Below, piece by piece: positions 1 through 45,058 of a DNA stretch of 45,058 bases. The DNA is taken from positions 1 through 45,058 of the forward strand of contig CADBEF010000002.1 in NCBI GenBank assembly GCA_902793555.1, read 5' to 3'. The stretch comes from an uncultured bacterium. Its GTDB lineage: Bacteria > Verrucomicrobiota > Kiritimatiellia > RFP12 > UBA3636. Position 1 is the stretch's first letter. Each line of letters begins with the position of its first letter. The position numbers were made by a program, and so were the translations under genes. The notes under the pieces were generated by a model. It saw only the letters and a program-made list of their open reading frames with translations. It was not told the origin of the DNA and ran no database searches.

Positions 1-1
1 G

Positions 2-2269
2 CCGCCCGCTCCCGCGGCCTCCGCGGCGCCGCCCCCTCCCGCGCCCGCGCCAGCCGCTCCCGCCGCGCCGCCGTCCGCCAGCGAAGCCGGTCCCGTGTCC
101 GGAACTTCCGTTCCGGGTTCCGGCGACGACGACGAGCCGCCGGCCGAGCCGGGGCCCTTTGCGCCGGCGTCCGGCGGCCCGATGGCGCGCGTGATGGACG
201 ACAACTTCCTGCAGTTCGCCTCCTACGCGATCTGCGACCGCGCGATCCCGACCGTCGAGGACGGCCTCAAGCCCGTCCAGCGCCGCATCCTGCACACGCT
301 CTCCGAGATGGACGACGGCCGCTTCGTGAAGGTCGCCACCGTCGTCGGGCGCACGATGTTCTACCACCCGCACGGCGACCAGTCAATCTACGGCGCGCTC
401 GTGAACCTCGCGAACAAGCGCTACCTCATTGAGGGCCAGGGCAACTTCGGCAACATCTACACGGGCGACCAGGCGGCCGCGCCGCGCTACATCGAGTGCC
501 GCCTCACGGACCTTGCGCGCGAGGAGATCTTCAACAAGAAGACGACCGAGTACATCCCGAGCTACGACGGCCGCAACCAGGAGCCCGTGCTGCTGCCGAG
601 CAAGCTACCGCTGCTGCTCATGCTCGGTGCGAACGGCATCGCCGTCGGAATGGCGACGCTCATCCTCCCGCACAACTTCATCGAGCTTCTCGAGGCGGAG
701 ATCGAGATCATCCGCAACCCGAAGGCGAAGCCCGCACTCGTGCCGGACTTCCCGACGGGCGGCCTCGTCGACTGCTCCGGCTACGAGGACGGCAACGGCA
801 AGATCCGCTGCCGCGCCGTGTTCGAGACGCGCGAGGAGCGCGGGCAGAAGCAGATCGTCGTCACGGAGCTGCCCTACGGGCAGACGACCGAGACGCTCAT
901 CAACTCGATCGAGAACGCCGCGCGCCTGCACAAGGTGCCCGTCAAGTCCATCCACGACGGCACGAGCGACCACGCGGAGATCATCCTCACGCTCCTCCCC
1001 GGCACCGACCCGGCCAAGGCGATCAAGCAGCTCTACGCGGCGACGAACTGCGAGTGCTCGATCACCGCGAACATGACGGTGCTCGAGAACAACCGCCCGG
1101 TCGTCACCACGGTGTTGCACGTCCTCAAGTCCAACGTGGAACAGCTCCTCGCGCTCAACAAGCGGGAGCTCGAGATCCGCGAGGGCGAGCTGCTGGAGGA
1201 GCAGCACCGCAAGACGCTCGTGCAGATCTTCGTCGAGGAGCGCATCTACAAGCGCATCGAGAAGTGCACCACGGGCGAAGCGGTCAAGGCCGAAATCTAC
1301 AAGGGTTTCAAGCCGTTCGCCGACCGGCTCGTGCGCCCGATCACGGACGCGGACGTCGAGATGCTGCTCGGCGTGCCGATCCGGCGCATCTCGCTTTTCG
1401 ACATCAACAAGAACCGCGAGGAGATCGAGGGCATCCTCAAGGAGCTCGACGAGGTGCGCAAGAACCTCGGTTCGCTCAAGCGCTACACGATCCGCTACCT
1501 CGAGAACCTCATCAAGAAGTACCGCTACCACGACGTCCAGGTCGAGGTGACGCCGGAGCCGAAGCCCGAGGCGAAGGGCAAGAAGGGCAAGGCGGCCGCG
1601 GCCAAGCCCGCGAAGGCGCCGAAGAAGAAGTTCAAGACCGTCACGGTCGAGCGCTTCCCGCGCCTCACGAAGGCGGAGACCTTCGACGCGATCGACGTGC
1701 GCGCGGTGACCGCCACGAAGATCTCGCTCTGCTACGACCGCGAGGCCGGGTTCCTCGGCAACGCGCTGCGCGGCGTGGAGCCGCTCTTCGAGTGCTCGTC
1801 GCTGGACAAGATCCTGCTCGTGTGGCCGGACGGCCGGTACAAGGTCATCCCCGCGCCGGAGCGCGAGAAGGCGTTCGTGGACAAGGACGCGATGCTCGTC
1901 GAGGTCTTCGACCGCGAGAAGCTCTACACGTGCGTCTACACGGAGAAGGAGGTGCCGTTCAGCTGCATCAAGCGCTTCGCGTTCGGCGGCACGATCCTCA
2001 ACAAGGAGTACTCGCTGCTGCCCGAGCCCGGGACGGTCCGCCTGCTGCAGGCGGGCACGCCCGCGTTCGTGTGGATGAAGTTCCGCCCGGCCAAGGGCCA
2101 GCGCATCCTGCAGAAGAAGTTCAAGACCGAGGACGAGGTCGCCGTGAAGGGCGTCCGCGCCCGCGGCAAGCAGATCACCACGAAGCCCATCAGCGCCATC
2201 GCGGGCGACGACAAGCCGCCGCGCTTCTGGGACGAGGCGCTCGAAACCGACAAGGCGAGCCTGTTCTAG
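2..2269 (+). CDS. parC: DNA topoisomerase IV subunit A (ParC/GyrA family), 5' truncated
   Basis: Breakage-reunion subunit of a type IIA topoisomerase, expected to decatenate or relax DNA together with a ParE/GyrB partner that is not in the window. The reading frame is open to the left edge through a Pro/Ala-rich stretch, so the true start lies outside; GTG at 95 and ATG at 182 are the first internal candidates. Counting from GTG 95, the winged-helix core begins near residue 30 ([20 protein letters not shown]), the HPHGD motif is at 91-95, and the catalytic Tyr is 132 in PRYIECRL. A Lys/Ala-rich insert (about residues 490-515) precedes a short C-terminal region. I see no GyrA box (QRRGGKG), which favours topoisomerase IV over gyrase. 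The stop overlaps the stop of the convergent rfbA by four bases (CTAG). Confidence 0.9.
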
Positions 2270-3138
2270 CCCTGCTCCGCGAGCTGGAGCAGGTAGCGGC
2301 CGTAGTCGTTCTTCGACATGGAGCGGCCGATTTCCACGAGGCGTTCGCGGGAGAGCCAGCCGTAGTTGAACGCGATTTCCTCGAGGCAGGCGATCTTGAG
2401 CCCCTGGCGGTTCTGGATCGTCGCGACGAAATTCGACGCCTCGAGCAGCGAGCCGTAGGTGCCGGTGTCGAGCCACGCGATGCCGCGGCCGAGGAGCGCG
2501 ACCTTGAGCCGCCCCTCGCGCATGTAGGCGAGGTTCAGGTCCGTGATCTCGAGCTCGCCGCGCGGGCTCGGCTTGATCGACTTCGCCTTTTCGACGACGT
2601 CGGCCCCGTAGAAGTACAACCCCGGCACGGCCCAGTTGGACTTGGGCTCCGCCGGCTTCTCCTCGAGCCCCACGACGTTGCGGTCCGCGTCGAACTCCAC
2701 GACGCCGTAGCGTTCCGGATCGCTCACCTGGTAGCCGAAGACGTGCGCTCCGTCTTCGGCCGCGGCGGCCGCGGCGCGGACGGTCCGCTGCAGCCCTTCG
2801 CCGAAGAAGATGTTGTCGCCGAGCACGAGCGCGCATGGCTCGCCCGCGATGAACGTTTCGCCGATCAGGAACGCCTGCGCGAGTCCTTCGGGGCGGGGCT
2901 GCTCCGCGTAGGAGAGGCGCAGGCCGAAGTCCGAGCCGTCGCCGAGGAGCCGCCGGAACGACGGCAGGTCGTCCGGCGTGCTGATGACCAGGATGTCGCG
3001 GATGCCCGCGAACATCAGCACCGAGATCGGGTAGTAGACCATCGGCTTGTCGTAGACGGGGAGCAGCTGCTTGCTCGCCGCGCGCGTGATGGGGTAGAGA
3101 CGGGTGCCGGAGCCGCCGGCGAGAACGATGCCTTTCAT
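2266..3138 (-). CDS. rfbA: glucose-1-phosphate thymidylyltransferase
   Basis: Couples dTTP and glucose-1-phosphate to give dTDP-glucose, the first step towards dTDP-L-rhamnose. 290 residues, the usual family length. The nucleotide-binding signature GGSGTRLYP is at residues 8-16, followed by [11 protein letters not shown], with EEKP in the middle and the [12 protein letters not shown] segment later; all are typical of RfbA/RmlA. The ATG at 3136-3138 starts the protein exactly at the conserved MKGIVLAGG. The longer open frame upstream is only readthrough of the preceding gene in another frame. It is the last gene of a probable unit ABC ATPase-fmdB-rfbA, 29 bases after the fmdB stop, and the gap is filled by a tandem octamer. 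The next pathway gene, rfbB, is 17 kb away. Confidence 0.95.
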
Positions 3139-3163
3139 GGTCGGATGTTCCAGATGGTCGGAT
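3139..3163 (-). repeat. tandem octamer (GGTCGGAT type) abutting the rfbA start
   Basis: Three units read on the plus strand: GGTCGGAT, GTTCCAGAT (9 bases) and GGTCGGAT. On the coding strand the array ends ATCCGACC directly before ATG, in the place where a Shine-Dalgarno would sit. The same unit type precedes rhaB (6653-6692) and the SSS symporter (39628-39663). Confidence 0.7.
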
Positions 3164-3167
3164 GGGG

Positions 3168-3419
3168 CTAGAAGTTGCGTTCGTACTCGCCTTTTCCCAG
3201 ACGCGTGAGTTTGGAGAAGCCGGCGGCCTTGGCGCGGTCGTCCAGGCCCGACTGGCTGAAGCCGATCGCGGGCGGCGACGGCACGCGGACAACGGGCGCG
3301 CCGCACCACGGGCAGGTCTCCAGCGCCGGATCGGAGAGGGACTGCCGAAGATCGAAGCCGTCCTTGCACTTTTCGCAGGACGTGGCGGGATCCGGGGCCT
3401 GGTACGCGTAGATCGGCAT
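3168..3419 (-). CDS. FmdB-family zinc-ribbon protein
   Basis: 83-residue protein that starts MPIYAYQ, as in FmdB family putative regulatory proteins, with two Cys pairs, CEKC (15-18) and CPWC (36-39), that should bind one zinc as a ribbon. The family's function is not firmly established, though a regulatory or nucleic-acid role is usually assumed. The C-terminal half ([20 protein letters not shown]) is the usual variable tail. The start lies 4 bases after the ABC ATPase stop and has GGAG upstream with a spacing of about 7, one of the few clear ribosome binding sites here, so it is probably co-translated with the ATPase. Confidence 0.85.
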
Positions 3420-3423
3420 GGCG

Positions 3424-4443
3424 CTACTCCGAAAGGGGGACGACGTCGGACGGGGCGACCCAGGCCTCGGCTGGGCGCGATTCGTCGCGCGCGAGGACTT
3501 CGGGATTGAGCTCGAAGACCTTGAGCTCCGGGACGCCGGGGACGCCCGCGTCGAGCAGGTGCTCCGCGGTTTCGCCGAGGTAGACGGTTCCGTGGACGGT
3601 CCCGCGGAAGCGCAGCGCCGGGACGCCGGCGGGCGGCGCGCCGAGGCGGACCGTCTCGGGGCGGACCGACAGCGCGGCCGCGCCCGGGAAGGACGCCTGC
3701 GCGCCGAAGAAGTCCGGCGGGAGGAAGTTCGTCTCCCCGATGAACGACGCCACGAAGCGGTTCTTCGGCCTGCGGTAGACCTCGAGCGGCGCGCCGACCT
3801 GTTCGAGACGGCCGGCCTGCATGACGGCGAGGCGGTCGGCGATCGAGAGCGCCTCCTTCTGGTCGTGCGTCACGTAGACGGCCGTGAGACCGGCTTCCTT
3901 GCAGATGCGGCGGATCTCGAGGCGCATCTCGAGCCGGAGCTTCGCGTCGAGGTTGGAAAGCGGTTCGTCGAGGAGCAGGCAGCGGGGCTGCACGACGAGC
4001 GCGCGGGCGAGCGCGACGCGCTGCTGCTGGCCGCCGGAGAGCTGGTTCGGCTTGCGCGAGGCCTTGTCTTCCATCTTCACGGCGGCGAGCGCGGCGCGGA
4101 CGCGTTCCGCGGCCTCGGCCTTCGGGACCTTGCGCATCTGCAGGCCGAAGGCGACGTTCTCGGCGATGGTCATGTGCGGCCAGAGCGCGTAGCTCTGGAA
4201 TACCATGCCCGTGTCGCGCTTGTGCGGCGGCAGGCGCGTGACGTCCTCGCCGCCGATGAGGACCGACCCCCCGTCCGGTTCGTAGAAGCCGGCGACGTGG
4301 CGCAGGAGCGTGGTCTTGCCGCAACCCGAAGGGCCGAGAAGGAAGAACAGCTCGCCGGGTTCGATCTGCAGGTCGACATGGTCGAGCGCGGTCGTCGCGC
4401 CGAAGCGCTTGACGAGCCCGCGGATCTGGATGGAAACGGCCAT
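3424..4443 (-). CDS. ABC transporter ATP-binding protein, MalK/PotA type
   Basis: Cytoplasmic ATPase of an importer of the CUT1/PotA/FbpC kind. Counted from ATG 4441-4443: Walker A GPSGCGKT at 37-44, Q-loop in MVFQSYALWPH, signature LSGGQQQRVALARAL, Walker B CLLLDEPLSNLD, switch His in VYVTHD, and a C-terminal TOBE-like regulatory domain of about 100 residues. 339 residues. AAAGGA lies 9-10 bases before this ATG, so I prefer it to the ATG nine codons earlier. No permease or binding protein is adjacent, so the substrate cannot be told; polyamine, iron and sugar systems all use this type. An ATPase shared between transporters is possible. Confidence 0.9.
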   Translation of the reverse strand: MAVSIQIRGLVKRFGATTALDHVDLQIEPGELFFLLGPSGCGKTTLLRHVAGFYEPDGGSVLIGGEDVTRLPPHKRDTGMVFQSYALWPHMTIAENVAFGLQMRKVPKAEAAERVRAALAAVKMEDKASRKPNQLSGGQQQRVALARALVVQPRCLLLDEPLSNLDAKLRLEMRLEIRRICKEAGLTAVYVTHDQKEALSIADRLAVMQAGRLEQVGAPLEVYRRPKNRFVASFIGETNFLPPDFFGAQASFPGAAALSVRPETVRLGAPPAGVPALRFRGTVHGTVYLGETAEHLLDAGVPGVPELKVFELNPEVLARDESRPAEAWVAPSDVVPLSE

Positions 4444-4468
4444 GGATGTTGTCCTTTCGATGGCGGCC

Positions 4469-4497
4469 ATTATACACGCGCGCCGACCGCGCTTCCA
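4469..4497 (-). promoter_or_regulatory. promoter of the ABC ATPase operon
   Basis: A perfect -10 TATAAT (4469-4474) is preceded at 17 bases by a weak -35, TGGAAG (4492-4497). It gives a leader of about 20 bases that contains the AAAGGA ribosome binding site. Confidence 0.6.
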
Positions 4498-4527
4498 GCG
4501 AAAAAGAAACCGGTGCGGGGCGGAGCG

Positions 4528-5031
4528 TCAGGCGGGCCGGGGGAGGTGGTTGCGGACGAGGCGCTCGAGGCCCTCCGTGTAGCTCGCGAGGCCGAGGCCG
4601 GCCACCTGGTCGACGCACGCCGGGCGGATCACGGAGACGCGGCGGAAGGGCTCGCGCTTGCGGATGTCCGAGATGTGGACCTCGACGGCGGGCAGGCCGC
4701 AGAGCTCGAGCGCGTCGAGGATCGCGTAGCTGTAGTGCGTGTAGGCGCCGGCGTTGATGACGATGCCGGCGGCCCAGTCCATCGCGTCGTGGATCGCGTG
4801 GCAGATTTCGCCCTCGCAGCCGCTCTGGAAGAAGCGGGCCTCCACGCCGAGCTCGCGCGCTTTCGCGGCGAACGCCTTCTCGACGTCCGCGAGCGTGAAC
4901 GTCCCGTAGTGCTTCGGGTCGCGCCGGCCCAGCATGTCGAGATTCGGGCCGTTCACGAGCAGGACGGCGGGCTTCTTGCGGCGGGCGGGCTTGCGGACGC
5001 GCGCGGCGGAGGGCGGTGCTGGCTTCTTCAT
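4528..5031 (-). CDS. aroQ: type II 3-dehydroquinate dehydratase
   Basis: Dehydrates 3-dehydroquinate to 3-dehydroshikimate in aromatic amino acid synthesis; the family is a dodecameric cytosolic enzyme. 167 residues with a basic Pro/Ala/Lys-rich N-terminal extension of about 22. The core starts VLLVNGPNLDMLGRRDP; the lid Tyr is Y42 (HYG) and the catalytic His is H119 in EVHISDI. The INAGAYTHYS and REPFRRVSVI motifs are also present. The loop normally like QSNHEG reads QSGCEGEI, which is within family variation. ATG 5029-5031 lies only 4 bases after the CCA end of tRNA-Lys, leaving no room for a ribosome binding site outside the tRNA body. No other start codon lies between it and the conserved core. 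Confidence 0.93.
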   Translation of the reverse strand: MKKPAPPSAARVRKPARRKKPAVLLVNGPNLDMLGRRDPKHYGTFTLADVEKAFAAKARELGVEARFFQSGCEGEICHAIHDAMDWAAGIVINAGAYTHYSYAILDALELCGLPAVEVHISDIRKREPFRRVSVIRPACVDQVAGLGLASYTEGLERLVRNHLPRPA

Positions 5032-5035
5032 GGGA

Positions 5036-5111
5036 TGGTGGGACAAGCGGGGATCGAACCCGCGACCCACGCATTAAAAGTGCGTTGCTCTACCGACTGA
5101 GCTATTGTCCC
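5036..5111 (-). tRNA. tRNA-Lys (anticodon TTT), CCA encoded
   Basis: A complete cloverleaf on the minus strand. The acceptor stem is GGGACAA/TTGTCCC (7 pairs, perfect), the anticodon stem ACGCA/TGCGT carries loop CTTTTAA with TTT at positions 34-36, and the T arm is GCGGG-TTCGATC-CCCGC. The discriminator A and CCA are encoded (5036-5039). It has its own promoter upstream and is followed at once by aroQ on the same strand. Confidence 0.97.
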
Positions 5112-5135
5112 GTTCCGGGGGTGCGGACGCGGGGG

Positions 5136-5164
5136 AAGCTAGCATTTCGGGGGCGCGAAGTCAA
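5136..5164 (-). promoter_or_regulatory. promoter of tRNA-Lys-aroQ
   Basis: -35 TTGACT (5159-5164), 17-base spacer, -10 TAGCTT (5136-5141). Transcription should start near 5128, about 17 bases before the mature tRNA 5' end. No other promoter is visible for aroQ, so both are probably one transcript cut by tRNA processing. Confidence 0.75.
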
Positions 5165-5170
5165 GACGGG

Positions 5171-6652
5171 CTAGATCCCGGCGGCGCGCCGCTTGGCGGC
5201 GAGCCAACGCGGGAACGCGTCGTCCCACGCGAACGGGTCGGCGGGCGTCCAGCGCGTCATTTCGATCGAGTCGCGGACGAGCGCGCGGCCCTGTTCGAAG
5301 TCCGCCAGCGCGCCGAGTCCGACGAGCTGCGCGACCGCGTTGCCCATCGAGGCGCCCTCGACGGGACCGCACGCGATGTCCGCGTTGAGCGCGTCCGCCG
5401 TCATGCGGCAGTGCATGCCGTCGCGCGTCGCGCCGCCGATCATGTGCAGCACGGAACGCGGGCGGCCCGTGAGGCGCGCCAGCTCGTTCCACACCTCGCG
5501 GTAGCGCATGACGATGCCCTCCATCGCGGCGCGGTAGAACTGCCCGCGCGTCTCGGGGATCGGCTGGCCGGTGAGGCGGCAGAATTCGACGATCTTCTCC
5601 GGCATGCGGCCCGGCATCGCGAATTGCGGGTAGTCCGGGTCGAGCAGCGAGCGGAACGGCTGCGCGGCCTCGGCTTCGTGCATGAGGTCGTCCCACGCGG
5701 GCTTCGAGCCGTCCGGCGCGGTCCACGCCTCGCGCAGCTGCTGGACCATCCACATGCCCGTGCAGTTCTTGAGGAAGCGGAACTTTCCGTTCACGGCGCC
5801 TTCGTGCGTGTAGGCCAGCTCGTAGGTCTCGTCGTTCACGAGGGCCTTCTCGTTCTCGACGCCGAGCAGCGCCCACGTGCCCGTCGCCAGGTAGCCCCAG
5901 CTCGTGGCGGGGTCCGCGGGGACGGACGCGACGGCGCTCGCGGTGTCGTGCGAACCGACTGCGACGAGCGGGACGCCCTCGAGGCCGGGCACGCCGCGCA
6001 CGGTCCCGAGGACGGTGCCGGGGCGGACGGGCTCCGAGAAGAGCGTGCGCGCGACGCCGATCTTGTCGAGCAGCGGGCCGCTCCAGGAGCGCGTCTCCAG
6101 GTCGATCAGGCCGGAGGTCGAGGCGATCGTCGCCTCGTTCGCCTTTTCGCCGCAGAGCGCGTAGTTCACGAGGTCGGGCATGAAGAGCAGCCGGTCCGCC
6201 AGGTCCAGCAGCGACGCGGGCTCCATGCGCTCGGCGTGCAGCTGGAAGATCGTGTTGAAGTCCATGAACTGCGTGCCGGTCGTGTTGTAGAGCGACTGCT
6301 TGCCGACGAGGTCGAACACCTCGCGCGTGTTCACGGGCGTGTTGCGGCCGTCCCGGTAGATGTAGGGCAGGCCGAGGAGGCGGCCCGTCTTGTCCAGCAG
6401 GCCGTAGTCGACGCCCCACGTGTCCACGCCCACGGAGGCGATCTTCCCGTACTTGGCGGCTCCCGCGCGGAGTCCTGCGCGGATGTCGGCGAGCAGGCCG
6501 GGGAGGTTCCAGAAGAGGTGGCCGCCGAACTCGACCGGCACGTTGTCGAACCGGTTGACGACCTCCATGGAGAGTTTGGAACCGTCGAAGACGGCGGCGA
6601 TGACGCGGCCGCTGCCGGCGCCGAGGTCGATTGCGAGATGGATGCTGCTCAT
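5171..6652 (-). CDS. rhaB: rhamnulokinase
   Basis: FGGY-family sugar kinase that phosphorylates L-rhamnulose at O1 in L-rhamnose catabolism. 493 residues. The N-terminal phosphate loop is DLGAGSGRV (residues 8-16). WGVDYGLLDKTGRLLG, YRDGRNTPV and the GSHDTASAVASVP segment match RhaB rather than xylulokinase or glycerol kinase, and the C-terminal ATP subdomain carries HMIGGATRDGMHCRMTADAL. ATG at 6650-6652 places the start just before the phosphate loop; the longer frame upstream is Pro/Thr-rich and encoded by an octamer repeat. No rhaA, rhaD or rhamnose transporter is adjacent, so the rest of the pathway must lie elsewhere. Confidence 0.9.
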   Translation of the reverse strand: MSSIHLAIDLGAGSGRVIAAVFDGSKLSMEVVNRFDNVPVEFGGHLFWNLPGLLADIRAGLRAGAAKYGKIASVGVDTWGVDYGLLDKTGRLLGLPYIYRDGRNTPVNTREVFDLVGKQSLYNTTGTQFMDFNTIFQLHAERMEPASLLDLADRLLFMPDLVNYALCGEKANEATIASTSGLIDLETRSWSGPLLDKIGVARTLFSEPVRPGTVLGTVRGVPGLEGVPLVAVGSHDTASAVASVPADPATSWGYLATGTWALLGVENEKALVNDETYELAYTHEGAVNGKFRFLKNCTGMWMVQQLREAWTAPDGSKPAWDDLMHEAEAAQPFRSLLDPDYPQFAMPGRMPEKIVEFCRLTGQPIPETRGQFYRAAMEGIVMRYREVWNELARLTGRPRSVLHMIGGATRDGMHCRMTADALNADIACGPVEGASMGNAVAQLVGLGALADFEQGRALVRDSIEMTRWTPADPFAWDDAFPRWLAAKRRAAGI

Positions 6653-6692
6653 GGTCGAAGGGTCTGGTGGTCTGGTGGTCGGAGGGTCGGGC
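6653..6692 (-). repeat. tandem octamer array abutting the rhaB start
   Basis: Five exact 8-base steps on the plus strand: GGTCGAAG, GGTCTGGT, GGTCTGGT, GGTCGGAG, GGTCGGGC. The first four bases (GGTC) are invariant. On the coding strand the array ends CTTCGACC and is followed immediately by ATG. It forms most of the rhaB leader. Confidence 0.85.
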
Positions 6693-6716
6693 GGCCCGGC
6701 CGTGTTCGGGGTGGGC

Positions 6717-6745
6717 ATACTACCACAGCGGAGGGCGCCGGACAA
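6717..6745 (-). promoter_or_regulatory. rhaB promoter
   Basis: -35 TTGTCC (6740-6745), 17-base spacer, -10 TAGTAT (6717-6722). The predicted leader of about 55-60 bases consists largely of the octamer array. No separate terminator for uvrB is apparent in this 100-base gap. Confidence 0.65.
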
Positions 6746-6752
6746 GCCCGGA

Positions 6753-8789
6753 TCAGCCGCGGGAGCGGGCGGCGGCCGCGCGGCGGCGGCCGCGGGGCGG
6801 CTTCGCCGGGGCGGGGGCGGCGCCGCCGGCGCGGAGCTTCGCGATCTGGTCGCGCAACCAGGCGGCGCGCTCGAACTCGAGCGCGTTCGAGGCCTCGAGC
6901 ATCTCCGCCTTGAGCCGCTCGATCGCGGCGGCGGCGTCCGTCGGGAACGCGGCCGCCTCGATCGCGGCGTCCGGGTCGCCGGCGACGGAGCGCACGGCGC
7001 TGTCTTCCGAGAGCGTGCGCTTCACGGAGCGCGGGACGATGCCGTGCTCCGCGTTGAACGCCTGCTGGATCCCGCGGCGGCGCTCGGTCACGCGGATCAT
7101 CTCCTTCATGGAGTCCGTGAGCTGGTCGGCGTAGAGGATCACGCGGCCGCGCTCGTGCCGCGCGGTGCGGCCGGCGGTCTGTACGAGCGACGTCGTGGAG
7201 CGCAGGAAGCCCTCCTTGTCGGCGTCCAGCACGGCGACGAGCGCGACCTCCGGGAGGTCCAGGCCCTCGCGCAGCAGGTTGATGCCGACGAGGGCGTCGA
7301 ACTCGCCCTTGCGCAGGCGCGTGAGGATCGCGATGCGCTCGAGCGCGTCGACGTCCGAGTGGAGGTATTCCACGCGGAGGCCGGATTCGCGCAGGTAGGT
7401 GGAGAGGTCCTCGGCGGTGCGCTTGGTGAGCGTGGTGACGAGCACCCGGTCCTTGCGCTCCGCGGCGGCGCGGATCTCCTCCATGACGTCGTCGATCTGC
7501 CCCGCGAGCGGGCGGACCTCGACGGGCGGGTCCAGGAGGCCCGTCGGTCGCACGACCTGCTCGACGATCGCCGCGGCGTGCTCGCGCTCGTAGGGGCCGG
7601 GCGTGGCGGAGGCGAAGAGCACCTGCCCGATCTTGCCCTCGAACTCCTCGAACGAGAGCGGGCGGTTGTCGCGCGCGGAGGGGAGCCGGAAGCCGTTGTC
7701 GACGAGGATCGTCTTGCGCGCGCGGTCGCCGTGGTACATCGCCTGCAGCTGCGGGATCGTGGCGTGCGACTCGTCGATGATCGTGAGGAACGGCTGGGGG
7801 AAGTAGTCCACGAGGCATTCGCCCGGCGTGCCGAGCGGGCGGCCGGAGAGCGGGCCGGAGTAGTTCTCGATGCCGGAACAGTAGCCGACTTCGCGGATCA
7901 TCGCCAGGTCGTATTCCGTGCGCTGTTGCAGGCGTTGCGCCTCGAGCGGCTTGCCGTTCGCCTCGAACCACGCGACCCGCTCCTTGAGCTCGGCGCGGAT
8001 GCGGTCCATCCCGGCGTCGACCTTCTCCTGCGGGAGCACGTAGTTGCGCGCGGGGGCGACGATCGTCCGGTCGAGCCGGCGCAACGTGCGGCCGGAGGCC
8101 GGGTCGAACTCGGAGAGCGAGTCCACCTCGTCGCCGAAGAGCCCGATGCGGTAGGCGACCTTCGCGTTCCAGGCGGGGAAGACGTCGACCGTGTCGCCGC
8201 GGACGCGGAACGTGCCGGGCGCGGGCTCGTAGTCGTTGCGTTCGTAGCGGATCTCGACGAGCCGCGCGAGCATCGCGTCGCGGTCGATCTCCTGGCCGAC
8301 GGCGAGGTGGAGCGTCATGCCCGCGTAGTCGTCCGACGAGCCGATGCCGTAGATGCACGAGACGGACGCGACGACGACGACATCCTTGCGCTGCACGAGC
8401 GCGTTCGCGGCGGAGAGCCGGAAGCGCTCGATCTCGTCGTTGATCGCGGAGTCCTTCGCGATGTAGGTGTCGGTCTGCGGGATGTAGGCCTCGGGCTGGT
8501 AGTAGTCGTAGTAGCTGACGAAGTACTCGACCGCGTTGTCGGGGAAGAACGCCTTGAGCTCGCCGTAGAGCTGCGCGGCGAGCGTCTTGTTGTGCGAAAT
8601 GACGAGCGTCGGCATCCCGAGGTCGCGGATGACGTTCGCCATCGTGAACGTCTTGCCCGAGCCCGTGACGCCCTCCAGCACCTGCGCCTTCGCGCCGGCG
8701 CGGAAACCGTCGACGAGCCGTGCGATCGCGGCCGGCTGGTCGCCGGCGGGCGCGTAGGGGGAAACGAGGCGGAAGGGGGATCCGGTCAT
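6753..8789 (-). CDS. uvrB: excinuclease ABC subunit B
   Basis: Helicase-like damage-verification subunit of nucleotide excision repair. It takes DNA from UvrA, opens the duplex with its beta-hairpin and recruits UvrC. 678 residues, normal length. Walker A GVTGSGKT is at 40-47, the aromatic beta-hairpin VSYYDYYQPEAYIP at 91-104, the DESH box in TIIDESHATIPQ, and motif VI in QTAGRTARHERGR. A C-terminal UVR domain (AIERLKAEMLEASNALEFER) for contacting UvrC is followed by a basic Arg/Ala-rich tail. ATG 8787-8789 overlaps the TGA of the upstream gene (ATGA), so translation is likely coupled. It is the last gene of an overlapping tetR-secreted protein-uvrB unit, an unusual setting for uvrB. Confidence 0.97.
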   Translation of the reverse strand: MTGSPFRLVSPYAPAGDQPAAIARLVDGFRAGAKAQVLEGVTGSGKTFTMANVIRDLGMPTLVISHNKTLAAQLYGELKAFFPDNAVEYFVSYYDYYQPEAYIPQTDTYIAKDSAINDEIERFRLSAANALVQRKDVVVVASVSCIYGIGSSDDYAGMTLHLAVGQEIDRDAMLARLVEIRYERNDYEPAPGTFRVRGDTVDVFPAWNAKVAYRIGLFGDEVDSLSEFDPASGRTLRRLDRTIVAPARNYVLPQEKVDAGMDRIRAELKERVAWFEANGKPLEAQRLQQRTEYDLAMIREVGYCSGIENYSGPLSGRPLGTPGECLVDYFPQPFLTIIDESHATIPQLQAMYHGDRARKTILVDNGFRLPSARDNRPLSFEEFEGKIGQVLFASATPGPYEREHAAAIVEQVVRPTGLLDPPVEVRPLAGQIDDVMEEIRAAAERKDRVLVTTLTKRTAEDLSTYLRESGLRVEYLHSDVDALERIAILTRLRKGEFDALVGINLLREGLDLPEVALVAVLDADKEGFLRSTTSLVQTAGRTARHERGRVILYADQLTDSMKEMIRVTERRRGIQQAFNAEHGIVPRSVKRTLSEDSAVRSVAGDPDAAIEAAAFPTDAAAAIERLKAEMLEASNALEFERAAWLRDQIAKLRAGGAAPAPAKPPRGRRRAAAARSRG

Positions 8790-10144
8790 TCCGTTTCGCC
8801 GTCCTCCGCGGCGGCGGCGAGAAGGGCGCGGGCCTCGCGGAGGAGCGGGATTGCGACGCCGAGGGACGGGTTCGGTTTGGCCGCCTCGTCGAAGAACGCC
8901 GCAAAGCGGTCGCACGCGGCGCGGAAGGCGTCGCCGCGGCCGAAGGCGCGGCGCAGGACGTCTGCCTTGAGCGCGCGCGCGGCGGCGGGGGCCCATTCGC
9001 GGGCGTCGGGCTCGAGGAGGCTCTCGAGAGGCATCGGAGGATCCGAAACCTCGCCGGGGACTCCGTCGCGACCGGGAAAGACCTGCATCGCGGCGGACGT
9101 GCGTTCGACGAGCGAACCGGTGGTGTCGCCGGGGGAAAGGATGCGGGAGGCGCGGCGGTCCATCCAGGCGGAGAAATCGGCGTCGGCCGCGAACGCGTCG
9201 GCCTTTCGGAGGCTCGTGGCGAGGAAGAGTTCCGGAGTCCACGGGCGGCCGTCCGCGAGCGCGCGGCAGAGCTCGCCGAAGCGCCGGGGCGCGTCGGGAA
9301 AGGAGAGCCAGAATTCGACAAGCTGCACGGCGAGGGCGGGATCGGCGGAGGTCGCGGGCGCGTCCGCGGCGAGAATGGCGGGCAGCGGCGGGACCCGGCC
9401 GGCGAACAGGGCGTCGCGCACGCGGTCGAAGTCCTCCTGGCGCGTGGCGGGGTCGAGCGAGCGGGCGAGGCCGGCTGCGAACCACGCGGGGAAGGGCGTC
9501 GGTCCGGGGGCGGCCGGGCGGCCGGCGTCGACGGCGGCCCAGGCGGGCGTGAGGACCTTCAGGTCGATCCAGCCTCGGACGATCCGCTCGGCCAGGACGT
9601 GGGGGTCGAGGCCGTTCGCCGGGTTCGTGACCGTCACGACGAGCGGAATCTGCCAGCTGCGGTCCTGCCGGTGCGGGTCGAGATCCGCCACGACCCGCGC
9701 GGGGGCGTTCGTGCCCGCCTCGTCGGCGACGCAGCGGATCATGAGGCGGCAGTCGTCCGTCCGGAAAGAGGCGTGGCGCGCCTCGTCCGGCGTCGCGCCG
9801 CGGACGCCGAGCTTCGCTTCGAGCGCGTCGCGCAGGTCGGTCGCGAAATCGAGCAGCACGGCGCGGTCCGCGGGTCCGAGGTCCGGCGCGAAGATCCGGA
9901 CGCCTCCGTCGGCCGAGCGCTGGATGACGTTCGTCCCGATGCCCATGGCGAGACGGGCGACCCGCTCGAGCTCTTCCGGGTCGACGGCCGCGGATGCGCC
10001 GACTTCGCCGGACGGCGGGGGCGGGACGCGGACGCCGTCCACTTCGATGTACGGTTCCCGCGCGGGCGCCGCTTCTTCCTGCGCGCCGGCGGCGAGCGCG
10101 GCGCACGCGAGCAGTGCGGCGAGCGGGGCGGCGCGGCGCGTCAT
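8786..10144 (-). CDS. secreted protein of unknown function
   Basis: 452 residues with a signal peptide (MTRRAAPLAALLACAALA, cleavage probably after AAGA near residue 21) followed by a mature part rich in Ala, Arg and Asp. I recognise no domain. The middle (PTPFPAWFAAGLARSLDPATR) has the feel of the peptidase-like or DUF-type secreted proteins in which a PxWFxxGLA segment follows an HE-like site, but I see no HExxH. It overlaps both neighbours by ATGA: its start overlaps the tetR stop (10141-10144) and its stop overlaps the uvrB start (8786-8789). The three genes should therefore be translated together. Confidence 0.75.
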   Translation of the reverse strand: MTRRAAPLAALLACAALAAGAQEEAAPAREPYIEVDGVRVPPPPSGEVGASAAVDPEELERVARLAMGIGTNVIQRSADGGVRIFAPDLGPADRAVLLDFATDLRDALEAKLGVRGATPDEARHASFRTDDCRLMIRCVADEAGTNAPARVVADLDPHRQDRSWQIPLVVTVTNPANGLDPHVLAERIVRGWIDLKVLTPAWAAVDAGRPAAPGPTPFPAWFAAGLARSLDPATRQEDFDRVRDALFAGRVPPLPAILAADAPATSADPALAVQLVEFWLSFPDAPRRFGELCRALADGRPWTPELFLATSLRKADAFAADADFSAWMDRRASRILSPGDTTGSLVERTSAAMQVFPGRDGVPGEVSDPPMPLESLLEPDAREWAPAAARALKADVLRRAFGRGDAFRAACDRFAAFFDEAAKPNPSLGVAIPLLREARALLAAAAEDGETE

Positions 10145-10848
10145 TTCGCCGGTCCTCCGGCGCCCTTGGCGGCGAGGGCCGGCGGCAACGGGCGGATGGC
10201 GCGGATGCCGCCGATGACGAAGGCGCAGATTTCGCGGGCGAACTGCTCCGCCTCGCGCGGGCTCGGGCGGTCCGTCCCGAAGAGCGCCTTGCGCGTGGGG
10301 TGGCTGATCGCGAGCGCGGTGAACTGCGCGTGGATGGCGAAGAGGCAGCAGCCGATCTGGTAGTCGGTGACCCCGGGGCCGACCATGCGGCGCAGACGCG
10401 CCTCCAGCTCCGCGCGGCGCGGGGCGACGTGGGTGGAGAGGAGCTCGGCGGAGATCGGAGACGGATCCGCGAGCTCGCACGCCATGAGGCGGCTCAGCGT
10501 GCCGGACGAGCCCGTGTCGAACACGGACAGCACGCAGGCGTGGACGTATTTGTAGAGCCACGTCCGGTCGGGATCGGAGGACAGGCGCCCGCTCCCGGAC
10601 TCTTCGCGGACGGCGCGTTCCAGCGCCCAGTCCCAGACGGCGCGGTAGAGCTCCTTCTTGCCGCCGAAGTGGTAGTTCACGGCCGCGATGTTCGCGTGGG
10701 CGAGGCGGCAGACGTCCTGCGTCCGCGTCTCGCGGTATCCGTGCGCGGCGAACAGCGCGCCGGCCGCGCGGAGCAACAGCTCGCGCGTGTCGCCGCGGGG
10801 CCTCTTGCGCTCCGGGGCGCGGCGGTTCGCCGGACGGACGGTTTTCAT
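10141..10848 (-). CDS. TetR-family transcriptional regulator (CecR-like)
   Basis: 235 residues. The N-terminal helix-turn-helix reads TRELLLRAAGALFAAHGYRE then ANIAAVNYHFGGKKELYRAV, the pattern of the CecR/YbiH subgroup, with an all-helical C-terminal ligand-binding domain. I choose ATG 10846-10848 because a TAGAAT -10 box ends exactly 7 bases before it, the same spacing as at several other starts in the window. The other ATG three codons upstream overlaps that -10 box and could not be on the transcript. The gene heads the unit with the secreted protein and uvrB and presumably controls its own promoter. The effector is unknown. Confidence 0.88.
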   Translation of the reverse strand: MKTVRPANRRAPERKRPRGDTRELLLRAAGALFAAHGYRETRTQDVCRLAHANIAAVNYHFGGKKELYRAVWDWALERAVREESGSGRLSSDPDRTWLYKYVHACVLSVFDTGSSGTLSRLMACELADPSPISAELLSTHVAPRRAELEARLRRMVGPGVTDYQIGCCLFAIHAQFTALAISHPTRKALFGTDRPSPREAEQFAREICAFVIGGIRAIRPLPPALAAKGAGGPAK

Positions 10849-10855
10849 GCGCTCC

Positions 10856-10884
10856 ATTCTAGCACAGCCCCCCGGAAAAGGGAA
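10856..10884 (-). promoter_or_regulatory. tetR promoter, leaderless type
   Basis: -10 TAGAAT (10856-10861), 17-base spacer, weak -35 TTCCCT (10879-10884). Seven bases separate the -10 box from ATG 10848, so the transcript should begin at or within a base or two of the start codon. Confidence 0.65.
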
Positions 10885-10895
10885 CGCCGTTTTCG

Positions 10896-11009
10896 CTAGC
10901 CGGGGAACGCGCGGACCGCGTCGATTTCTTCCGCGCCGCAGAGCGGCATGCAGGGGCGGTCCACGCCGAGCGCGACGCCGCCGGCCGGGCCGTGGATCGC
11001 GGGGTTCAT
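10896..11009 (-). pseudogene. duplicated 3' fragment of epmA (class II synthetase motif 3)
   Basis: A 37-codon open frame whose last 36 codons copy the end of epmA: 10896-11003 matches 17134-17241 at 101 of 108 bases by my count, then similarity stops abruptly. It encodes GGVALGVDRPCMPLCGAEEI against GGAALGVDRLCMLLCGAEEI in the full gene. At least four residues differ, including two Leu to Pro changes inside the motif 3 helix, so a working synthetase segment is unlikely. Its ATG (11007-11009) overlaps the TGA of the sigma factor gene as ATGA, so it could still be translated as a peptide. A recombination remnant is the simplest reading. Confidence 0.8.
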
Positions 11010-11629
11010 GGCTTGCGGGATTCCTGCCGGGCGGGATGGTCGGCCGTTTCGGCGAGCGTCGTCGCGAGGGCGCGGAGGCGTTTCGAGACGCGGTGGCGGA
11101 TCTGGTCGACGGCGTTGCGCTCGATGCCGTAGTCCGCGGCGACGGCCGCGGGCTTCTCGCCGCCGATCGCGACGCGCAGGAAGACCTGCTTGGTGCGTTC
11201 GTCCGTGGCGGGGTCCGCGAGAAACTGCGAAAGGGCGACCTCGCAGGCCGCGTGGCGCCATTCGCGGAGCTCGTCCTCGGTCATGTCCCCCGACGCCGGT
11301 TCGAGCTCTGCGGCGTCCGCGAGGGCGTTCGCCTCGCGCAGGCGCCGCCGGATCGCGCCTGCCGCGTGCAGGCGCAGGATGCCGGCGAGGTAGTTGCGGA
11401 AATGCCCCTTCTCGTCCGGGGCGTGGACGTAGCCGGGCAGGCGTCTTGCGAGCGTGAGGAACGTCTCCTGCAGGAGGTCCTCCGACTCGGAGGCGAGCGA
11501 GGGGAAGCGCGACGCGAGGAAGCCTTCGAGCGCCGGGCGGTAGCGCGCGACGAGCTCGCTCCAACGGGGCGATTGCGCGTCCGCGCCGAGGTCGCGCAGG
11601 AGGGTGGTCGAGGTGGTGGGAGGGAGCAT
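11006..11629 (-). CDS. ECF-type RNA polymerase sigma factor
   Basis: Sigma-70 family protein of about 207 residues. Region 2 includes WSELVARYRPAL and SEDLLQETFLTLARRLPGY; region 4 is at the end (ATDERTKQVFLRVAIGGEKP then ADYGIERNAVDQIRHRVSKR) with the recognition helix-turn-helix. ATG 11627-11629 gives an N-terminus (LPPTTSTTLLRDLG) typical of ECF factors that begin near T-S-x-T-L-L. An alternative ATG at 11687-11689 overlaps the kinase stop as ATGA and would add 20 residues encoded almost wholly by a heptamer array. No anti-sigma gene is adjacent; the upstream co-transcribed kinase is the likely controller, as known for the EcfP/PknT pair in Vibrio (inference by analogy). Confidence 0.88.
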   Translation of the reverse strand: MLPPTTSTTLLRDLGADAQSPRWSELVARYRPALEGFLASRFPSLASESEDLLQETFLTLARRLPGYVHAPDEKGHFRNYLAGILRLHAAGAIRRRLREANALADAAELEPASGDMTEDELREWRHAACEVALSQFLADPATDERTKQVFLRVAIGGEKPAAVAADYGIERNAVDQIRHRVSKRLRALATTLAETADHPARQESRKP

Positions 11630-11633
11630 GTCA

Positions 11634-11668
11634 GTGACGAGTGACGAGTGGCGAGTGGCGAGTGACGA
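11634..11668 (-). repeat. tandem heptamer array (GTGACGA/GTGGCGA) before the sigma gene
   Basis: Five 7-base units on the plus strand: GTGACGA, GTGACGA, GTGGCGA, GTGGCGA, GTGACGA. On the coding strand this is TCGTCAC/TCGCCAC repeated, ending 4 bases before ATG 11629. If translation begins at the earlier ATG, the array encodes the peptide SDSSLATRHSSLVT. Confidence 0.85.
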
Positions 11669-11685
11669 ATCGGACGGGCCGGACG

Positions 11686-13572
11686 TCATTCCGGGACGAG
11701 GCGAAATCGGAGCCCGACGTTGTGGCCGGGCGGGGCCCAGAGGTCGGAGCGGAAGCGGTAAACGATGTCTTGCGGCCCCGGATAGGGCTTGTTCGAAACG
11801 CTGCAGACGTCTCCTCCCGGGCGTCCCCCTTCCTGGTCGGAATCGATGAGGAGGCCGTGGGAGAGTTGTTCGAAGGCGCCTCCGCGGCCGCCGTGGAGCG
11901 CCTTCCCGGCGAAGTAGGGCAGGTATTCGACAGTGAACGGCGGCAGGTTGTCGGCCCGGATGCGGCACCAGGACTGGCCGATGCCGCCCGGAACGTGGAA
12001 GATCAACGACCCGTCGTTCGCCTCGGCGAGCCGCACGGGAATCGCCGAGCCCGTGGTCCAGACGACATTCGTCCAGCCCGTCGCCTCCCCGATCCAAGGC
12101 GCGGGGATCTCGCGCTCCTCCGCATCGCGCGCGGCCGCCTCCGCGAGGCATTCGCGTTCCAGGGCCATCTGCCCGCCGAGCGACGTCTCGGCGGTCGAGA
12201 AGCGCAGTGCGCGGTCGCCGGGCGTCGGGTGTTCCGGGTCCGGCTCGTCGTAGGTCTCGGCGAAGTCCTCCGGAAAGACGGCGAGCACCTTCGGCAGCGA
12301 GACGAACGCCCCCGGTCCGAGCCGGAAGCGCGGGCTGCGCGCCGGGTCGGAATCCTCCGTCGTGTCGATCACCGCGGCGTTCCTTACCGTGACGAGCGTC
12401 TCCGGCGTGCCCGTGATCGTTGCGTCGAGGCGCCCCGGTCCGACGATCTCGACCGTCTGCGGCGCGGCAAGGTCCAGCGGGCGCCCGAGCGCGACGTGCC
12501 GGCCATCGAGCCGCACGCGCACGAGCGGCCGCCCATCGTAGACCGAGTACTCCGACACCTCCCGCCACGCCGGCTCCGCTTCCGCCTCCAGCCGCGCCAC
12601 GAGCTCCCGCGCGGCGGAGAGTTCCCGGGGTTCCGGCGATGCTGGCGGCTCCGGAAGCGGCGGATCCTTCGGTCTCGAAGTCCCGAAGCTCGCGACCGCT
12701 ACGGCGGCGATCGCCGCAAGAGCGGCGATCGCGGCGGCAGCCGCCGCCGGCGCGTGGCGGCGGCGGACCATCCGTGCGAACGCCTCCGCTGTTTGCGGCC
12801 GTTCGGCGGGGATCGCGCTCGTCGCGCGGCGCAACGGCCCCCGCCAGGCGCGCGGCGTGCGGCCGCGGAAGCACGCCGCGGCGATGAGCCCGAGCGCGTA
12901 GACGTCGCTCGCGGGCGTCACCTCGCCGCCCGCGAACTGCTCCGGCGCCGCGTAGCCCGGCGTGCCGACGCCGACGGCCCGCCCGTCGACGATCGACAGG
13001 GTCGGCGCGGCGGACGGTCCGGCGGCTTCGGAGCCTTCGGGCGCCGTCCATCGCTTCACCAGCCCGAGGTCGATCAGTACCGGCGAGCCGTCGGCGCGGA
13101 AGAGGACGTTGGAGGGCTTGACGTCGCGGTGCACGACGCCGCGGGCGTGGAGGTGGGCGAGGCCGCCGCAGAGCGCGAGGACGAAGCGCGCGACGTCGCG
13201 GTCGCCGCGCGGCAGCTCCCGCCTCTCGAGCTCCTCCACCGCCATCCACGGGCGGCCGTCCGCCGTCTCGCCCGCGTCGAGGAGGCGCGGCAGCGCCGGA
13301 TGGTCCGCCCCGCGCAGGATTTCGACCTCCCGCCGGAACCGCTCCGCGGCCGTCGGATCGGTGCGGTGGAGGATGCGGAGCGCGGCGGGCGACGGCCCGT
13401 CCGCGTGGTAGACTTCGCAGCTTCCGCCGCGCCCCAGCGGCCCTCCGACGCGCCACGCGCCGATCCGCGCGCCGGGCGCGAGAAGCCACGCGCGGCGTTC
13501 GTCCCCGTCGGGCGGAGAGCCGCTTCGGGCGGCGAGCCAGTCGTCGAAGAATCCGGGAGGGGGTGGAGACAT
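11686..13572 (-). CDS. transmembrane Ser/Thr protein kinase with extracytoplasmic domain
   Basis: 628 residues. Kinase domain about 38-270: Gly loop LGRGGSCEVY (46-55), catalytic loop HRDVKPSN (148-155, Asp150), DLG in place of DFG (168-170), APE (209-211). The beta3 Lys of the VAIK motif is replaced by Arg66 (AALRIL), so ATP handling may be altered. A single membrane helix spans about 275-296 (Ala-rich), then a Pro-rich linker and an outer domain of about 320 residues. The last 30 residues (QDIVYRFRSDLWAPPG then VGLRFRLVPE) recall the end of formylglycine-generating-enzyme-like domains, but I cannot confirm that fold. Its TGA overlaps a possible start of the sigma gene. The outer domain suggests sensing of an envelope signal passed to the sigma factor (inference). 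Confidence 0.88.
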   Translation of the reverse strand: MSPPPPGFFDDWLAARSGSPPDGDERRAWLLAPGARIGAWRVGGPLGRGGSCEVYHADGPSPAALRILHRTDPTAAERFRREVEILRGADHPALPRLLDAGETADGRPWMAVEELERRELPRGDRDVARFVLALCGGLAHLHARGVVHRDVKPSNVLFRADGSPVLIDLGLVKRWTAPEGSEAAGPSAAPTLSIVDGRAVGVGTPGYAAPEQFAGGEVTPASDVYALGLIAAACFRGRTPRAWRGPLRRATSAIPAERPQTAEAFARMVRRRHAPAAAAAAIAALAAIAAVAVASFGTSRPKDPPLPEPPASPEPRELSAARELVARLEAEAEPAWREVSEYSVYDGRPLVRVRLDGRHVALGRPLDLAAPQTVEIVGPGRLDATITGTPETLVTVRNAAVIDTTEDSDPARSPRFRLGPGAFVSLPKVLAVFPEDFAETYDEPDPEHPTPGDRALRFSTAETSLGGQMALERECLAEAAARDAEEREIPAPWIGEATGWTNVVWTTGSAIPVRLAEANDGSLIFHVPGGIGQSWCRIRADNLPPFTVEYLPYFAGKALHGGRGGAFEQLSHGLLIDSDQEGGRPGGDVCSVSNKPYPGPQDIVYRFRSDLWAPPGHNVGLRFRLVPE

Positions 13573-13715
13573 GGAGGGTCGATCGGACGGAACGGGAATC
13601 TACCAGAAACCGGGGTTCGGCGCGAGACAAAAAAAGATTTTTCCGCTCCGCGTAAGATTTGCCGGAAACCGGCAGGTAAAGAAAAAAGGCCGCCATCCCG
13701 CGGCCCCGAAACAAC
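13573..13715. promoter_or_regulatory. divergent control region between kinase operon and 1099-residue gene
   Basis: 143 bases, locally AT-richer. For the kinase a -10-like TAGATT lies at 13597-13602 without a good -35. For the rightward gene TAAGAT lies at 13653-13658, also without a clear -35. Two perfect hairpins lie in the rightward leader: TGCCGG-AAA-CCGGCA (13660-13674) and GGCCGC-CATCCC-GCGGCC (13688-13705), the second ending 10 bases before ATG 13716. They could restrict ribosome access or be operators. No Shine-Dalgarno is free of the second stem. Confidence 0.5.
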
Positions 13716-16700
13716 ATGAATCCAACCGATGAATCCGCCTCGGACGAGGCCCTGGTTCCGGCCGCAGCGCCCGAACCCGTTCCCTATGTCGAACCCGATC
13801 TCGACCCCGATGTCGACGTTGAACCGCCCGTCGATCCGGACGCGCCGTGTCCGTTCTTCCCGGTTTTTGCGAACGGGATCTTGAACTGGTGCGGGCGCCG
13901 CGTCGCGAACGCGCGCCGGCGGGCGGACAAACTCCCCCCCGTGCTTGCGGCGCCGGTTCTCACGGTCCTCTCGTTCTTCGGCTTCTTCCTTGGAGCCGCC
14001 CTTCTCCACGCGGCGGCGGTTGTCGGCATCGTCCTGGCCGCGGTCTCCTCCCGGTTCGCGGACTACCTTCCCGGGCAGATGGGAATCCTCCTGTTCTTCG
14101 GCTTCGGCCTGGGCGGTGTCGCGCTTCAGGTCTTCCTGCTGATCCGCATCGCGCTGAAAGTCCGGAACGCCGCAGGCGAAGGACGCCTCCGGGTCTTCAA
14201 CTCGTATTTCGAACTCGCCGGGAACGCCCTCCTCGTCCTGTTCGTCACGTTCTTCGGCGTCGTCATGTTCCTTTACTGTTTCTTCGAGCCGTCGGCGGAG
14301 CGGTTGTCCAGCCTCGTGATGCTGTTCGCGTTCTTCGAAGGCGTTTCGGCCGTCGGCCTGGCGCTCCTCGTCCACTCCTGCTACGTGCGCAACAGGCATC
14401 TGGGCTGGAAGACGGCGTTCGCGGTCGTCATCGCCAAATACGTCGCCTCGTGGTTCAGCTACTTCTGCGTCATGCGGATCTGGACGGCGATCCAGCGGAT
14501 CCTGCATCCGGTCGGCAGTCTGGAGGCGGCGGAGAACCGCTGGCACGACCGCCACACGATGAACGAGAACGCGAAGCGCGGCCGCACGGAGGAGACGAAC
14601 GTCGTCGCGGAAGTCCTCATCGCGACCGCGATCACGGTGATTCTCAAGAAGACGATCGCCCCGCTCGTCACCGGCCGGCCCGAGGGCGAGCCCAACGGGT
14701 TCGCCGCCGCCATGCGCGACTTCCGGGCGTGGCGCGCCGGGCGCGGGGCGTTCCTCGCCGGAACGGTCGTCTCGTTCCTCCTGCTTTGCGTCGGGCTTGC
14801 CTACGCCGCCTTGTCCATGGAACGGCACGAAGCCGCGACGATCAAGGCCGAACAGAAAGAACAACAGCAGGCCTGGGCCGACAAGAGCAAGACGCAAAAC
14901 GCCCTGAAATGCCTCGGCGACGCCCTGCGCTCGCGGGTGCCGAACGACGCGATTCCGCCGGTCGGCGCCTTCTCGTCCGCCGACGACTACTTCAAGGCGC
15001 TCGCCCGGAAGGGACTTTTCAAGACGTTCCTCGCGGACGTCGTGGAGGCGTTCTGCCACGGCAACGAGTTCAATTCGGGGCGGGCGGACTGGCCGAAGCG
15101 TTACACGAAGGCGTTCGAGGAAAGCGGCCTCTTCTCGGCGGAGAACGGCGGTCTTCCGCCCGTTCTCCGCGTCTGGACCGTGCTGGCCGGCGAACCGGAC
15201 AACGTGGACGTCCCGTTCTTCTGGATGTCGAGTCTCGGGAATCCGCTTTCCGACCTGCAGGATCTCCGCACCCGCGACGGCGACGTGAAGAAGGCGAAAA
15301 TCGACGCCAAGATTCCGTTCGCCGTGATTGCGGACAGAATGGGCCAAAACGTCAACGCGACGGAAAACTACGGCCTGTTGCTCAACGACCATTTCTCGGC
15401 CGTCGGCCAAGGCGGCGAGTTCCAGCTGCTCGAACCGGAAAACGGATTCGACCGGGAAACCGTCCGCCGGTATCTCGACGCGGTCGCGGCGGCCGAAAAG
15501 GCGATCCGCGAAGGCGACGAACGGGCCGCGGCCGAAAAGAAGAGCGCGCGCGACAAGGAGGCCATGCGGTTTTTCGACGACGGGGAACCGGAGGCCGGGA
15601 GCGCGCAGGCGACGGAGCCGGAGGCGAAACCGGAACCCGCGCCGAAGACGAACCGGGAACCGGAACCGGCTCCCGAACCGGCGGCAGAGACCGAATCCGC
15701 TCCGGAGCCGAAGACTCCGGCTCCCGAACCGGCGGCAGAGACCGAATCCGCTCCGAAGCCGAAGACTCCGGCCGCCAAGCCGGAGGATTCAAAGCCGACC
15801 GCGGCGCCGGCGCCCGCGAAAACGGACAAGCTGGCCGAGGTCGCGGACCGGCAGGCTGCGGCCTACCAGGACGGAACGAAATCGGCCGGGCAGATTCTCA
15901 AGTGGCTCGACTCCCCGAAAGTCCACGAATCGAAACGGGAACGGCTCCGTGCGCTTTTGGTGGAGCGCGGCGTTCCGCTGGCCGATGCCGAACGCAAAGA
16001 GAAGGAAGAGGCGAAGCGCAAGGCGGACGAGGAGCGCAAGGCGGCCGAAGAATCGAAGCGCAAGGCGGCCGAGGAACGCAAGGCGGCCGAAGAAGCGAAG
16101 CGCAAGGCGGACGAGGAACGCAAGGCGGCCGAAGAAGCGAAGCGCAAGGCGGCCGAGGAACGCAGGGCGGCCGAATTCAAGAAACGGCAGGAAAAGGCCG
16201 AGGCCGAGCGTCTCAAGAGGCAGGAAGAAGCCCGGAAACGCCAGGAAGAAGCCGACCGCCAGGCCAAGGAGGAAGCTGATCGAGAGCGGAAACGAAAGGA
16301 CAAAGAGGAGCGGGATCGGCAGAAGGCGCTGGACGAATTCACCAAGAGCATGCAAAAAATGTCGGAGGCCTCCCTCTCAATGGGCGCACGCGGGGAAGAG
16401 GAGGAAGACGTCGACGAGCTGGAAGAGGCGAACGCCGACAATCCGTTTTTCCGGAACGGGACCTTCCAAGGGGAGGCCGGCGTCGACGAACGGCGGGCCG
16501 CGCCGGAGGAAGGCCGCCGCGCCGAAGAACGGCGGCGCCGCGCCGAAGAACAGCGGGTTGCGCGGGAGGAACAGCGCCGCCGCGCCGAAGAACAGAGGGC
16601 TGCGCGGGAGGAACAGCGCCGCCGCGTTGAGGAGGCGAATGCCCGGCGCGCGGCGGAACGGAAGCGGGCGGAGGAGCGCAACGCGGAGCGCGAGGCCGCG

Positions 16701-17015
16701 CAAGTCGATCCGTACGCGATCTCGCCCATTCCGGGAGACGGAACGATCGAGGACGATCCCCCGCCGGTCCTCCACCCGAAAACGCGTTCCGCGGAGCCGG
16801 CGTCGCGAAACAGGCCCGGCGCGACGCCTCCCGCCATGCCCGACGCCATGGTCGAGCAGTTGGCGACCGGCATCCGGATGTCCGTCCAAGGCGGGCAGAT
16901 GACGCCGGCCCAGGCGGCCTTCATGCTGGACAACGCGACGCTCTCGGACGCGCAGAAGGCGACGGTCCGGAAGAAACTCGCCGCGGAAGGCATCTCCCTC
17001 CCCCGCGGAAAGTGA
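13716..17015 (+). CDS. large multi-pass membrane protein with Pro/Glu and coiled-coil segments
   Basis: 1099 residues, no family recognised. Order: an acidic Pro/Asp-rich N-terminus (1-45); about five hydrophobic segments between residues 75 and 255 (for example VLTVLSFFGFFLGAALLHAA); another helix near 350-370 (FLAGTVVSFLLLCVGLAYAA). A globular part (about 395-590) contains DYFKALARKGLFKTFLADVV and the segment IPFAVIADRMGQNV. After that come a Pro/Glu/Thr linker with two 17-residue repeats, a long Lys/Glu/Ala coiled coil of 14-residue repeats (about 767-820), a second Glu/Arg coiled coil (about 925-990), and a C-terminal helical tail ending ISLPRGK. It is divergent from the kinase-sigma operon, so it may be a target or partner of that pathway (inference). 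An envelope-spanning structural role is possible. Confidence 0.8.
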   Translation: MNPTDESASDEALVPAAAPEPVPYVEPDLDPDVDVEPPVDPDAPCPFFPVFANGILNWCGRRVANARRRADKLPPVLAAPVLTVLSFFGFFLGAALLHAAAVVGIVLAAVSSRFADYLPGQMGILLFFGFGLGGVALQVFLLIRIALKVRNAAGEGRLRVFNSYFELAGNALLVLFVTFFGVVMFLYCFFEPSAERLSSLVMLFAFFEGVSAVGLALLVHSCYVRNRHLGWKTAFAVVIAKYVASWFSYFCVMRIWTAIQRILHPVGSLEAAENRWHDRHTMNENAKRGRTEETNVVAEVLIATAITVILKKTIAPLVTGRPEGEPNGFAAAMRDFRAWRAGRGAFLAGTVVSFLLLCVGLAYAALSMERHEAATIKAEQKEQQQAWADKSKTQNALKCLGDALRSRVPNDAIPPVGAFSSADDYFKALARKGLFKTFLADVVEAFCHGNEFNSGRADWPKRYTKAFEESGLFSAENGGLPPVLRVWTVLAGEPDNVDVPFFWMSSLGNPLSDLQDLRTRDGDVKKAKIDAKIPFAVIADRMGQNVNATENYGLLLNDHFSAVGQGGEFQLLEPENGFDRETVRRYLDAVAAAEKAIREGDERAAAEKKSARDKEAMRFFDDGEPEAGSAQATEPEAKPEPAPKTNREPEPAPEPAAETESAPEPKTPAPEPAAETESAPKPKTPAAKPEDSKPTAAPAPAKTDKLAEVADRQAAAYQDGTKSAGQILKWLDSPKVHESKRERLRALLVERGVPLADAERKEKEEAKRKADEERKAAEESKRKAAEERKAAEEAKRKADEERKAAEEAKRKAAEERRAAEFKKRQEKAEAERLKRQEEARKRQEEADRQAKEEADRERKRKDKEERDRQKALDEFTKSMQKMSEASLSMGARGEEEEDVDELEEANADNPFFRNGTFQGEAGVDERRAAPEEGRRAEERRRRAEEQRVAREEQRRRAEEQRAAREEQRRRVEEANARRAAERKRAEERNAEREAAQVDPYAISPIPGDGTIEDDPPPVLHPKTRSAEPASRNRPGATPPAMPDAMVEQLATGIRMSVQGGQMTPAQAAFMLDNATLSDAQKATVRKKLAAEGISLPRGK
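15670..15771 (+). repeat. 51-bp direct repeat, two copies, in the Pro/Glu linker
   Basis: Copies at 15670-15720 and 15721-15771 differ at one base by my reading (GAGCCG against AAGCCG). They encode PEPAAETESAP followed by EPKTPA or KPKTPA. A recent in-frame duplication. Confidence 0.9.
16014..16178 (+). repeat. 42-bp coding repeat, about four copies, coiled coil
   Basis: Unit of 14 residues KRKADEERKAAEES, repeated from 16014, 16056, 16098 and 16140 (last copy shorter and diverged). It encodes a charged single-helix or coiled-coil stretch. Such arrays can change copy number by slippage. Confidence 0.85.
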
Positions 17016-17133
17016 CCGGCCGGCGCGCCGGCGCAATTCCAAGGCTTCCGCAGTCGGGGCGGGCGGCCGTCCTCGGCCGCCGCGGCGTGCGGGGACGCGC
17101 GCGCTCCCCGGGTGCAGAATTCTTGGAACCGCT
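17016..17133. terminator. convergent gene end with GC-rich hairpins
   Basis: 118 bases between the 1099-residue gene and epmA, with no gene. It holds GGCGGCC-GTCCTC-GGCCGCC (17062-17081) and GGGGA-N9-TCCCC (17091-17109). There are no T tracts, so if these act as terminators they are not classic intrinsic ones. AATTCC and GGAACCGC words near both ends recur after other genes (25590-25605, 32585-32592). Confidence 0.55.
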
Positions 17134-18036
17134 CTAGCCGGGGAACGCGCGGACGGCGTCGATTTCTTCCGCACCGCAGAGCAGCATGCAGAGCCGGTCC
17201 ACGCCGAGCGCGGCGCCGCCGGCCGGGCCGGGGATCGCGGGCAGCGCGGCGAGGAACTCCTCGTCGAGCGGCATCGGCGTCTCTCCGTTCGCGATCTTCT
17301 CCGCGCGCGCCGACTCGAAGCGGCGGCGCTGCTCGGCCGCGTCGAGCAGCTCCCCGAACGCGTTCGCGAGCTCCATCCCGCCGGCGTACGCCTCCCAGCG
17401 CTCCGCGACGCGCGGATCGGCGGGCGAAAGCCGCGCGAGCGACGCGGCCGGGGCGGGGTAGTCGATGAGGACGCACGCCCGGTCGCGCGGCAGCGCGGGC
17501 TCGATCGCGAGCGCCATGTCTTCGTCGAAGCGCGCGGCGTCCCACGATTCCACGGGGTCCCAGCCGGCCCAGCGGCGGTAGGCCTCGCGAACGGGGATGC
17601 GCTCCCACTCGCGCGCCAGGTCGACCTCGACGCCGCCGAAGGCGACTCGCCCGGACCCCGCCACGGCGCGCGCGGCGTCGCGCACGAGCGCCTCGAGGTC
17701 GGCGAGGATTTCCAGGTAGGTGCCGGGCGCGCGGTACCACTCGAGCATCGTGAACTCCGGCGCGTGGCGCGCGCCGCGCTCGCCCTCGCGGAAGCACGGG
17801 CCGATCTGGTAGGGGCGCGGCACGCCGGCGGCGAGCAGGCGCTTCATCTGCAGCTCGGGCGACGCGCGCAGGAAGCGGTCTCCGCTCGCGGGCGGGCGGA
17901 TGAACGGTTCGTTGGCGGGCGCGGGGATGCGGACGGGCGTCTCGACCTCGACGAACCCCGCCGCGTCGAGCGTCGCGCGAAGCGACCGCAGCAGGCGCGC
18001 GCGGCGGAGCAGATTGGCGGGAAGGGCTGGGTGCAT
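17134..18036 (-). CDS. epmA: EF-P--(R)-beta-lysine ligase (EpmA/GenX/PoxA)
   Basis: Class II lysyl-tRNA synthetase paralogue without the anticodon-binding domain, which attaches beta-lysine to elongation factor P. 300 residues, slightly shorter than the usual 320-325. Motif 1 region EVETPVRIPAPANEPFI, motif 2 FREGERGARHAPEFTMLEWYR, and motif 3 GGAALGVDRLCMLL near residue 280 are all present, with the GMELANAFGEL segment that binds the lysine analogue. The start at ATG 18034-18036 fits the family N-terminus. Neither efp nor epmB is in the window. The last 36 codons exist as a second, degraded copy at 10896-11003. Confidence 0.9.
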   Translation of the reverse strand: MHPALPANLLRRARLLRSLRATLDAAGFVEVETPVRIPAPANEPFIRPPASGDRFLRASPELQMKRLLAAGVPRPYQIGPCFREGERGARHAPEFTMLEWYRAPGTYLEILADLEALVRDAARAVAGSGRVAFGGVEVDLAREWERIPVREAYRRWAGWDPVESWDAARFDEDMALAIEPALPRDRACVLIDYPAPAASLARLSPADPRVAERWEAYAGGMELANAFGELLDAAEQRRRFESARAEKIANGETPMPLDEEFLAALPAIPGPAGGAALGVDRLCMLLCGAEEIDAVRAFPG

Positions 18037-18060
18037 GTCCGACTCGTTTTATGGGAAAGA

Positions 18061-18089
18061 ACGCTACCAGAGTGAACCGGGCAAGTCAA
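18061..18089 (-). promoter_or_regulatory. epmA promoter
   Basis: -35 TTGACT (18084-18089), 17-base spacer, -10 TAGCGT (18061-18066). Twenty-four bases separate the -10 box from ATG, so there is a short leader, without a clear Shine-Dalgarno. Confidence 0.7.
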
Positions 18090-18138
18090 TCCGTATTTAC
18101 GATTTCCGTATTGCCGAATTTGCGCAACCGCGAAAGAC

Positions 18139-18167
18139 TTGCAAAGAGGTTGGGATTTTGCCAGAAT
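18139..18167 (+). promoter_or_regulatory. promoter of phytase-like gene, leaderless type
   Basis: -35 TTGCAA (18139-18144), 17-base spacer, -10 CAGAAT (18162-18167), then seven bases to ATG 18175. The predicted transcript starts at or next to the start codon. Confidence 0.65.
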
Positions 18168-18174
18168 GCCCGAC

Positions 18175-20652
18175 ATGGGACGGAAACTGTTCGCCTTGCT
18201 CGTCCTCGTCGCCGCCGCCGCGAGCGGCGAGGTCTCCGTCGTGCGCGGAACGGCCCGCGCACGCGACAACGACGCCGCGAAGAGCCTCAGCGGCATCACC
18301 TACGCCGGCGGCGGCCTCTTCTACGCCGTGGCCGACGACTCCGGAACCGAAGGCGGCCTCTACACGTGCTCGATCGAGCTCGGTCCCGAGGGGACGAACA
18401 TCGTCTCGTTCTCGATCTGTTCCACGAACGAGCGCGTCAAGCTCGGCACGGCGTCGGACCTGGAGGGCGTCGCGCGAGACCCCGCCACGGGCCATGTCTG
18501 GGCGACCGACGAGGGCGGGCGCAGTATCCGCGAGTACGACCCCGCCACGGGCGAGAAGCTCCGGAGCCTCGAGATCCCCGCGATCCTTTCGAACTACCGC
18601 TACAACTTCGGCTTCGAGGCGCTCACGATCTCCGGCGACGGCCTCTCGCTCTGGACCGCCAACGAGGAGGCGCTCGCGTGCGACGGCGCGATCTCCTCGC
18701 ACGACGCCGGCACGACCGTCCGCCTCGCGAAGTTCACGCGCCGCAGCGTCCGCGACGTCTTCAGGCTCGAGGCGATGGTCGCCTACACGACCGATCCGTG
18801 GAAGAACGCCTACGACTACAAGGGAACGGCGCGCTGCGGCGTCGCCGGGCTCTGCGCGCTGCCGGACGGCTCGCTGCTCGTGCTCGAGCGCGAATTGAAC
18901 TTCAGCAGCACGGGCGGGCTGGCGCTCCTTTTCGGCAACTACCTGGGCTGGAAACTCTACCGCGTCGCGCGCCCCGATGCCGCGACGGACGTGAAGGACT
19001 GGCCGTCTCTCGCGGACGGCGGCTGGACGGGCGCGGAGAAGACGCTCCTCGCGAGCGACGGCGGCCTGCTCTACGCCACAGGCAACTTCGAGGGCGTCTG
19101 CCTCGGCCCGCTCCTCGCGAACGGCGCTCTCTCGGTCCTGCTCCTCTCCGACTCCGGCGACGGCTATTCGCGTCCGATGGTCTACCCGCTCGTCCTCTCC
19201 GGCCTCGACGTGCATACGCTCGACTTCCCGGCGCCGGACGCTTCGCTCGGCGCCGACGCGGCCGCGTCGCTCGTCGGCTCGAACTACCGGTTCCTCGCGG
19301 GCGCCCGCGTCGAGTCCTCGCTCTCCGGTTCCGCCGCGGCCGCCGCTCGCTACGCGGCGAACGGCTCGTCCGTCCCGCTCCCGCAATGGTCGCTCTCGAG
19401 CGGCGACGCGACCGGCGAGGGCGCTGTCGCGTCGTTCGAGGTCGCGGGCGACGACACGCTCCGCTGGACCGGCCTCTCCGCCGCGCAGCCCGTCGAGACG
19501 AAAGTCCTCGGATGCGACACGTTCGAGGACTACGCCGTGGGGGCGTCGGTGACCGGCGATCGCGCGGACGAGAGCGACCTCCCGGGATGGATCGGCTCGA
19601 TCTTCGTCGCCACTGGAAACATCTGCGCCGCCGTCGAGGAGGGCTCCCCCGATCCCGGGTGCGCGGGATTCCCGATGGCGAAGGCGCCGCACGAACGCGT
19701 TCTTTCCGTCCGGAACGTACGGCGGGAGTATGGGACGGCCTCCGGTCGCAACCAGAAGCTCGAGCTAATGGTGCGGGTCCCGGCGTACTTCAACGTGCTG
19801 ATCGGGGGCGACGATCCGCTTTGCGAGGACGAGAACCGATCCAGCTGGATCGCGATGCTCCACGTGGAGGACGAAGGCGGAAAACCGCTTCTTTACCACG
19901 GCGACGGGAACGGCGCATTCGTCGATTCGGCCCTCGACGCCGGGCCGTTCGCGCCCGGGGAATGGATCCGGCTCGGGTTTCTGCTGGACGTCACGACCGA
20001 CCCGGGCGGTCGCGCGTTCGTTGAGGTGAGCGTCGACGGCACTCCCGTCTCCTCGACGAACGGCCTCGTTTCGCCTTCGAACCCCGTGCTGGCGGACGGA
20101 GGAACCTGGCATCTGGCGGGACCGGACACGACGTTCTGGGGCGGAATCACCTATCTCGCGCTGACGGGGCCCGACGACGGGTTCGCCGTCGACGACGTCC
20201 TGCTCGCGGAAGCGGACTTCCCGACCGAATCGACGCCCGGCTACGTCCGCGCCGACGGCGTGCCGTCGGACTGGATCCGCGCGCGCGGCCTCGACCCCGT
20301 CTTCGCGGACCTCTCCGCCCCGACCGCGATCCGCGATGGCGACCGCGTCTACACGCTGGGCGACGCCTTTACCGCCGGCGTCGACCCGGACGGGACCGAC
20401 CCGTTGCGCGAGGCGGCGGTCGAGCTTCTTCCCGACGGCCGCGTCCGCATCGTCCTCAATGGCATCCGACCCGACAACGCGGCCGCCTACGCCGTCTACG
20501 GCGCGGCCGATCTCGCCGCGCTTTCGACCGACGATCCGTCGCGCCTCGTCCCCGGCGCGTTCCAACCGGACTCCGCGACGGGCCGGACCGTCTGGACCAG
20601 CGACGAGCCCGTCGGCGACGCCGCCTTCTTCCGGGTCAAGGCCTCGCGCTAG
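18175..20652 (+). CDS. secreted protein with phytase-like esterase domain and C-terminal jelly-roll-like region
   Basis: 825 residues with a signal peptide ([18 protein letters not shown]). Residues about 30-370 match the esterase-like activity of phytase family: [70 protein letters not shown]. These look like a beta-propeller with acidic loops. From about 450 a second region ([15 protein letters not shown]) resembles the concanavalin-like modules of secreted verrucomicrobial proteins. The tail ([15 protein letters not shown] then [15 protein letters not shown]) is a Ca-loop-like end common in such proteins. ATG 18175 is chosen for the signal peptide and because the promoter -10 box ends 7 bases before it; an upstream ATG 12 codons earlier would overlap the -10. 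The substrate is unknown. The stop overlaps the rfbB stop as CTAG. Confidence 0.8.
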
Positions 20653-21716
20653 CGCCCGGCGTAGTTGCGCTCGAGCCAGGTGCGGTAGGCGCCGGTGCGG
20701 ACGGAGTCGACCCACGCGGGGTTGCCGAGGTACCAGCGCACGGTCTGCTCGAAGCCGTTCTCGGCCGTGTAGGCCTGCGTCCAGCCGAAGTCGCGCTCGA
20801 GCTTGCCGCAGTCGATCGCGTAGCGCTGGTCGTGGCCGAGGCGGTCCGTGACGTGGCGGACGAGGCTCTCGCGCGGCGCGCCGGAGGGCAGGGGCGGGGC
20901 GAGGCGGTCGACGAGGGCGCAGAGCGTCTTCACGACGTCGAGGTTCGTGCGCTCGTTGCGGCCGCCGACGCAGTAGGTCGAGCCGGACTCGGCGCGCGTC
21001 ATCACGGTCCAGATCGCGGCGCAGTGGTCTTCGACGTGGAGCCAGTCGCGCACGTTGAGGCCCGCGCCGTAGACCGGCAGCTCCTTGCCCTCGAGCGCGT
21101 TCAGGACCATGAGCGGGATCAGCTTCTCCGGGAACTGGTAGGGGCCGTAGTTGTTCGAGCAGTTCGTGATCGTGACCGGCAGTCCGTACGTGTCGTGGAA
21201 CGCGCGGACGAGGTGGTCCGAGGACGCCTTCGACGCCGAGTACGGGCTGTGCGGCGCGTAGGGCGTCGTCTCCGAGAAGAAGCCCGTCGGACCGAGCGAT
21301 CCGAACACCTCGTCGGTGGAGACGTGGTGGAAGAGCGACAGCGCGGCGCCGCGTTCGCGCGCGGCCTGCAGGAGGTTGAACGTGCCGACGATGTTCGTCT
21401 GCACGAAGTCGTCCGGCGCGACGATCGAGCGGTCGACGTGGCTCTCCGCGGCGAAGTGCACGATCGCGTCGATCTCGTACCGATCGAGCGCCTCGCGCAC
21501 GGCCGCCGCGTCGCGGATGTCGGCGTGGAGGAAGACGTAGCGGCCGCCGAACGTCGCGGCGACGTCCGCGAGGCTCTCCGCGTTGCCCGCGTAGGTGAGC
21601 GCATCGTAGTTGACGATGCGCCCGGCGAAGTCCGTCTTCTCGAAGACGTGGCGGATGAAGTTGGAGCCGATGAAGCCGGCGCCGCCGGTGACGAGGAGGT
21701 TCCGGAACGTCCGCAT
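20649..21716 (-). CDS. rfbB: dTDP-glucose 4,6-dehydratase
   Basis: Converts dTDP-glucose to dTDP-4-keto-6-deoxyglucose. 355 residues, extended short-chain dehydrogenase fold. NAD-binding [11 protein letters not shown] is at 10-20, STDEVFG (133-139) carries the Thr-Asp-Glu active-site triple, and YSASK places Tyr159 and Lys163. The motifs [19 protein letters not shown] and [18 protein letters not shown] are diagnostic for RfbB. It begins 2 bases after the stop of the IMP cyclohydrolase gene, so it shares that transcript. With rfbA in this window two of the four dTDP-rhamnose enzymes are present; rfbC and rfbD are not here. Confidence 0.96.
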
Positions 21717-21718
21717 GG

Positions 21719-22393
21719 CTACGCGAAGTCGTAGACGCCGTCGAGCGAGTCGATCGCGCCGAAGTGCGCGGCGATGGCGGCGTCGTAGGCGGCGGTGTGC
21801 GCGAACGCCTTCTTCATGAGGCGGAAGCGCGTGGCGAGCGAGAGCTTGCCGCCGGTGGCGCGCAGCTCGTCGAGCAGCGCGGGGTAGTCCGCCGTGTCGG
21901 TGACGGAGGCGACGCGGATGTAGTTCTTCGCGGAGGCGCGGATCATGCAGGGCCCGCCGATGTCGATGTTCGAGCGGCAGTCCTCGGGCGAGACGCCCGG
22001 CTGCGCGGCGACCTTCTGGAAGGGGTAGAGGTTGCCGACGACCATGTCGATTTCGACCGCGCCCGTGCGCTTCAGGTCCGCCTGGTGGGCGTCGTTGTAG
22101 TGCTCGCCGAGGAGGCCGAGGTAGATCTTGAAGTCGAGCGTCTTGACGAGGCCGCCCTGCATCTCGGGCTGGCCGGTGTAGTCGGAGACCTGCACGAGGT
22201 GCTCCGCGGCGGCGTCGCCGAGCGCGGCGGCGAGGGCCTTGTAGGTGCCGCCGGTGCTGAAGAAGCGGACGCCGGGGCAGGTGGCGAGGAGCCCCTTGGC
22301 GAACTCCTCGATGCCGGCCTTGTCGAACAGGCTGACGAGGACGTTGCGGACGGGGACGAGGTTGTCGATCTTGGTGACGTGGTTGAAGGCCAT
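21719..22393 (-). CDS. purH: IMP cyclohydrolase domain protein (stand-alone N-terminal half of PurH)
   Basis: 224 residues corresponding only to the MGS-like cyclohydrolase domain that closes FAICAR to [60 protein letters not shown] and [17 protein letters not shown] are the expected motifs. The AICAR transformylase half (about 300 residues in usual PurH) is absent. The protein ends cleanly at YDFA then TAG, with rfbB following 2 bases on, so it does not look like a recent truncation. A separate transformylase is presumably encoded elsewhere. AAGGAA lies 10 bases before ATG. The gene symbol is by homology to half of PurH only. Confidence 0.88.
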
Positions 22394-22424
22394 GGCGGGG
22401 TTCCTTGTGGGGTGGAGGGCCGTG

Positions 22425-22453
22425 ATTCTACCACGTGGCGCGCCGGGAATCAA
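22425..22453 (-). promoter_or_regulatory. promoter of purH-like gene and rfbB
   Basis: -35 TTGATT (22448-22453), 17-base spacer, -10 TAGAAT (22425-22430). A leader of about 25 bases holds AAGGAA, so this one is a conventional leadered start. Confidence 0.75.
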
Positions 22454-22481
22454 CGGGCTCCGCCGGCGCGCGAATTTCGTC

Positions 22482-22510
22482 TTCCTTTCGCTTCCGATTT
22501 CCGCTATACT
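22482..22510 (+). promoter_or_regulatory. promoter of SurA-like gene, leaderless type
   Basis: -10 TATACT (22505-22510) with a weak -35, TTCCTT (22482-22487), at 17 bases. Eight bases to ATG 22519. Confidence 0.55.
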
Positions 22511-22518
22511 CCGGCTCC

Positions 22519-23475
22519 ATGAAACGATTGTCCGCCATCCTGCTCGCGATCGCCGCCGCGCCGCTTTTCGCGGAAACCCTCACGGTCGATTCGGCCGTCG
22601 CGTCCGTGAACGGCGATCCGGTGATGCTTTCCGACGTCCAGGCCGCGCTGCGGAACGGCCCGTTTCTCGAGGACGCGCGCCGCGCTCTCTCCCCGGACGC
22701 CCCGGAGGCGGACGTCGGCCGCGCCGCGTTCGCGGCCGCGCTCGCCGACCTGGAAAACCGGAAGCTGATCGTGCGGAAATACCGCGAAGGCGAGCTCCGG
22801 ATGCCGGATTACGCCGTCGACCGCGCCGCGACCGAGCGCATCGAGAAGCGCTACGGCGGCGACGTGCACGCGCTGCAGCTCGACCTGGCCCGCGAAGGCC
22901 TCACGTATTCGGAATGGAAGGACGGCATCGAGGAGAACCTGATCGTGACGATGATGCGCCAGACGTTCGTCGGCGCCAACGTCCACGTCTCGCCCGGCGA
23001 CGTCGTCCGCGCGTGGGAGACGAACCGCGCCGCCTACGTCGACGCGCCGCGCGTCCGCGTCGCGATGGCCGCGTTCCCGGCGGCCGACACGAACGCGCCG
23101 GCCGCGTTCCGGGCGCGCCTCGCCGCGGGGGAGCGTTTCGAGTTTCTCGTGTCGCAGGCGACCGCCGAACAGCGCCGCCTCGGCGCCGGCGACTACGGTT
23201 GGGTCGATCCCCGCGCGAAACTCGCGTCCGCGTTCGCGGACGCCGTGGCCGGGCTTCGGGACGGCGGCGTCGCCGAGGTCGTCCTCGGCGACGCGCGATA
23301 CCTGGTCGGCCGCCTGGAATCCGAAAAGCGAGCCGAGCCGACGCTCGAAGAAACCTGGGAGCGGATCGAGGACGACCTCTGGACGAAGGCGTCCGACGCC
23401 CTCTACGACGCGTGGATCGCGCAGCTTCGCGACGGCGCGGCGATCCGCGAGTTCGTTCCGGAGGAGCTCCGCTAG
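22519..23475 (+). CDS. SurA-like periplasmic chaperone / peptidyl-prolyl isomerase
   Basis: 318 residues with a signal peptide (MKRLSAILLAIAAAPLFA). The SurA N-terminal pattern follows: VDSAVASVNGDPVMLSDVQAAL, then LADLENRKLIVRKYRE and LTYSEWKDGIEENLIVTMMR. The second half (RVRVAMAAFPAADTN to GRLESEKRAEP) fits one parvulin-type domain, but the Gly/Asp-rich active-site signature is weak. Isomerase activity is therefore uncertain and a chaperone role in outer-membrane protein folding is the likelier one. The stop is 4 bases before ribE, so the two are probably co-transcribed, although their functions are unrelated. Confidence 0.82.
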   Translation: MKRLSAILLAIAAAPLFAETLTVDSAVASVNGDPVMLSDVQAALRNGPFLEDARRALSPDAPEADVGRAAFAAALADLENRKLIVRKYREGELRMPDYAVDRAATERIEKRYGGDVHALQLDLAREGLTYSEWKDGIEENLIVTMMRQTFVGANVHVSPGDVVRAWETNRAAYVDAPRVRVAMAAFPAADTNAPAAFRARLAAGERFEFLVSQATAEQRRLGAGDYGWVDPRAKLASAFADAVAGLRDGGVAEVVLGDARYLVGRLESEKRAEPTLEETWERIEDDLWTKASDALYDAWIAQLRDGAAIREFVPEELR

Positions 23476-23479
23476 CGCC

Positions 23480-24145
23480 ATGTTCACGGGTCTCGTCCAG
23501 CGGCGCGGTTCCCTGCTCGGCCTCGCGCGGAGCGGCGGCGGCGCCGTCGCGCGCGTCGCCTGCGCCCCCTGGGACGGCGATCCGCTCGAGCCCGGCGAAA
23601 GCGTCGCGGTGCAGGGATGCTGCCTCACCGTCGCGGCCGTGCGCGCGGACGGTTTCGACGCGGACGTGCTCGACGAGACGCTGCGCGCCACCGCGCTCGG
23701 CGGGCTGCGCGCCGGCGCCGCCGTGAACCTCGAGCGGGCGCTCCGCGCTTCCGACCGCCTCGGCGGACATCTCGTGCTGGGCCACGTCGACGCGACCGCG
23801 GCGCTCGAGTCCGTCGAGCGCGCCGGCCGCGACTGGCGCCTTCGCCTGCGTTGCGGGGACGCGGCCGCCGCGCGGTACGTCGTCTACAAGGGCTCCGTCG
23901 CGCTCGACGGCGTGAGCCTCACCGTGAGCGCCGTCCCCGCGCCCGGGCTCTTCGAGGTGAACGTCATCCCGACCACGTGGCGGGAAACGTCGCTCTCCGA
24001 GCGCCGCCCCGGCGACAGGGTCAACCTCGAAACCGACATTCTCGCCCGCTACGTCGAGGCGCTGCTCGCGCCGGCCGCCGGCGCGAAGCCCGTCACGATG
24101 GAGCTGTTGCGCGCGGCCGGTTTCGCTTCGAATGCCGAACGATGA
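23480..24145 (+). CDS. ribE: riboflavin synthase, alpha chain
   Basis: Dismutates two 6,7-dimethyl-8-ribityllumazine molecules to riboflavin. 221 residues with two lumazine-binding halves. The start MFTGLVQRRG matches the family N-terminus, QGCCLTVAAV and DGVSLTVSAVP are the paired ligand-binding motifs, and GGHLVLGHVDATA begins the second half. No FMN riboswitch is visible, as expected for a gene inside a transcript headed by the SurA-like gene. The last six residues (SNAERand stop) are encoded by the start of a tandem repeat that continues past the stop codon. Confidence 0.95.
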   Translation: MFTGLVQRRGSLLGLARSGGGAVARVACAPWDGDPLEPGESVAVQGCCLTVAAVRADGFDADVLDETLRATALGGLRAGAAVNLERALRASDRLGGHLVLGHVDATAALESVERAGRDWRLRLRCGDAAAARYVVYKGSVALDGVSLTVSAVPAPGLFEVNVIPTTWRETSLSERRPGDRVNLETDILARYVEALLAPAAGAKPVTMELLRAAGFASNAER

Positions 24146-24194
24146 ATGCCGAAGGATGAGTTCCAGATCCGAAATCTGGAATTCGATTGCGAAA
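24121..24194. repeat. structured repeat at the ribE end: 14-bp tandem plus nested hairpins
   Basis: Two 14-base units GAATGCCGAACGAT and GAATGCCGAAGGAT (24130-24157) begin inside ribE. An outer inverted repeat pairs TTTCGC and TCGAAT (24121-24133) with ATTCGA and GCGAAA (24181-24194). Inside it sits a perfect hairpin TTCCAGAT-CCGAA-ATCTGGAA (24161-24181). The next gene starts 10 bases downstream. Confidence 0.8.
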
Positions 24195-24203
24195 GGTCTT
24201 GAG

Positions 24204-24947
24204 ATGAAGAAGTCCGCTCCAGCGAAGAAAGCCGCGCCGAAGAAGGCGCCCGCGAAGAAGTCGGCGCCTGCGAAGAAAGGCGCGACGAAGGCATCTGCAC
24301 CCGCGAAGAAGCCCGCCGCGCCCCGGGTCCACCGCGTCCGCGTCTCGTGCGCCGACGGGCCGTGGTGGGACGGCGAGGAGTGCGTGCGCTTCGTCGAGAT
24401 GTCCGAGTCGTCCAACCTCTACGACCTGCACGTCGCGATCCAGGCGGCCGTGGACTTCGACGAAGAGGGCCCGTTCTTCTTCTTCCTCGCCGAGGACTGC
24501 GACACCGAGGAGCGGGAAATGCTGCCCGCGTCCCTCCCGGTCGATCCGCAGAAGGCGGAGATCGACGACGACGTCTACGAGGAGATGAAGCTCCTCGACA
24601 ATCTCCCGCGCACGGGCCTGCGCCGCCTCTTCTACGCGTTCAAGTCCGAGGACGGCGACTGGTTCTTCGAGGTCCGGCACACGGGCGCCGTTTCGGACGC
24701 GAAGCCGGGCGAATACTATCCACTGCCCGTCGAGAGCCTCGCCGTCGGGCCGAACCCGACGCAGTACGGCCACGATTTCGACGATTTCGCCGAGGACCCC
24801 GACGCGTTCCGGCCGCCCGAACGGGGCGGCGCGCCGGACGACGACGAGGAGAATCCCTACGGCGACGACGACGGCTACGGCGACGGCGAAGACGAAGGAG
24901 ACGGCGACGGGGGTTTCGACGACGGCTCCGACGGCGACGACTGGTAG
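24204..24947 (+). CDS. pRiA4b ORF3-like protein with histone-H1-like N-terminus
   Basis: 247 residues. Residues 1-40 are Lys/Ala/Pro-rich ([18 protein letters not shown]), like histone H1-type tails that bind nucleic acid. The middle (about 45-180) contains [20 protein letters not shown] then [10 protein letters not shown] and [20 protein letters not shown]. This resembles the plasmid pRiA4b ORF-3-like fold, in which an LxDLHxxIQxAF helix precedes an FxYxFDFGDxW strand pair. The C-terminus is strongly acidic (Asp/Gly/Glu). I choose ATG 24204, which has AAAGG about 9 bases upstream; the longer frame would read through the repeat element. Function unknown. It is 17 bases before folE. Confidence 0.7.
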
Positions 24948-24964
24948 GGAAGGAGAGGATTCCG

Positions 24965-25534
24965 ATGAACGGAGAACGCGTGCAAGCTCTCGTCCGCGAG
25001 CTTCTGCTCGAAATCGGCGAAGACCCGGACCGCGACGGCCTGCGGAAAACGCCGGAGCGCGTCGCGAGGGCGATCGCGCACCTGACCCGCGGCTACTCGG
25101 AGAAGCCGCACGACGTCGTGAACGGCGCCGTGTTCGAGTCGGGCAGCGACAACATGGTCGTCGTGCGCGACATCGACGTCTACAGCCTCTGCGAACACCA
25201 CCTGCTGCCCTTCTTCGGCCACTGCCACGTGGGCTACATCTCGCGCGGCAAGGTGCTCGGCGTGAGCAAGATCGCCCGCATCGTCGACTGCCTCGCCGCG
25301 CGCCTCCAGATCCAGGAGCGGCTCACGAGCGAAATCGCCCGCGCCGTGCGCGACGAGACCGGCGCCGAAGGCGTCGGCGTCGTGATGGAGTGCCAGCATC
25401 TCTGCATGATGATGCGCGGCGTCGAGAAGCAGAACTCGATGATGGCCACGAGCAGCGTGCTCGGCTCGTTCCACGACGACCCCGCCACGCGCGCGGAGTT
25501 CCTCGCGGTGGTCGGCCGCAGCCACCACCGCTAG
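24965..25534 (+). CDS. folE: GTP cyclohydrolase I
   Basis: Converts GTP to 7,8-dihydroneopterin triphosphate for folate or queuosine-type pathways. 189 residues. Zinc ligands are Cys76 and His79 ([18 protein letters not shown]) and Cys147 ([11 protein letters not shown]); [20 protein letters not shown] and the [10 protein letters not shown] segment are also typical. GAAGGAG lies 9 bases before ATG, one of the clear Shine-Dalgarno sites in the window, which fits its position inside a transcript. Confidence 0.96.
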
Positions 25535-25608
25535 ACCGGTTCGGGAAGACCATGGCCGGGAGGGCGCGCATCCCCGCGCGCTTCCGTCGCGGAATTGCCG
25601 GAACCGCT
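25535..25608. terminator. convergent gene end after folE and the debranching enzyme
   Basis: 74 bases without a gene. GCGCGC inverted segments (25564-25581) could pair, and the minus-strand trailer reads AGCGGTTCCGGCAATTCCGC, close to the trailer of epmA (AGCGGTTCCAAGAATTCTGC). There is no T tract. Confidence 0.4.
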
Positions 25609-28600
25609 TCAGCCGAGCTGGCGGGCGACGCGGAGAAATTCGGTGGCGCTCCAGGCCTGCGCGTCGCAGCCGCGGCCGGCGTGCGGCGCGTCGCCGTCCA
25701 TGATCTCGGGGATCTGCCCGATGCAGCCCTCCTCGAGGAGCGGCAGCGCGGAGGCGAGCAGCGAGCGCGCGGCGGGGACCGCGGACTGGCCGTAGACCTT
25801 CACGAGCGCTTCGGCGTAGGCCGGGAACGGCCACGGCCAGGCGGTTCCGTTGTGGTAGGCGGGCTTGCGGCGCGTGTCCTCGTCGCCCTCGTAGCGCCCC
25901 CAGTAGGGCGCGTTCGGGTCGTTGAGGAGCGCGCCGTTCGCGCCGCGGACCGGCAGCGCGAACGCGGTGCGGCCCGGGGCGAGCGTGCGGATCGCGCCGG
26001 GGACGAGCAACCGCTCCGCGGACGCGACGACGGCGCGCGCGGCGGGGTGGTCCGCGTCGATCGCGCCGAGCGTGACGGCGAAGAGCTGGTTGCAGCGCAG
26101 ATGGTCGTCCGCGACGGCGTCCGCCGCGGGGCGGTAGCCGCCCGGCGCGTGCCGGCAGTCGGAGAGGAAGCCGCGTTCCGGCGCCCAGAAGAGGCGCGGC
26201 AGCGACGCGCGCGCGGTGTCGCGCAGACCCCGCCACGGGCCCTTCGGCTCGATCTTCGCGGCGAGCGAGAGCGCGGCGATCCAGAGCGCCTGGATCTCGA
26301 CCGGGTAGCCTTCGCGCGGCGTGCCGGCCGGCCAGTTCGTGTCCATCCACGTGAAGTGCGGCGGCGAGAAGACGAGCGCGGTGGCGGGGTCGACGCGGAT
26401 GCCGTTCGGCGTGCCGTCGAGATACCCGCGGAGGATCCGGAGGACGACCTTCGCGAGGTCGGGCGGCGGCTTGCCGCGCCCGGCCTCGCCCGCGACCACG
26501 CAGAACCACAGCGGGGCGTCGGAGGTGTCGCGGTTGGATGCGTCGGCGCCGCAGATCATGTTGGGCAGCGTGCCGCGGTCCTCGAAGTCGCCGAACTTGC
26601 GCAGGACCGCGAGCGCGACGTCGGAGAGGCCGTCCGCGAGCAGGCCGCGCAGCGCGATGAACGTGTCGCGCCCCCAGTCGAGGAACCACGGGTAGCCGGC
26701 GATCACGGTCGGCGCGTCCTCGCGGACGGCGAGGAAGGTGCGCGCCGAAGCGGCCAAGGCTGCTTCAAAGCCGCCTTTGGCGGCGTTCGCAGGTTCGCAG
26801 GTTTGCAGGTTCGCTGGTTGAACGTGCGAACTTGCGAACTTGCGAACTTGTGAACCGTCGTCCGGCACGCCTGCGTGCAGGACGACGGCGTCCCCGCCCG
26901 CGAGAGTCGCGGAGAACCAGCCGGGGCTGAAGAGGTCGGTGGAGCCGTCCTGGCCGCGCGCGGCCTCGTCCGGATGCGCGACCATGTAGTGCCATTCCGG
27001 TTCCGCGACGAAGCGGCCGCCGTCGAGCCGGACCGACAGCGGGACGCGGCCGGGGGGCGCGAACACGAAGCCGGCGGGCTCGGGTCGGACGGCGGCGGGG
27101 AATTCGCGCTCGGGGCCGGTGAAGGCCTTCGTCTTCCCGTGGAAGGAGCGCGATTCGACGTCGGGCCGGAGGATCAGCTCGACGGACTCGGCGTCGTCCG
27201 GGCGCGCGGGGTCTCCGCCGCCGGGCTCGCGCGAGAAGGAGAACGCGGCGCGGTTCTCGCCGGGGACGAGGCGCAGCTCGGCCGCGAGGGCGATCGTGCG
27301 GCCGGTGCCGACGGGCGCGTCGAAGGTCCAGCGCACGGCGTCGGGCCCGGCGCGGAACGAGCGCAGGCACGCGGCGTCGAGCGGCGTGGAGAAGCCGTGG
27401 TTCACGATCCACGCGCGGAGGCGCGGCAGCAACACGACGCGGTCGCACGGGACGGCGGGGTCGGGGTTGGCGGCGAGCAGCGCGTCGTATTGGCTGCGGA
27501 CTTCGCCGAAGCGGGCGCGGACGTGCGCCATCGCGCCGCGGCCGTTGACAAGGAGCGCCGTGAAGTCGCCGCGGCGGACCTCGGCGCCGGACTTCTCGAG
27601 GCGCGGGGCGCGGCAGCGCGCGGGCAGGACCTGCAGCGCGACCGTGCCGCGCAGCGGGCGGTCGGGCGCGGAGAGCTCGAGGCGGAGCGTGGCGGGGACG
27701 GGCTCGTCCGCGTCCGTGGCGGGGTGGTCGACGAACGCGGCGTGCGAGCCGTCCGCGAGCGCGAACGAGCCGGCGCTCTTGCGGAGCGAACGGCCGCCGG
27801 CCGCGTATTCGAGGTGCGCGCGGAACGGCGCGGCGGCTCGCACCAGGAGGAAGTTGCCGGCCGGGAGCGGGACGACGCGGCGCTCGTCCTCGGGGAAGCG
27901 GCAGGTCGTGACGGGCGGCATCGCGCCGTCCGGGAGGAAGCGGCGCACCGCGGCGAGCGGGTCGCCCGCGAGCTCGTCCGCGAGTGCGTCGACGTCCTCG
28001 TCCGGATCGAGCGGGCGGCCCCGCGTGAGCACGCGGCGCAGGCGCAGCGCGGCCATGCGAAGCTCCTGGCGGCGCACAGCCGCGGGCGGCTCGCGCGAGG
28101 GCGGTGCCGCGAGCGCGGCGTCGAGCGCGGCAAGATCGGAGGCCTGTTTCGACAGGCAGAGGACTTGGCCGGGAGCGAGAGTCGTGGTTGAAGAGGTCGA
28201 AAAGGTTGAAGGGGCTCCGGTTTCGGTCGTCGAGTCGAAGAGGACGGTCGCGCCGGCGGCGTCGAAGCCATGCCAGGAGACGGGTTGCTCGCGGTCCGGG
28301 TCGAGATTCGCGAGAACCAACAATTCAACCCTTTCAACCGCTTCCACTCCGCGCGCGCTGCGCAACAGCGCGAGCGAATTGCCGTCCCCGTGCTGGACCA
28401 TCTCGACGTGCGCGCCGGCGCCGAAGGCGGGATGGGTCGCGAGGAGTGCGTTGAGGCGGCGGAGGGCGGCGACCTGGTTGTCGGGCGCGCCCCAGCGCAG
28501 GGCGGAGGCGCCGTGGACGTCGACCTTCTCGTCCGCGAACCACTCGACGCCGTTCGTGATGCCGAAGCAACCCTGCTGCGAGGCGAGCGCCGCGAGGGCG

Positions 28601-29901
28601 GTGCGCATCCGGGCCCACGCGTGCGAACGCGCGGCGAGGCGGTTGTTGTCGTGCGTCTCGGCGTAGTGCGCGAGCGGGCCGGTCTCTTCGCCCATCGCGA
28701 TCGCGCCGGGCAGGTAGCGCTCGAACGCGGAGCGGTCGTCGGTCTGGAAGAGCTCCGAGTAGGCCCAGTCGAGACCCTGCTCGGAAATGAGGTCGCGCGT
28801 GACCGAGATCTTGCCGCCGAGCCCCTCGAGGAGGAAGACCGTGTCGGGGAACTGCTCGCGGACGCGCGCCACGATGTAGCGCCACGTGTCGGCGGGGACC
28901 ATGTAGCCGGCGTCGCAGCGGAAGCCGTCCACGCCCTGCTCGCACCAGTATTCGAAGACGCCCGCCATGAACTCGCGCAGGCCGGGCTTCGCGTAGTCCA
29001 GCTCCACGAGGTCCTCCCACGTGACGCCCCACGCGCCGGGCGAATGGAAGCGTCCGTCCGGCTCGCGGCGGAACCACTCCGGGTGGTGCGCCTGCAGGGT
29101 GGAAGCCCAGCCCGTGTGGTTGGCCGGCAGGTCGATGAAGAGGCGCGCGCCGCGGACGTGGACCGCGTCGACGAGCTCGCGGAACTGGTCGAGCGGCGTC
29201 GCGGCCGGGTCGAACTCCGCGAGCGCGGGGTTGACGGCGAGGAAGTCCGTCCCCGCGAACGGCGAGCCGAAGCGGCCCATGCGCGCGTAGGTCGTCGGGA
29301 TCGGGTGGATGGGCAGGAGCTGGACGACGCGGAAGCCCTCCTCCAGCACGATCGTGTCGAGGCGGCGCGCGAGCGCGCGGAACGTTCCCTCGGGCGGGAT
29401 GGCCGCGTAGCCGCGGGCGTCGAGCGCGAGCGCTTCGGCGGGCGCCGGGTCGCTGCGCCCCGCCTCGCACGCGGGGCCGAACTGGCGCGGGAAGGCGCAG
29501 TAGACGGACGCCCCCTGGACCGTCCACGCGGGCGAGACCTTGATCTCGACGTCGCCGCCGTCGGGCCAGCCCGGGCGCGTCGAGCCGGGCTCGAAGTAGC
29601 ACGCCTTGGCGCGGAAGAAGCCGATGTCGACGAGCGGCAGGCGGACCTGCCAGACCTCGGAAGCCCCCTCGCGGCGCGCGAGGCGCATCGGGACGTCGTT
29701 CCAGTCGAGCGCGAGGGCGGGGCGGTCCTCGTCGAAGCTCGCGACCGTCTCGCGGCGCTTGCGCTTCGCGCCGCCGAGCGAGGTGCGCAGGACGGCGCGG
29801 CCGCCGGCGGGCGCGCCGTCGACGCGCAGCTCGAAGGAGAACGTGTCGCCGGAATGGCGCAGGAAGCGCCCGCCGGGCGCGGGGGACTGGACGACCGTCA
29901 T
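25609..29901 (-). CDS. bifunctional glycogen debranching enzyme, GH13-like plus GH133
   Basis: 1430 residues with the domain order of the eukaryotic debrancher. Residues 1-120 form a beta-sandwich-like start. About 130-600 is an alpha-amylase-type barrel with nucleophile Asp330 (GFRCDAGY), acid/base Glu359 (FLLEGLGG) and Asp418 (ETHDNNR), so transferase or hydrolase activity on alpha-1,4 glucan is likely. A linker and beta-rich region follow (about 640-1010). From about 1040 to 1430 is the amylo-alpha-1,6-glucosidase domain with GYPWFLDWGRDTFIALRG near 1070. It would empty branched glycogen to linear chains and glucose. Three short-repeat insertions lie in frame (26785-26854, 28186-28212, 28322-28339). 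It starts 16 bases after the GNAT gene, with a weak GAGG site. Confidence 0.9.
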   Translation of the reverse strand: MTVVQSPAPGGRFLRHSGDTFSFELRVDGAPAGGRAVLRTSLGGAKRKRRETVASFDEDRPALALDWNDVPMRLARREGASEVWQVRLPLVDIGFFRAKACYFEPGSTRPGWPDGGDVEIKVSPAWTVQGASVYCAFPRQFGPACEAGRSDPAPAEALALDARGYAAIPPEGTFRALARRLDTIVLEEGFRVVQLLPIHPIPTTYARMGRFGSPFAGTDFLAVNPALAEFDPAATPLDQFRELVDAVHVRGARLFIDLPANHTGWASTLQAHHPEWFRREPDGRFHSPGAWGVTWEDLVELDYAKPGLREFMAGVFEYWCEQGVDGFRCDAGYMVPADTWRYIVARVREQFPDTVFLLEGLGGKISVTRDLISEQGLDWAYSELFQTDDRSAFERYLPGAIAMGEETGPLAHYAETHDNNRLAARSHAWARMRTALAALASQQGCFGITNGVEWFADEKVDVHGASALRWGAPDNQVAALRRLNALLATHPAFGAGAHVEMVQHGDGNSLALLRSARGVEAVERVELLVLANLDPDREQPVSWHGFDAAGATVLFDSTTETGAPSTFSTSSTTTLAPGQVLCLSKQASDLAALDAALAAPPSREPPAAVRRQELRMAALRLRRVLTRGRPLDPDEDVDALADELAGDPLAAVRRFLPDGAMPPVTTCRFPEDERRVVPLPAGNFLLVRAAAPFRAHLEYAAGGRSLRKSAGSFALADGSHAAFVDHPATDADEPVPATLRLELSAPDRPLRGTVALQVLPARCRAPRLEKSGAEVRRGDFTALLVNGRGAMAHVRARFGEVRSQYDALLAANPDPAVPCDRVVLLPRLRAWIVNHGFSTPLDAACLRSFRAGPDAVRWTFDAPVGTGRTIALAAELRLVPGENRAAFSFSREPGGGDPARPDDAESVELILRPDVESRSFHGKTKAFTGPEREFPAAVRPEPAGFVFAPPGRVPLSVRLDGGRFVAEPEWHYMVAHPDEAARGQDGSTDLFSPGWFSATLAGGDAVVLHAGVPDDGSQVRKFASSHVQPANLQTCEPANAAKGGFEAALAASARTFLAVREDAPTVIAGYPWFLDWGRDTFIALRGLLADGLSDVALAVLRKFGDFEDRGTLPNMICGADASNRDTSDAPLWFCVVAGEAGRGKPPPDLAKVVLRILRGYLDGTPNGIRVDPATALVFSPPHFTWMDTNWPAGTPREGYPVEIQALWIAALSLAAKIEPKGPWRGLRDTARASLPRLFWAPERGFLSDCRHAPGGYRPAADAVADDHLRCNQLFAVTLGAIDADHPAARAVVASAERLLVPGAIRTLAPGRTAFALPVRGANGALLNDPNAPYWGRYEGDEDTRRKPAYHNGTAWPWPFPAYAEALVKVYGQSAVPAARSLLASALPLLEEGCIGQIPEIMDGDAPHAGRGCDAQAWSATEFLRVARQLG
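26785..26854. repeat. octamer inverted array inside the debranching enzyme linker
   Basis: Four units of GTTCGCAG type (26785-26816) are followed by four of AACTTGCG type (26821-26852). The second arm is the reverse complement of the first apart from G/A transitions, so RNA could fold with G-U pairs into one long hairpin. It encodes residues of about 1016-1039 (VRKFASSHVQPANLQTCEPA), between the middle region and the GH133 domain. Confidence 0.9.
28186..28212. repeat. 9-bp tandem array inside the debranching enzyme (first arm)
   Basis: Three units: GGTTGAAGA, GGTCGAAAA, GGTTGAAGG. On the coding strand they encode part of APSTFSTSSTTTLAP, a Ser/Thr stretch unlike its surroundings. Confidence 0.7.
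28322..28339. repeat. 9-bp tandem array inside the debranching enzyme (second arm, inverted)
   Basis: Two units, AATTCAACC and CTTTCAACC, the reverse complement type of the array 110 bases to the left. They encode part of VEAVERVELLVLANLDPD. Confidence 0.65.
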
Positions 29902-29917
29902 GGCTGGCCTCGCTCGC

Positions 29918-30919
29918 CTAGACGTGGCAGAGGTCCGGGAAGAAGAACGGCGCGGTCGGCGCGCCGTCCGCGCGCGGACCGAAGAGGGCGCGGACGAACG
30001 CGGGGGAGGGCAGGGCGGGGTCGGGCAGCGCCGCGCCGGCCGGGAAGAGCGGCGCGTAGGCCTCGATCAGGCCGGCGTTGTCGAGCGAGCAGAGGCTGTG
30101 CGTCCCGAGGCCGATCCAGGCCGTGTAGGGGCGGAGCGCGTCCATGAGCGGCGCGTCGAGCGGGCCGACCGAGACGTTGAGCGTGTTGGCGGCCTTGACC
30201 GTCTCCGCGGCGATCTCGAGGATGCCGGCGGGCGCGCCCGCGTAGTCGACGAGCTTCTTGTGCTCGGCGGAGTAGACGGCCCAGGCGTCCGGCTCGGCGG
30301 CGCCGGCGGGCGTGGCGGCCCAGACCTCGCACTTGATGCGGCCGAGGCGCTTGCGCCACTGATCGAGCGTCTCCTCGACGAACGGATCGGTGCGGCGGCG
30401 CAGCTCCCACATCGCGGGCGTGACGGGCGCGGCCGCGCCCTCGCCGAGCTTGGCGACGGCGCGCGTGCGCGGGGCGCGGGCGAGCGAATGGCAATCGAAC
30501 CAGGGGGTCCAGAACCACCCCGCCGTCTCGAAGCCGAAGTGCGCGTAGCGGTCGTGGCGGCCGCCGAGCCAGACGAGCTGGACGCCCTCGCCCCGCAGGC
30601 GCTCGAGCTGCGCCTTCAGGAGCGCGCTCATGTAGCCCTTGCCGAGCGCCTCCTGCGCGGTCGACACCTGGCCGATGCCGGCGAAGCGGACGCGGCGGCC
30701 CGCGATGCGCAGGTCCATCGGGTAGGCGCCGACGCAGGAGACGATGCGGCCGCCCTCGCGGACGACGAGGTGTCGCCCCATCACGGCGTCCGTCGGCTCG
30801 AAGAGATCGTCGCAGAACGTCTCGAAGCGGGCGTGCTTGGGATTGCCGCGCGTGAAGACGGCGTAGAGGAAGTCGAGGAGTTCGGCGCGGTCGGCGCCCT
30901 TGGCGGGTTCGATTTGCAT
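29918..30919 (-). CDS. GNAT-family N-acetyltransferase, Eis-like
   Basis: 333 residues. The acetyl-CoA site is in the N-terminal GNAT domain (FAGIGQVSTAQEALGKGYMS, with the GxGxG/A-like ALGKGYMSALL loop near 95-105), followed by GGRHDRYAHFGFETAG. The second half is longer than a simple GNAT, similar to Eis-type enzymes with a tandem GNAT and SCP2-like arrangement. The acceptor is unknown. ATG 30917-30919 is taken because a TAGAAT -10 box ends 7 bases before it; upstream ATGs overlap the promoter. The stop lies 16 bases before the debranching enzyme start, so the two form an operon. Confidence 0.85.
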   Translation of the reverse strand: MQIEPAKGADRAELLDFLYAVFTRGNPKHARFETFCDDLFEPTDAVMGRHLVVREGGRIVSCVGAYPMDLRIAGRRVRFAGIGQVSTAQEALGKGYMSALLKAQLERLRGEGVQLVWLGGRHDRYAHFGFETAGWFWTPWFDCHSLARAPRTRAVAKLGEGAAAPVTPAMWELRRRTDPFVEETLDQWRKRLGRIKCEVWAATPAGAAEPDAWAVYSAEHKKLVDYAGAPAGILEIAAETVKAANTLNVSVGPLDAPLMDALRPYTAWIGLGTHSLCSLDNAGLIEAYAPLFPAGAALPDPALPSPAFVRALFGPRADGAPTAPFFFPDLCHV

Positions 30920-30926
30920 GGGCGGC

Positions 30927-30955
30927 ATTCTAGCACAACGGAATTGCGTTTTGAA
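30927..30955 (-). promoter_or_regulatory. GNAT-debranching enzyme promoter, leaderless type
   Basis: -35 TTCAAA (30950-30955), 17-base spacer, -10 TAGAAT (30927-30932), seven bases to ATG. It overlaps the divergent putP promoter: the two -35 boxes are adjacent, so polymerase could occupy only one at a time. Confidence 0.65.
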
Positions 30956-30973
30956 GCCGAAAAGTGTAGACTG
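30944..30973 (+). promoter_or_regulatory. putP promoter
   Basis: -35 TTGCGT (30944-30949), 18-base spacer, -10 TAGACT (30968-30973). A leader of about 28 bases, rich in A and C, precedes ATG 31009. Confidence 0.65.
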
Positions 30974-31008
30974 TGCGCCCATCCACAAACCAAACCAACG
31001 GGACCACC

Positions 31009-32571
31009 ATGCAAATCCTGGCCTTCTGCCTCTACTTCGCCGTCGTCCTCGCGATCGGCCTCTACTTCTTCGCCAAGTCCAAGGGCTCCGGCGAGAAGGA
31101 ATACTTCCTCGGCGGGCGCCAGATGGGCCCGTGGGTCTCCGCGATGTCCGCGCAGGCCTCCGACATGTCCGGCTGGCTCCTCATGGGCTTCCCCGGCTCC
31201 ATCCTCGCCTTCGGCATGGGCAAGGTCTGGATCGGCATCGGCCTGGCGCTCGGCACGATCCTGAACTGGATCTTCGTCGCGACCCGCCTGCGCCGCTTCT
31301 CGGCGGCCGCGAACGACTCGATCACCCTGCCGCAGTACCTCACGAACCGCTTCGCCTCCTCGAATCCCGCGCTCAAGGTCGCCTGCGCAATCGTGTTCCT
31401 CATCGCGTTCACGGTCTACGTCGCGAGCGGCTTCGTCGCCGGCACGAAGGTGTTCGTCAGCATCGTCCCCGCGCTCAAGGGCCGCGAGATGCTCGCGATG
31501 GAGATCTTCGCGGCGCTCATCCTCTGCTACACGTTCCTCGGCGGCTACAAGGCCGTGTGCTGGACCGACTTCTTCCAGGGCATCATGATGCTCTGCGCGC
31601 TCCTGCTCGTGCCGATCGCGATGTGCTCGACGGGGCACTTCGACGCGTCGTTCTCCGGCGCGTTCGCGGATGGCATCAAGCCGTTCGGGAGCAATCCGTT
31701 CGCGGCCTCGTGGAAGGACATCGTCTCCGGCCTCGGCTGGGGCCTGGGCTACTTCGGCATGCCGCACATCCTCGTGCGCTTCATGGGCATCAAGGACCCG
31801 AAGAGCGTGAAGAAGTCGGCGTGGATCGCCTGCGTCTGGGTCGTGCTCTCGCTCGGCGCGGCGGTGGCGATCGCCATCCTCGGCCGCACGTACCTGCTCT
31901 CCGGCGGCGATTCGCTCGCCGCGCAGCTGATCCCCGAGTCCGCGCAGCAGATGGTGTTCGTGACGGTCGTGAACGACCTCTTCCCGGGGTTCGTCGCGGG
32001 CGTCCTCCTGGCCGCGATCATCGCCGCGTCGATGAGCACGGCGGACTCGCAGCTCCTGGTCGCCTCGTCCGCGTTCTCGAGCGACTTCTACCAGCCCGTC
32101 GTCCGCAAGAACCAGGCGACCGACGCGGAGATGCTCTGGGTCGGGCGCTTCGTGGTGATGATCGTCGCGTTCGTGGCGTTCTACGTCGCCGCGAGCGGCC
32201 TGGAGAAGCCCGGTTCGTGGGCCTCGAGCATCATGGACATGGTGGAGAACGCGTGGGGCCTCTTCGGCGCGGCGTTCGGGCCGGTCGTGATCCTCTCGCT
32301 CTTCTGGCGCCGCTTCAACTACGCGGGCGCGCTCGCCGGCATCGTGACCGGCGCGGTGGTCGACCTGGCGTGGCTGCTCGTCCCCGTGATGGCGGTCGAG
32401 GGCGCGGACGGCGTCCAGTCGCTCGTCTCGCTGAGCAGCGGCCTTGGCGTCTACGAGATCGTCCCCGGCTTCGCCGCGGGCCTCGTGGCGGCCGTCCTCG
32501 CCTCGCTCCAGACGGAGAAGCCCGGCCCGGAGGTCGACGCGATCTTCGACAAGGCCGTCGCGAAGGCGTAG
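31009..32571 (+). CDS. putP: sodium/proline symporter
   Basis: Solute:sodium symporter of the inner membrane. 520 residues with about 13 hydrophobic helices. The N-terminal block (FLGGRQMGPWVSAMSAQASD then MSGWLLMGFPG) and GYKAVCWTDFFQGIMM match PutP. AASMSTADSQLLVASSAFSS in helix 8 is the sodium-site motif, and DIVSGLGWGLGYFGMPHIL also fits PutP. ATG 31009 is the conserved start (MQILAFCLYFAVVLAIGLYF); an earlier in-frame ATG lies only 5 bases or fewer downstream of the -10 box. A strong GC hairpin follows the stop. Proline is the best-supported substrate from sequence similarity but is not proven. Confidence 0.92.
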   Translation: MQILAFCLYFAVVLAIGLYFFAKSKGSGEKEYFLGGRQMGPWVSAMSAQASDMSGWLLMGFPGSILAFGMGKVWIGIGLALGTILNWIFVATRLRRFSAAANDSITLPQYLTNRFASSNPALKVACAIVFLIAFTVYVASGFVAGTKVFVSIVPALKGREMLAMEIFAALILCYTFLGGYKAVCWTDFFQGIMMLCALLLVPIAMCSTGHFDASFSGAFADGIKPFGSNPFAASWKDIVSGLGWGLGYFGMPHILVRFMGIKDPKSVKKSAWIACVWVVLSLGAAVAIAILGRTYLLSGGDSLAAQLIPESAQQMVFVTVVNDLFPGFVAGVLLAAIIAASMSTADSQLLVASSAFSSDFYQPVVRKNQATDAEMLWVGRFVVMIVAFVAFYVAASGLEKPGSWASSIMDMVENAWGLFGAAFGPVVILSLFWRRFNYAGALAGIVTGAVVDLAWLLVPVMAVEGADGVQSLVSLSSGLGVYEIVPGFAAGLVAAVLASLQTEKPGPEVDAIFDKAVAKA

Positions 32572-32591
32572 CGCCGCTCCGGCGCGATTCC

Positions 32592-32626
32592 GCGGGGCGC
32601 GGGCGGCTCGGCCGCCCGCGCCCCGC
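32592..32626 (+). terminator. strong hairpin after putP
   Basis: A perfect 16-bp stem (left arm 32592-32607, right arm 32611-32626) closes a TCG loop. It is followed by CCGTTTCC rather than a T tract. Possible terminator or 3' RNA stabiliser. Confidence 0.7.
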
Positions 32627-32664
32627 CCGTTTCCGCGTCCCGCCGGACCGGCCCTCCGCCGGAC

Positions 32665-32693
32665 TTCCGCGGCGGACGGCGTTGTGGTAGAAT
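32665..32693 (+). promoter_or_regulatory. promoter of EamA-like gene, leaderless type
   Basis: -10 TAGAAT (32688-32693), 17-base spacer to a weak -35, TTCCGC (32665-32670). Seven bases (GCCCGCC) then ATG 32701. Confidence 0.6.
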
Positions 32694-32700
32694 GCCCGCC

Positions 32701-33651
32701 ATGTACATCGGACTCCTGTTCGCGGTTCTCACGGGCCTCACGTGGGTGATCACCGGCGCGATCGTCGGTCTGGCGGAGCGGCGCGGCTGCGGCGCGTTCC
32801 GCCAGCAGCTCGTGAGCACGCTCTATTCGATCGGGGCCGTGTCGCTGGCGCTCGTCGCGGGCGGGCGGCTCCTGCCGGACGCCCCGGCGTTCGCGTTCTC
32901 GGCGGCGGCCCGGCCGGCGCTGCTGATGGCGGCATGGGGGTTCCTCAACTTCTGGATGATCTTCTTCATGGGGCGCGCGATGGCGCGCGGTCCGAACGGG
33001 CTGGCCTGGACGGTCACGCAGTCCGGTCTCGTGTTTCCGTTCCTGATGGGCGTTCTGTCGGGTAATTCGCCCCTCACCTGGGCGCGTGCTGCGGGGTTCG
33101 CGCTCATCGTCGGAAACGTGGTCGTCTCGGGCGCCGCGAAGGGCGGATCTTCCAAAGGGGGTTCGACCCTGCGGTGGTTCCTGCCGGCGCTGGCGGCGTT
33201 CGTCCTGTGCGGCGCGAACCAGTGCGCGGTGAACCTCGTGTCCTACGACGGGGTCGTGCCCCCGCAGATGCGCCCGGCGAACCTGGAGCGCATGTTCTGG
33301 GGCGCCGCCGGGACGCTCGCCGCGTGGACCGTCTTCGTCGCCGGCAAGCGCCTGATGGAGGGACCGGCGCCCCGCGACCCGGACCTGCGCGGCAAGTACC
33401 TTTTCCTGCTCAAGGTCTGCGGGCTGGCGCTCGTCCCGGGATTCGTGGCGAGCTGTTGGTTCCACTTCAACGCGCTGGACCGCCTGCAGGCGGCCGGGGC
33501 GATCGCGGTCGCCTCGCCCATGGAGGTGAACGCCTGCCTTCTCGGCTTTTTCCTCTACGGGCGCCTGGCGCTGCGGGAGCGGACGACGGCGTTGCAGAAC
33601 GCCGCCTTCGCGCTGGGGCTGCTGGGCGTCGTCCTGATCGCGCTGGGGTAG
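32701..33651 (+). CDS. EamA/DMT-superfamily membrane transporter
   Basis: 316 residues with about ten hydrophobic helices in two halves, as in drug/metabolite transporters. The first half begins MYIGLLFAVLTGLTWVITGA and carries the Trp/Gly-rich helix typical of the family; the final pair (VNACLLGFFLYGRLAL and LGLLGVVLIALG) is the usual end. Substrate unknown. The preceding ATG (32692) lies in the -10 box, so 32701 is used. Convergent with purD, 10 bases between stops. Confidence 0.8.
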   Translation: MYIGLLFAVLTGLTWVITGAIVGLAERRGCGAFRQQLVSTLYSIGAVSLALVAGGRLLPDAPAFAFSAAARPALLMAAWGFLNFWMIFFMGRAMARGPNGLAWTVTQSGLVFPFLMGVLSGNSPLTWARAAGFALIVGNVVVSGAAKGGSSKGGSTLRWFLPALAAFVLCGANQCAVNLVSYDGVVPPQMRPANLERMFWGAAGTLAAWTVFVAGKRLMEGPAPRDPDLRGKYLFLLKVCGLALVPGFVASCWFHFNALDRLQAAGAIAVASPMEVNACLLGFFLYGRLALRERTTALQNAAFALGLLGVVLIALG

Positions 33652-33661
33652 CGCGGGGCCG

Positions 33662-34942
33662 CTACGCGAGGCGCTCGATCGCGCGGTGCGCGATGTCGGA
33701 GCGGTAGTAGGCGTCCGCGAACTTGATTTTGACGACGCCGCGGTAGGCGGCGGCGACGGCCTCCTTGATGCCGTCGCCGAGAGCGGTCACGCCGAGGACC
33801 CGGCCGCCGTCCGTGAGGGCCGCGCCGCCTTCGGCGGGCTTGGTTCCGGCATGGAAGACGACGACGTCCGGCTGGGCGGCCGCCTCGTCGAGCCCTTCGA
33901 TCAGGTCGCCCTTCTTGTAGGTTTCGGGATAGCCGCCCGCGACCATGACGACGCAGACGGCGGAACGCGGGTCGATTTCGAGCTTGACCTTGTCGAGCGT
34001 GCCGTCCATGCAGGCGCGGAGCGGCTCCAGGAGCGGGCTCGAGAGGCGAGCGAGGACCGCCTGCGTCTCGGGGTCCCCGAAGCGGCAGTTGAACTCCAGG
34101 ACCTTCGGTCCGTTGGCGGTGAGCATGAGGCCGGCGTAGAGGACGCCGCGGTAGACGATCCCGCGGGCCTTGAGCTCGCGGACGACCGGAAGGAAGACCT
34201 GGGATTCGACGACGGCGAGCATGTCGGGCGTCATCGCCGGGGCGGGCGAATAGGCGCCCATGCCGCCGGTGTTGGGGCCCTTGTCGCCGTCGAGCAGGCG
34301 CTTGTGGTCCTGGGCGGAAGGCAGAAGGGCGACGTGTTCGCCGTCCACGAACGCCAGAAGGGACGCTTCCTCGCCGTCGAGGTATTGCTCGACGAGGACC
34401 GAATCGGCCGCGGCGCCGAACTTGCGGGCGTCGAACATGTCGGCGATCGCGGCGTCGACGTCCTCCTTCGTCATGCAGACGCTCACGCCCTTGCCGGCGG
34501 CCAGGCCGTCGGCCTTGAGGACGACGGGGATGCCGAGCCGGGCGACGGCCTCGCGGGCCTCCCCGGCGGTGCGGACGACCTCCGCCTCGGCGGTGGGGAC
34601 CTGGGCGGCGCGCATGACGTCCTTTGCGAACTCCTTGCTGCCCTCCATGCGGGCGGCGGCGGCGCAGGGGCCGAAAATGGCGAACCCTTCGGCCTGGAAG
34701 GCGTCCACGACGCCGAGGCAGAGGGGAACTTCCGGGCCGACGACGGTGAAATCGGGGCGGTTCTCGCGGGCCCAGGCGACGAGGCCGGCCACGTCCTTGG
34801 CGGCGACCGGGACGTTCGTGGCGATCGCGGCCGTGCCGGCGTTGCCGGGGGCGCAGAAGAGCTCGGCGGACGGGTCGTCCTCGCGGAGCTTCCAGGCGAT
34901 GGCGTGTTCGCGGCCGCCGTTGCCGATGACGAGAATCTTCAT
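33662..34942 (-). CDS. purD: phosphoribosylamine--glycine ligase (GAR synthetase)
   Basis: ATP-grasp enzyme that joins phosphoribosylamine and glycine in purine synthesis. 426 residues, normal. The start MKILVIGNGGREHAIAWKL is the family N-terminus. GPEVPLCLGVVDAFQ, PVVLKADGLAAGKGVSV, DHKRLLDGDKGPNTGGMGAY and LEFNCRFGDPETQ (metal-binding Asn and Glu) are the diagnostic motifs. It follows algJ on the same strand but has its own promoter. Confidence 0.97.
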   Translation of the reverse strand: MKILVIGNGGREHAIAWKLREDDPSAELFCAPGNAGTAAIATNVPVAAKDVAGLVAWARENRPDFTVVGPEVPLCLGVVDAFQAEGFAIFGPCAAAARMEGSKEFAKDVMRAAQVPTAEAEVVRTAGEAREAVARLGIPVVLKADGLAAGKGVSVCMTKEDVDAAIADMFDARKFGAAADSVLVEQYLDGEEASLLAFVDGEHVALLPSAQDHKRLLDGDKGPNTGGMGAYSPAPAMTPDMLAVVESQVFLPVVRELKARGIVYRGVLYAGLMLTANGPKVLEFNCRFGDPETQAVLARLSSPLLEPLRACMDGTLDKVKLEIDPRSAVCVVMVAGGYPETYKKGDLIEGLDEAAAQPDVVVFHAGTKPAEGGAALTDGGRVLGVTALGDGIKEAVAAAYRGVVKIKFADAYYRSDIAHRAIERLA

Positions 34943-34975
34943 GGTAGGGGATCGGATTTCGTGAAAACGGGCGAG

Positions 34976-35004
34976 ATGCTACCAAATCCGGCCCCGCGGC
35001 GCAA
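34976..35004 (-). promoter_or_regulatory. purD promoter
   Basis: -35 TTGCGC (34999-35004), 17-base spacer, -10 TAGCAT (34976-34981). A leader of about 27 bases ends CCCTACC before ATG, with no Shine-Dalgarno. Confidence 0.65.
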
Positions 35005-35035
35005 TCCCCCTTCCGGTCGCGGTCCGCGACGGCGC

Positions 35036-36523
35036 TCACGGCCGGCGGGCGAGTCGCCAGACGAGGTCCGCGGACGCCGCCGAACCGCCTTCGAGCGAGA
35101 CTTCGAGAGGGCCGTCCGACGGCAGTTCGGCGACATCGAAGAACGCGGCTCGCTTCACGCCGGGCGGCACGTCGCGCCGCGCGATTTCCGCCCCGCCGCA
35201 CCGCAGGACGGCGACCGGTCTCGCCCGGCCGCCGGCGCGGACGTCCCCGAACACGGCGCGGGCGGCGATGCGGTCGCCGGCGCGGGGCGGGCGGCTGGCC
35301 GGGGGCTCTTCGGCTCGGCCGAAGGCGGCGGCCGCGCGCGTGCCGGCGTCGAGGTATTTCGAGACGGATGCGTCGAGCCGGCAGGCGGGGAACTGCTCGA
35401 CCAGGACGTCCGGGATTCCGTGCGCCGTCGCGCCCTCGAGGAAGCCCGGGCTGAACCGCTGGAAAATGAGCGCGCGGACCCGGCCGACGCCTTTCGCGAA
35501 CGGGAACCTCACGTCTCCGTCCTTTCCGCGCCAGGAGGCAAGCGAAAAGCGCATGAACGAATCGTGCGCCAGCAGGACCGAGATTCCGCCTCCCTCGCGC
35601 TTCGTGGCCACGTTGCAGTAGGGGTAGCGCGCCGCGTTGTGGACGACGCCGTCGTCGTCCTGGACCTCGCCCGGGACCGAAACCTCGAGCCGGATCGACC
35701 GCCGCCAGCAGCCCGGCGCCTCGCCCGCGAGAACGGCGGGGGGCGGTTCGTCGTACCACGGCGGGGTTTCGCCGATCCGGTCCGGGAAGAGTTCCCGGAG
35801 CCGGCGGTTGATCCGGTCGTAGAGCAGCCACTCCCCGTAGGCGTTCGGGTGGTGGTCTCGGTCGAAAAACGTCTCGCGTCCGGCCGCGAAGGCGGCCGCG
35901 AAGTCGTCGTCGGCGAACAGGACGTCGTCGCGCGCCGGGGAATCCGCGAGCGCTTCCCGGACCTGCGCGGCGACGTTGTTCCCGCGGTGGCGCCGGATCG
36001 CGGGATACAGCTCCTGCCACCGGGCCTGGGCTTTCGTGACGGCGGGGACCTCCAGCACGGCGGCGCCGATCGCGCGGCCCCATTCGCGGCGCCCCTCGAA
36101 AAGGACGATCCAGTCCGCGAGTTCCGCCGGCGATAGCTCCTTGGCGCCGAGATAGTCGTCCAGCTCCGGCCAGTCGCCGCCGCGCCGGAAAACCCAGTTT
36201 CCGTGTCCGGGCACCTCGCGTCCGACCGGCGTCTTGAGCCGTCGGAACGACTGGTCGCGGTGGAAGAGCAGGAGCTCGGTTCGCCAGGGCAGGGCGTCTC
36301 CGTACCACGATTCCCACGCGCGGCCGAACTCCGCCGGCGCGACGCTCCGCGGGGTGCCTTTCCTCAACGTCGGGTACGGCGCGGAATTGCGCTTTTCGCC
36401 GGCCGAGTCGAACGCCGCCCACGAGACGGCCCCCGTGCGGCGCAGGACGATCCGCGCGACCTGGGGAAAAGCCAGGGCGGCGCTCCAGAACGCGAGGAAG
36501 GCGGCGGGCAGGATCCTGTTCAT
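35036..36523 (-). CDS. AlgJ/AlgX-like SGNH polysaccharide O-acetyltransferase
   Basis: 495 residues with an N-terminal membrane anchor (MNRILPAAFLAFWSAALAF). The catalytic set of AlgX/AlgJ can be placed: Asp223 and His225 in DRDHHPNAYGEW, and Ser322 in LLAHDSFMRF. It should take acetyl groups delivered by AlgI and put them on a secreted glycan in the periplasm. The C-terminal 100 residues (from about 400) form an extra, Arg-rich region that I do not recognise. It starts 11 bases after the algI stop with AAAGG about 9 bases upstream, so it is co-translated with algI. The glycan is not identifiable; no alginate polymerase genes are here. Confidence 0.87.
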   Translation of the reverse strand: MNRILPAAFLAFWSAALAFPQVARIVLRRTGAVSWAAFDSAGEKRNSAPYPTLRKGTPRSVAPAEFGRAWESWYGDALPWRTELLLFHRDQSFRRLKTPVGREVPGHGNWVFRRGGDWPELDDYLGAKELSPAELADWIVLFEGRREWGRAIGAAVLEVPAVTKAQARWQELYPAIRRHRGNNVAAQVREALADSPARDDVLFADDDFAAAFAAGRETFFDRDHHPNAYGEWLLYDRINRRLRELFPDRIGETPPWYDEPPPAVLAGEAPGCWRRSIRLEVSVPGEVQDDDGVVHNAARYPYCNVATKREGGGISVLLAHDSFMRFSLASWRGKDGDVRFPFAKGVGRVRALIFQRFSPGFLEGATAHGIPDVLVEQFPACRLDASVSKYLDAGTRAAAAFGRAEEPPASRPPRAGDRIAARAVFGDVRAGGRARPVAVLRCGGAEIARRDVPPGVKRAAFFDVAELPSDGPLEVSLEGGSAASADLVWRLARRP

Positions 36524-36534
36524 CGCGGCGCCTT

Positions 36535-38016
36535 TCAGAACTGGAAGTAGAGGAAGGACCGCCGCGTGGAGGCGGCGAGGAACAGCAGGGCGAGCACGCC
36601 GAGCGCCGTCGCCGCGAGGCTTTCGAGCGTCCAGACGAACCACTCCGGGAGGACGCGCCGAGCGAGGCGCCGCAGCGCCGGGACGACGGGAAGCGAAAGG
36701 ACGGCGCCCGCGGCGAGGGCGACGGAGACGACCGGCGTGCAGTCGAGCCACAGCGTGCGGGCCTCCCGGGCGACGGGCTCCAGCCCCGCGAGCGAACGCA
36801 GCAGGGAGCCCGCGGCGGCGGGCGTGGCGGAGCGGAAGAGGATCCAGCCGAAGGCGACCGCGGCAAGCGTCCAGGCGTGCGCCGCGAGGAACCGCGGCGC
36901 GGCGATCCACGCGGGCCGGTCCGGGGGAGGCGCGCCTTTGCGGCGCTTCGGTCCGAACAGGCGTTCGGCGCAGACGAGCAGCCCGTGCCAAAGCCCCCAA
37001 AGCAGGAACGTCCACCCCGTGCCGTGCCAGACGCCGCACGCCGCGAAGACGGCCATCGAGTTGAGGCACGCCCGCGCCGCGCCGCACCGGCTGCCTCCGA
37101 GCGGGAAGTAGAGATAGTCGCGGAGCCACGAGGAGAGCGAGACGTGCCACCGGCGCCAGAATTCGCGGACCGAGGCCGAGCCGTAGGGCCAGAGGAAGTT
37201 CTCCTTGAAATCGAACCCGAGCGTCCGCCCCAAGCCGATCGCCATGTCGGAATAGCCCGAGAAGTCGAAGTAGAGCTGCAGCGAATACGCCGCCACGCCC
37301 AGCGCCGCCATGCCGGGCGACATTCCCCGCCCGGCGTCCGCGAGCTCCCAGACCGCGTCCGCGAACGGCGCGAGCTGGTTGGCGAGGAGGACCTTCTTGG
37401 CGAGACCGACGAGCAGCCGCCGGAAGCCGGACGCCGCGAGCGGCGCCGAGAAGGGGCGCGAGCGGAACGACTCCGCGACGTCCGCCCACCGGACGATCGG
37501 CCCCGAGACGAACACCGGGAACAGCGCCATCCAGCAGATCGTGTCGAGCGGGTTGCGCGGGGGCGGGCGGACGCCGCGCGCGGCGTCCCACACGCAGGAC
37601 ATCGACCGGAAGACCCAGAAGCTGATTCCCAGCGGAAACGCGATCGCGGGGGCGGGCACGAGCGGACAGCCCGCCGCCGCGTCGATCCACCGGGCGAGGA
37701 CGCCGCCGTATTTGAAAAAGCACAACAGCCCCAGGTCGGCCGCGAGCGCGAGGGCGAGCAGTGCCTTGCGAAGGCGCGGGCGCCGCGCCGCCGAGACCGC
37801 GCGGGCGAACAGGTCGGTCCCGGCCGCGCAGCCGAGGAACCACGGCAGCCCCGGCAGGTCCGAGAGGAAGCACGCCGCGAGCGACGCGGCGAGCAGCCAT
37901 GCGTTCGCGGCCGCCGTCGCGTGGCGCCACCGCCGCCCCGCCGCCTGCAGCGCCCAGTGCCCGAAGAGCACCGGAGGCAGGAACGCCGTGAGGAAGAAGA
38001 GACTTCCGAATGCCAT
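36535..38016 (-). CDS. MBOAT-family O-acyltransferase, AlgI-like
   Basis: Integral membrane protein (493 residues, about 10-11 helices) that moves acetyl groups across the membrane. The AlgI signature is clear: LQLYFDFSGYSDMAIGLGR, FWRRWHVSLSSWLRDYLYFP, and the catalytic His331 in CGVWHGTGWTFLLWGLWHG. The start MAFGSLFFLTAFLPPVLF fits the family. No Shine-Dalgarno precedes it (CCGCCGCATG), and it lies 24 bases after the SSS symporter stop. With algJ it forms the usual AlgI-AlgJ pair for O-acetylating an exported polysaccharide; related pairs acetylate peptidoglycan or cellulose. Confidence 0.92.
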   Translation of the reverse strand: MAFGSLFFLTAFLPPVLFGHWALQAAGRRWRHATAAANAWLLAASLAACFLSDLPGLPWFLGCAAGTDLFARAVSAARRPRLRKALLALALAADLGLLCFFKYGGVLARWIDAAAGCPLVPAPAIAFPLGISFWVFRSMSCVWDAARGVRPPPRNPLDTICWMALFPVFVSGPIVRWADVAESFRSRPFSAPLAASGFRRLLVGLAKKVLLANQLAPFADAVWELADAGRGMSPGMAALGVAAYSLQLYFDFSGYSDMAIGLGRTLGFDFKENFLWPYGSASVREFWRRWHVSLSSWLRDYLYFPLGGSRCGAARACLNSMAVFAACGVWHGTGWTFLLWGLWHGLLVCAERLFGPKRRKGAPPPDRPAWIAAPRFLAAHAWTLAAVAFGWILFRSATPAAAGSLLRSLAGLEPVAREARTLWLDCTPVVSVALAAGAVLSLPVVPALRRLARRVLPEWFVWTLESLAATALGVLALLFLAASTRRSFLYFQF

Positions 38017-38040
38017 GCGGCGGAACGGAAAAAGCGGACG

Positions 38041-39627
38041 CTACTTGATCGTCTCGGCGCCGAGCGCCGTGGACTGGCGCACGAGCGTCGTCTTCTCGTA
38101 GCACGCGAACGCGCCCTCGACGAGGTCGCGGCGCGGCTTCGGCGTGAAGAGCGAGACGACCGGGACGATGACGAGGCCCGCGAGCATCGCGATCGCGCCG
38201 GAGTGGATCGGGGTCATCGCCGTGCCGGGCCAGAGCACGGGCTTCCAGCCGAACGCGTTCGCCGTCGTGAGGCAGACCGCGAAGACGAAGCACGCCCAGC
38301 ACGAGGCGGTCGTCACGCGTTTGCTGTACAGCGCGTAGAGGAACGGCGCGAGGAAGGAGCCGGCCATCGCGCCCCACGAGACGCCCATCATCTGCGCGAT
38401 GAAGGCGATCGGGCTCGTGCTGTTGTACTGCACGAGCGCGAGGGCCGCGCTGATCGCGATGAAGACGACGAGGAGGACGCGGATGCAGAGCACCTGCGAC
38501 TTCGGCTTCATGTCCTTCACGACCGTGCCGCGGATGAAGTCGATCGTGAGCGTCGAGCTCGACGTGATGACGAGCGAGGAGAGCGTCGACATCGACGCGG
38601 AGAGGACGAGCACCACCACCAGCGCCATCAGCAGGCCGTCCGTCGAGATCGCCGCCCGGAGCATCTCCGGGATGACCGAGTCGAAGCCCTGCGCGGGATT
38701 GCCGTTCGGGGCGAGGCCGATCTCGGCCGAGAAGAGGCGGCCGAATCCGCCGAGGAAGTAGCAGCCGCCGGCGATCGCGAACGCGAAGAGCGTCGAGATG
38801 AGCGTGCCCTTCTTGATCGAGCCCTCGTTCTTGATCGCATAGAACTTCTGCACCATCTGCGGCAGGCCCCACGTGCCGAGCGACGTGAGGACCACGACGA
38901 AGAGCAGGTTGAGCGGGTCGGGCCCGAGGAACGACGTGAAGATGCCCGGCGAGGGCCCGGCGCCCGGGACGATCTCCGGTCCGGGCACGCGCGCGAGGCC
39001 GTCCATCGCGGCCATCAGACCGCCCTTGCTCGCGAGCACGGCGAGGATGATCGCCGCGATGCCGAAGAGCATCACGACGCCCTGGATGAAGTCGTTGATG
39101 GCGGTCGCGAGGTAGCCGCCCGCGATCACGTAGACGGCGGTGAGGACGGCCATCACGACGATGCAGGCCGAGTAGGAGAAGCCCGGGAACGCCATCGAGA
39201 AGAGTCGCGAGAGGCCGTTGTAGAGCGAGGCCGTGTAGGGGATGAGGAAGACGAAGATGATCGCGGAGGCGGCGAGCTTGAGCGAGGGGGAGCCGAAGCG
39301 CTTGGCGAAAAAGTCGGGCATCGTCGCGGAATCGAGGTGCTGCGTCATGATGCGCGTGCGGCGGCCGAGGACGGCCCACGCGAGGAGCGAGCCGACGAGC
39401 GCGTTGCCGATGCCGGCCCAGGTCGCGCTGATGCCGTAGCGCCAGCCGAACTGGCCGGCGTAGCCGACGAACACGACGGCGGAGAAGTAGCTCGTGCCGT
39501 AGGCGAAGGCGGTGAGCCAGGGGCCGACGGTGCGGCCGCCGAGGACGAAGCCGTCGACGCTGGCGGCCTTGCGGCGGCACCAGAAGCCGATGGCGATCAG
39601 GTAGGCGAGGAGGAGCGCGATTTTCAT
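38041..39627 (-). CDS. sodium:solute symporter (SSS family)
   Basis: 528 residues, about 13 helices. The N-terminus (MKIALLLAYLIAIGFWCRRK then FVLGGRTVGPWLTAFAYGTS) and the helix 8 motif (LVLSASMSTLSSLVITSSST) are typical of SSS transporters, but the protein is clearly distinct from PutP in this window. PutP-like SATMPDFFAKRFG and GGYLATAINDFIQGVVMLFG are present. Substrate unknown; sugars, amino acids and carboxylates are all carried by this family. It is preceded by an octamer array that touches its ATG and followed after 24 bases by algI, which suggests a functional or at least a transcriptional link. Confidence 0.88.
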   Translation of the reverse strand: MKIALLLAYLIAIGFWCRRKAASVDGFVLGGRTVGPWLTAFAYGTSYFSAVVFVGYAGQFGWRYGISATWAGIGNALVGSLLAWAVLGRRTRIMTQHLDSATMPDFFAKRFGSPSLKLAASAIIFVFLIPYTASLYNGLSRLFSMAFPGFSYSACIVVMAVLTAVYVIAGGYLATAINDFIQGVVMLFGIAAIILAVLASKGGLMAAMDGLARVPGPEIVPGAGPSPGIFTSFLGPDPLNLLFVVVLTSLGTWGLPQMVQKFYAIKNEGSIKKGTLISTLFAFAIAGGCYFLGGFGRLFSAEIGLAPNGNPAQGFDSVIPEMLRAAISTDGLLMALVVVLVLSASMSTLSSLVITSSSTLTIDFIRGTVVKDMKPKSQVLCIRVLLVVFIAISAALALVQYNSTSPIAFIAQMMGVSWGAMAGSFLAPFLYALYSKRVTTASCWACFVFAVCLTTANAFGWKPVLWPGTAMTPIHSGAIAMLAGLVIVPVVSLFTPKPRRDLVEGAFACYEKTTLVRQSTALGAETIK

Positions 39628-39663
39628 GGTCGGAAGGTCGGCGAGTCGGAAGATCGGAAAGTC
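39628..39663 (-). repeat. tandem octamer array abutting the SSS symporter start
   Basis: Plus-strand units GGTCGGAA, GGTCGGCG, AGTCGGAA, GATCGGAA and a half unit AGTC. On the coding strand it ends TTCCGACC directly before ATG. It fills most of the 51-base gap after the XRE gene. Confidence 0.85.
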
Positions 39664-39678
39664 AATTCGGCATGCGAA

Positions 39679-40137
39679 TCAGGCCTGCACGCCGGCGAGG
39701 AGGGGCTGGTTGTGGGCGTAGAGGGCGTCGTTCACGGCGAGCAGGTCGTGGACGCCGCGGTCGAGGAAGAAGCGGACGATGAGGTCGCCGACGTTCGCCC
39801 GCGAGAGCGAGTAGCCGGCCGAACCGAGAAGCGCCTCGGCCTGGACGCGGTCGAGGCCGAGGACGAACGCGAGCGCGACGGCGACTTCCTTTTTCGGGAC
39901 TTCGCCGCTGCGGATGCGGCTGAACGTGCTCTTGGAGATGCCGGCGCGGGAATAGACGTCCACGTCCGCAAGGCCGCTGCGGCGGATCGCGTCGAAAATC
40001 CGGTCGCGGAAACTGCGTTGCGCGCAGTCGTGCAGATAGGCCGCGAGCGCGGCCTCTTCCGGCGGCTCTTTCGAGCCTTCGCGCCGGAGGTACTCGTCGA
40101 GTTCCTCCCGGAGCCGGTCGGAGAGGGGGCGCGGCAT
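39679..40137 (-). CDS. XRE-like helix-turn-helix regulator
   Basis: 152 residues. A Cro/C1-type helix-turn-helix is visible at about 58-90: DVDVYSRAGISKSTFSRIRS with the second helix in SKSTFSRI, then GEVPKKEVAVALAFVLGLD. The C-terminal part (VGDLIVRFFLDRGVHDLLAV, then ALYAHNQPLL) is a short conserved helical end seen with this type of regulator. The gene starts 6 bases after the galE stop and has no ribosome binding site, so translation may be coupled to galE. The target is unknown; the downstream symporter-algI-algJ genes are candidates (inference). Confidence 0.82.
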   Translation of the reverse strand: MPRPLSDRLREELDEYLRREGSKEPPEEAALAAYLHDCAQRSFRDRIFDAIRRSGLADVDVYSRAGISKSTFSRIRSGEVPKKEVAVALAFVLGLDRVQAEALLGSAGYSLSRANVGDLIVRFFLDRGVHDLLAVNDALYAHNQPLLAGVQA

Positions 40138-40143
40138 GGCCGG

Positions 40144-41166
40144 TTAGGCGTCCTTGTAGCCGTTCGGGTTCTTCGACTGCCAGTTCCAGGCGTCGCGGCA
40201 CATGTCGTCGGAGTCGCGCTTCGTCTTCCAGCCGAGGAGCTGCAGCGCCTTCGAGGCGTCCGCGTAGCAGGCCGCGGCGTCGCCGGGGCGGCGCGGACCG
40301 AACCGGTGCGGGAGCGGGCGGCCGATCGCCTTCTCGAACGAGGCGACGAGCTGCGCGACGGAGACGCCCGAGCCGGAGCCGAGGTTGATCGCGGTGCAGC
40401 CGGGGAGGTCCGAGACCTTTGCGAGCGCCGCGACGTGGCCCTCCGCCAGGTCGCACACGTGGATGTAGTCGCGGACGCCGGTGCCGTCGGGCGTCGGGTA
40501 GTCGTTCCCGAAGATCGTGAGCTCCTTGAGGCGGCCGACCGCGACCTGCGTGATGTAGGGCATCAGGTTGTTCGGGATGCCGGCGGGGTCCTCGCCCATC
40601 AGGCCGCTCTCGTGCGCGCCGACGGGGTTGAAGTAGCGCAGCAGCAGGAAGTGCCACGCCGGGTCGGCGGCGGCCATCGCGCGCATGATCTCCTCGAGCC
40701 AGAGCTTCGTCGCGCCGTAGGGATTGAGGGCGGAAAGGGGCGCGGTCTCCTTCAGCGGGAGATTCGCCGGGTCGGGGTTGCCGTAGACCGTCGCCGAGGA
40801 GGAGAAGATGAAGTTGCGGACCTCGTGCTTCCGGAGCTCGTCCAGGAGGACGAGCGTCCCGGCGACGTTGTTCTGGTAGTACTCCCAGGGCTTCGCGACG
40901 GACTCGCCGACGGCCTTGTAGCCGGCGAAGTGGATGACGGCGTCGAACTTCTCCGAGTCGAGGACGGAGCGGACGACGGAGCGGTCGCCGATGTCGCCCA
41001 CGACGAGGCGCGGGCGCTTCCCGCTGATCTTCTCGACGCGGTTCAGGGACTCGGGCGAGCTGTTCGACAGGTTGTCGAGGACCGTGATCGTGTGGCCCGC
41101 GGCATAGGCCGCGACGCAGGTGTGGCTGCCGATGTATCCGGCGCCGCCGGTGACGAGGATGTTCAT
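40144..41166 (-). CDS. galE: UDP-glucose 4-epimerase
   Basis: Interconverts UDP-glucose and UDP-galactose; extended SDR fold. 340 residues. NAD-binding GGAGYIG is at 7-13, Ser124 lies in FSSSATVYG, and Tyr150-x-x-x-Lys154 in NPYGATKLWLEE. YFNPVGAHESGLMGEDP and GTGVRDYIHVCDLAEGHV are diagnostic for GalE. It heads the unit galE-XRE-SSS-algI-algJ and could feed sugar nucleotides to the polysaccharide that AlgI/AlgJ acetylate (inference). Confidence 0.97.
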   Translation of the reverse strand: MNILVTGGAGYIGSHTCVAAYAAGHTITVLDNLSNSSPESLNRVEKISGKRPRLVVGDIGDRSVVRSVLDSEKFDAVIHFAGYKAVGESVAKPWEYYQNNVAGTLVLLDELRKHEVRNFIFSSSATVYGNPDPANLPLKETAPLSALNPYGATKLWLEEIMRAMAAADPAWHFLLLRYFNPVGAHESGLMGEDPAGIPNNLMPYITQVAVGRLKELTIFGNDYPTPDGTGVRDYIHVCDLAEGHVAALAKVSDLPGCTAINLGSGSGVSVAQLVASFEKAIGRPLPHRFGPRRPGDAAACYADASKALQLLGWKTKRDSDDMCRDAWNWQSKNPNGYKDA

Positions 41167-41202
41167 GGTTGGGGGCGCGGAATGGGTCCGCGGACGGCCG
41201 GA

Positions 41203-41231
41203 ATGCTAGCACATCCGTTCCCGAATGTCAC
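41203..41231 (-). promoter_or_regulatory. galE operon promoter
   Basis: -35 GTGACA (41226-41231), 17-base spacer, -10 TAGCAT (41203-41208). A leader of about 30 bases ends CCCCAACC before ATG. Confidence 0.7.
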
Positions 41232-41246
41232 GCGCGGCGCGGCGCT

Positions 41247-41274
41247 TTGCTTTTCAGCCCGTTTCTGGTAGCAT
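41247..41274 (+). promoter_or_regulatory. promoter of the 41285 gene, near-leaderless
   Basis: -35 TTGCTT (41247-41252), 16-base spacer, -10 TAGCAT (41269-41274), then 10 bases of C-rich sequence to ATG 41285. Confidence 0.6.
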
Positions 41275-41284
41275 TCCCCCCGCC

Positions 41285-41977
41285 ATGAGCGCCGACCGGC
41301 TCCTCGATTTCCGCTTCGCGGTTTCCAACACCGAAATCCTCGTCCCGCCGTCCGGGACGCTGGAGACGTTCGGGAACACCATTCTCGGCTACGTGCTCGT
41401 GTGCGAGACGATGGACAACGTCGACCGCTGCCGGATCCGCACGGGGCGCATGAAACTCGCGCGCCCGCAGATCGTCACGCCCGCGGCGTACTCGGAAATG
41501 CTGCTGGAGGGCTTCGGCGAAGAGGCTCGCAAGTACGCGAAGTGGCTCGCCGAGAACGAGGATTCCGTCCGGATCCTGCGCTACGGCTACACGTTGCGGC
41601 GCGAGTCGTTCAGTGAGGAGACGGTGGGGCGCCCGCTTGCGGAGGTCGAGGCGGAGGCGAGGCGCGACGTCGAATCGCGCGCCGATCCCTACCTGGCTCT
41701 CGTCCGCGGCGTGGACGAGCCGTGGGACGTGTGCCTCGTGCGGCTCTTCTGGGAGGTCGTGTCGAAGTCGGCGCGGAAGAACGTCGCGGAAATGGCCGAG
41801 CGGCGGATGTTCGACCGCAAGGACGCCCTCGGGCCGGAGGTCCGCGGGGAGATCGAGCGGGCCTTCGCGGCCGCGGAGCGCGATCCGTCGCTCGTGAAGG
41901 AGCTCGGCGCGCTGCTGCAGCGGCGCGGCGCCTTCGAAGCGTACGAGGAACGGTTTTTCGCGTTGATCCGCCGGTAG
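41285..41977 (+). CDS. conserved-looking cytosolic protein of unknown function
   Basis: 230 residues, no signal peptide or membrane segment, no family recognised. The N-terminal third is beta-rich with an RFAVSNTEILVPPSGTLETF segment and polar strands (GYVLVCETMDNVDRCRIRTG). The rest is helical and charged (RKYAKWLAENEDSVRILRYG and AYEERFFALIRR at the end). I choose ATG 41285 because the promoter -10 box lies 10 bases upstream and the earlier ATG lies before the promoter. Convergent with the 3D-domain gene, 13 bases between stops. Confidence 0.75.
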   Translation: MSADRLLDFRFAVSNTEILVPPSGTLETFGNTILGYVLVCETMDNVDRCRIRTGRMKLARPQIVTPAAYSEMLLEGFGEEARKYAKWLAENEDSVRILRYGYTLRRESFSEETVGRPLAEVEAEARRDVESRADPYLALVRGVDEPWDVCLVRLFWEVVSKSARKNVAEMAERRMFDRKDALGPEVRGEIERAFAAAERDPSLVKELGALLQRRGAFEAYEERFFALIRR

Positions 41978-41990
41978 CGCGCCGCGGCCG

Positions 41991-42497
41991 TTACCGCTTC
42001 GTCCAGACGGTTACCGAAACGTTCTTGCGGCGGCCCCACTTGCGCGCTTCGCGTTCGGAGGGGAACCACAGGTCCAGCCGGTGGGGGCCCTTGATGTCGC
42101 CGCCGCGGTCCTCGACCGTCGCGTAGCCGTAGCCGGGGACGTGCAGGACCGTGCCGAACGGGTAGTAGTCCGTGTCGGCCGCCGCGGTGCCGTGCTTCGC
42201 GCGCGAGCCGCTCGCGGTGACGCCGACGGCCTTGGGCTTTCCCTTGTTCGGGCCGCTCGCGACCACCGGCTTTCCGTGCCGGTCGTACGTCCAGTTGCAG
42301 GACTTCTGGCCGGAGTCGTAGCCGGTGACTTCCATTTTCACCGTGCGTCCGGACATGCCGTCGCGCGAGGGGACGCCGTACACGCGGCATCCCTCCATCG
42401 CCGCGAACGAGACGAGGACCGCCGCGAGCGCGGCGACCGACAGCGCCCGCTGGGCGAGGGCGTTCACGGCGGAAATCGCGGAACCGGTGCTTCCCAT
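41991..42497 (-). CDS. exported 3D-domain protein
   Basis: 168 residues. An N-terminal hydrophobic segment (LSVAALAAVLVSFAAM, about 24-39) is followed by EGC; a signal peptide or anchor is likely, but the lipobox is poor. The 3D (three-Asp) domain, shared with MltA-type lytic transglycosylases and cell-wall hydrolases, covers about 55-168: KMEVTGYDSGQKSCNW, VTASGSRAKHGTAAADTDYY, FGTVLHVPGYGYATVEDRGG, and IKGPHRLDLWFPSEREARKW with the catalytic-type Asp residues. A role in peptidoglycan cleavage is expected. ATG 42495-42497 lies 8 bases after a TAACAT -10 box. It is divergent from rarA. Confidence 0.85.
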   Translation of the reverse strand: MGSTGSAISAVNALAQRALSVAALAAVLVSFAAMEGCRVYGVPSRDGMSGRTVKMEVTGYDSGQKSCNWTYDRHGKPVVASGPNKGKPKAVGVTASGSRAKHGTAAADTDYYPFGTVLHVPGYGYATVEDRGGDIKGPHRLDLWFPSEREARKWGRRKNVSVTVWTKR

Positions 42498-42505
42498 GGC
42501 GGCGG

Positions 42506-42534
42506 ATGTTACCAAAACCGCTCTCGCGAATCAA
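42506..42534 (-). promoter_or_regulatory. promoter of the 3D-domain gene, leaderless type
   Basis: -35 TTGATT (42529-42534), 17-base spacer, -10 TAACAT (42506-42511), eight bases to ATG. The -35 lies in the left arm of the palindrome at 42527-42552. Confidence 0.7.
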
Positions 42535-42552
42535 CCGGCGCCGGTTGATTCG
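42527..42552. promoter_or_regulatory. 26-bp perfect palindrome between divergent promoters
   Basis: Left half CGAATCAACCGGC, right half GCCGGTTGATTCG, no central gap. The two TTGATT -35 boxes (42529-42534 minus, 42545-42550 plus) lie in the arms with 10 bases between them. It could be an operator for a dimer that blocks both promoters, or simply two mirrored promoter cores. Confidence 0.85.
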
Positions 42553-42573
42553 GGGGCGGGGATTTGGTAGGAT
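42545..42573 (+). promoter_or_regulatory. rarA promoter, leaderless type
   Basis: -35 TTGATT (42545-42550), 17-base spacer, -10 TAGGAT (42568-42573), eight bases to ATG 42582. Confidence 0.7.
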
Positions 42574-42581
42574 GGCGCGCC

Positions 42582-44009
42582 ATGAAACCACGCGCGCAGG
42601 GATTGCGGCAGATGTCGCTGCTGGACGGTGCCGCGGCGCCCGCCGGGGGCGGCGCCGAGCCGGCGTTCGACCCGTCGCAGCCGCTCGCGAGCCGCATGCG
42701 GCCGGAGTCGCTCGAGGAGGTCGTCGGGCAGCGGCAGCTGCTCGGCGAGGGCAAGGCGCTGCGGCGGATGATCGAGGAGGACCGCGTCCCGTCGATGATC
42801 CTCTGGGGGCCGCCGGGCGTCGGCAAGACGACGCTCGCCAACGTGATCGCGAGGAGCACCAAGGCCGAGTTCGTCCCCTACAGCGCCGTCACGAGCGGCA
42901 TCAAGGAGCTCAAGGACCTCATGGCCCGCGCCGAGCAGGCGCGGCGGCTCGGGATCCGCACGGTGCTGTTCGTGGACGAGATCCACCGCTTCAACAAGGC
43001 GCAGCAGGACGCGTTCCTGCCGTACGTCGAGCAGGGCAGCGTGACGCTGATCGGCGCGACGACCGAGAACCCGAGCTTCGAGGTCAATTCCGCGCTGCTT
43101 TCGCGCTGCAAGGTGTTCGTGCTGGAGTCGCTCTCGGAGGACGACGTGGCGGCGCTGCTGCGGCGCGCGCTGGAGAGCCCGAAGGGGTTCGGCGGCGTGC
43201 CGATCCGCGCGGACGACGCGACGCTGCGCCGCATCGCCGTGAACGCGAACGGCGACGCGCGCCTCTCGCTCAACACGCTCGAGGCGGCGGTCGCCAACGC
43301 GCGGGTCGACGACGAGGGCGTGCGCGTGGTGGACGAGGCGGTGCTGGCGGATCTCGTGGACCGCAAGGCGCTGCTCTACGACAAGGGCGGCGAGGAGCAC
43401 TACAACGTCATCTCGGCGCTGCACAAGTCGATGCGCAACTCCGACCCGGACGCGGCGCTCTACTGGCTCGCCCGGATGCTCGAGGCGGGCGAGGACCCGC
43501 TCTACGTGGCGCGGCGGTGCATCCGGTTCGCGAGCGAGGACGTGGGGCTCGCGGACCCGAACGCGCTGCTGCTCGCCAACGCCGCGTGGGAGGCATGCCA
43601 CAACATCGGCATGCCGGAGTGCAACTGCGCGCTCGCGCAGGTCGTCACGTACCTGTCGCTCGCGCCGAAGTCCAACGCGATGGAGGCGGCGTACCTGGCC
43701 GCCGCGCGGGACGCGCAGGAGCGCATGGCCGAGCCGGTGCCGCTGCAGATCCGCAACGCGCCGACGCGGCTCATGAAGGAGCTCGACTACGGCAAGGGCT
43801 ACACCTACGCGCACGACACGGACGAGAAGATCGCGCGCATGTCGTGCCTGCCGGACTCGCTCGCCGGGCGGCGCTACTACGAGCCGGCCGGGCTCGGCGC
43901 CGAGGCGCGCATGAAGGCGCGTCTCGAGGCGGTGCGCGATTGGCGCGAGGGCCGGACGGAGACGCCGCCGTTCTCGACGCCCGCTTTCGGCGCACCCCCG
44001 CGGCCGTAG
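42582..44009 (+). CDS. rarA: replication-associated recombination protein A (RarA/MgsA AAA+ ATPase)
   Basis: AAA+ ATPase related to clamp loaders that acts at stalled or broken replication forks. 475 residues. Walker A GPPGVGKT is at 76-83, Walker B VDEIHR at 131-136, sensor 1 is GATTENPSFEVNSALLSRC, and the C-terminal MgsA domain contains HYNVISALHKSMRNSDPDAA, the FASEDVGLADP segment and the ERMAEPVPLQIRNAP segment. QMSLLD near the N-terminus (10-15) resembles a beta-clamp-binding peptide. An in-frame TTG 18 bases upstream is disfavoured because it precedes the -10 box. A signal-peptide gene follows 18 bases after the stop. Confidence 0.95.
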   Translation: MKPRAQGLRQMSLLDGAAAPAGGGAEPAFDPSQPLASRMRPESLEEVVGQRQLLGEGKALRRMIEEDRVPSMILWGPPGVGKTTLANVIARSTKAEFVPYSAVTSGIKELKDLMARAEQARRLGIRTVLFVDEIHRFNKAQQDAFLPYVEQGSVTLIGATTENPSFEVNSALLSRCKVFVLESLSEDDVAALLRRALESPKGFGGVPIRADDATLRRIAVNANGDARLSLNTLEAAVANARVDDEGVRVVDEAVLADLVDRKALLYDKGGEEHYNVISALHKSMRNSDPDAALYWLARMLEAGEDPLYVARRCIRFASEDVGLADPNALLLANAAWEACHNIGMPECNCALAQVVTYLSLAPKSNAMEAAYLAAARDAQERMAEPVPLQIRNAPTRLMKELDYGKGYTYAHDTDEKIARMSCLPDSLAGRRYYEPAGLGAEARMKARLEAVRDWREGRTETPPFSTPAFGAPPRP

Positions 44010-44027
44010 TGATTTCAGACATTTCCA

Positions 44028-45058
44028 TTGAAGAGTTTCATTGTCAGTCTCGTCTTTCTGTTCGCTGCGGCTTCCGCTTTCGCCGCCGCGGCGCCGGCGG
44101 ACTTCCCCACGAACGCGCCGCCGAACGCGGGGCTGTGGCAGACGCGGCTGGCGGGCGAATGGAACAAGACCAACCCGATCGCGACCACCGAGGCCGCCGG
44201 CGCGTGCCGCCTGCCCGGCCCGGCGATGGCGCATTTGCGCGAGGATCGGGACTTCCGCTGGGGCGGCCACGCCTTCCGCTGGAAGAACTTCGAGACCTGG
44301 GCCTACGCGGGCTACCTGTTCATGACCGGCGGCGTGCAGTACGTCTTCGGCAAGTACTTCGACGACAGCTGCCTGCTCCGCCTCGACGGCCGCACGGTGA
44401 TCGAGCACGATTTCTGGAACGAGTTCGCGACCGGCACGTTCGTCCCCGAGGAGACGGGCTGGCACGCGATCGAGATCCGCCTCGGCAACCGCGACGGAAA
44501 CGCCGGCCCCTACGGCGAATGGAACGGCGCGGGCTTCGGTCTCGCCTTCAACACGGCCGGCGTGAAGTCCCCGAGGCCGACCTCCGCCTGGACGCCCCTT
44601 CGCGACGACACGGGCGCGCTCCTGCGGACCGCCCCCGACGACTGGGTTCCGCCGCCGCTTCCTCCGCCGGATCCCGCCGCGCTCGCCGCGATGATCCCCG
44701 GCCAGCTTGCGCTCGGCGGCGACGACGTCTACCGCGTCGGCCGCGACATCGTGCACGTCTTCCGCACGGGCGGCGTCTTCCGCGCGCTCGTCCCGCTGGA
44801 GGCGCGCGTCCTCGCCGTGGGCGGCGGCGGCATGGGCGGTGCGGAGATCGGCGGCGGGGGCGGCGGCGGCGCGGTCGTCGAGCGAACCGTCGCGCTCCGG
44901 ACGAACGACCTCTACCGCGTCACCGTCGGCGCTGGCGCCCGGCGCAACCCGAAGGACGCCTGGGTGGTCTGCAGTGGCGGCGACACGCTCTTCGGCGGCG
45001 TCGTCGCGGCCGGCGGCGGCGGCGGCGGCAGCTGGCGCAACGGGGCCGGCGGCGCGGG
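44028..45058 (+). CDS. secreted PA14-like protein with glycine-rich segment, 3' truncated
   Basis: An open frame of 343 codons that runs off the right edge. It has no ATG near its start: frame stops at 44007 and 44010 leave TTG 44028 as the first usable start, giving a signal peptide (KSFIVSLVFLFAAASAFAAA). Residues about 40-190 look like a PA14-type carbohydrate or surface module: WAYAGYLFMTGGVQYVFGKY, then DDSCLLRLDGRTVIEHDFW and GWHAIEIRLGNRDGNAG. After a Pro-rich linker, a glycine-rich part begins (VGGGGMGGAEIGGGGGGG, then FGGVVAAGGGGGG). Such proteins are expanded in some gut PVC genomes (from memory). Function unknown, probably a surface or adhesin-like protein. Confidence 0.8.
   Translation, partial: MKSFIVSLVFLFAAASAFAAAAPADFPTNAPPNAGLWQTRLAGEWNKTNPIATTEAAGACRLPGPAMAHLREDRDFRWGGHAFRWKNFETWAYAGYLFMTGGVQYVFGKYFDDSCLLRLDGRTVIEHDFWNEFATGTFVPEETGWHAIEIRLGNRDGNAGPYGEWNGAGFGLAFNTAGVKSPRPTSAWTPLRDDTGALLRTAPDDWVPPPLPPPDPAALAAMIPGQLALGGDDVYRVGRDIVHVFRTGGVFRALVPLEARVLAVGGGGMGGAEIGGGGGGGAVVERTVALRTNDLYRVTVGAGARRNPKDAWVVCSGGDTLFGGVVAAGGGGGGSWRNGAGGA

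What the first reader, a model, noticed from the sequence alone, without database searches (positions are those of the whole stretch)
26785..26854. Octamer inverted array inserted in frame in the debranching enzyme
Four GTTCGCAG-type units followed by four AACTTGCG-type units form a near-perfect 30-base inverted repeat inside the coding sequence, in the linker before the GH133 domain. The differences between arms are G/A transitions, which keep G-U pairing in RNA. The peptide (VRKFASSHVQPANLQTCEPA) is unlike its surroundings in composition. A 70-base element landing in frame in a linker suggests an active short element that is selected for in-frame, structure-neutral sites, or an RNA hairpin that slows translation between domains.
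Basis: partly seen in the sequence, partly recalled or inferred. Interest (0 to 1): 0.65.

Follow-up and report, generated by a model that had tools for sequence, protein, structure and literature searches.

The report
In-frame octamer inverted array, one of many
A 71-base run of inverted 8-base repeats inside a glycogen-debranching gene of a rumen bacterium is one of many such short repeat arrays in its genome, found mostly just before genes but also, in frame, inside loops of essential enzymes, where sister species carry a different array at the same spot.

Summary
The array is real: four GTTCGCAG-type units, then four GAACTTGC-type units (26785-26855), beside a GCCGCC-AAA-GGCGGC hairpin (26770-26784). 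It is in frame in the minus-strand debranching gene 25609-29901, between GDE_N and GDE_C. The genome is a rumen Kiritimatiellae MAG. The octamer belongs to a dispersed family (CGAACNNN, about 21 loci; reversed control 0) and to a wider set of 7- and 8-mer arrays. In 974 kb, 29 of 36 arrays are intergenic; 18 of those 29 lie within 40 nt of a start codon. Others lie in frame in conserved proteins: CarB (two loops), CarA, CTP synthase, glutamate synthase. In CTP synthase nine relatives keep an empty 35-residue stretch and seven carry arrays of five unit types at one point. In the debranching linker itself array-free sisters have linkers about as long, so a clean insertion is not shown there. The G-U argument fails: wobble pairs form only in the non-coding strand; the mRNA has A-C mismatches. 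Four array-free congeners argue against a required pausing hairpin. Best reading: spreading short-repeat arrays tolerated in leaders and surface loops. The copying mechanism is unknown; reverse transcriptase and RAYT are disfavoured.

The parts
26785..26819 (-). First arm on the + strand: GTTCGCAG-type octamers, 4.4 copies (on the mRNA this is the second arm, GAACCTGC-type)
26820..26855 (-). Second arm on the + strand: GAACTTGC-type octamers, 4.5 copies (on the mRNA this is the first arm, GTTCGCAA-type)
26770..26784 (.). Hairpin GCCGCC-TTT-GGCGGC adjoining the array; GAACGCCGCCNNAGGCGGC recurs at 6 exact places in the genome, several beside other CGAAC arrays
25609..29901 (-). Glycogen debranching enzyme gene that carries the array in frame (1430 aa; GDE_N 783-1006, array 1016-1039, GDE_C 1055-1424)
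11633..11668 (-). A second array of the same wider class in the window: heptamers CGTCACT-type, ending 3 nt before the predicted start of the minus-strand gene 11006-11629

Best explanation
The segment is one copy of a dispersed class of short tandem arrays (7- and 8-base units, several sequence families) in rumen Kiritimatiellae. Array units are copied to new places in the genome by a mechanism not identified here (inferred: microhomology-driven template switching or repair copying from existing arrays, followed by slippage within each arm). Copies survive mainly in short intergenic leaders just before start codons and, when they keep the reading frame and contain no stop, in disordered loops between or within protein domains. 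In the debranching enzyme the array makes up a 25-residue disordered linker. Its hairpin is a by-product of the inverted arrangement, not a conserved control element. Shown: dispersal of the unit, position bias, in-frame arrays in several enzymes, empty sites and different unit families at the same loops, absence of the hairpin in close relatives. Inferred: the copying mechanism, and neutrality in coding sequence.
For: Same unit at about 21 loci in the genome with 45 matches against 0 for the reversed control; present in 7 of 11 genomes of the genus, none of 8 other genomes of the family. Lag scan: excess of 7- and 8-mer arrays over trinucleotide shuffles; 29 of 36 arrays intergenic although 93% is coding, 18 of 29 within 40 nt of a predicted start against 26% for random intergenic positions, 16 of 18 with the C-rich strand as sense. 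CGAACNNN loci: 8 of 9 intergenic ones lie 1-39 nt before a start in the same orientation; 8 lie in frame in sense orientation in predicted genes. Different arrays at the same loops of orthologues: CTP synthase (empty 35-residue stretch in 9 genomes, inserts of 7-25 residues in 7 genomes), CarB two loops, GDE linker. Leader arrays identical between G000 and G008 while coding-loop arrays on the same contigs differ. Array residues 247-270 of the modelled fragment lie in a pLDDT < 50 segment, 247-273. Families confirmed for CarB, CarA, CTP synthase, glutamate synthase.
Against: No copying machinery or target-site signature was found. Position bias near starts and the consistent orientation could mean a function in leaders, in which case 'tolerated' is too weak for the class as a whole. 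In the GDE linker no empty-site orthologue proves insertion. The gene calls are from a simple hexamer method and some antisense 'coding' cases are untrustworthy. All genomes are MAGs.
Confidence: 0.62

Rival explanations
1. A true mobile element: the array (with its GCCGCC hairpin) is a non-autonomous unit moved by an encoded enzyme such as a RAYT-type Y1 transposase or a reverse transcriptase.
For: Unit sequence and the adjoining hairpin recur together at several places; Y1_Tnp-type genes occur in the genome and in 9 of 10 congeners tested, weak scores; arrays differ at the same site between sister species, so something inserts or replaces them.
Against: RVT_1 is absent from G000 and from the other array-bearing congeners tested. 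Y1_Tnp is absent from G037 and G028, which have arrays. Copies have no common ends or target duplication that I could see, vary in unit number, and several unrelated unit families behave alike.
Confidence: 0.15
2. A functional mRNA hairpin that slows translation between the GDE_N and GDE_C domains and helps them fold.
For: Strong local fold in the mRNA (z = -5.9; linker z = -7.4 against codon shuffles), at a domain boundary.
Against: Absent in G003, G005 and G007 and only weak in G001, all of the same genus; where arms differ, the mRNA has mismatches (7 of 35 positions, 5 of them A-C) and only the antisense strand keeps G-U pairs; no compensatory pattern.
Confidence: 0.06
3. Purely local slippage: a microsatellite born in the linker from chance sequence, unrelated to other arrays.
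For: Each arm is nearly homogeneous (CTG variants in one, TTG in the other), as slippage within an arm would give; the linker is hypervariable and its length is not greater than in array-free sisters.
Against: The same octamer word recurs at about 21 places in the genome and does not occur as such in other genera of the family; chance birth would give unrelated words.
Confidence: 0.12
4. The arrays are binding sites for an RNA- or DNA-binding regulator, selected in leaders, and the coding copies are strays.
For: Leader bias and strand bias; identical leader arrays in G000 and G008; similar proposals for TAACTGA repeats (PMC4679880) and for paired octamer and heptamer arrays of Geobacter metallireducens (PMC2700814).
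Against: Many unrelated unit families occupy the same positions, which one regulator would not recognise; flanking leader sequence is nearly as conserved as the arrays.
Confidence: 0.25

Closest known systems
TAACTGA direct repeats of marine Beggiatoaceae, Cyanobacteria and Bacteroidetes (PMC4679880)
   Same: Short tandem heptamers, dispersed, mostly within a few nucleotides upstream of start codons; some inside ORFs; spread mechanism unknown
   Different: One heptamer with stops in the forward frames, almost only direct; here many 7- and 8-mer families, often inverted in coding sequence, stop-free and in conserved enzymes
Paired octamer and heptamer arrays of Geobacter metallireducens (PMC2700814)
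   Same: Three to five tandem octamers or heptamers, frequently as pairs on opposite strands, between and within genes; many families in one genome
   Different: Annotated there as putative regulator binding sites; no in-frame analysis in orthologues; different unit sequences and phylum
Rickettsia and Wolbachia palindromic elements (RPE/WPE; PMC3767692)
   Same: Palindromic repeats inserted in frame in surface-exposed parts of housekeeping proteins, with different element groups near the same site in orthologues
   Different: RPEs are 100-150 bp sequences with a fixed consensus; here arrays of 7- or 8-base units of variable number
Long simple sequence repeats with 5-11 nt units (as summarised in PMC4679880)
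   Same: Heptamer and octamer tandem repeats in bacteria
   Different: Usually local slippage products linked to phase variation; here dispersed words, leader bias, inverted pairs, stable between species

Membership tests
Dispersed CGAACNNN octamer arrays of this genus | At least three tandem units with CGAAC core | tested here: met
   One exact match to CGAACN3CGAACN3CGAAC in the window and four with one mismatch, at 26785-26855
TAACTGA-type leader heptamer repeats | Unit TAACTGA | tested here: not met
   Units here are GTTCGCAG / GAACTTGC
TAACTGA-type leader heptamer repeats | Arrays within several nucleotides upstream of start codons | tested here: met
   Met for the wider class, not for this copy, which is inside a gene
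Rickettsia palindromic elements | Palindromic element inside an ORF without breaking the frame | tested here: met
   GDE ORF open through the array
Rickettsia palindromic elements | 100-150 bp element with a fixed consensus | tested here: not met
   71-86 bp array of octamers; other loci carry other unit numbers and families
Rickettsia palindromic elements | Clean insertion relative to orthologues | tested here: inconclusive
   Clean in CTP synthase and CarB; not demonstrable in the GDE linker
REP/RAYT elements | Co-occurrence with a Y1 transposase | tested here: not met
   Array-bearing G037 and G028 have no Y1_Tnp match
Phase-variable simple sequence repeats | Rapid unit-number variation | tested here: not met
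   Leader arrays identical in unit number and order between G000 and G008; no strain-level data
Known structured RNA (Rfam) | Match above gathering score | tested here: not met
   Only sub-threshold hairpin matches

The most novel reading that the evidence does not exclude
An unknown copying process, not dependent on reverse transcriptase or RAYT, writes lineage-specific 7- to 8-base repeat arrays, often as inverted pairs, into the same few loops of essential enzymes and into gene leaders across an order of bacteria, and overwrites them with new unit families between sister species.
Probability: 0.2. Interest if true: 0.8.

Novelty: new variant of a known kind. Interest (0 to 1): 0.5.

Why it matters
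It shows that very short repeat arrays can spread in a bacterial genome and be tolerated in frame in core enzymes such as CTP synthase and carbamoyl-phosphate synthase, with sister species holding different unit families at the same loop. The question of how such arrays spread (slippage, template switching or a dedicated enzyme) becomes testable, because orthologous empty and filled sites are now listed. It also warns against reading such hairpins as conserved regulatory RNA.

Tried and rejected
Assembly artefact: rejected, since independent MAGs (goat, roe deer and other rumen or metagenome sources) show the same class at the same loops. Reverse-transcriptase (telomerase-like) spread: RVT_1 is absent. 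RAYT spread: absent from array-bearing genomes. Rfam family: none. Viral carriage: only 6 stretches among 2.9 million viral contigs carry a four-unit array, not followed up. Translational bypass or frameshift at arrays: considered because CTP synthase of G000 is split into frames, but the breaks lie at duplicated stretches outside the array and look like assembly errors. A fixed arm order (G-rich arm first) was seen in most inverted arrays but not in the CAATGCA and CGACTTGG ones, so no claim is made.

Full report
Observation. The array is in the window as described: four GTTCGCAG-type units at 26785-26816 and four GAACTTGC-type units at 26820-26851, the arms running to 26819 and 26855. It is far from chance. 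It lies in frame in the minus-strand glycogen debranching gene 25609-29901 and encodes residues 1016-1039, between GDE_N (783-1006) and GDE_C (1055-1424). A 15-base hairpin GCCGCC-TTT-GGCGGC adjoins it at 26770-26784, and the combination GAACGCCGCCNNAGGCGGC recurs at six exact places of the genome, several next to other arrays of the same octamer.

Strand matters. The gene is on the minus strand. Pairing of the arms gives 28 Watson-Crick and 5 G-U pairs of 35 positions on the plus strand, but 28 Watson-Crick pairs, no G-U and 7 mismatches (5 of them A-C) on the minus strand, the mRNA.

The unit is dispersed. In the own genome (3.38 Mb MAG, 325 contigs, 89% complete), CGAACNNN in three or more copies gives 45 matches with up to one mismatch and 0 for the reversed control, at about 21 loci. 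Exact matches occur in 7 of 11 genomes of the genus and in none of the 8 genomes of other genera of the family; five more genomes of the order have them. Public records identify the relatives as Kiritimatiellae (Verrucomicrobiota), several from goat, sheep or deer rumen.

A wider class. A lag scan shows an excess of 7-mer and 8-mer arrays over shuffled sequence, of many unit families such as ACCTCTA, CATTCAG, CGTCACT, ACCACCGA, GACCATCA and CGAACCTT. In 974 kb of the own genome, 36 arrays were found; 29 are intergenic although 93% of the bases are coding, 18 of the 29 lie within 40 nt of a predicted start (random intergenic positions 26%, binomial p = 4e-5), and in 16 of 18 the C-rich strand is the sense strand. 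Gene calls are from a hexamer model made here. Of 21 CGAACNNN loci, 9 are intergenic, 8 of them 1-39 nt before a start in the same orientation; 8 lie in frame in the same orientation in predicted genes, with peptides such as EPSNLRTFEPSN; 4 further 'coding' cases are antisense in ORFs that I do not trust. The CGAACCTT unit is free of stops in all frames of both strands.

In-frame arrays in conserved enzymes. CarB of the own genome has two (RPNHRTTEPLNHPT and PMHNAPCTMHNAERDSIVHCASGIEHS), CTP synthase one, and G008 has arrays in CarA, glutamate synthase and twice in the debranching enzyme (families checked with G000 and G008 proteins). The decisive comparison is CTP synthase: the stretch from TMRLG to ERHRHRYE is 35 residues in nine relatives (G029, G011, G014, G026, G030, G022, G024, G021, G019) and 42-60 residues in seven (G008, G000, G007, G001, G003, G023, G020), all extra residues lying after LYG and coming from arrays of five unit types: CGTCACT, CAATGCA inverted, CACAAAG inverted, an AATGCG-type repeat, and a CACGAAA/TTTCGTG inverted array. 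CarB shows the same pattern at two loops, with G036 and G011 short and other genomes carrying different families. These are clean, frame-keeping insertions at the same loop.

The debranching linker. Here the picture is less clean. G002, G008 and G010 also have arrays in this linker, each of another type, while G001, G003, G005 and G007 have none and yet have linkers of 61-68 residues against 68 in the own genome. G002 and G008 have a further array near residue 961. So the array makes up most of a hypervariable linker, but insertion of a defined 70-base unit cannot be shown. An AlphaFold model of residues 770-1428 gives pLDDT below 50 for fragment residues 247-273, which are residues 1016-1042, between a strand and a helix (overall model quality is modest, mean pLDDT 68.5).

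Stability. Leader arrays of CTP synthase and of two genes on contig C20 are identical in unit number and order in G000 and G008, in leaders that are otherwise about 97% identical. On the same contigs, coding-loop arrays differ between the two species. Arrays are therefore not hypermutable satellites; new arrays arrive or replace old ones at permissive loops.

Mechanism. Each arm here is nearly homogeneous but differs from the other arm (CTG-type against TTG-type), which fits slippage within each arm after the inverted arrangement arose (inference). How the same words reach many places is open. A reverse transcriptase is unlikely as RVT_1 is absent from the array-bearing congeners tested. A RAYT-type enzyme is not required, as G037 and G028 have arrays without a Y1_Tnp match. 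I favour microhomology-driven template switching or repair copying from existing arrays; this is inference. Inverted arrays are seen mainly in coding sequence and rarely directly before starts; a hairpin at a start codon would hinder initiation, which would remove such arrays there (inference).

Comparison. Leader heptamers TAACTGA in Beggiatoaceae (PMC4679880), paired octamer and heptamer arrays in Geobacter metallireducens (PMC2700814) and the in-frame palindromic elements of Rickettsia (PMC3767692) each share part of the picture. None combines variable 7- and 8-mer families, leader placement, and in-frame inverted arrays at shared loops of core enzymes. I found no paper on such arrays in Kiritimatiellae, though the literature search was limited to open-access text.

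Verdict. Real, in frame, non-random, and part of a dispersed class; the proposed pausing hairpin is not supported; the 'active element' idea is right in spirit for the class but unproven for this site.

Noticed in passing
window 11633-11668: Heptamer array (CGTCACT/CGCCACT) ending 3 nt before the predicted start of the minus-strand gene 11006-11629.
   Followed up: partly
window 15666-15772, 16005-16175, 16480-16626: Long in-frame coding repeats (51-bp and 42-bp units) in the + strand gene 13716-17015.
   Followed up: no
L138:143-209, L131:9798-9862, L184:16859-16924: Intergenic inverted arrays of CGACTTGG/CAAGTCG-type octamers, arms ordered opposite to most coding arrays.
   Followed up: no
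L133:2372-2881 (G000:C19): CTP synthase of the own genome is split by duplicated short stretches, probably assembly errors.
   Followed up: partly
L061, G049:C41:45-241 and C49: Contig ends of G049 consist of CGAACAGY octamer satellite, which probably breaks the assembly.
   Followed up: no
L218 (G039), L220 (G032), L221-L223 (G003, G001, G007): CarB loops of other genera carry arrays of other words (CAGGATTAA/AATCCTGTT inverted, GGGAACA, CACAAAG).
   Followed up: partly
L313-L318: Six viral contig stretches carry four-unit CGAACNTN arrays.
   Followed up: no
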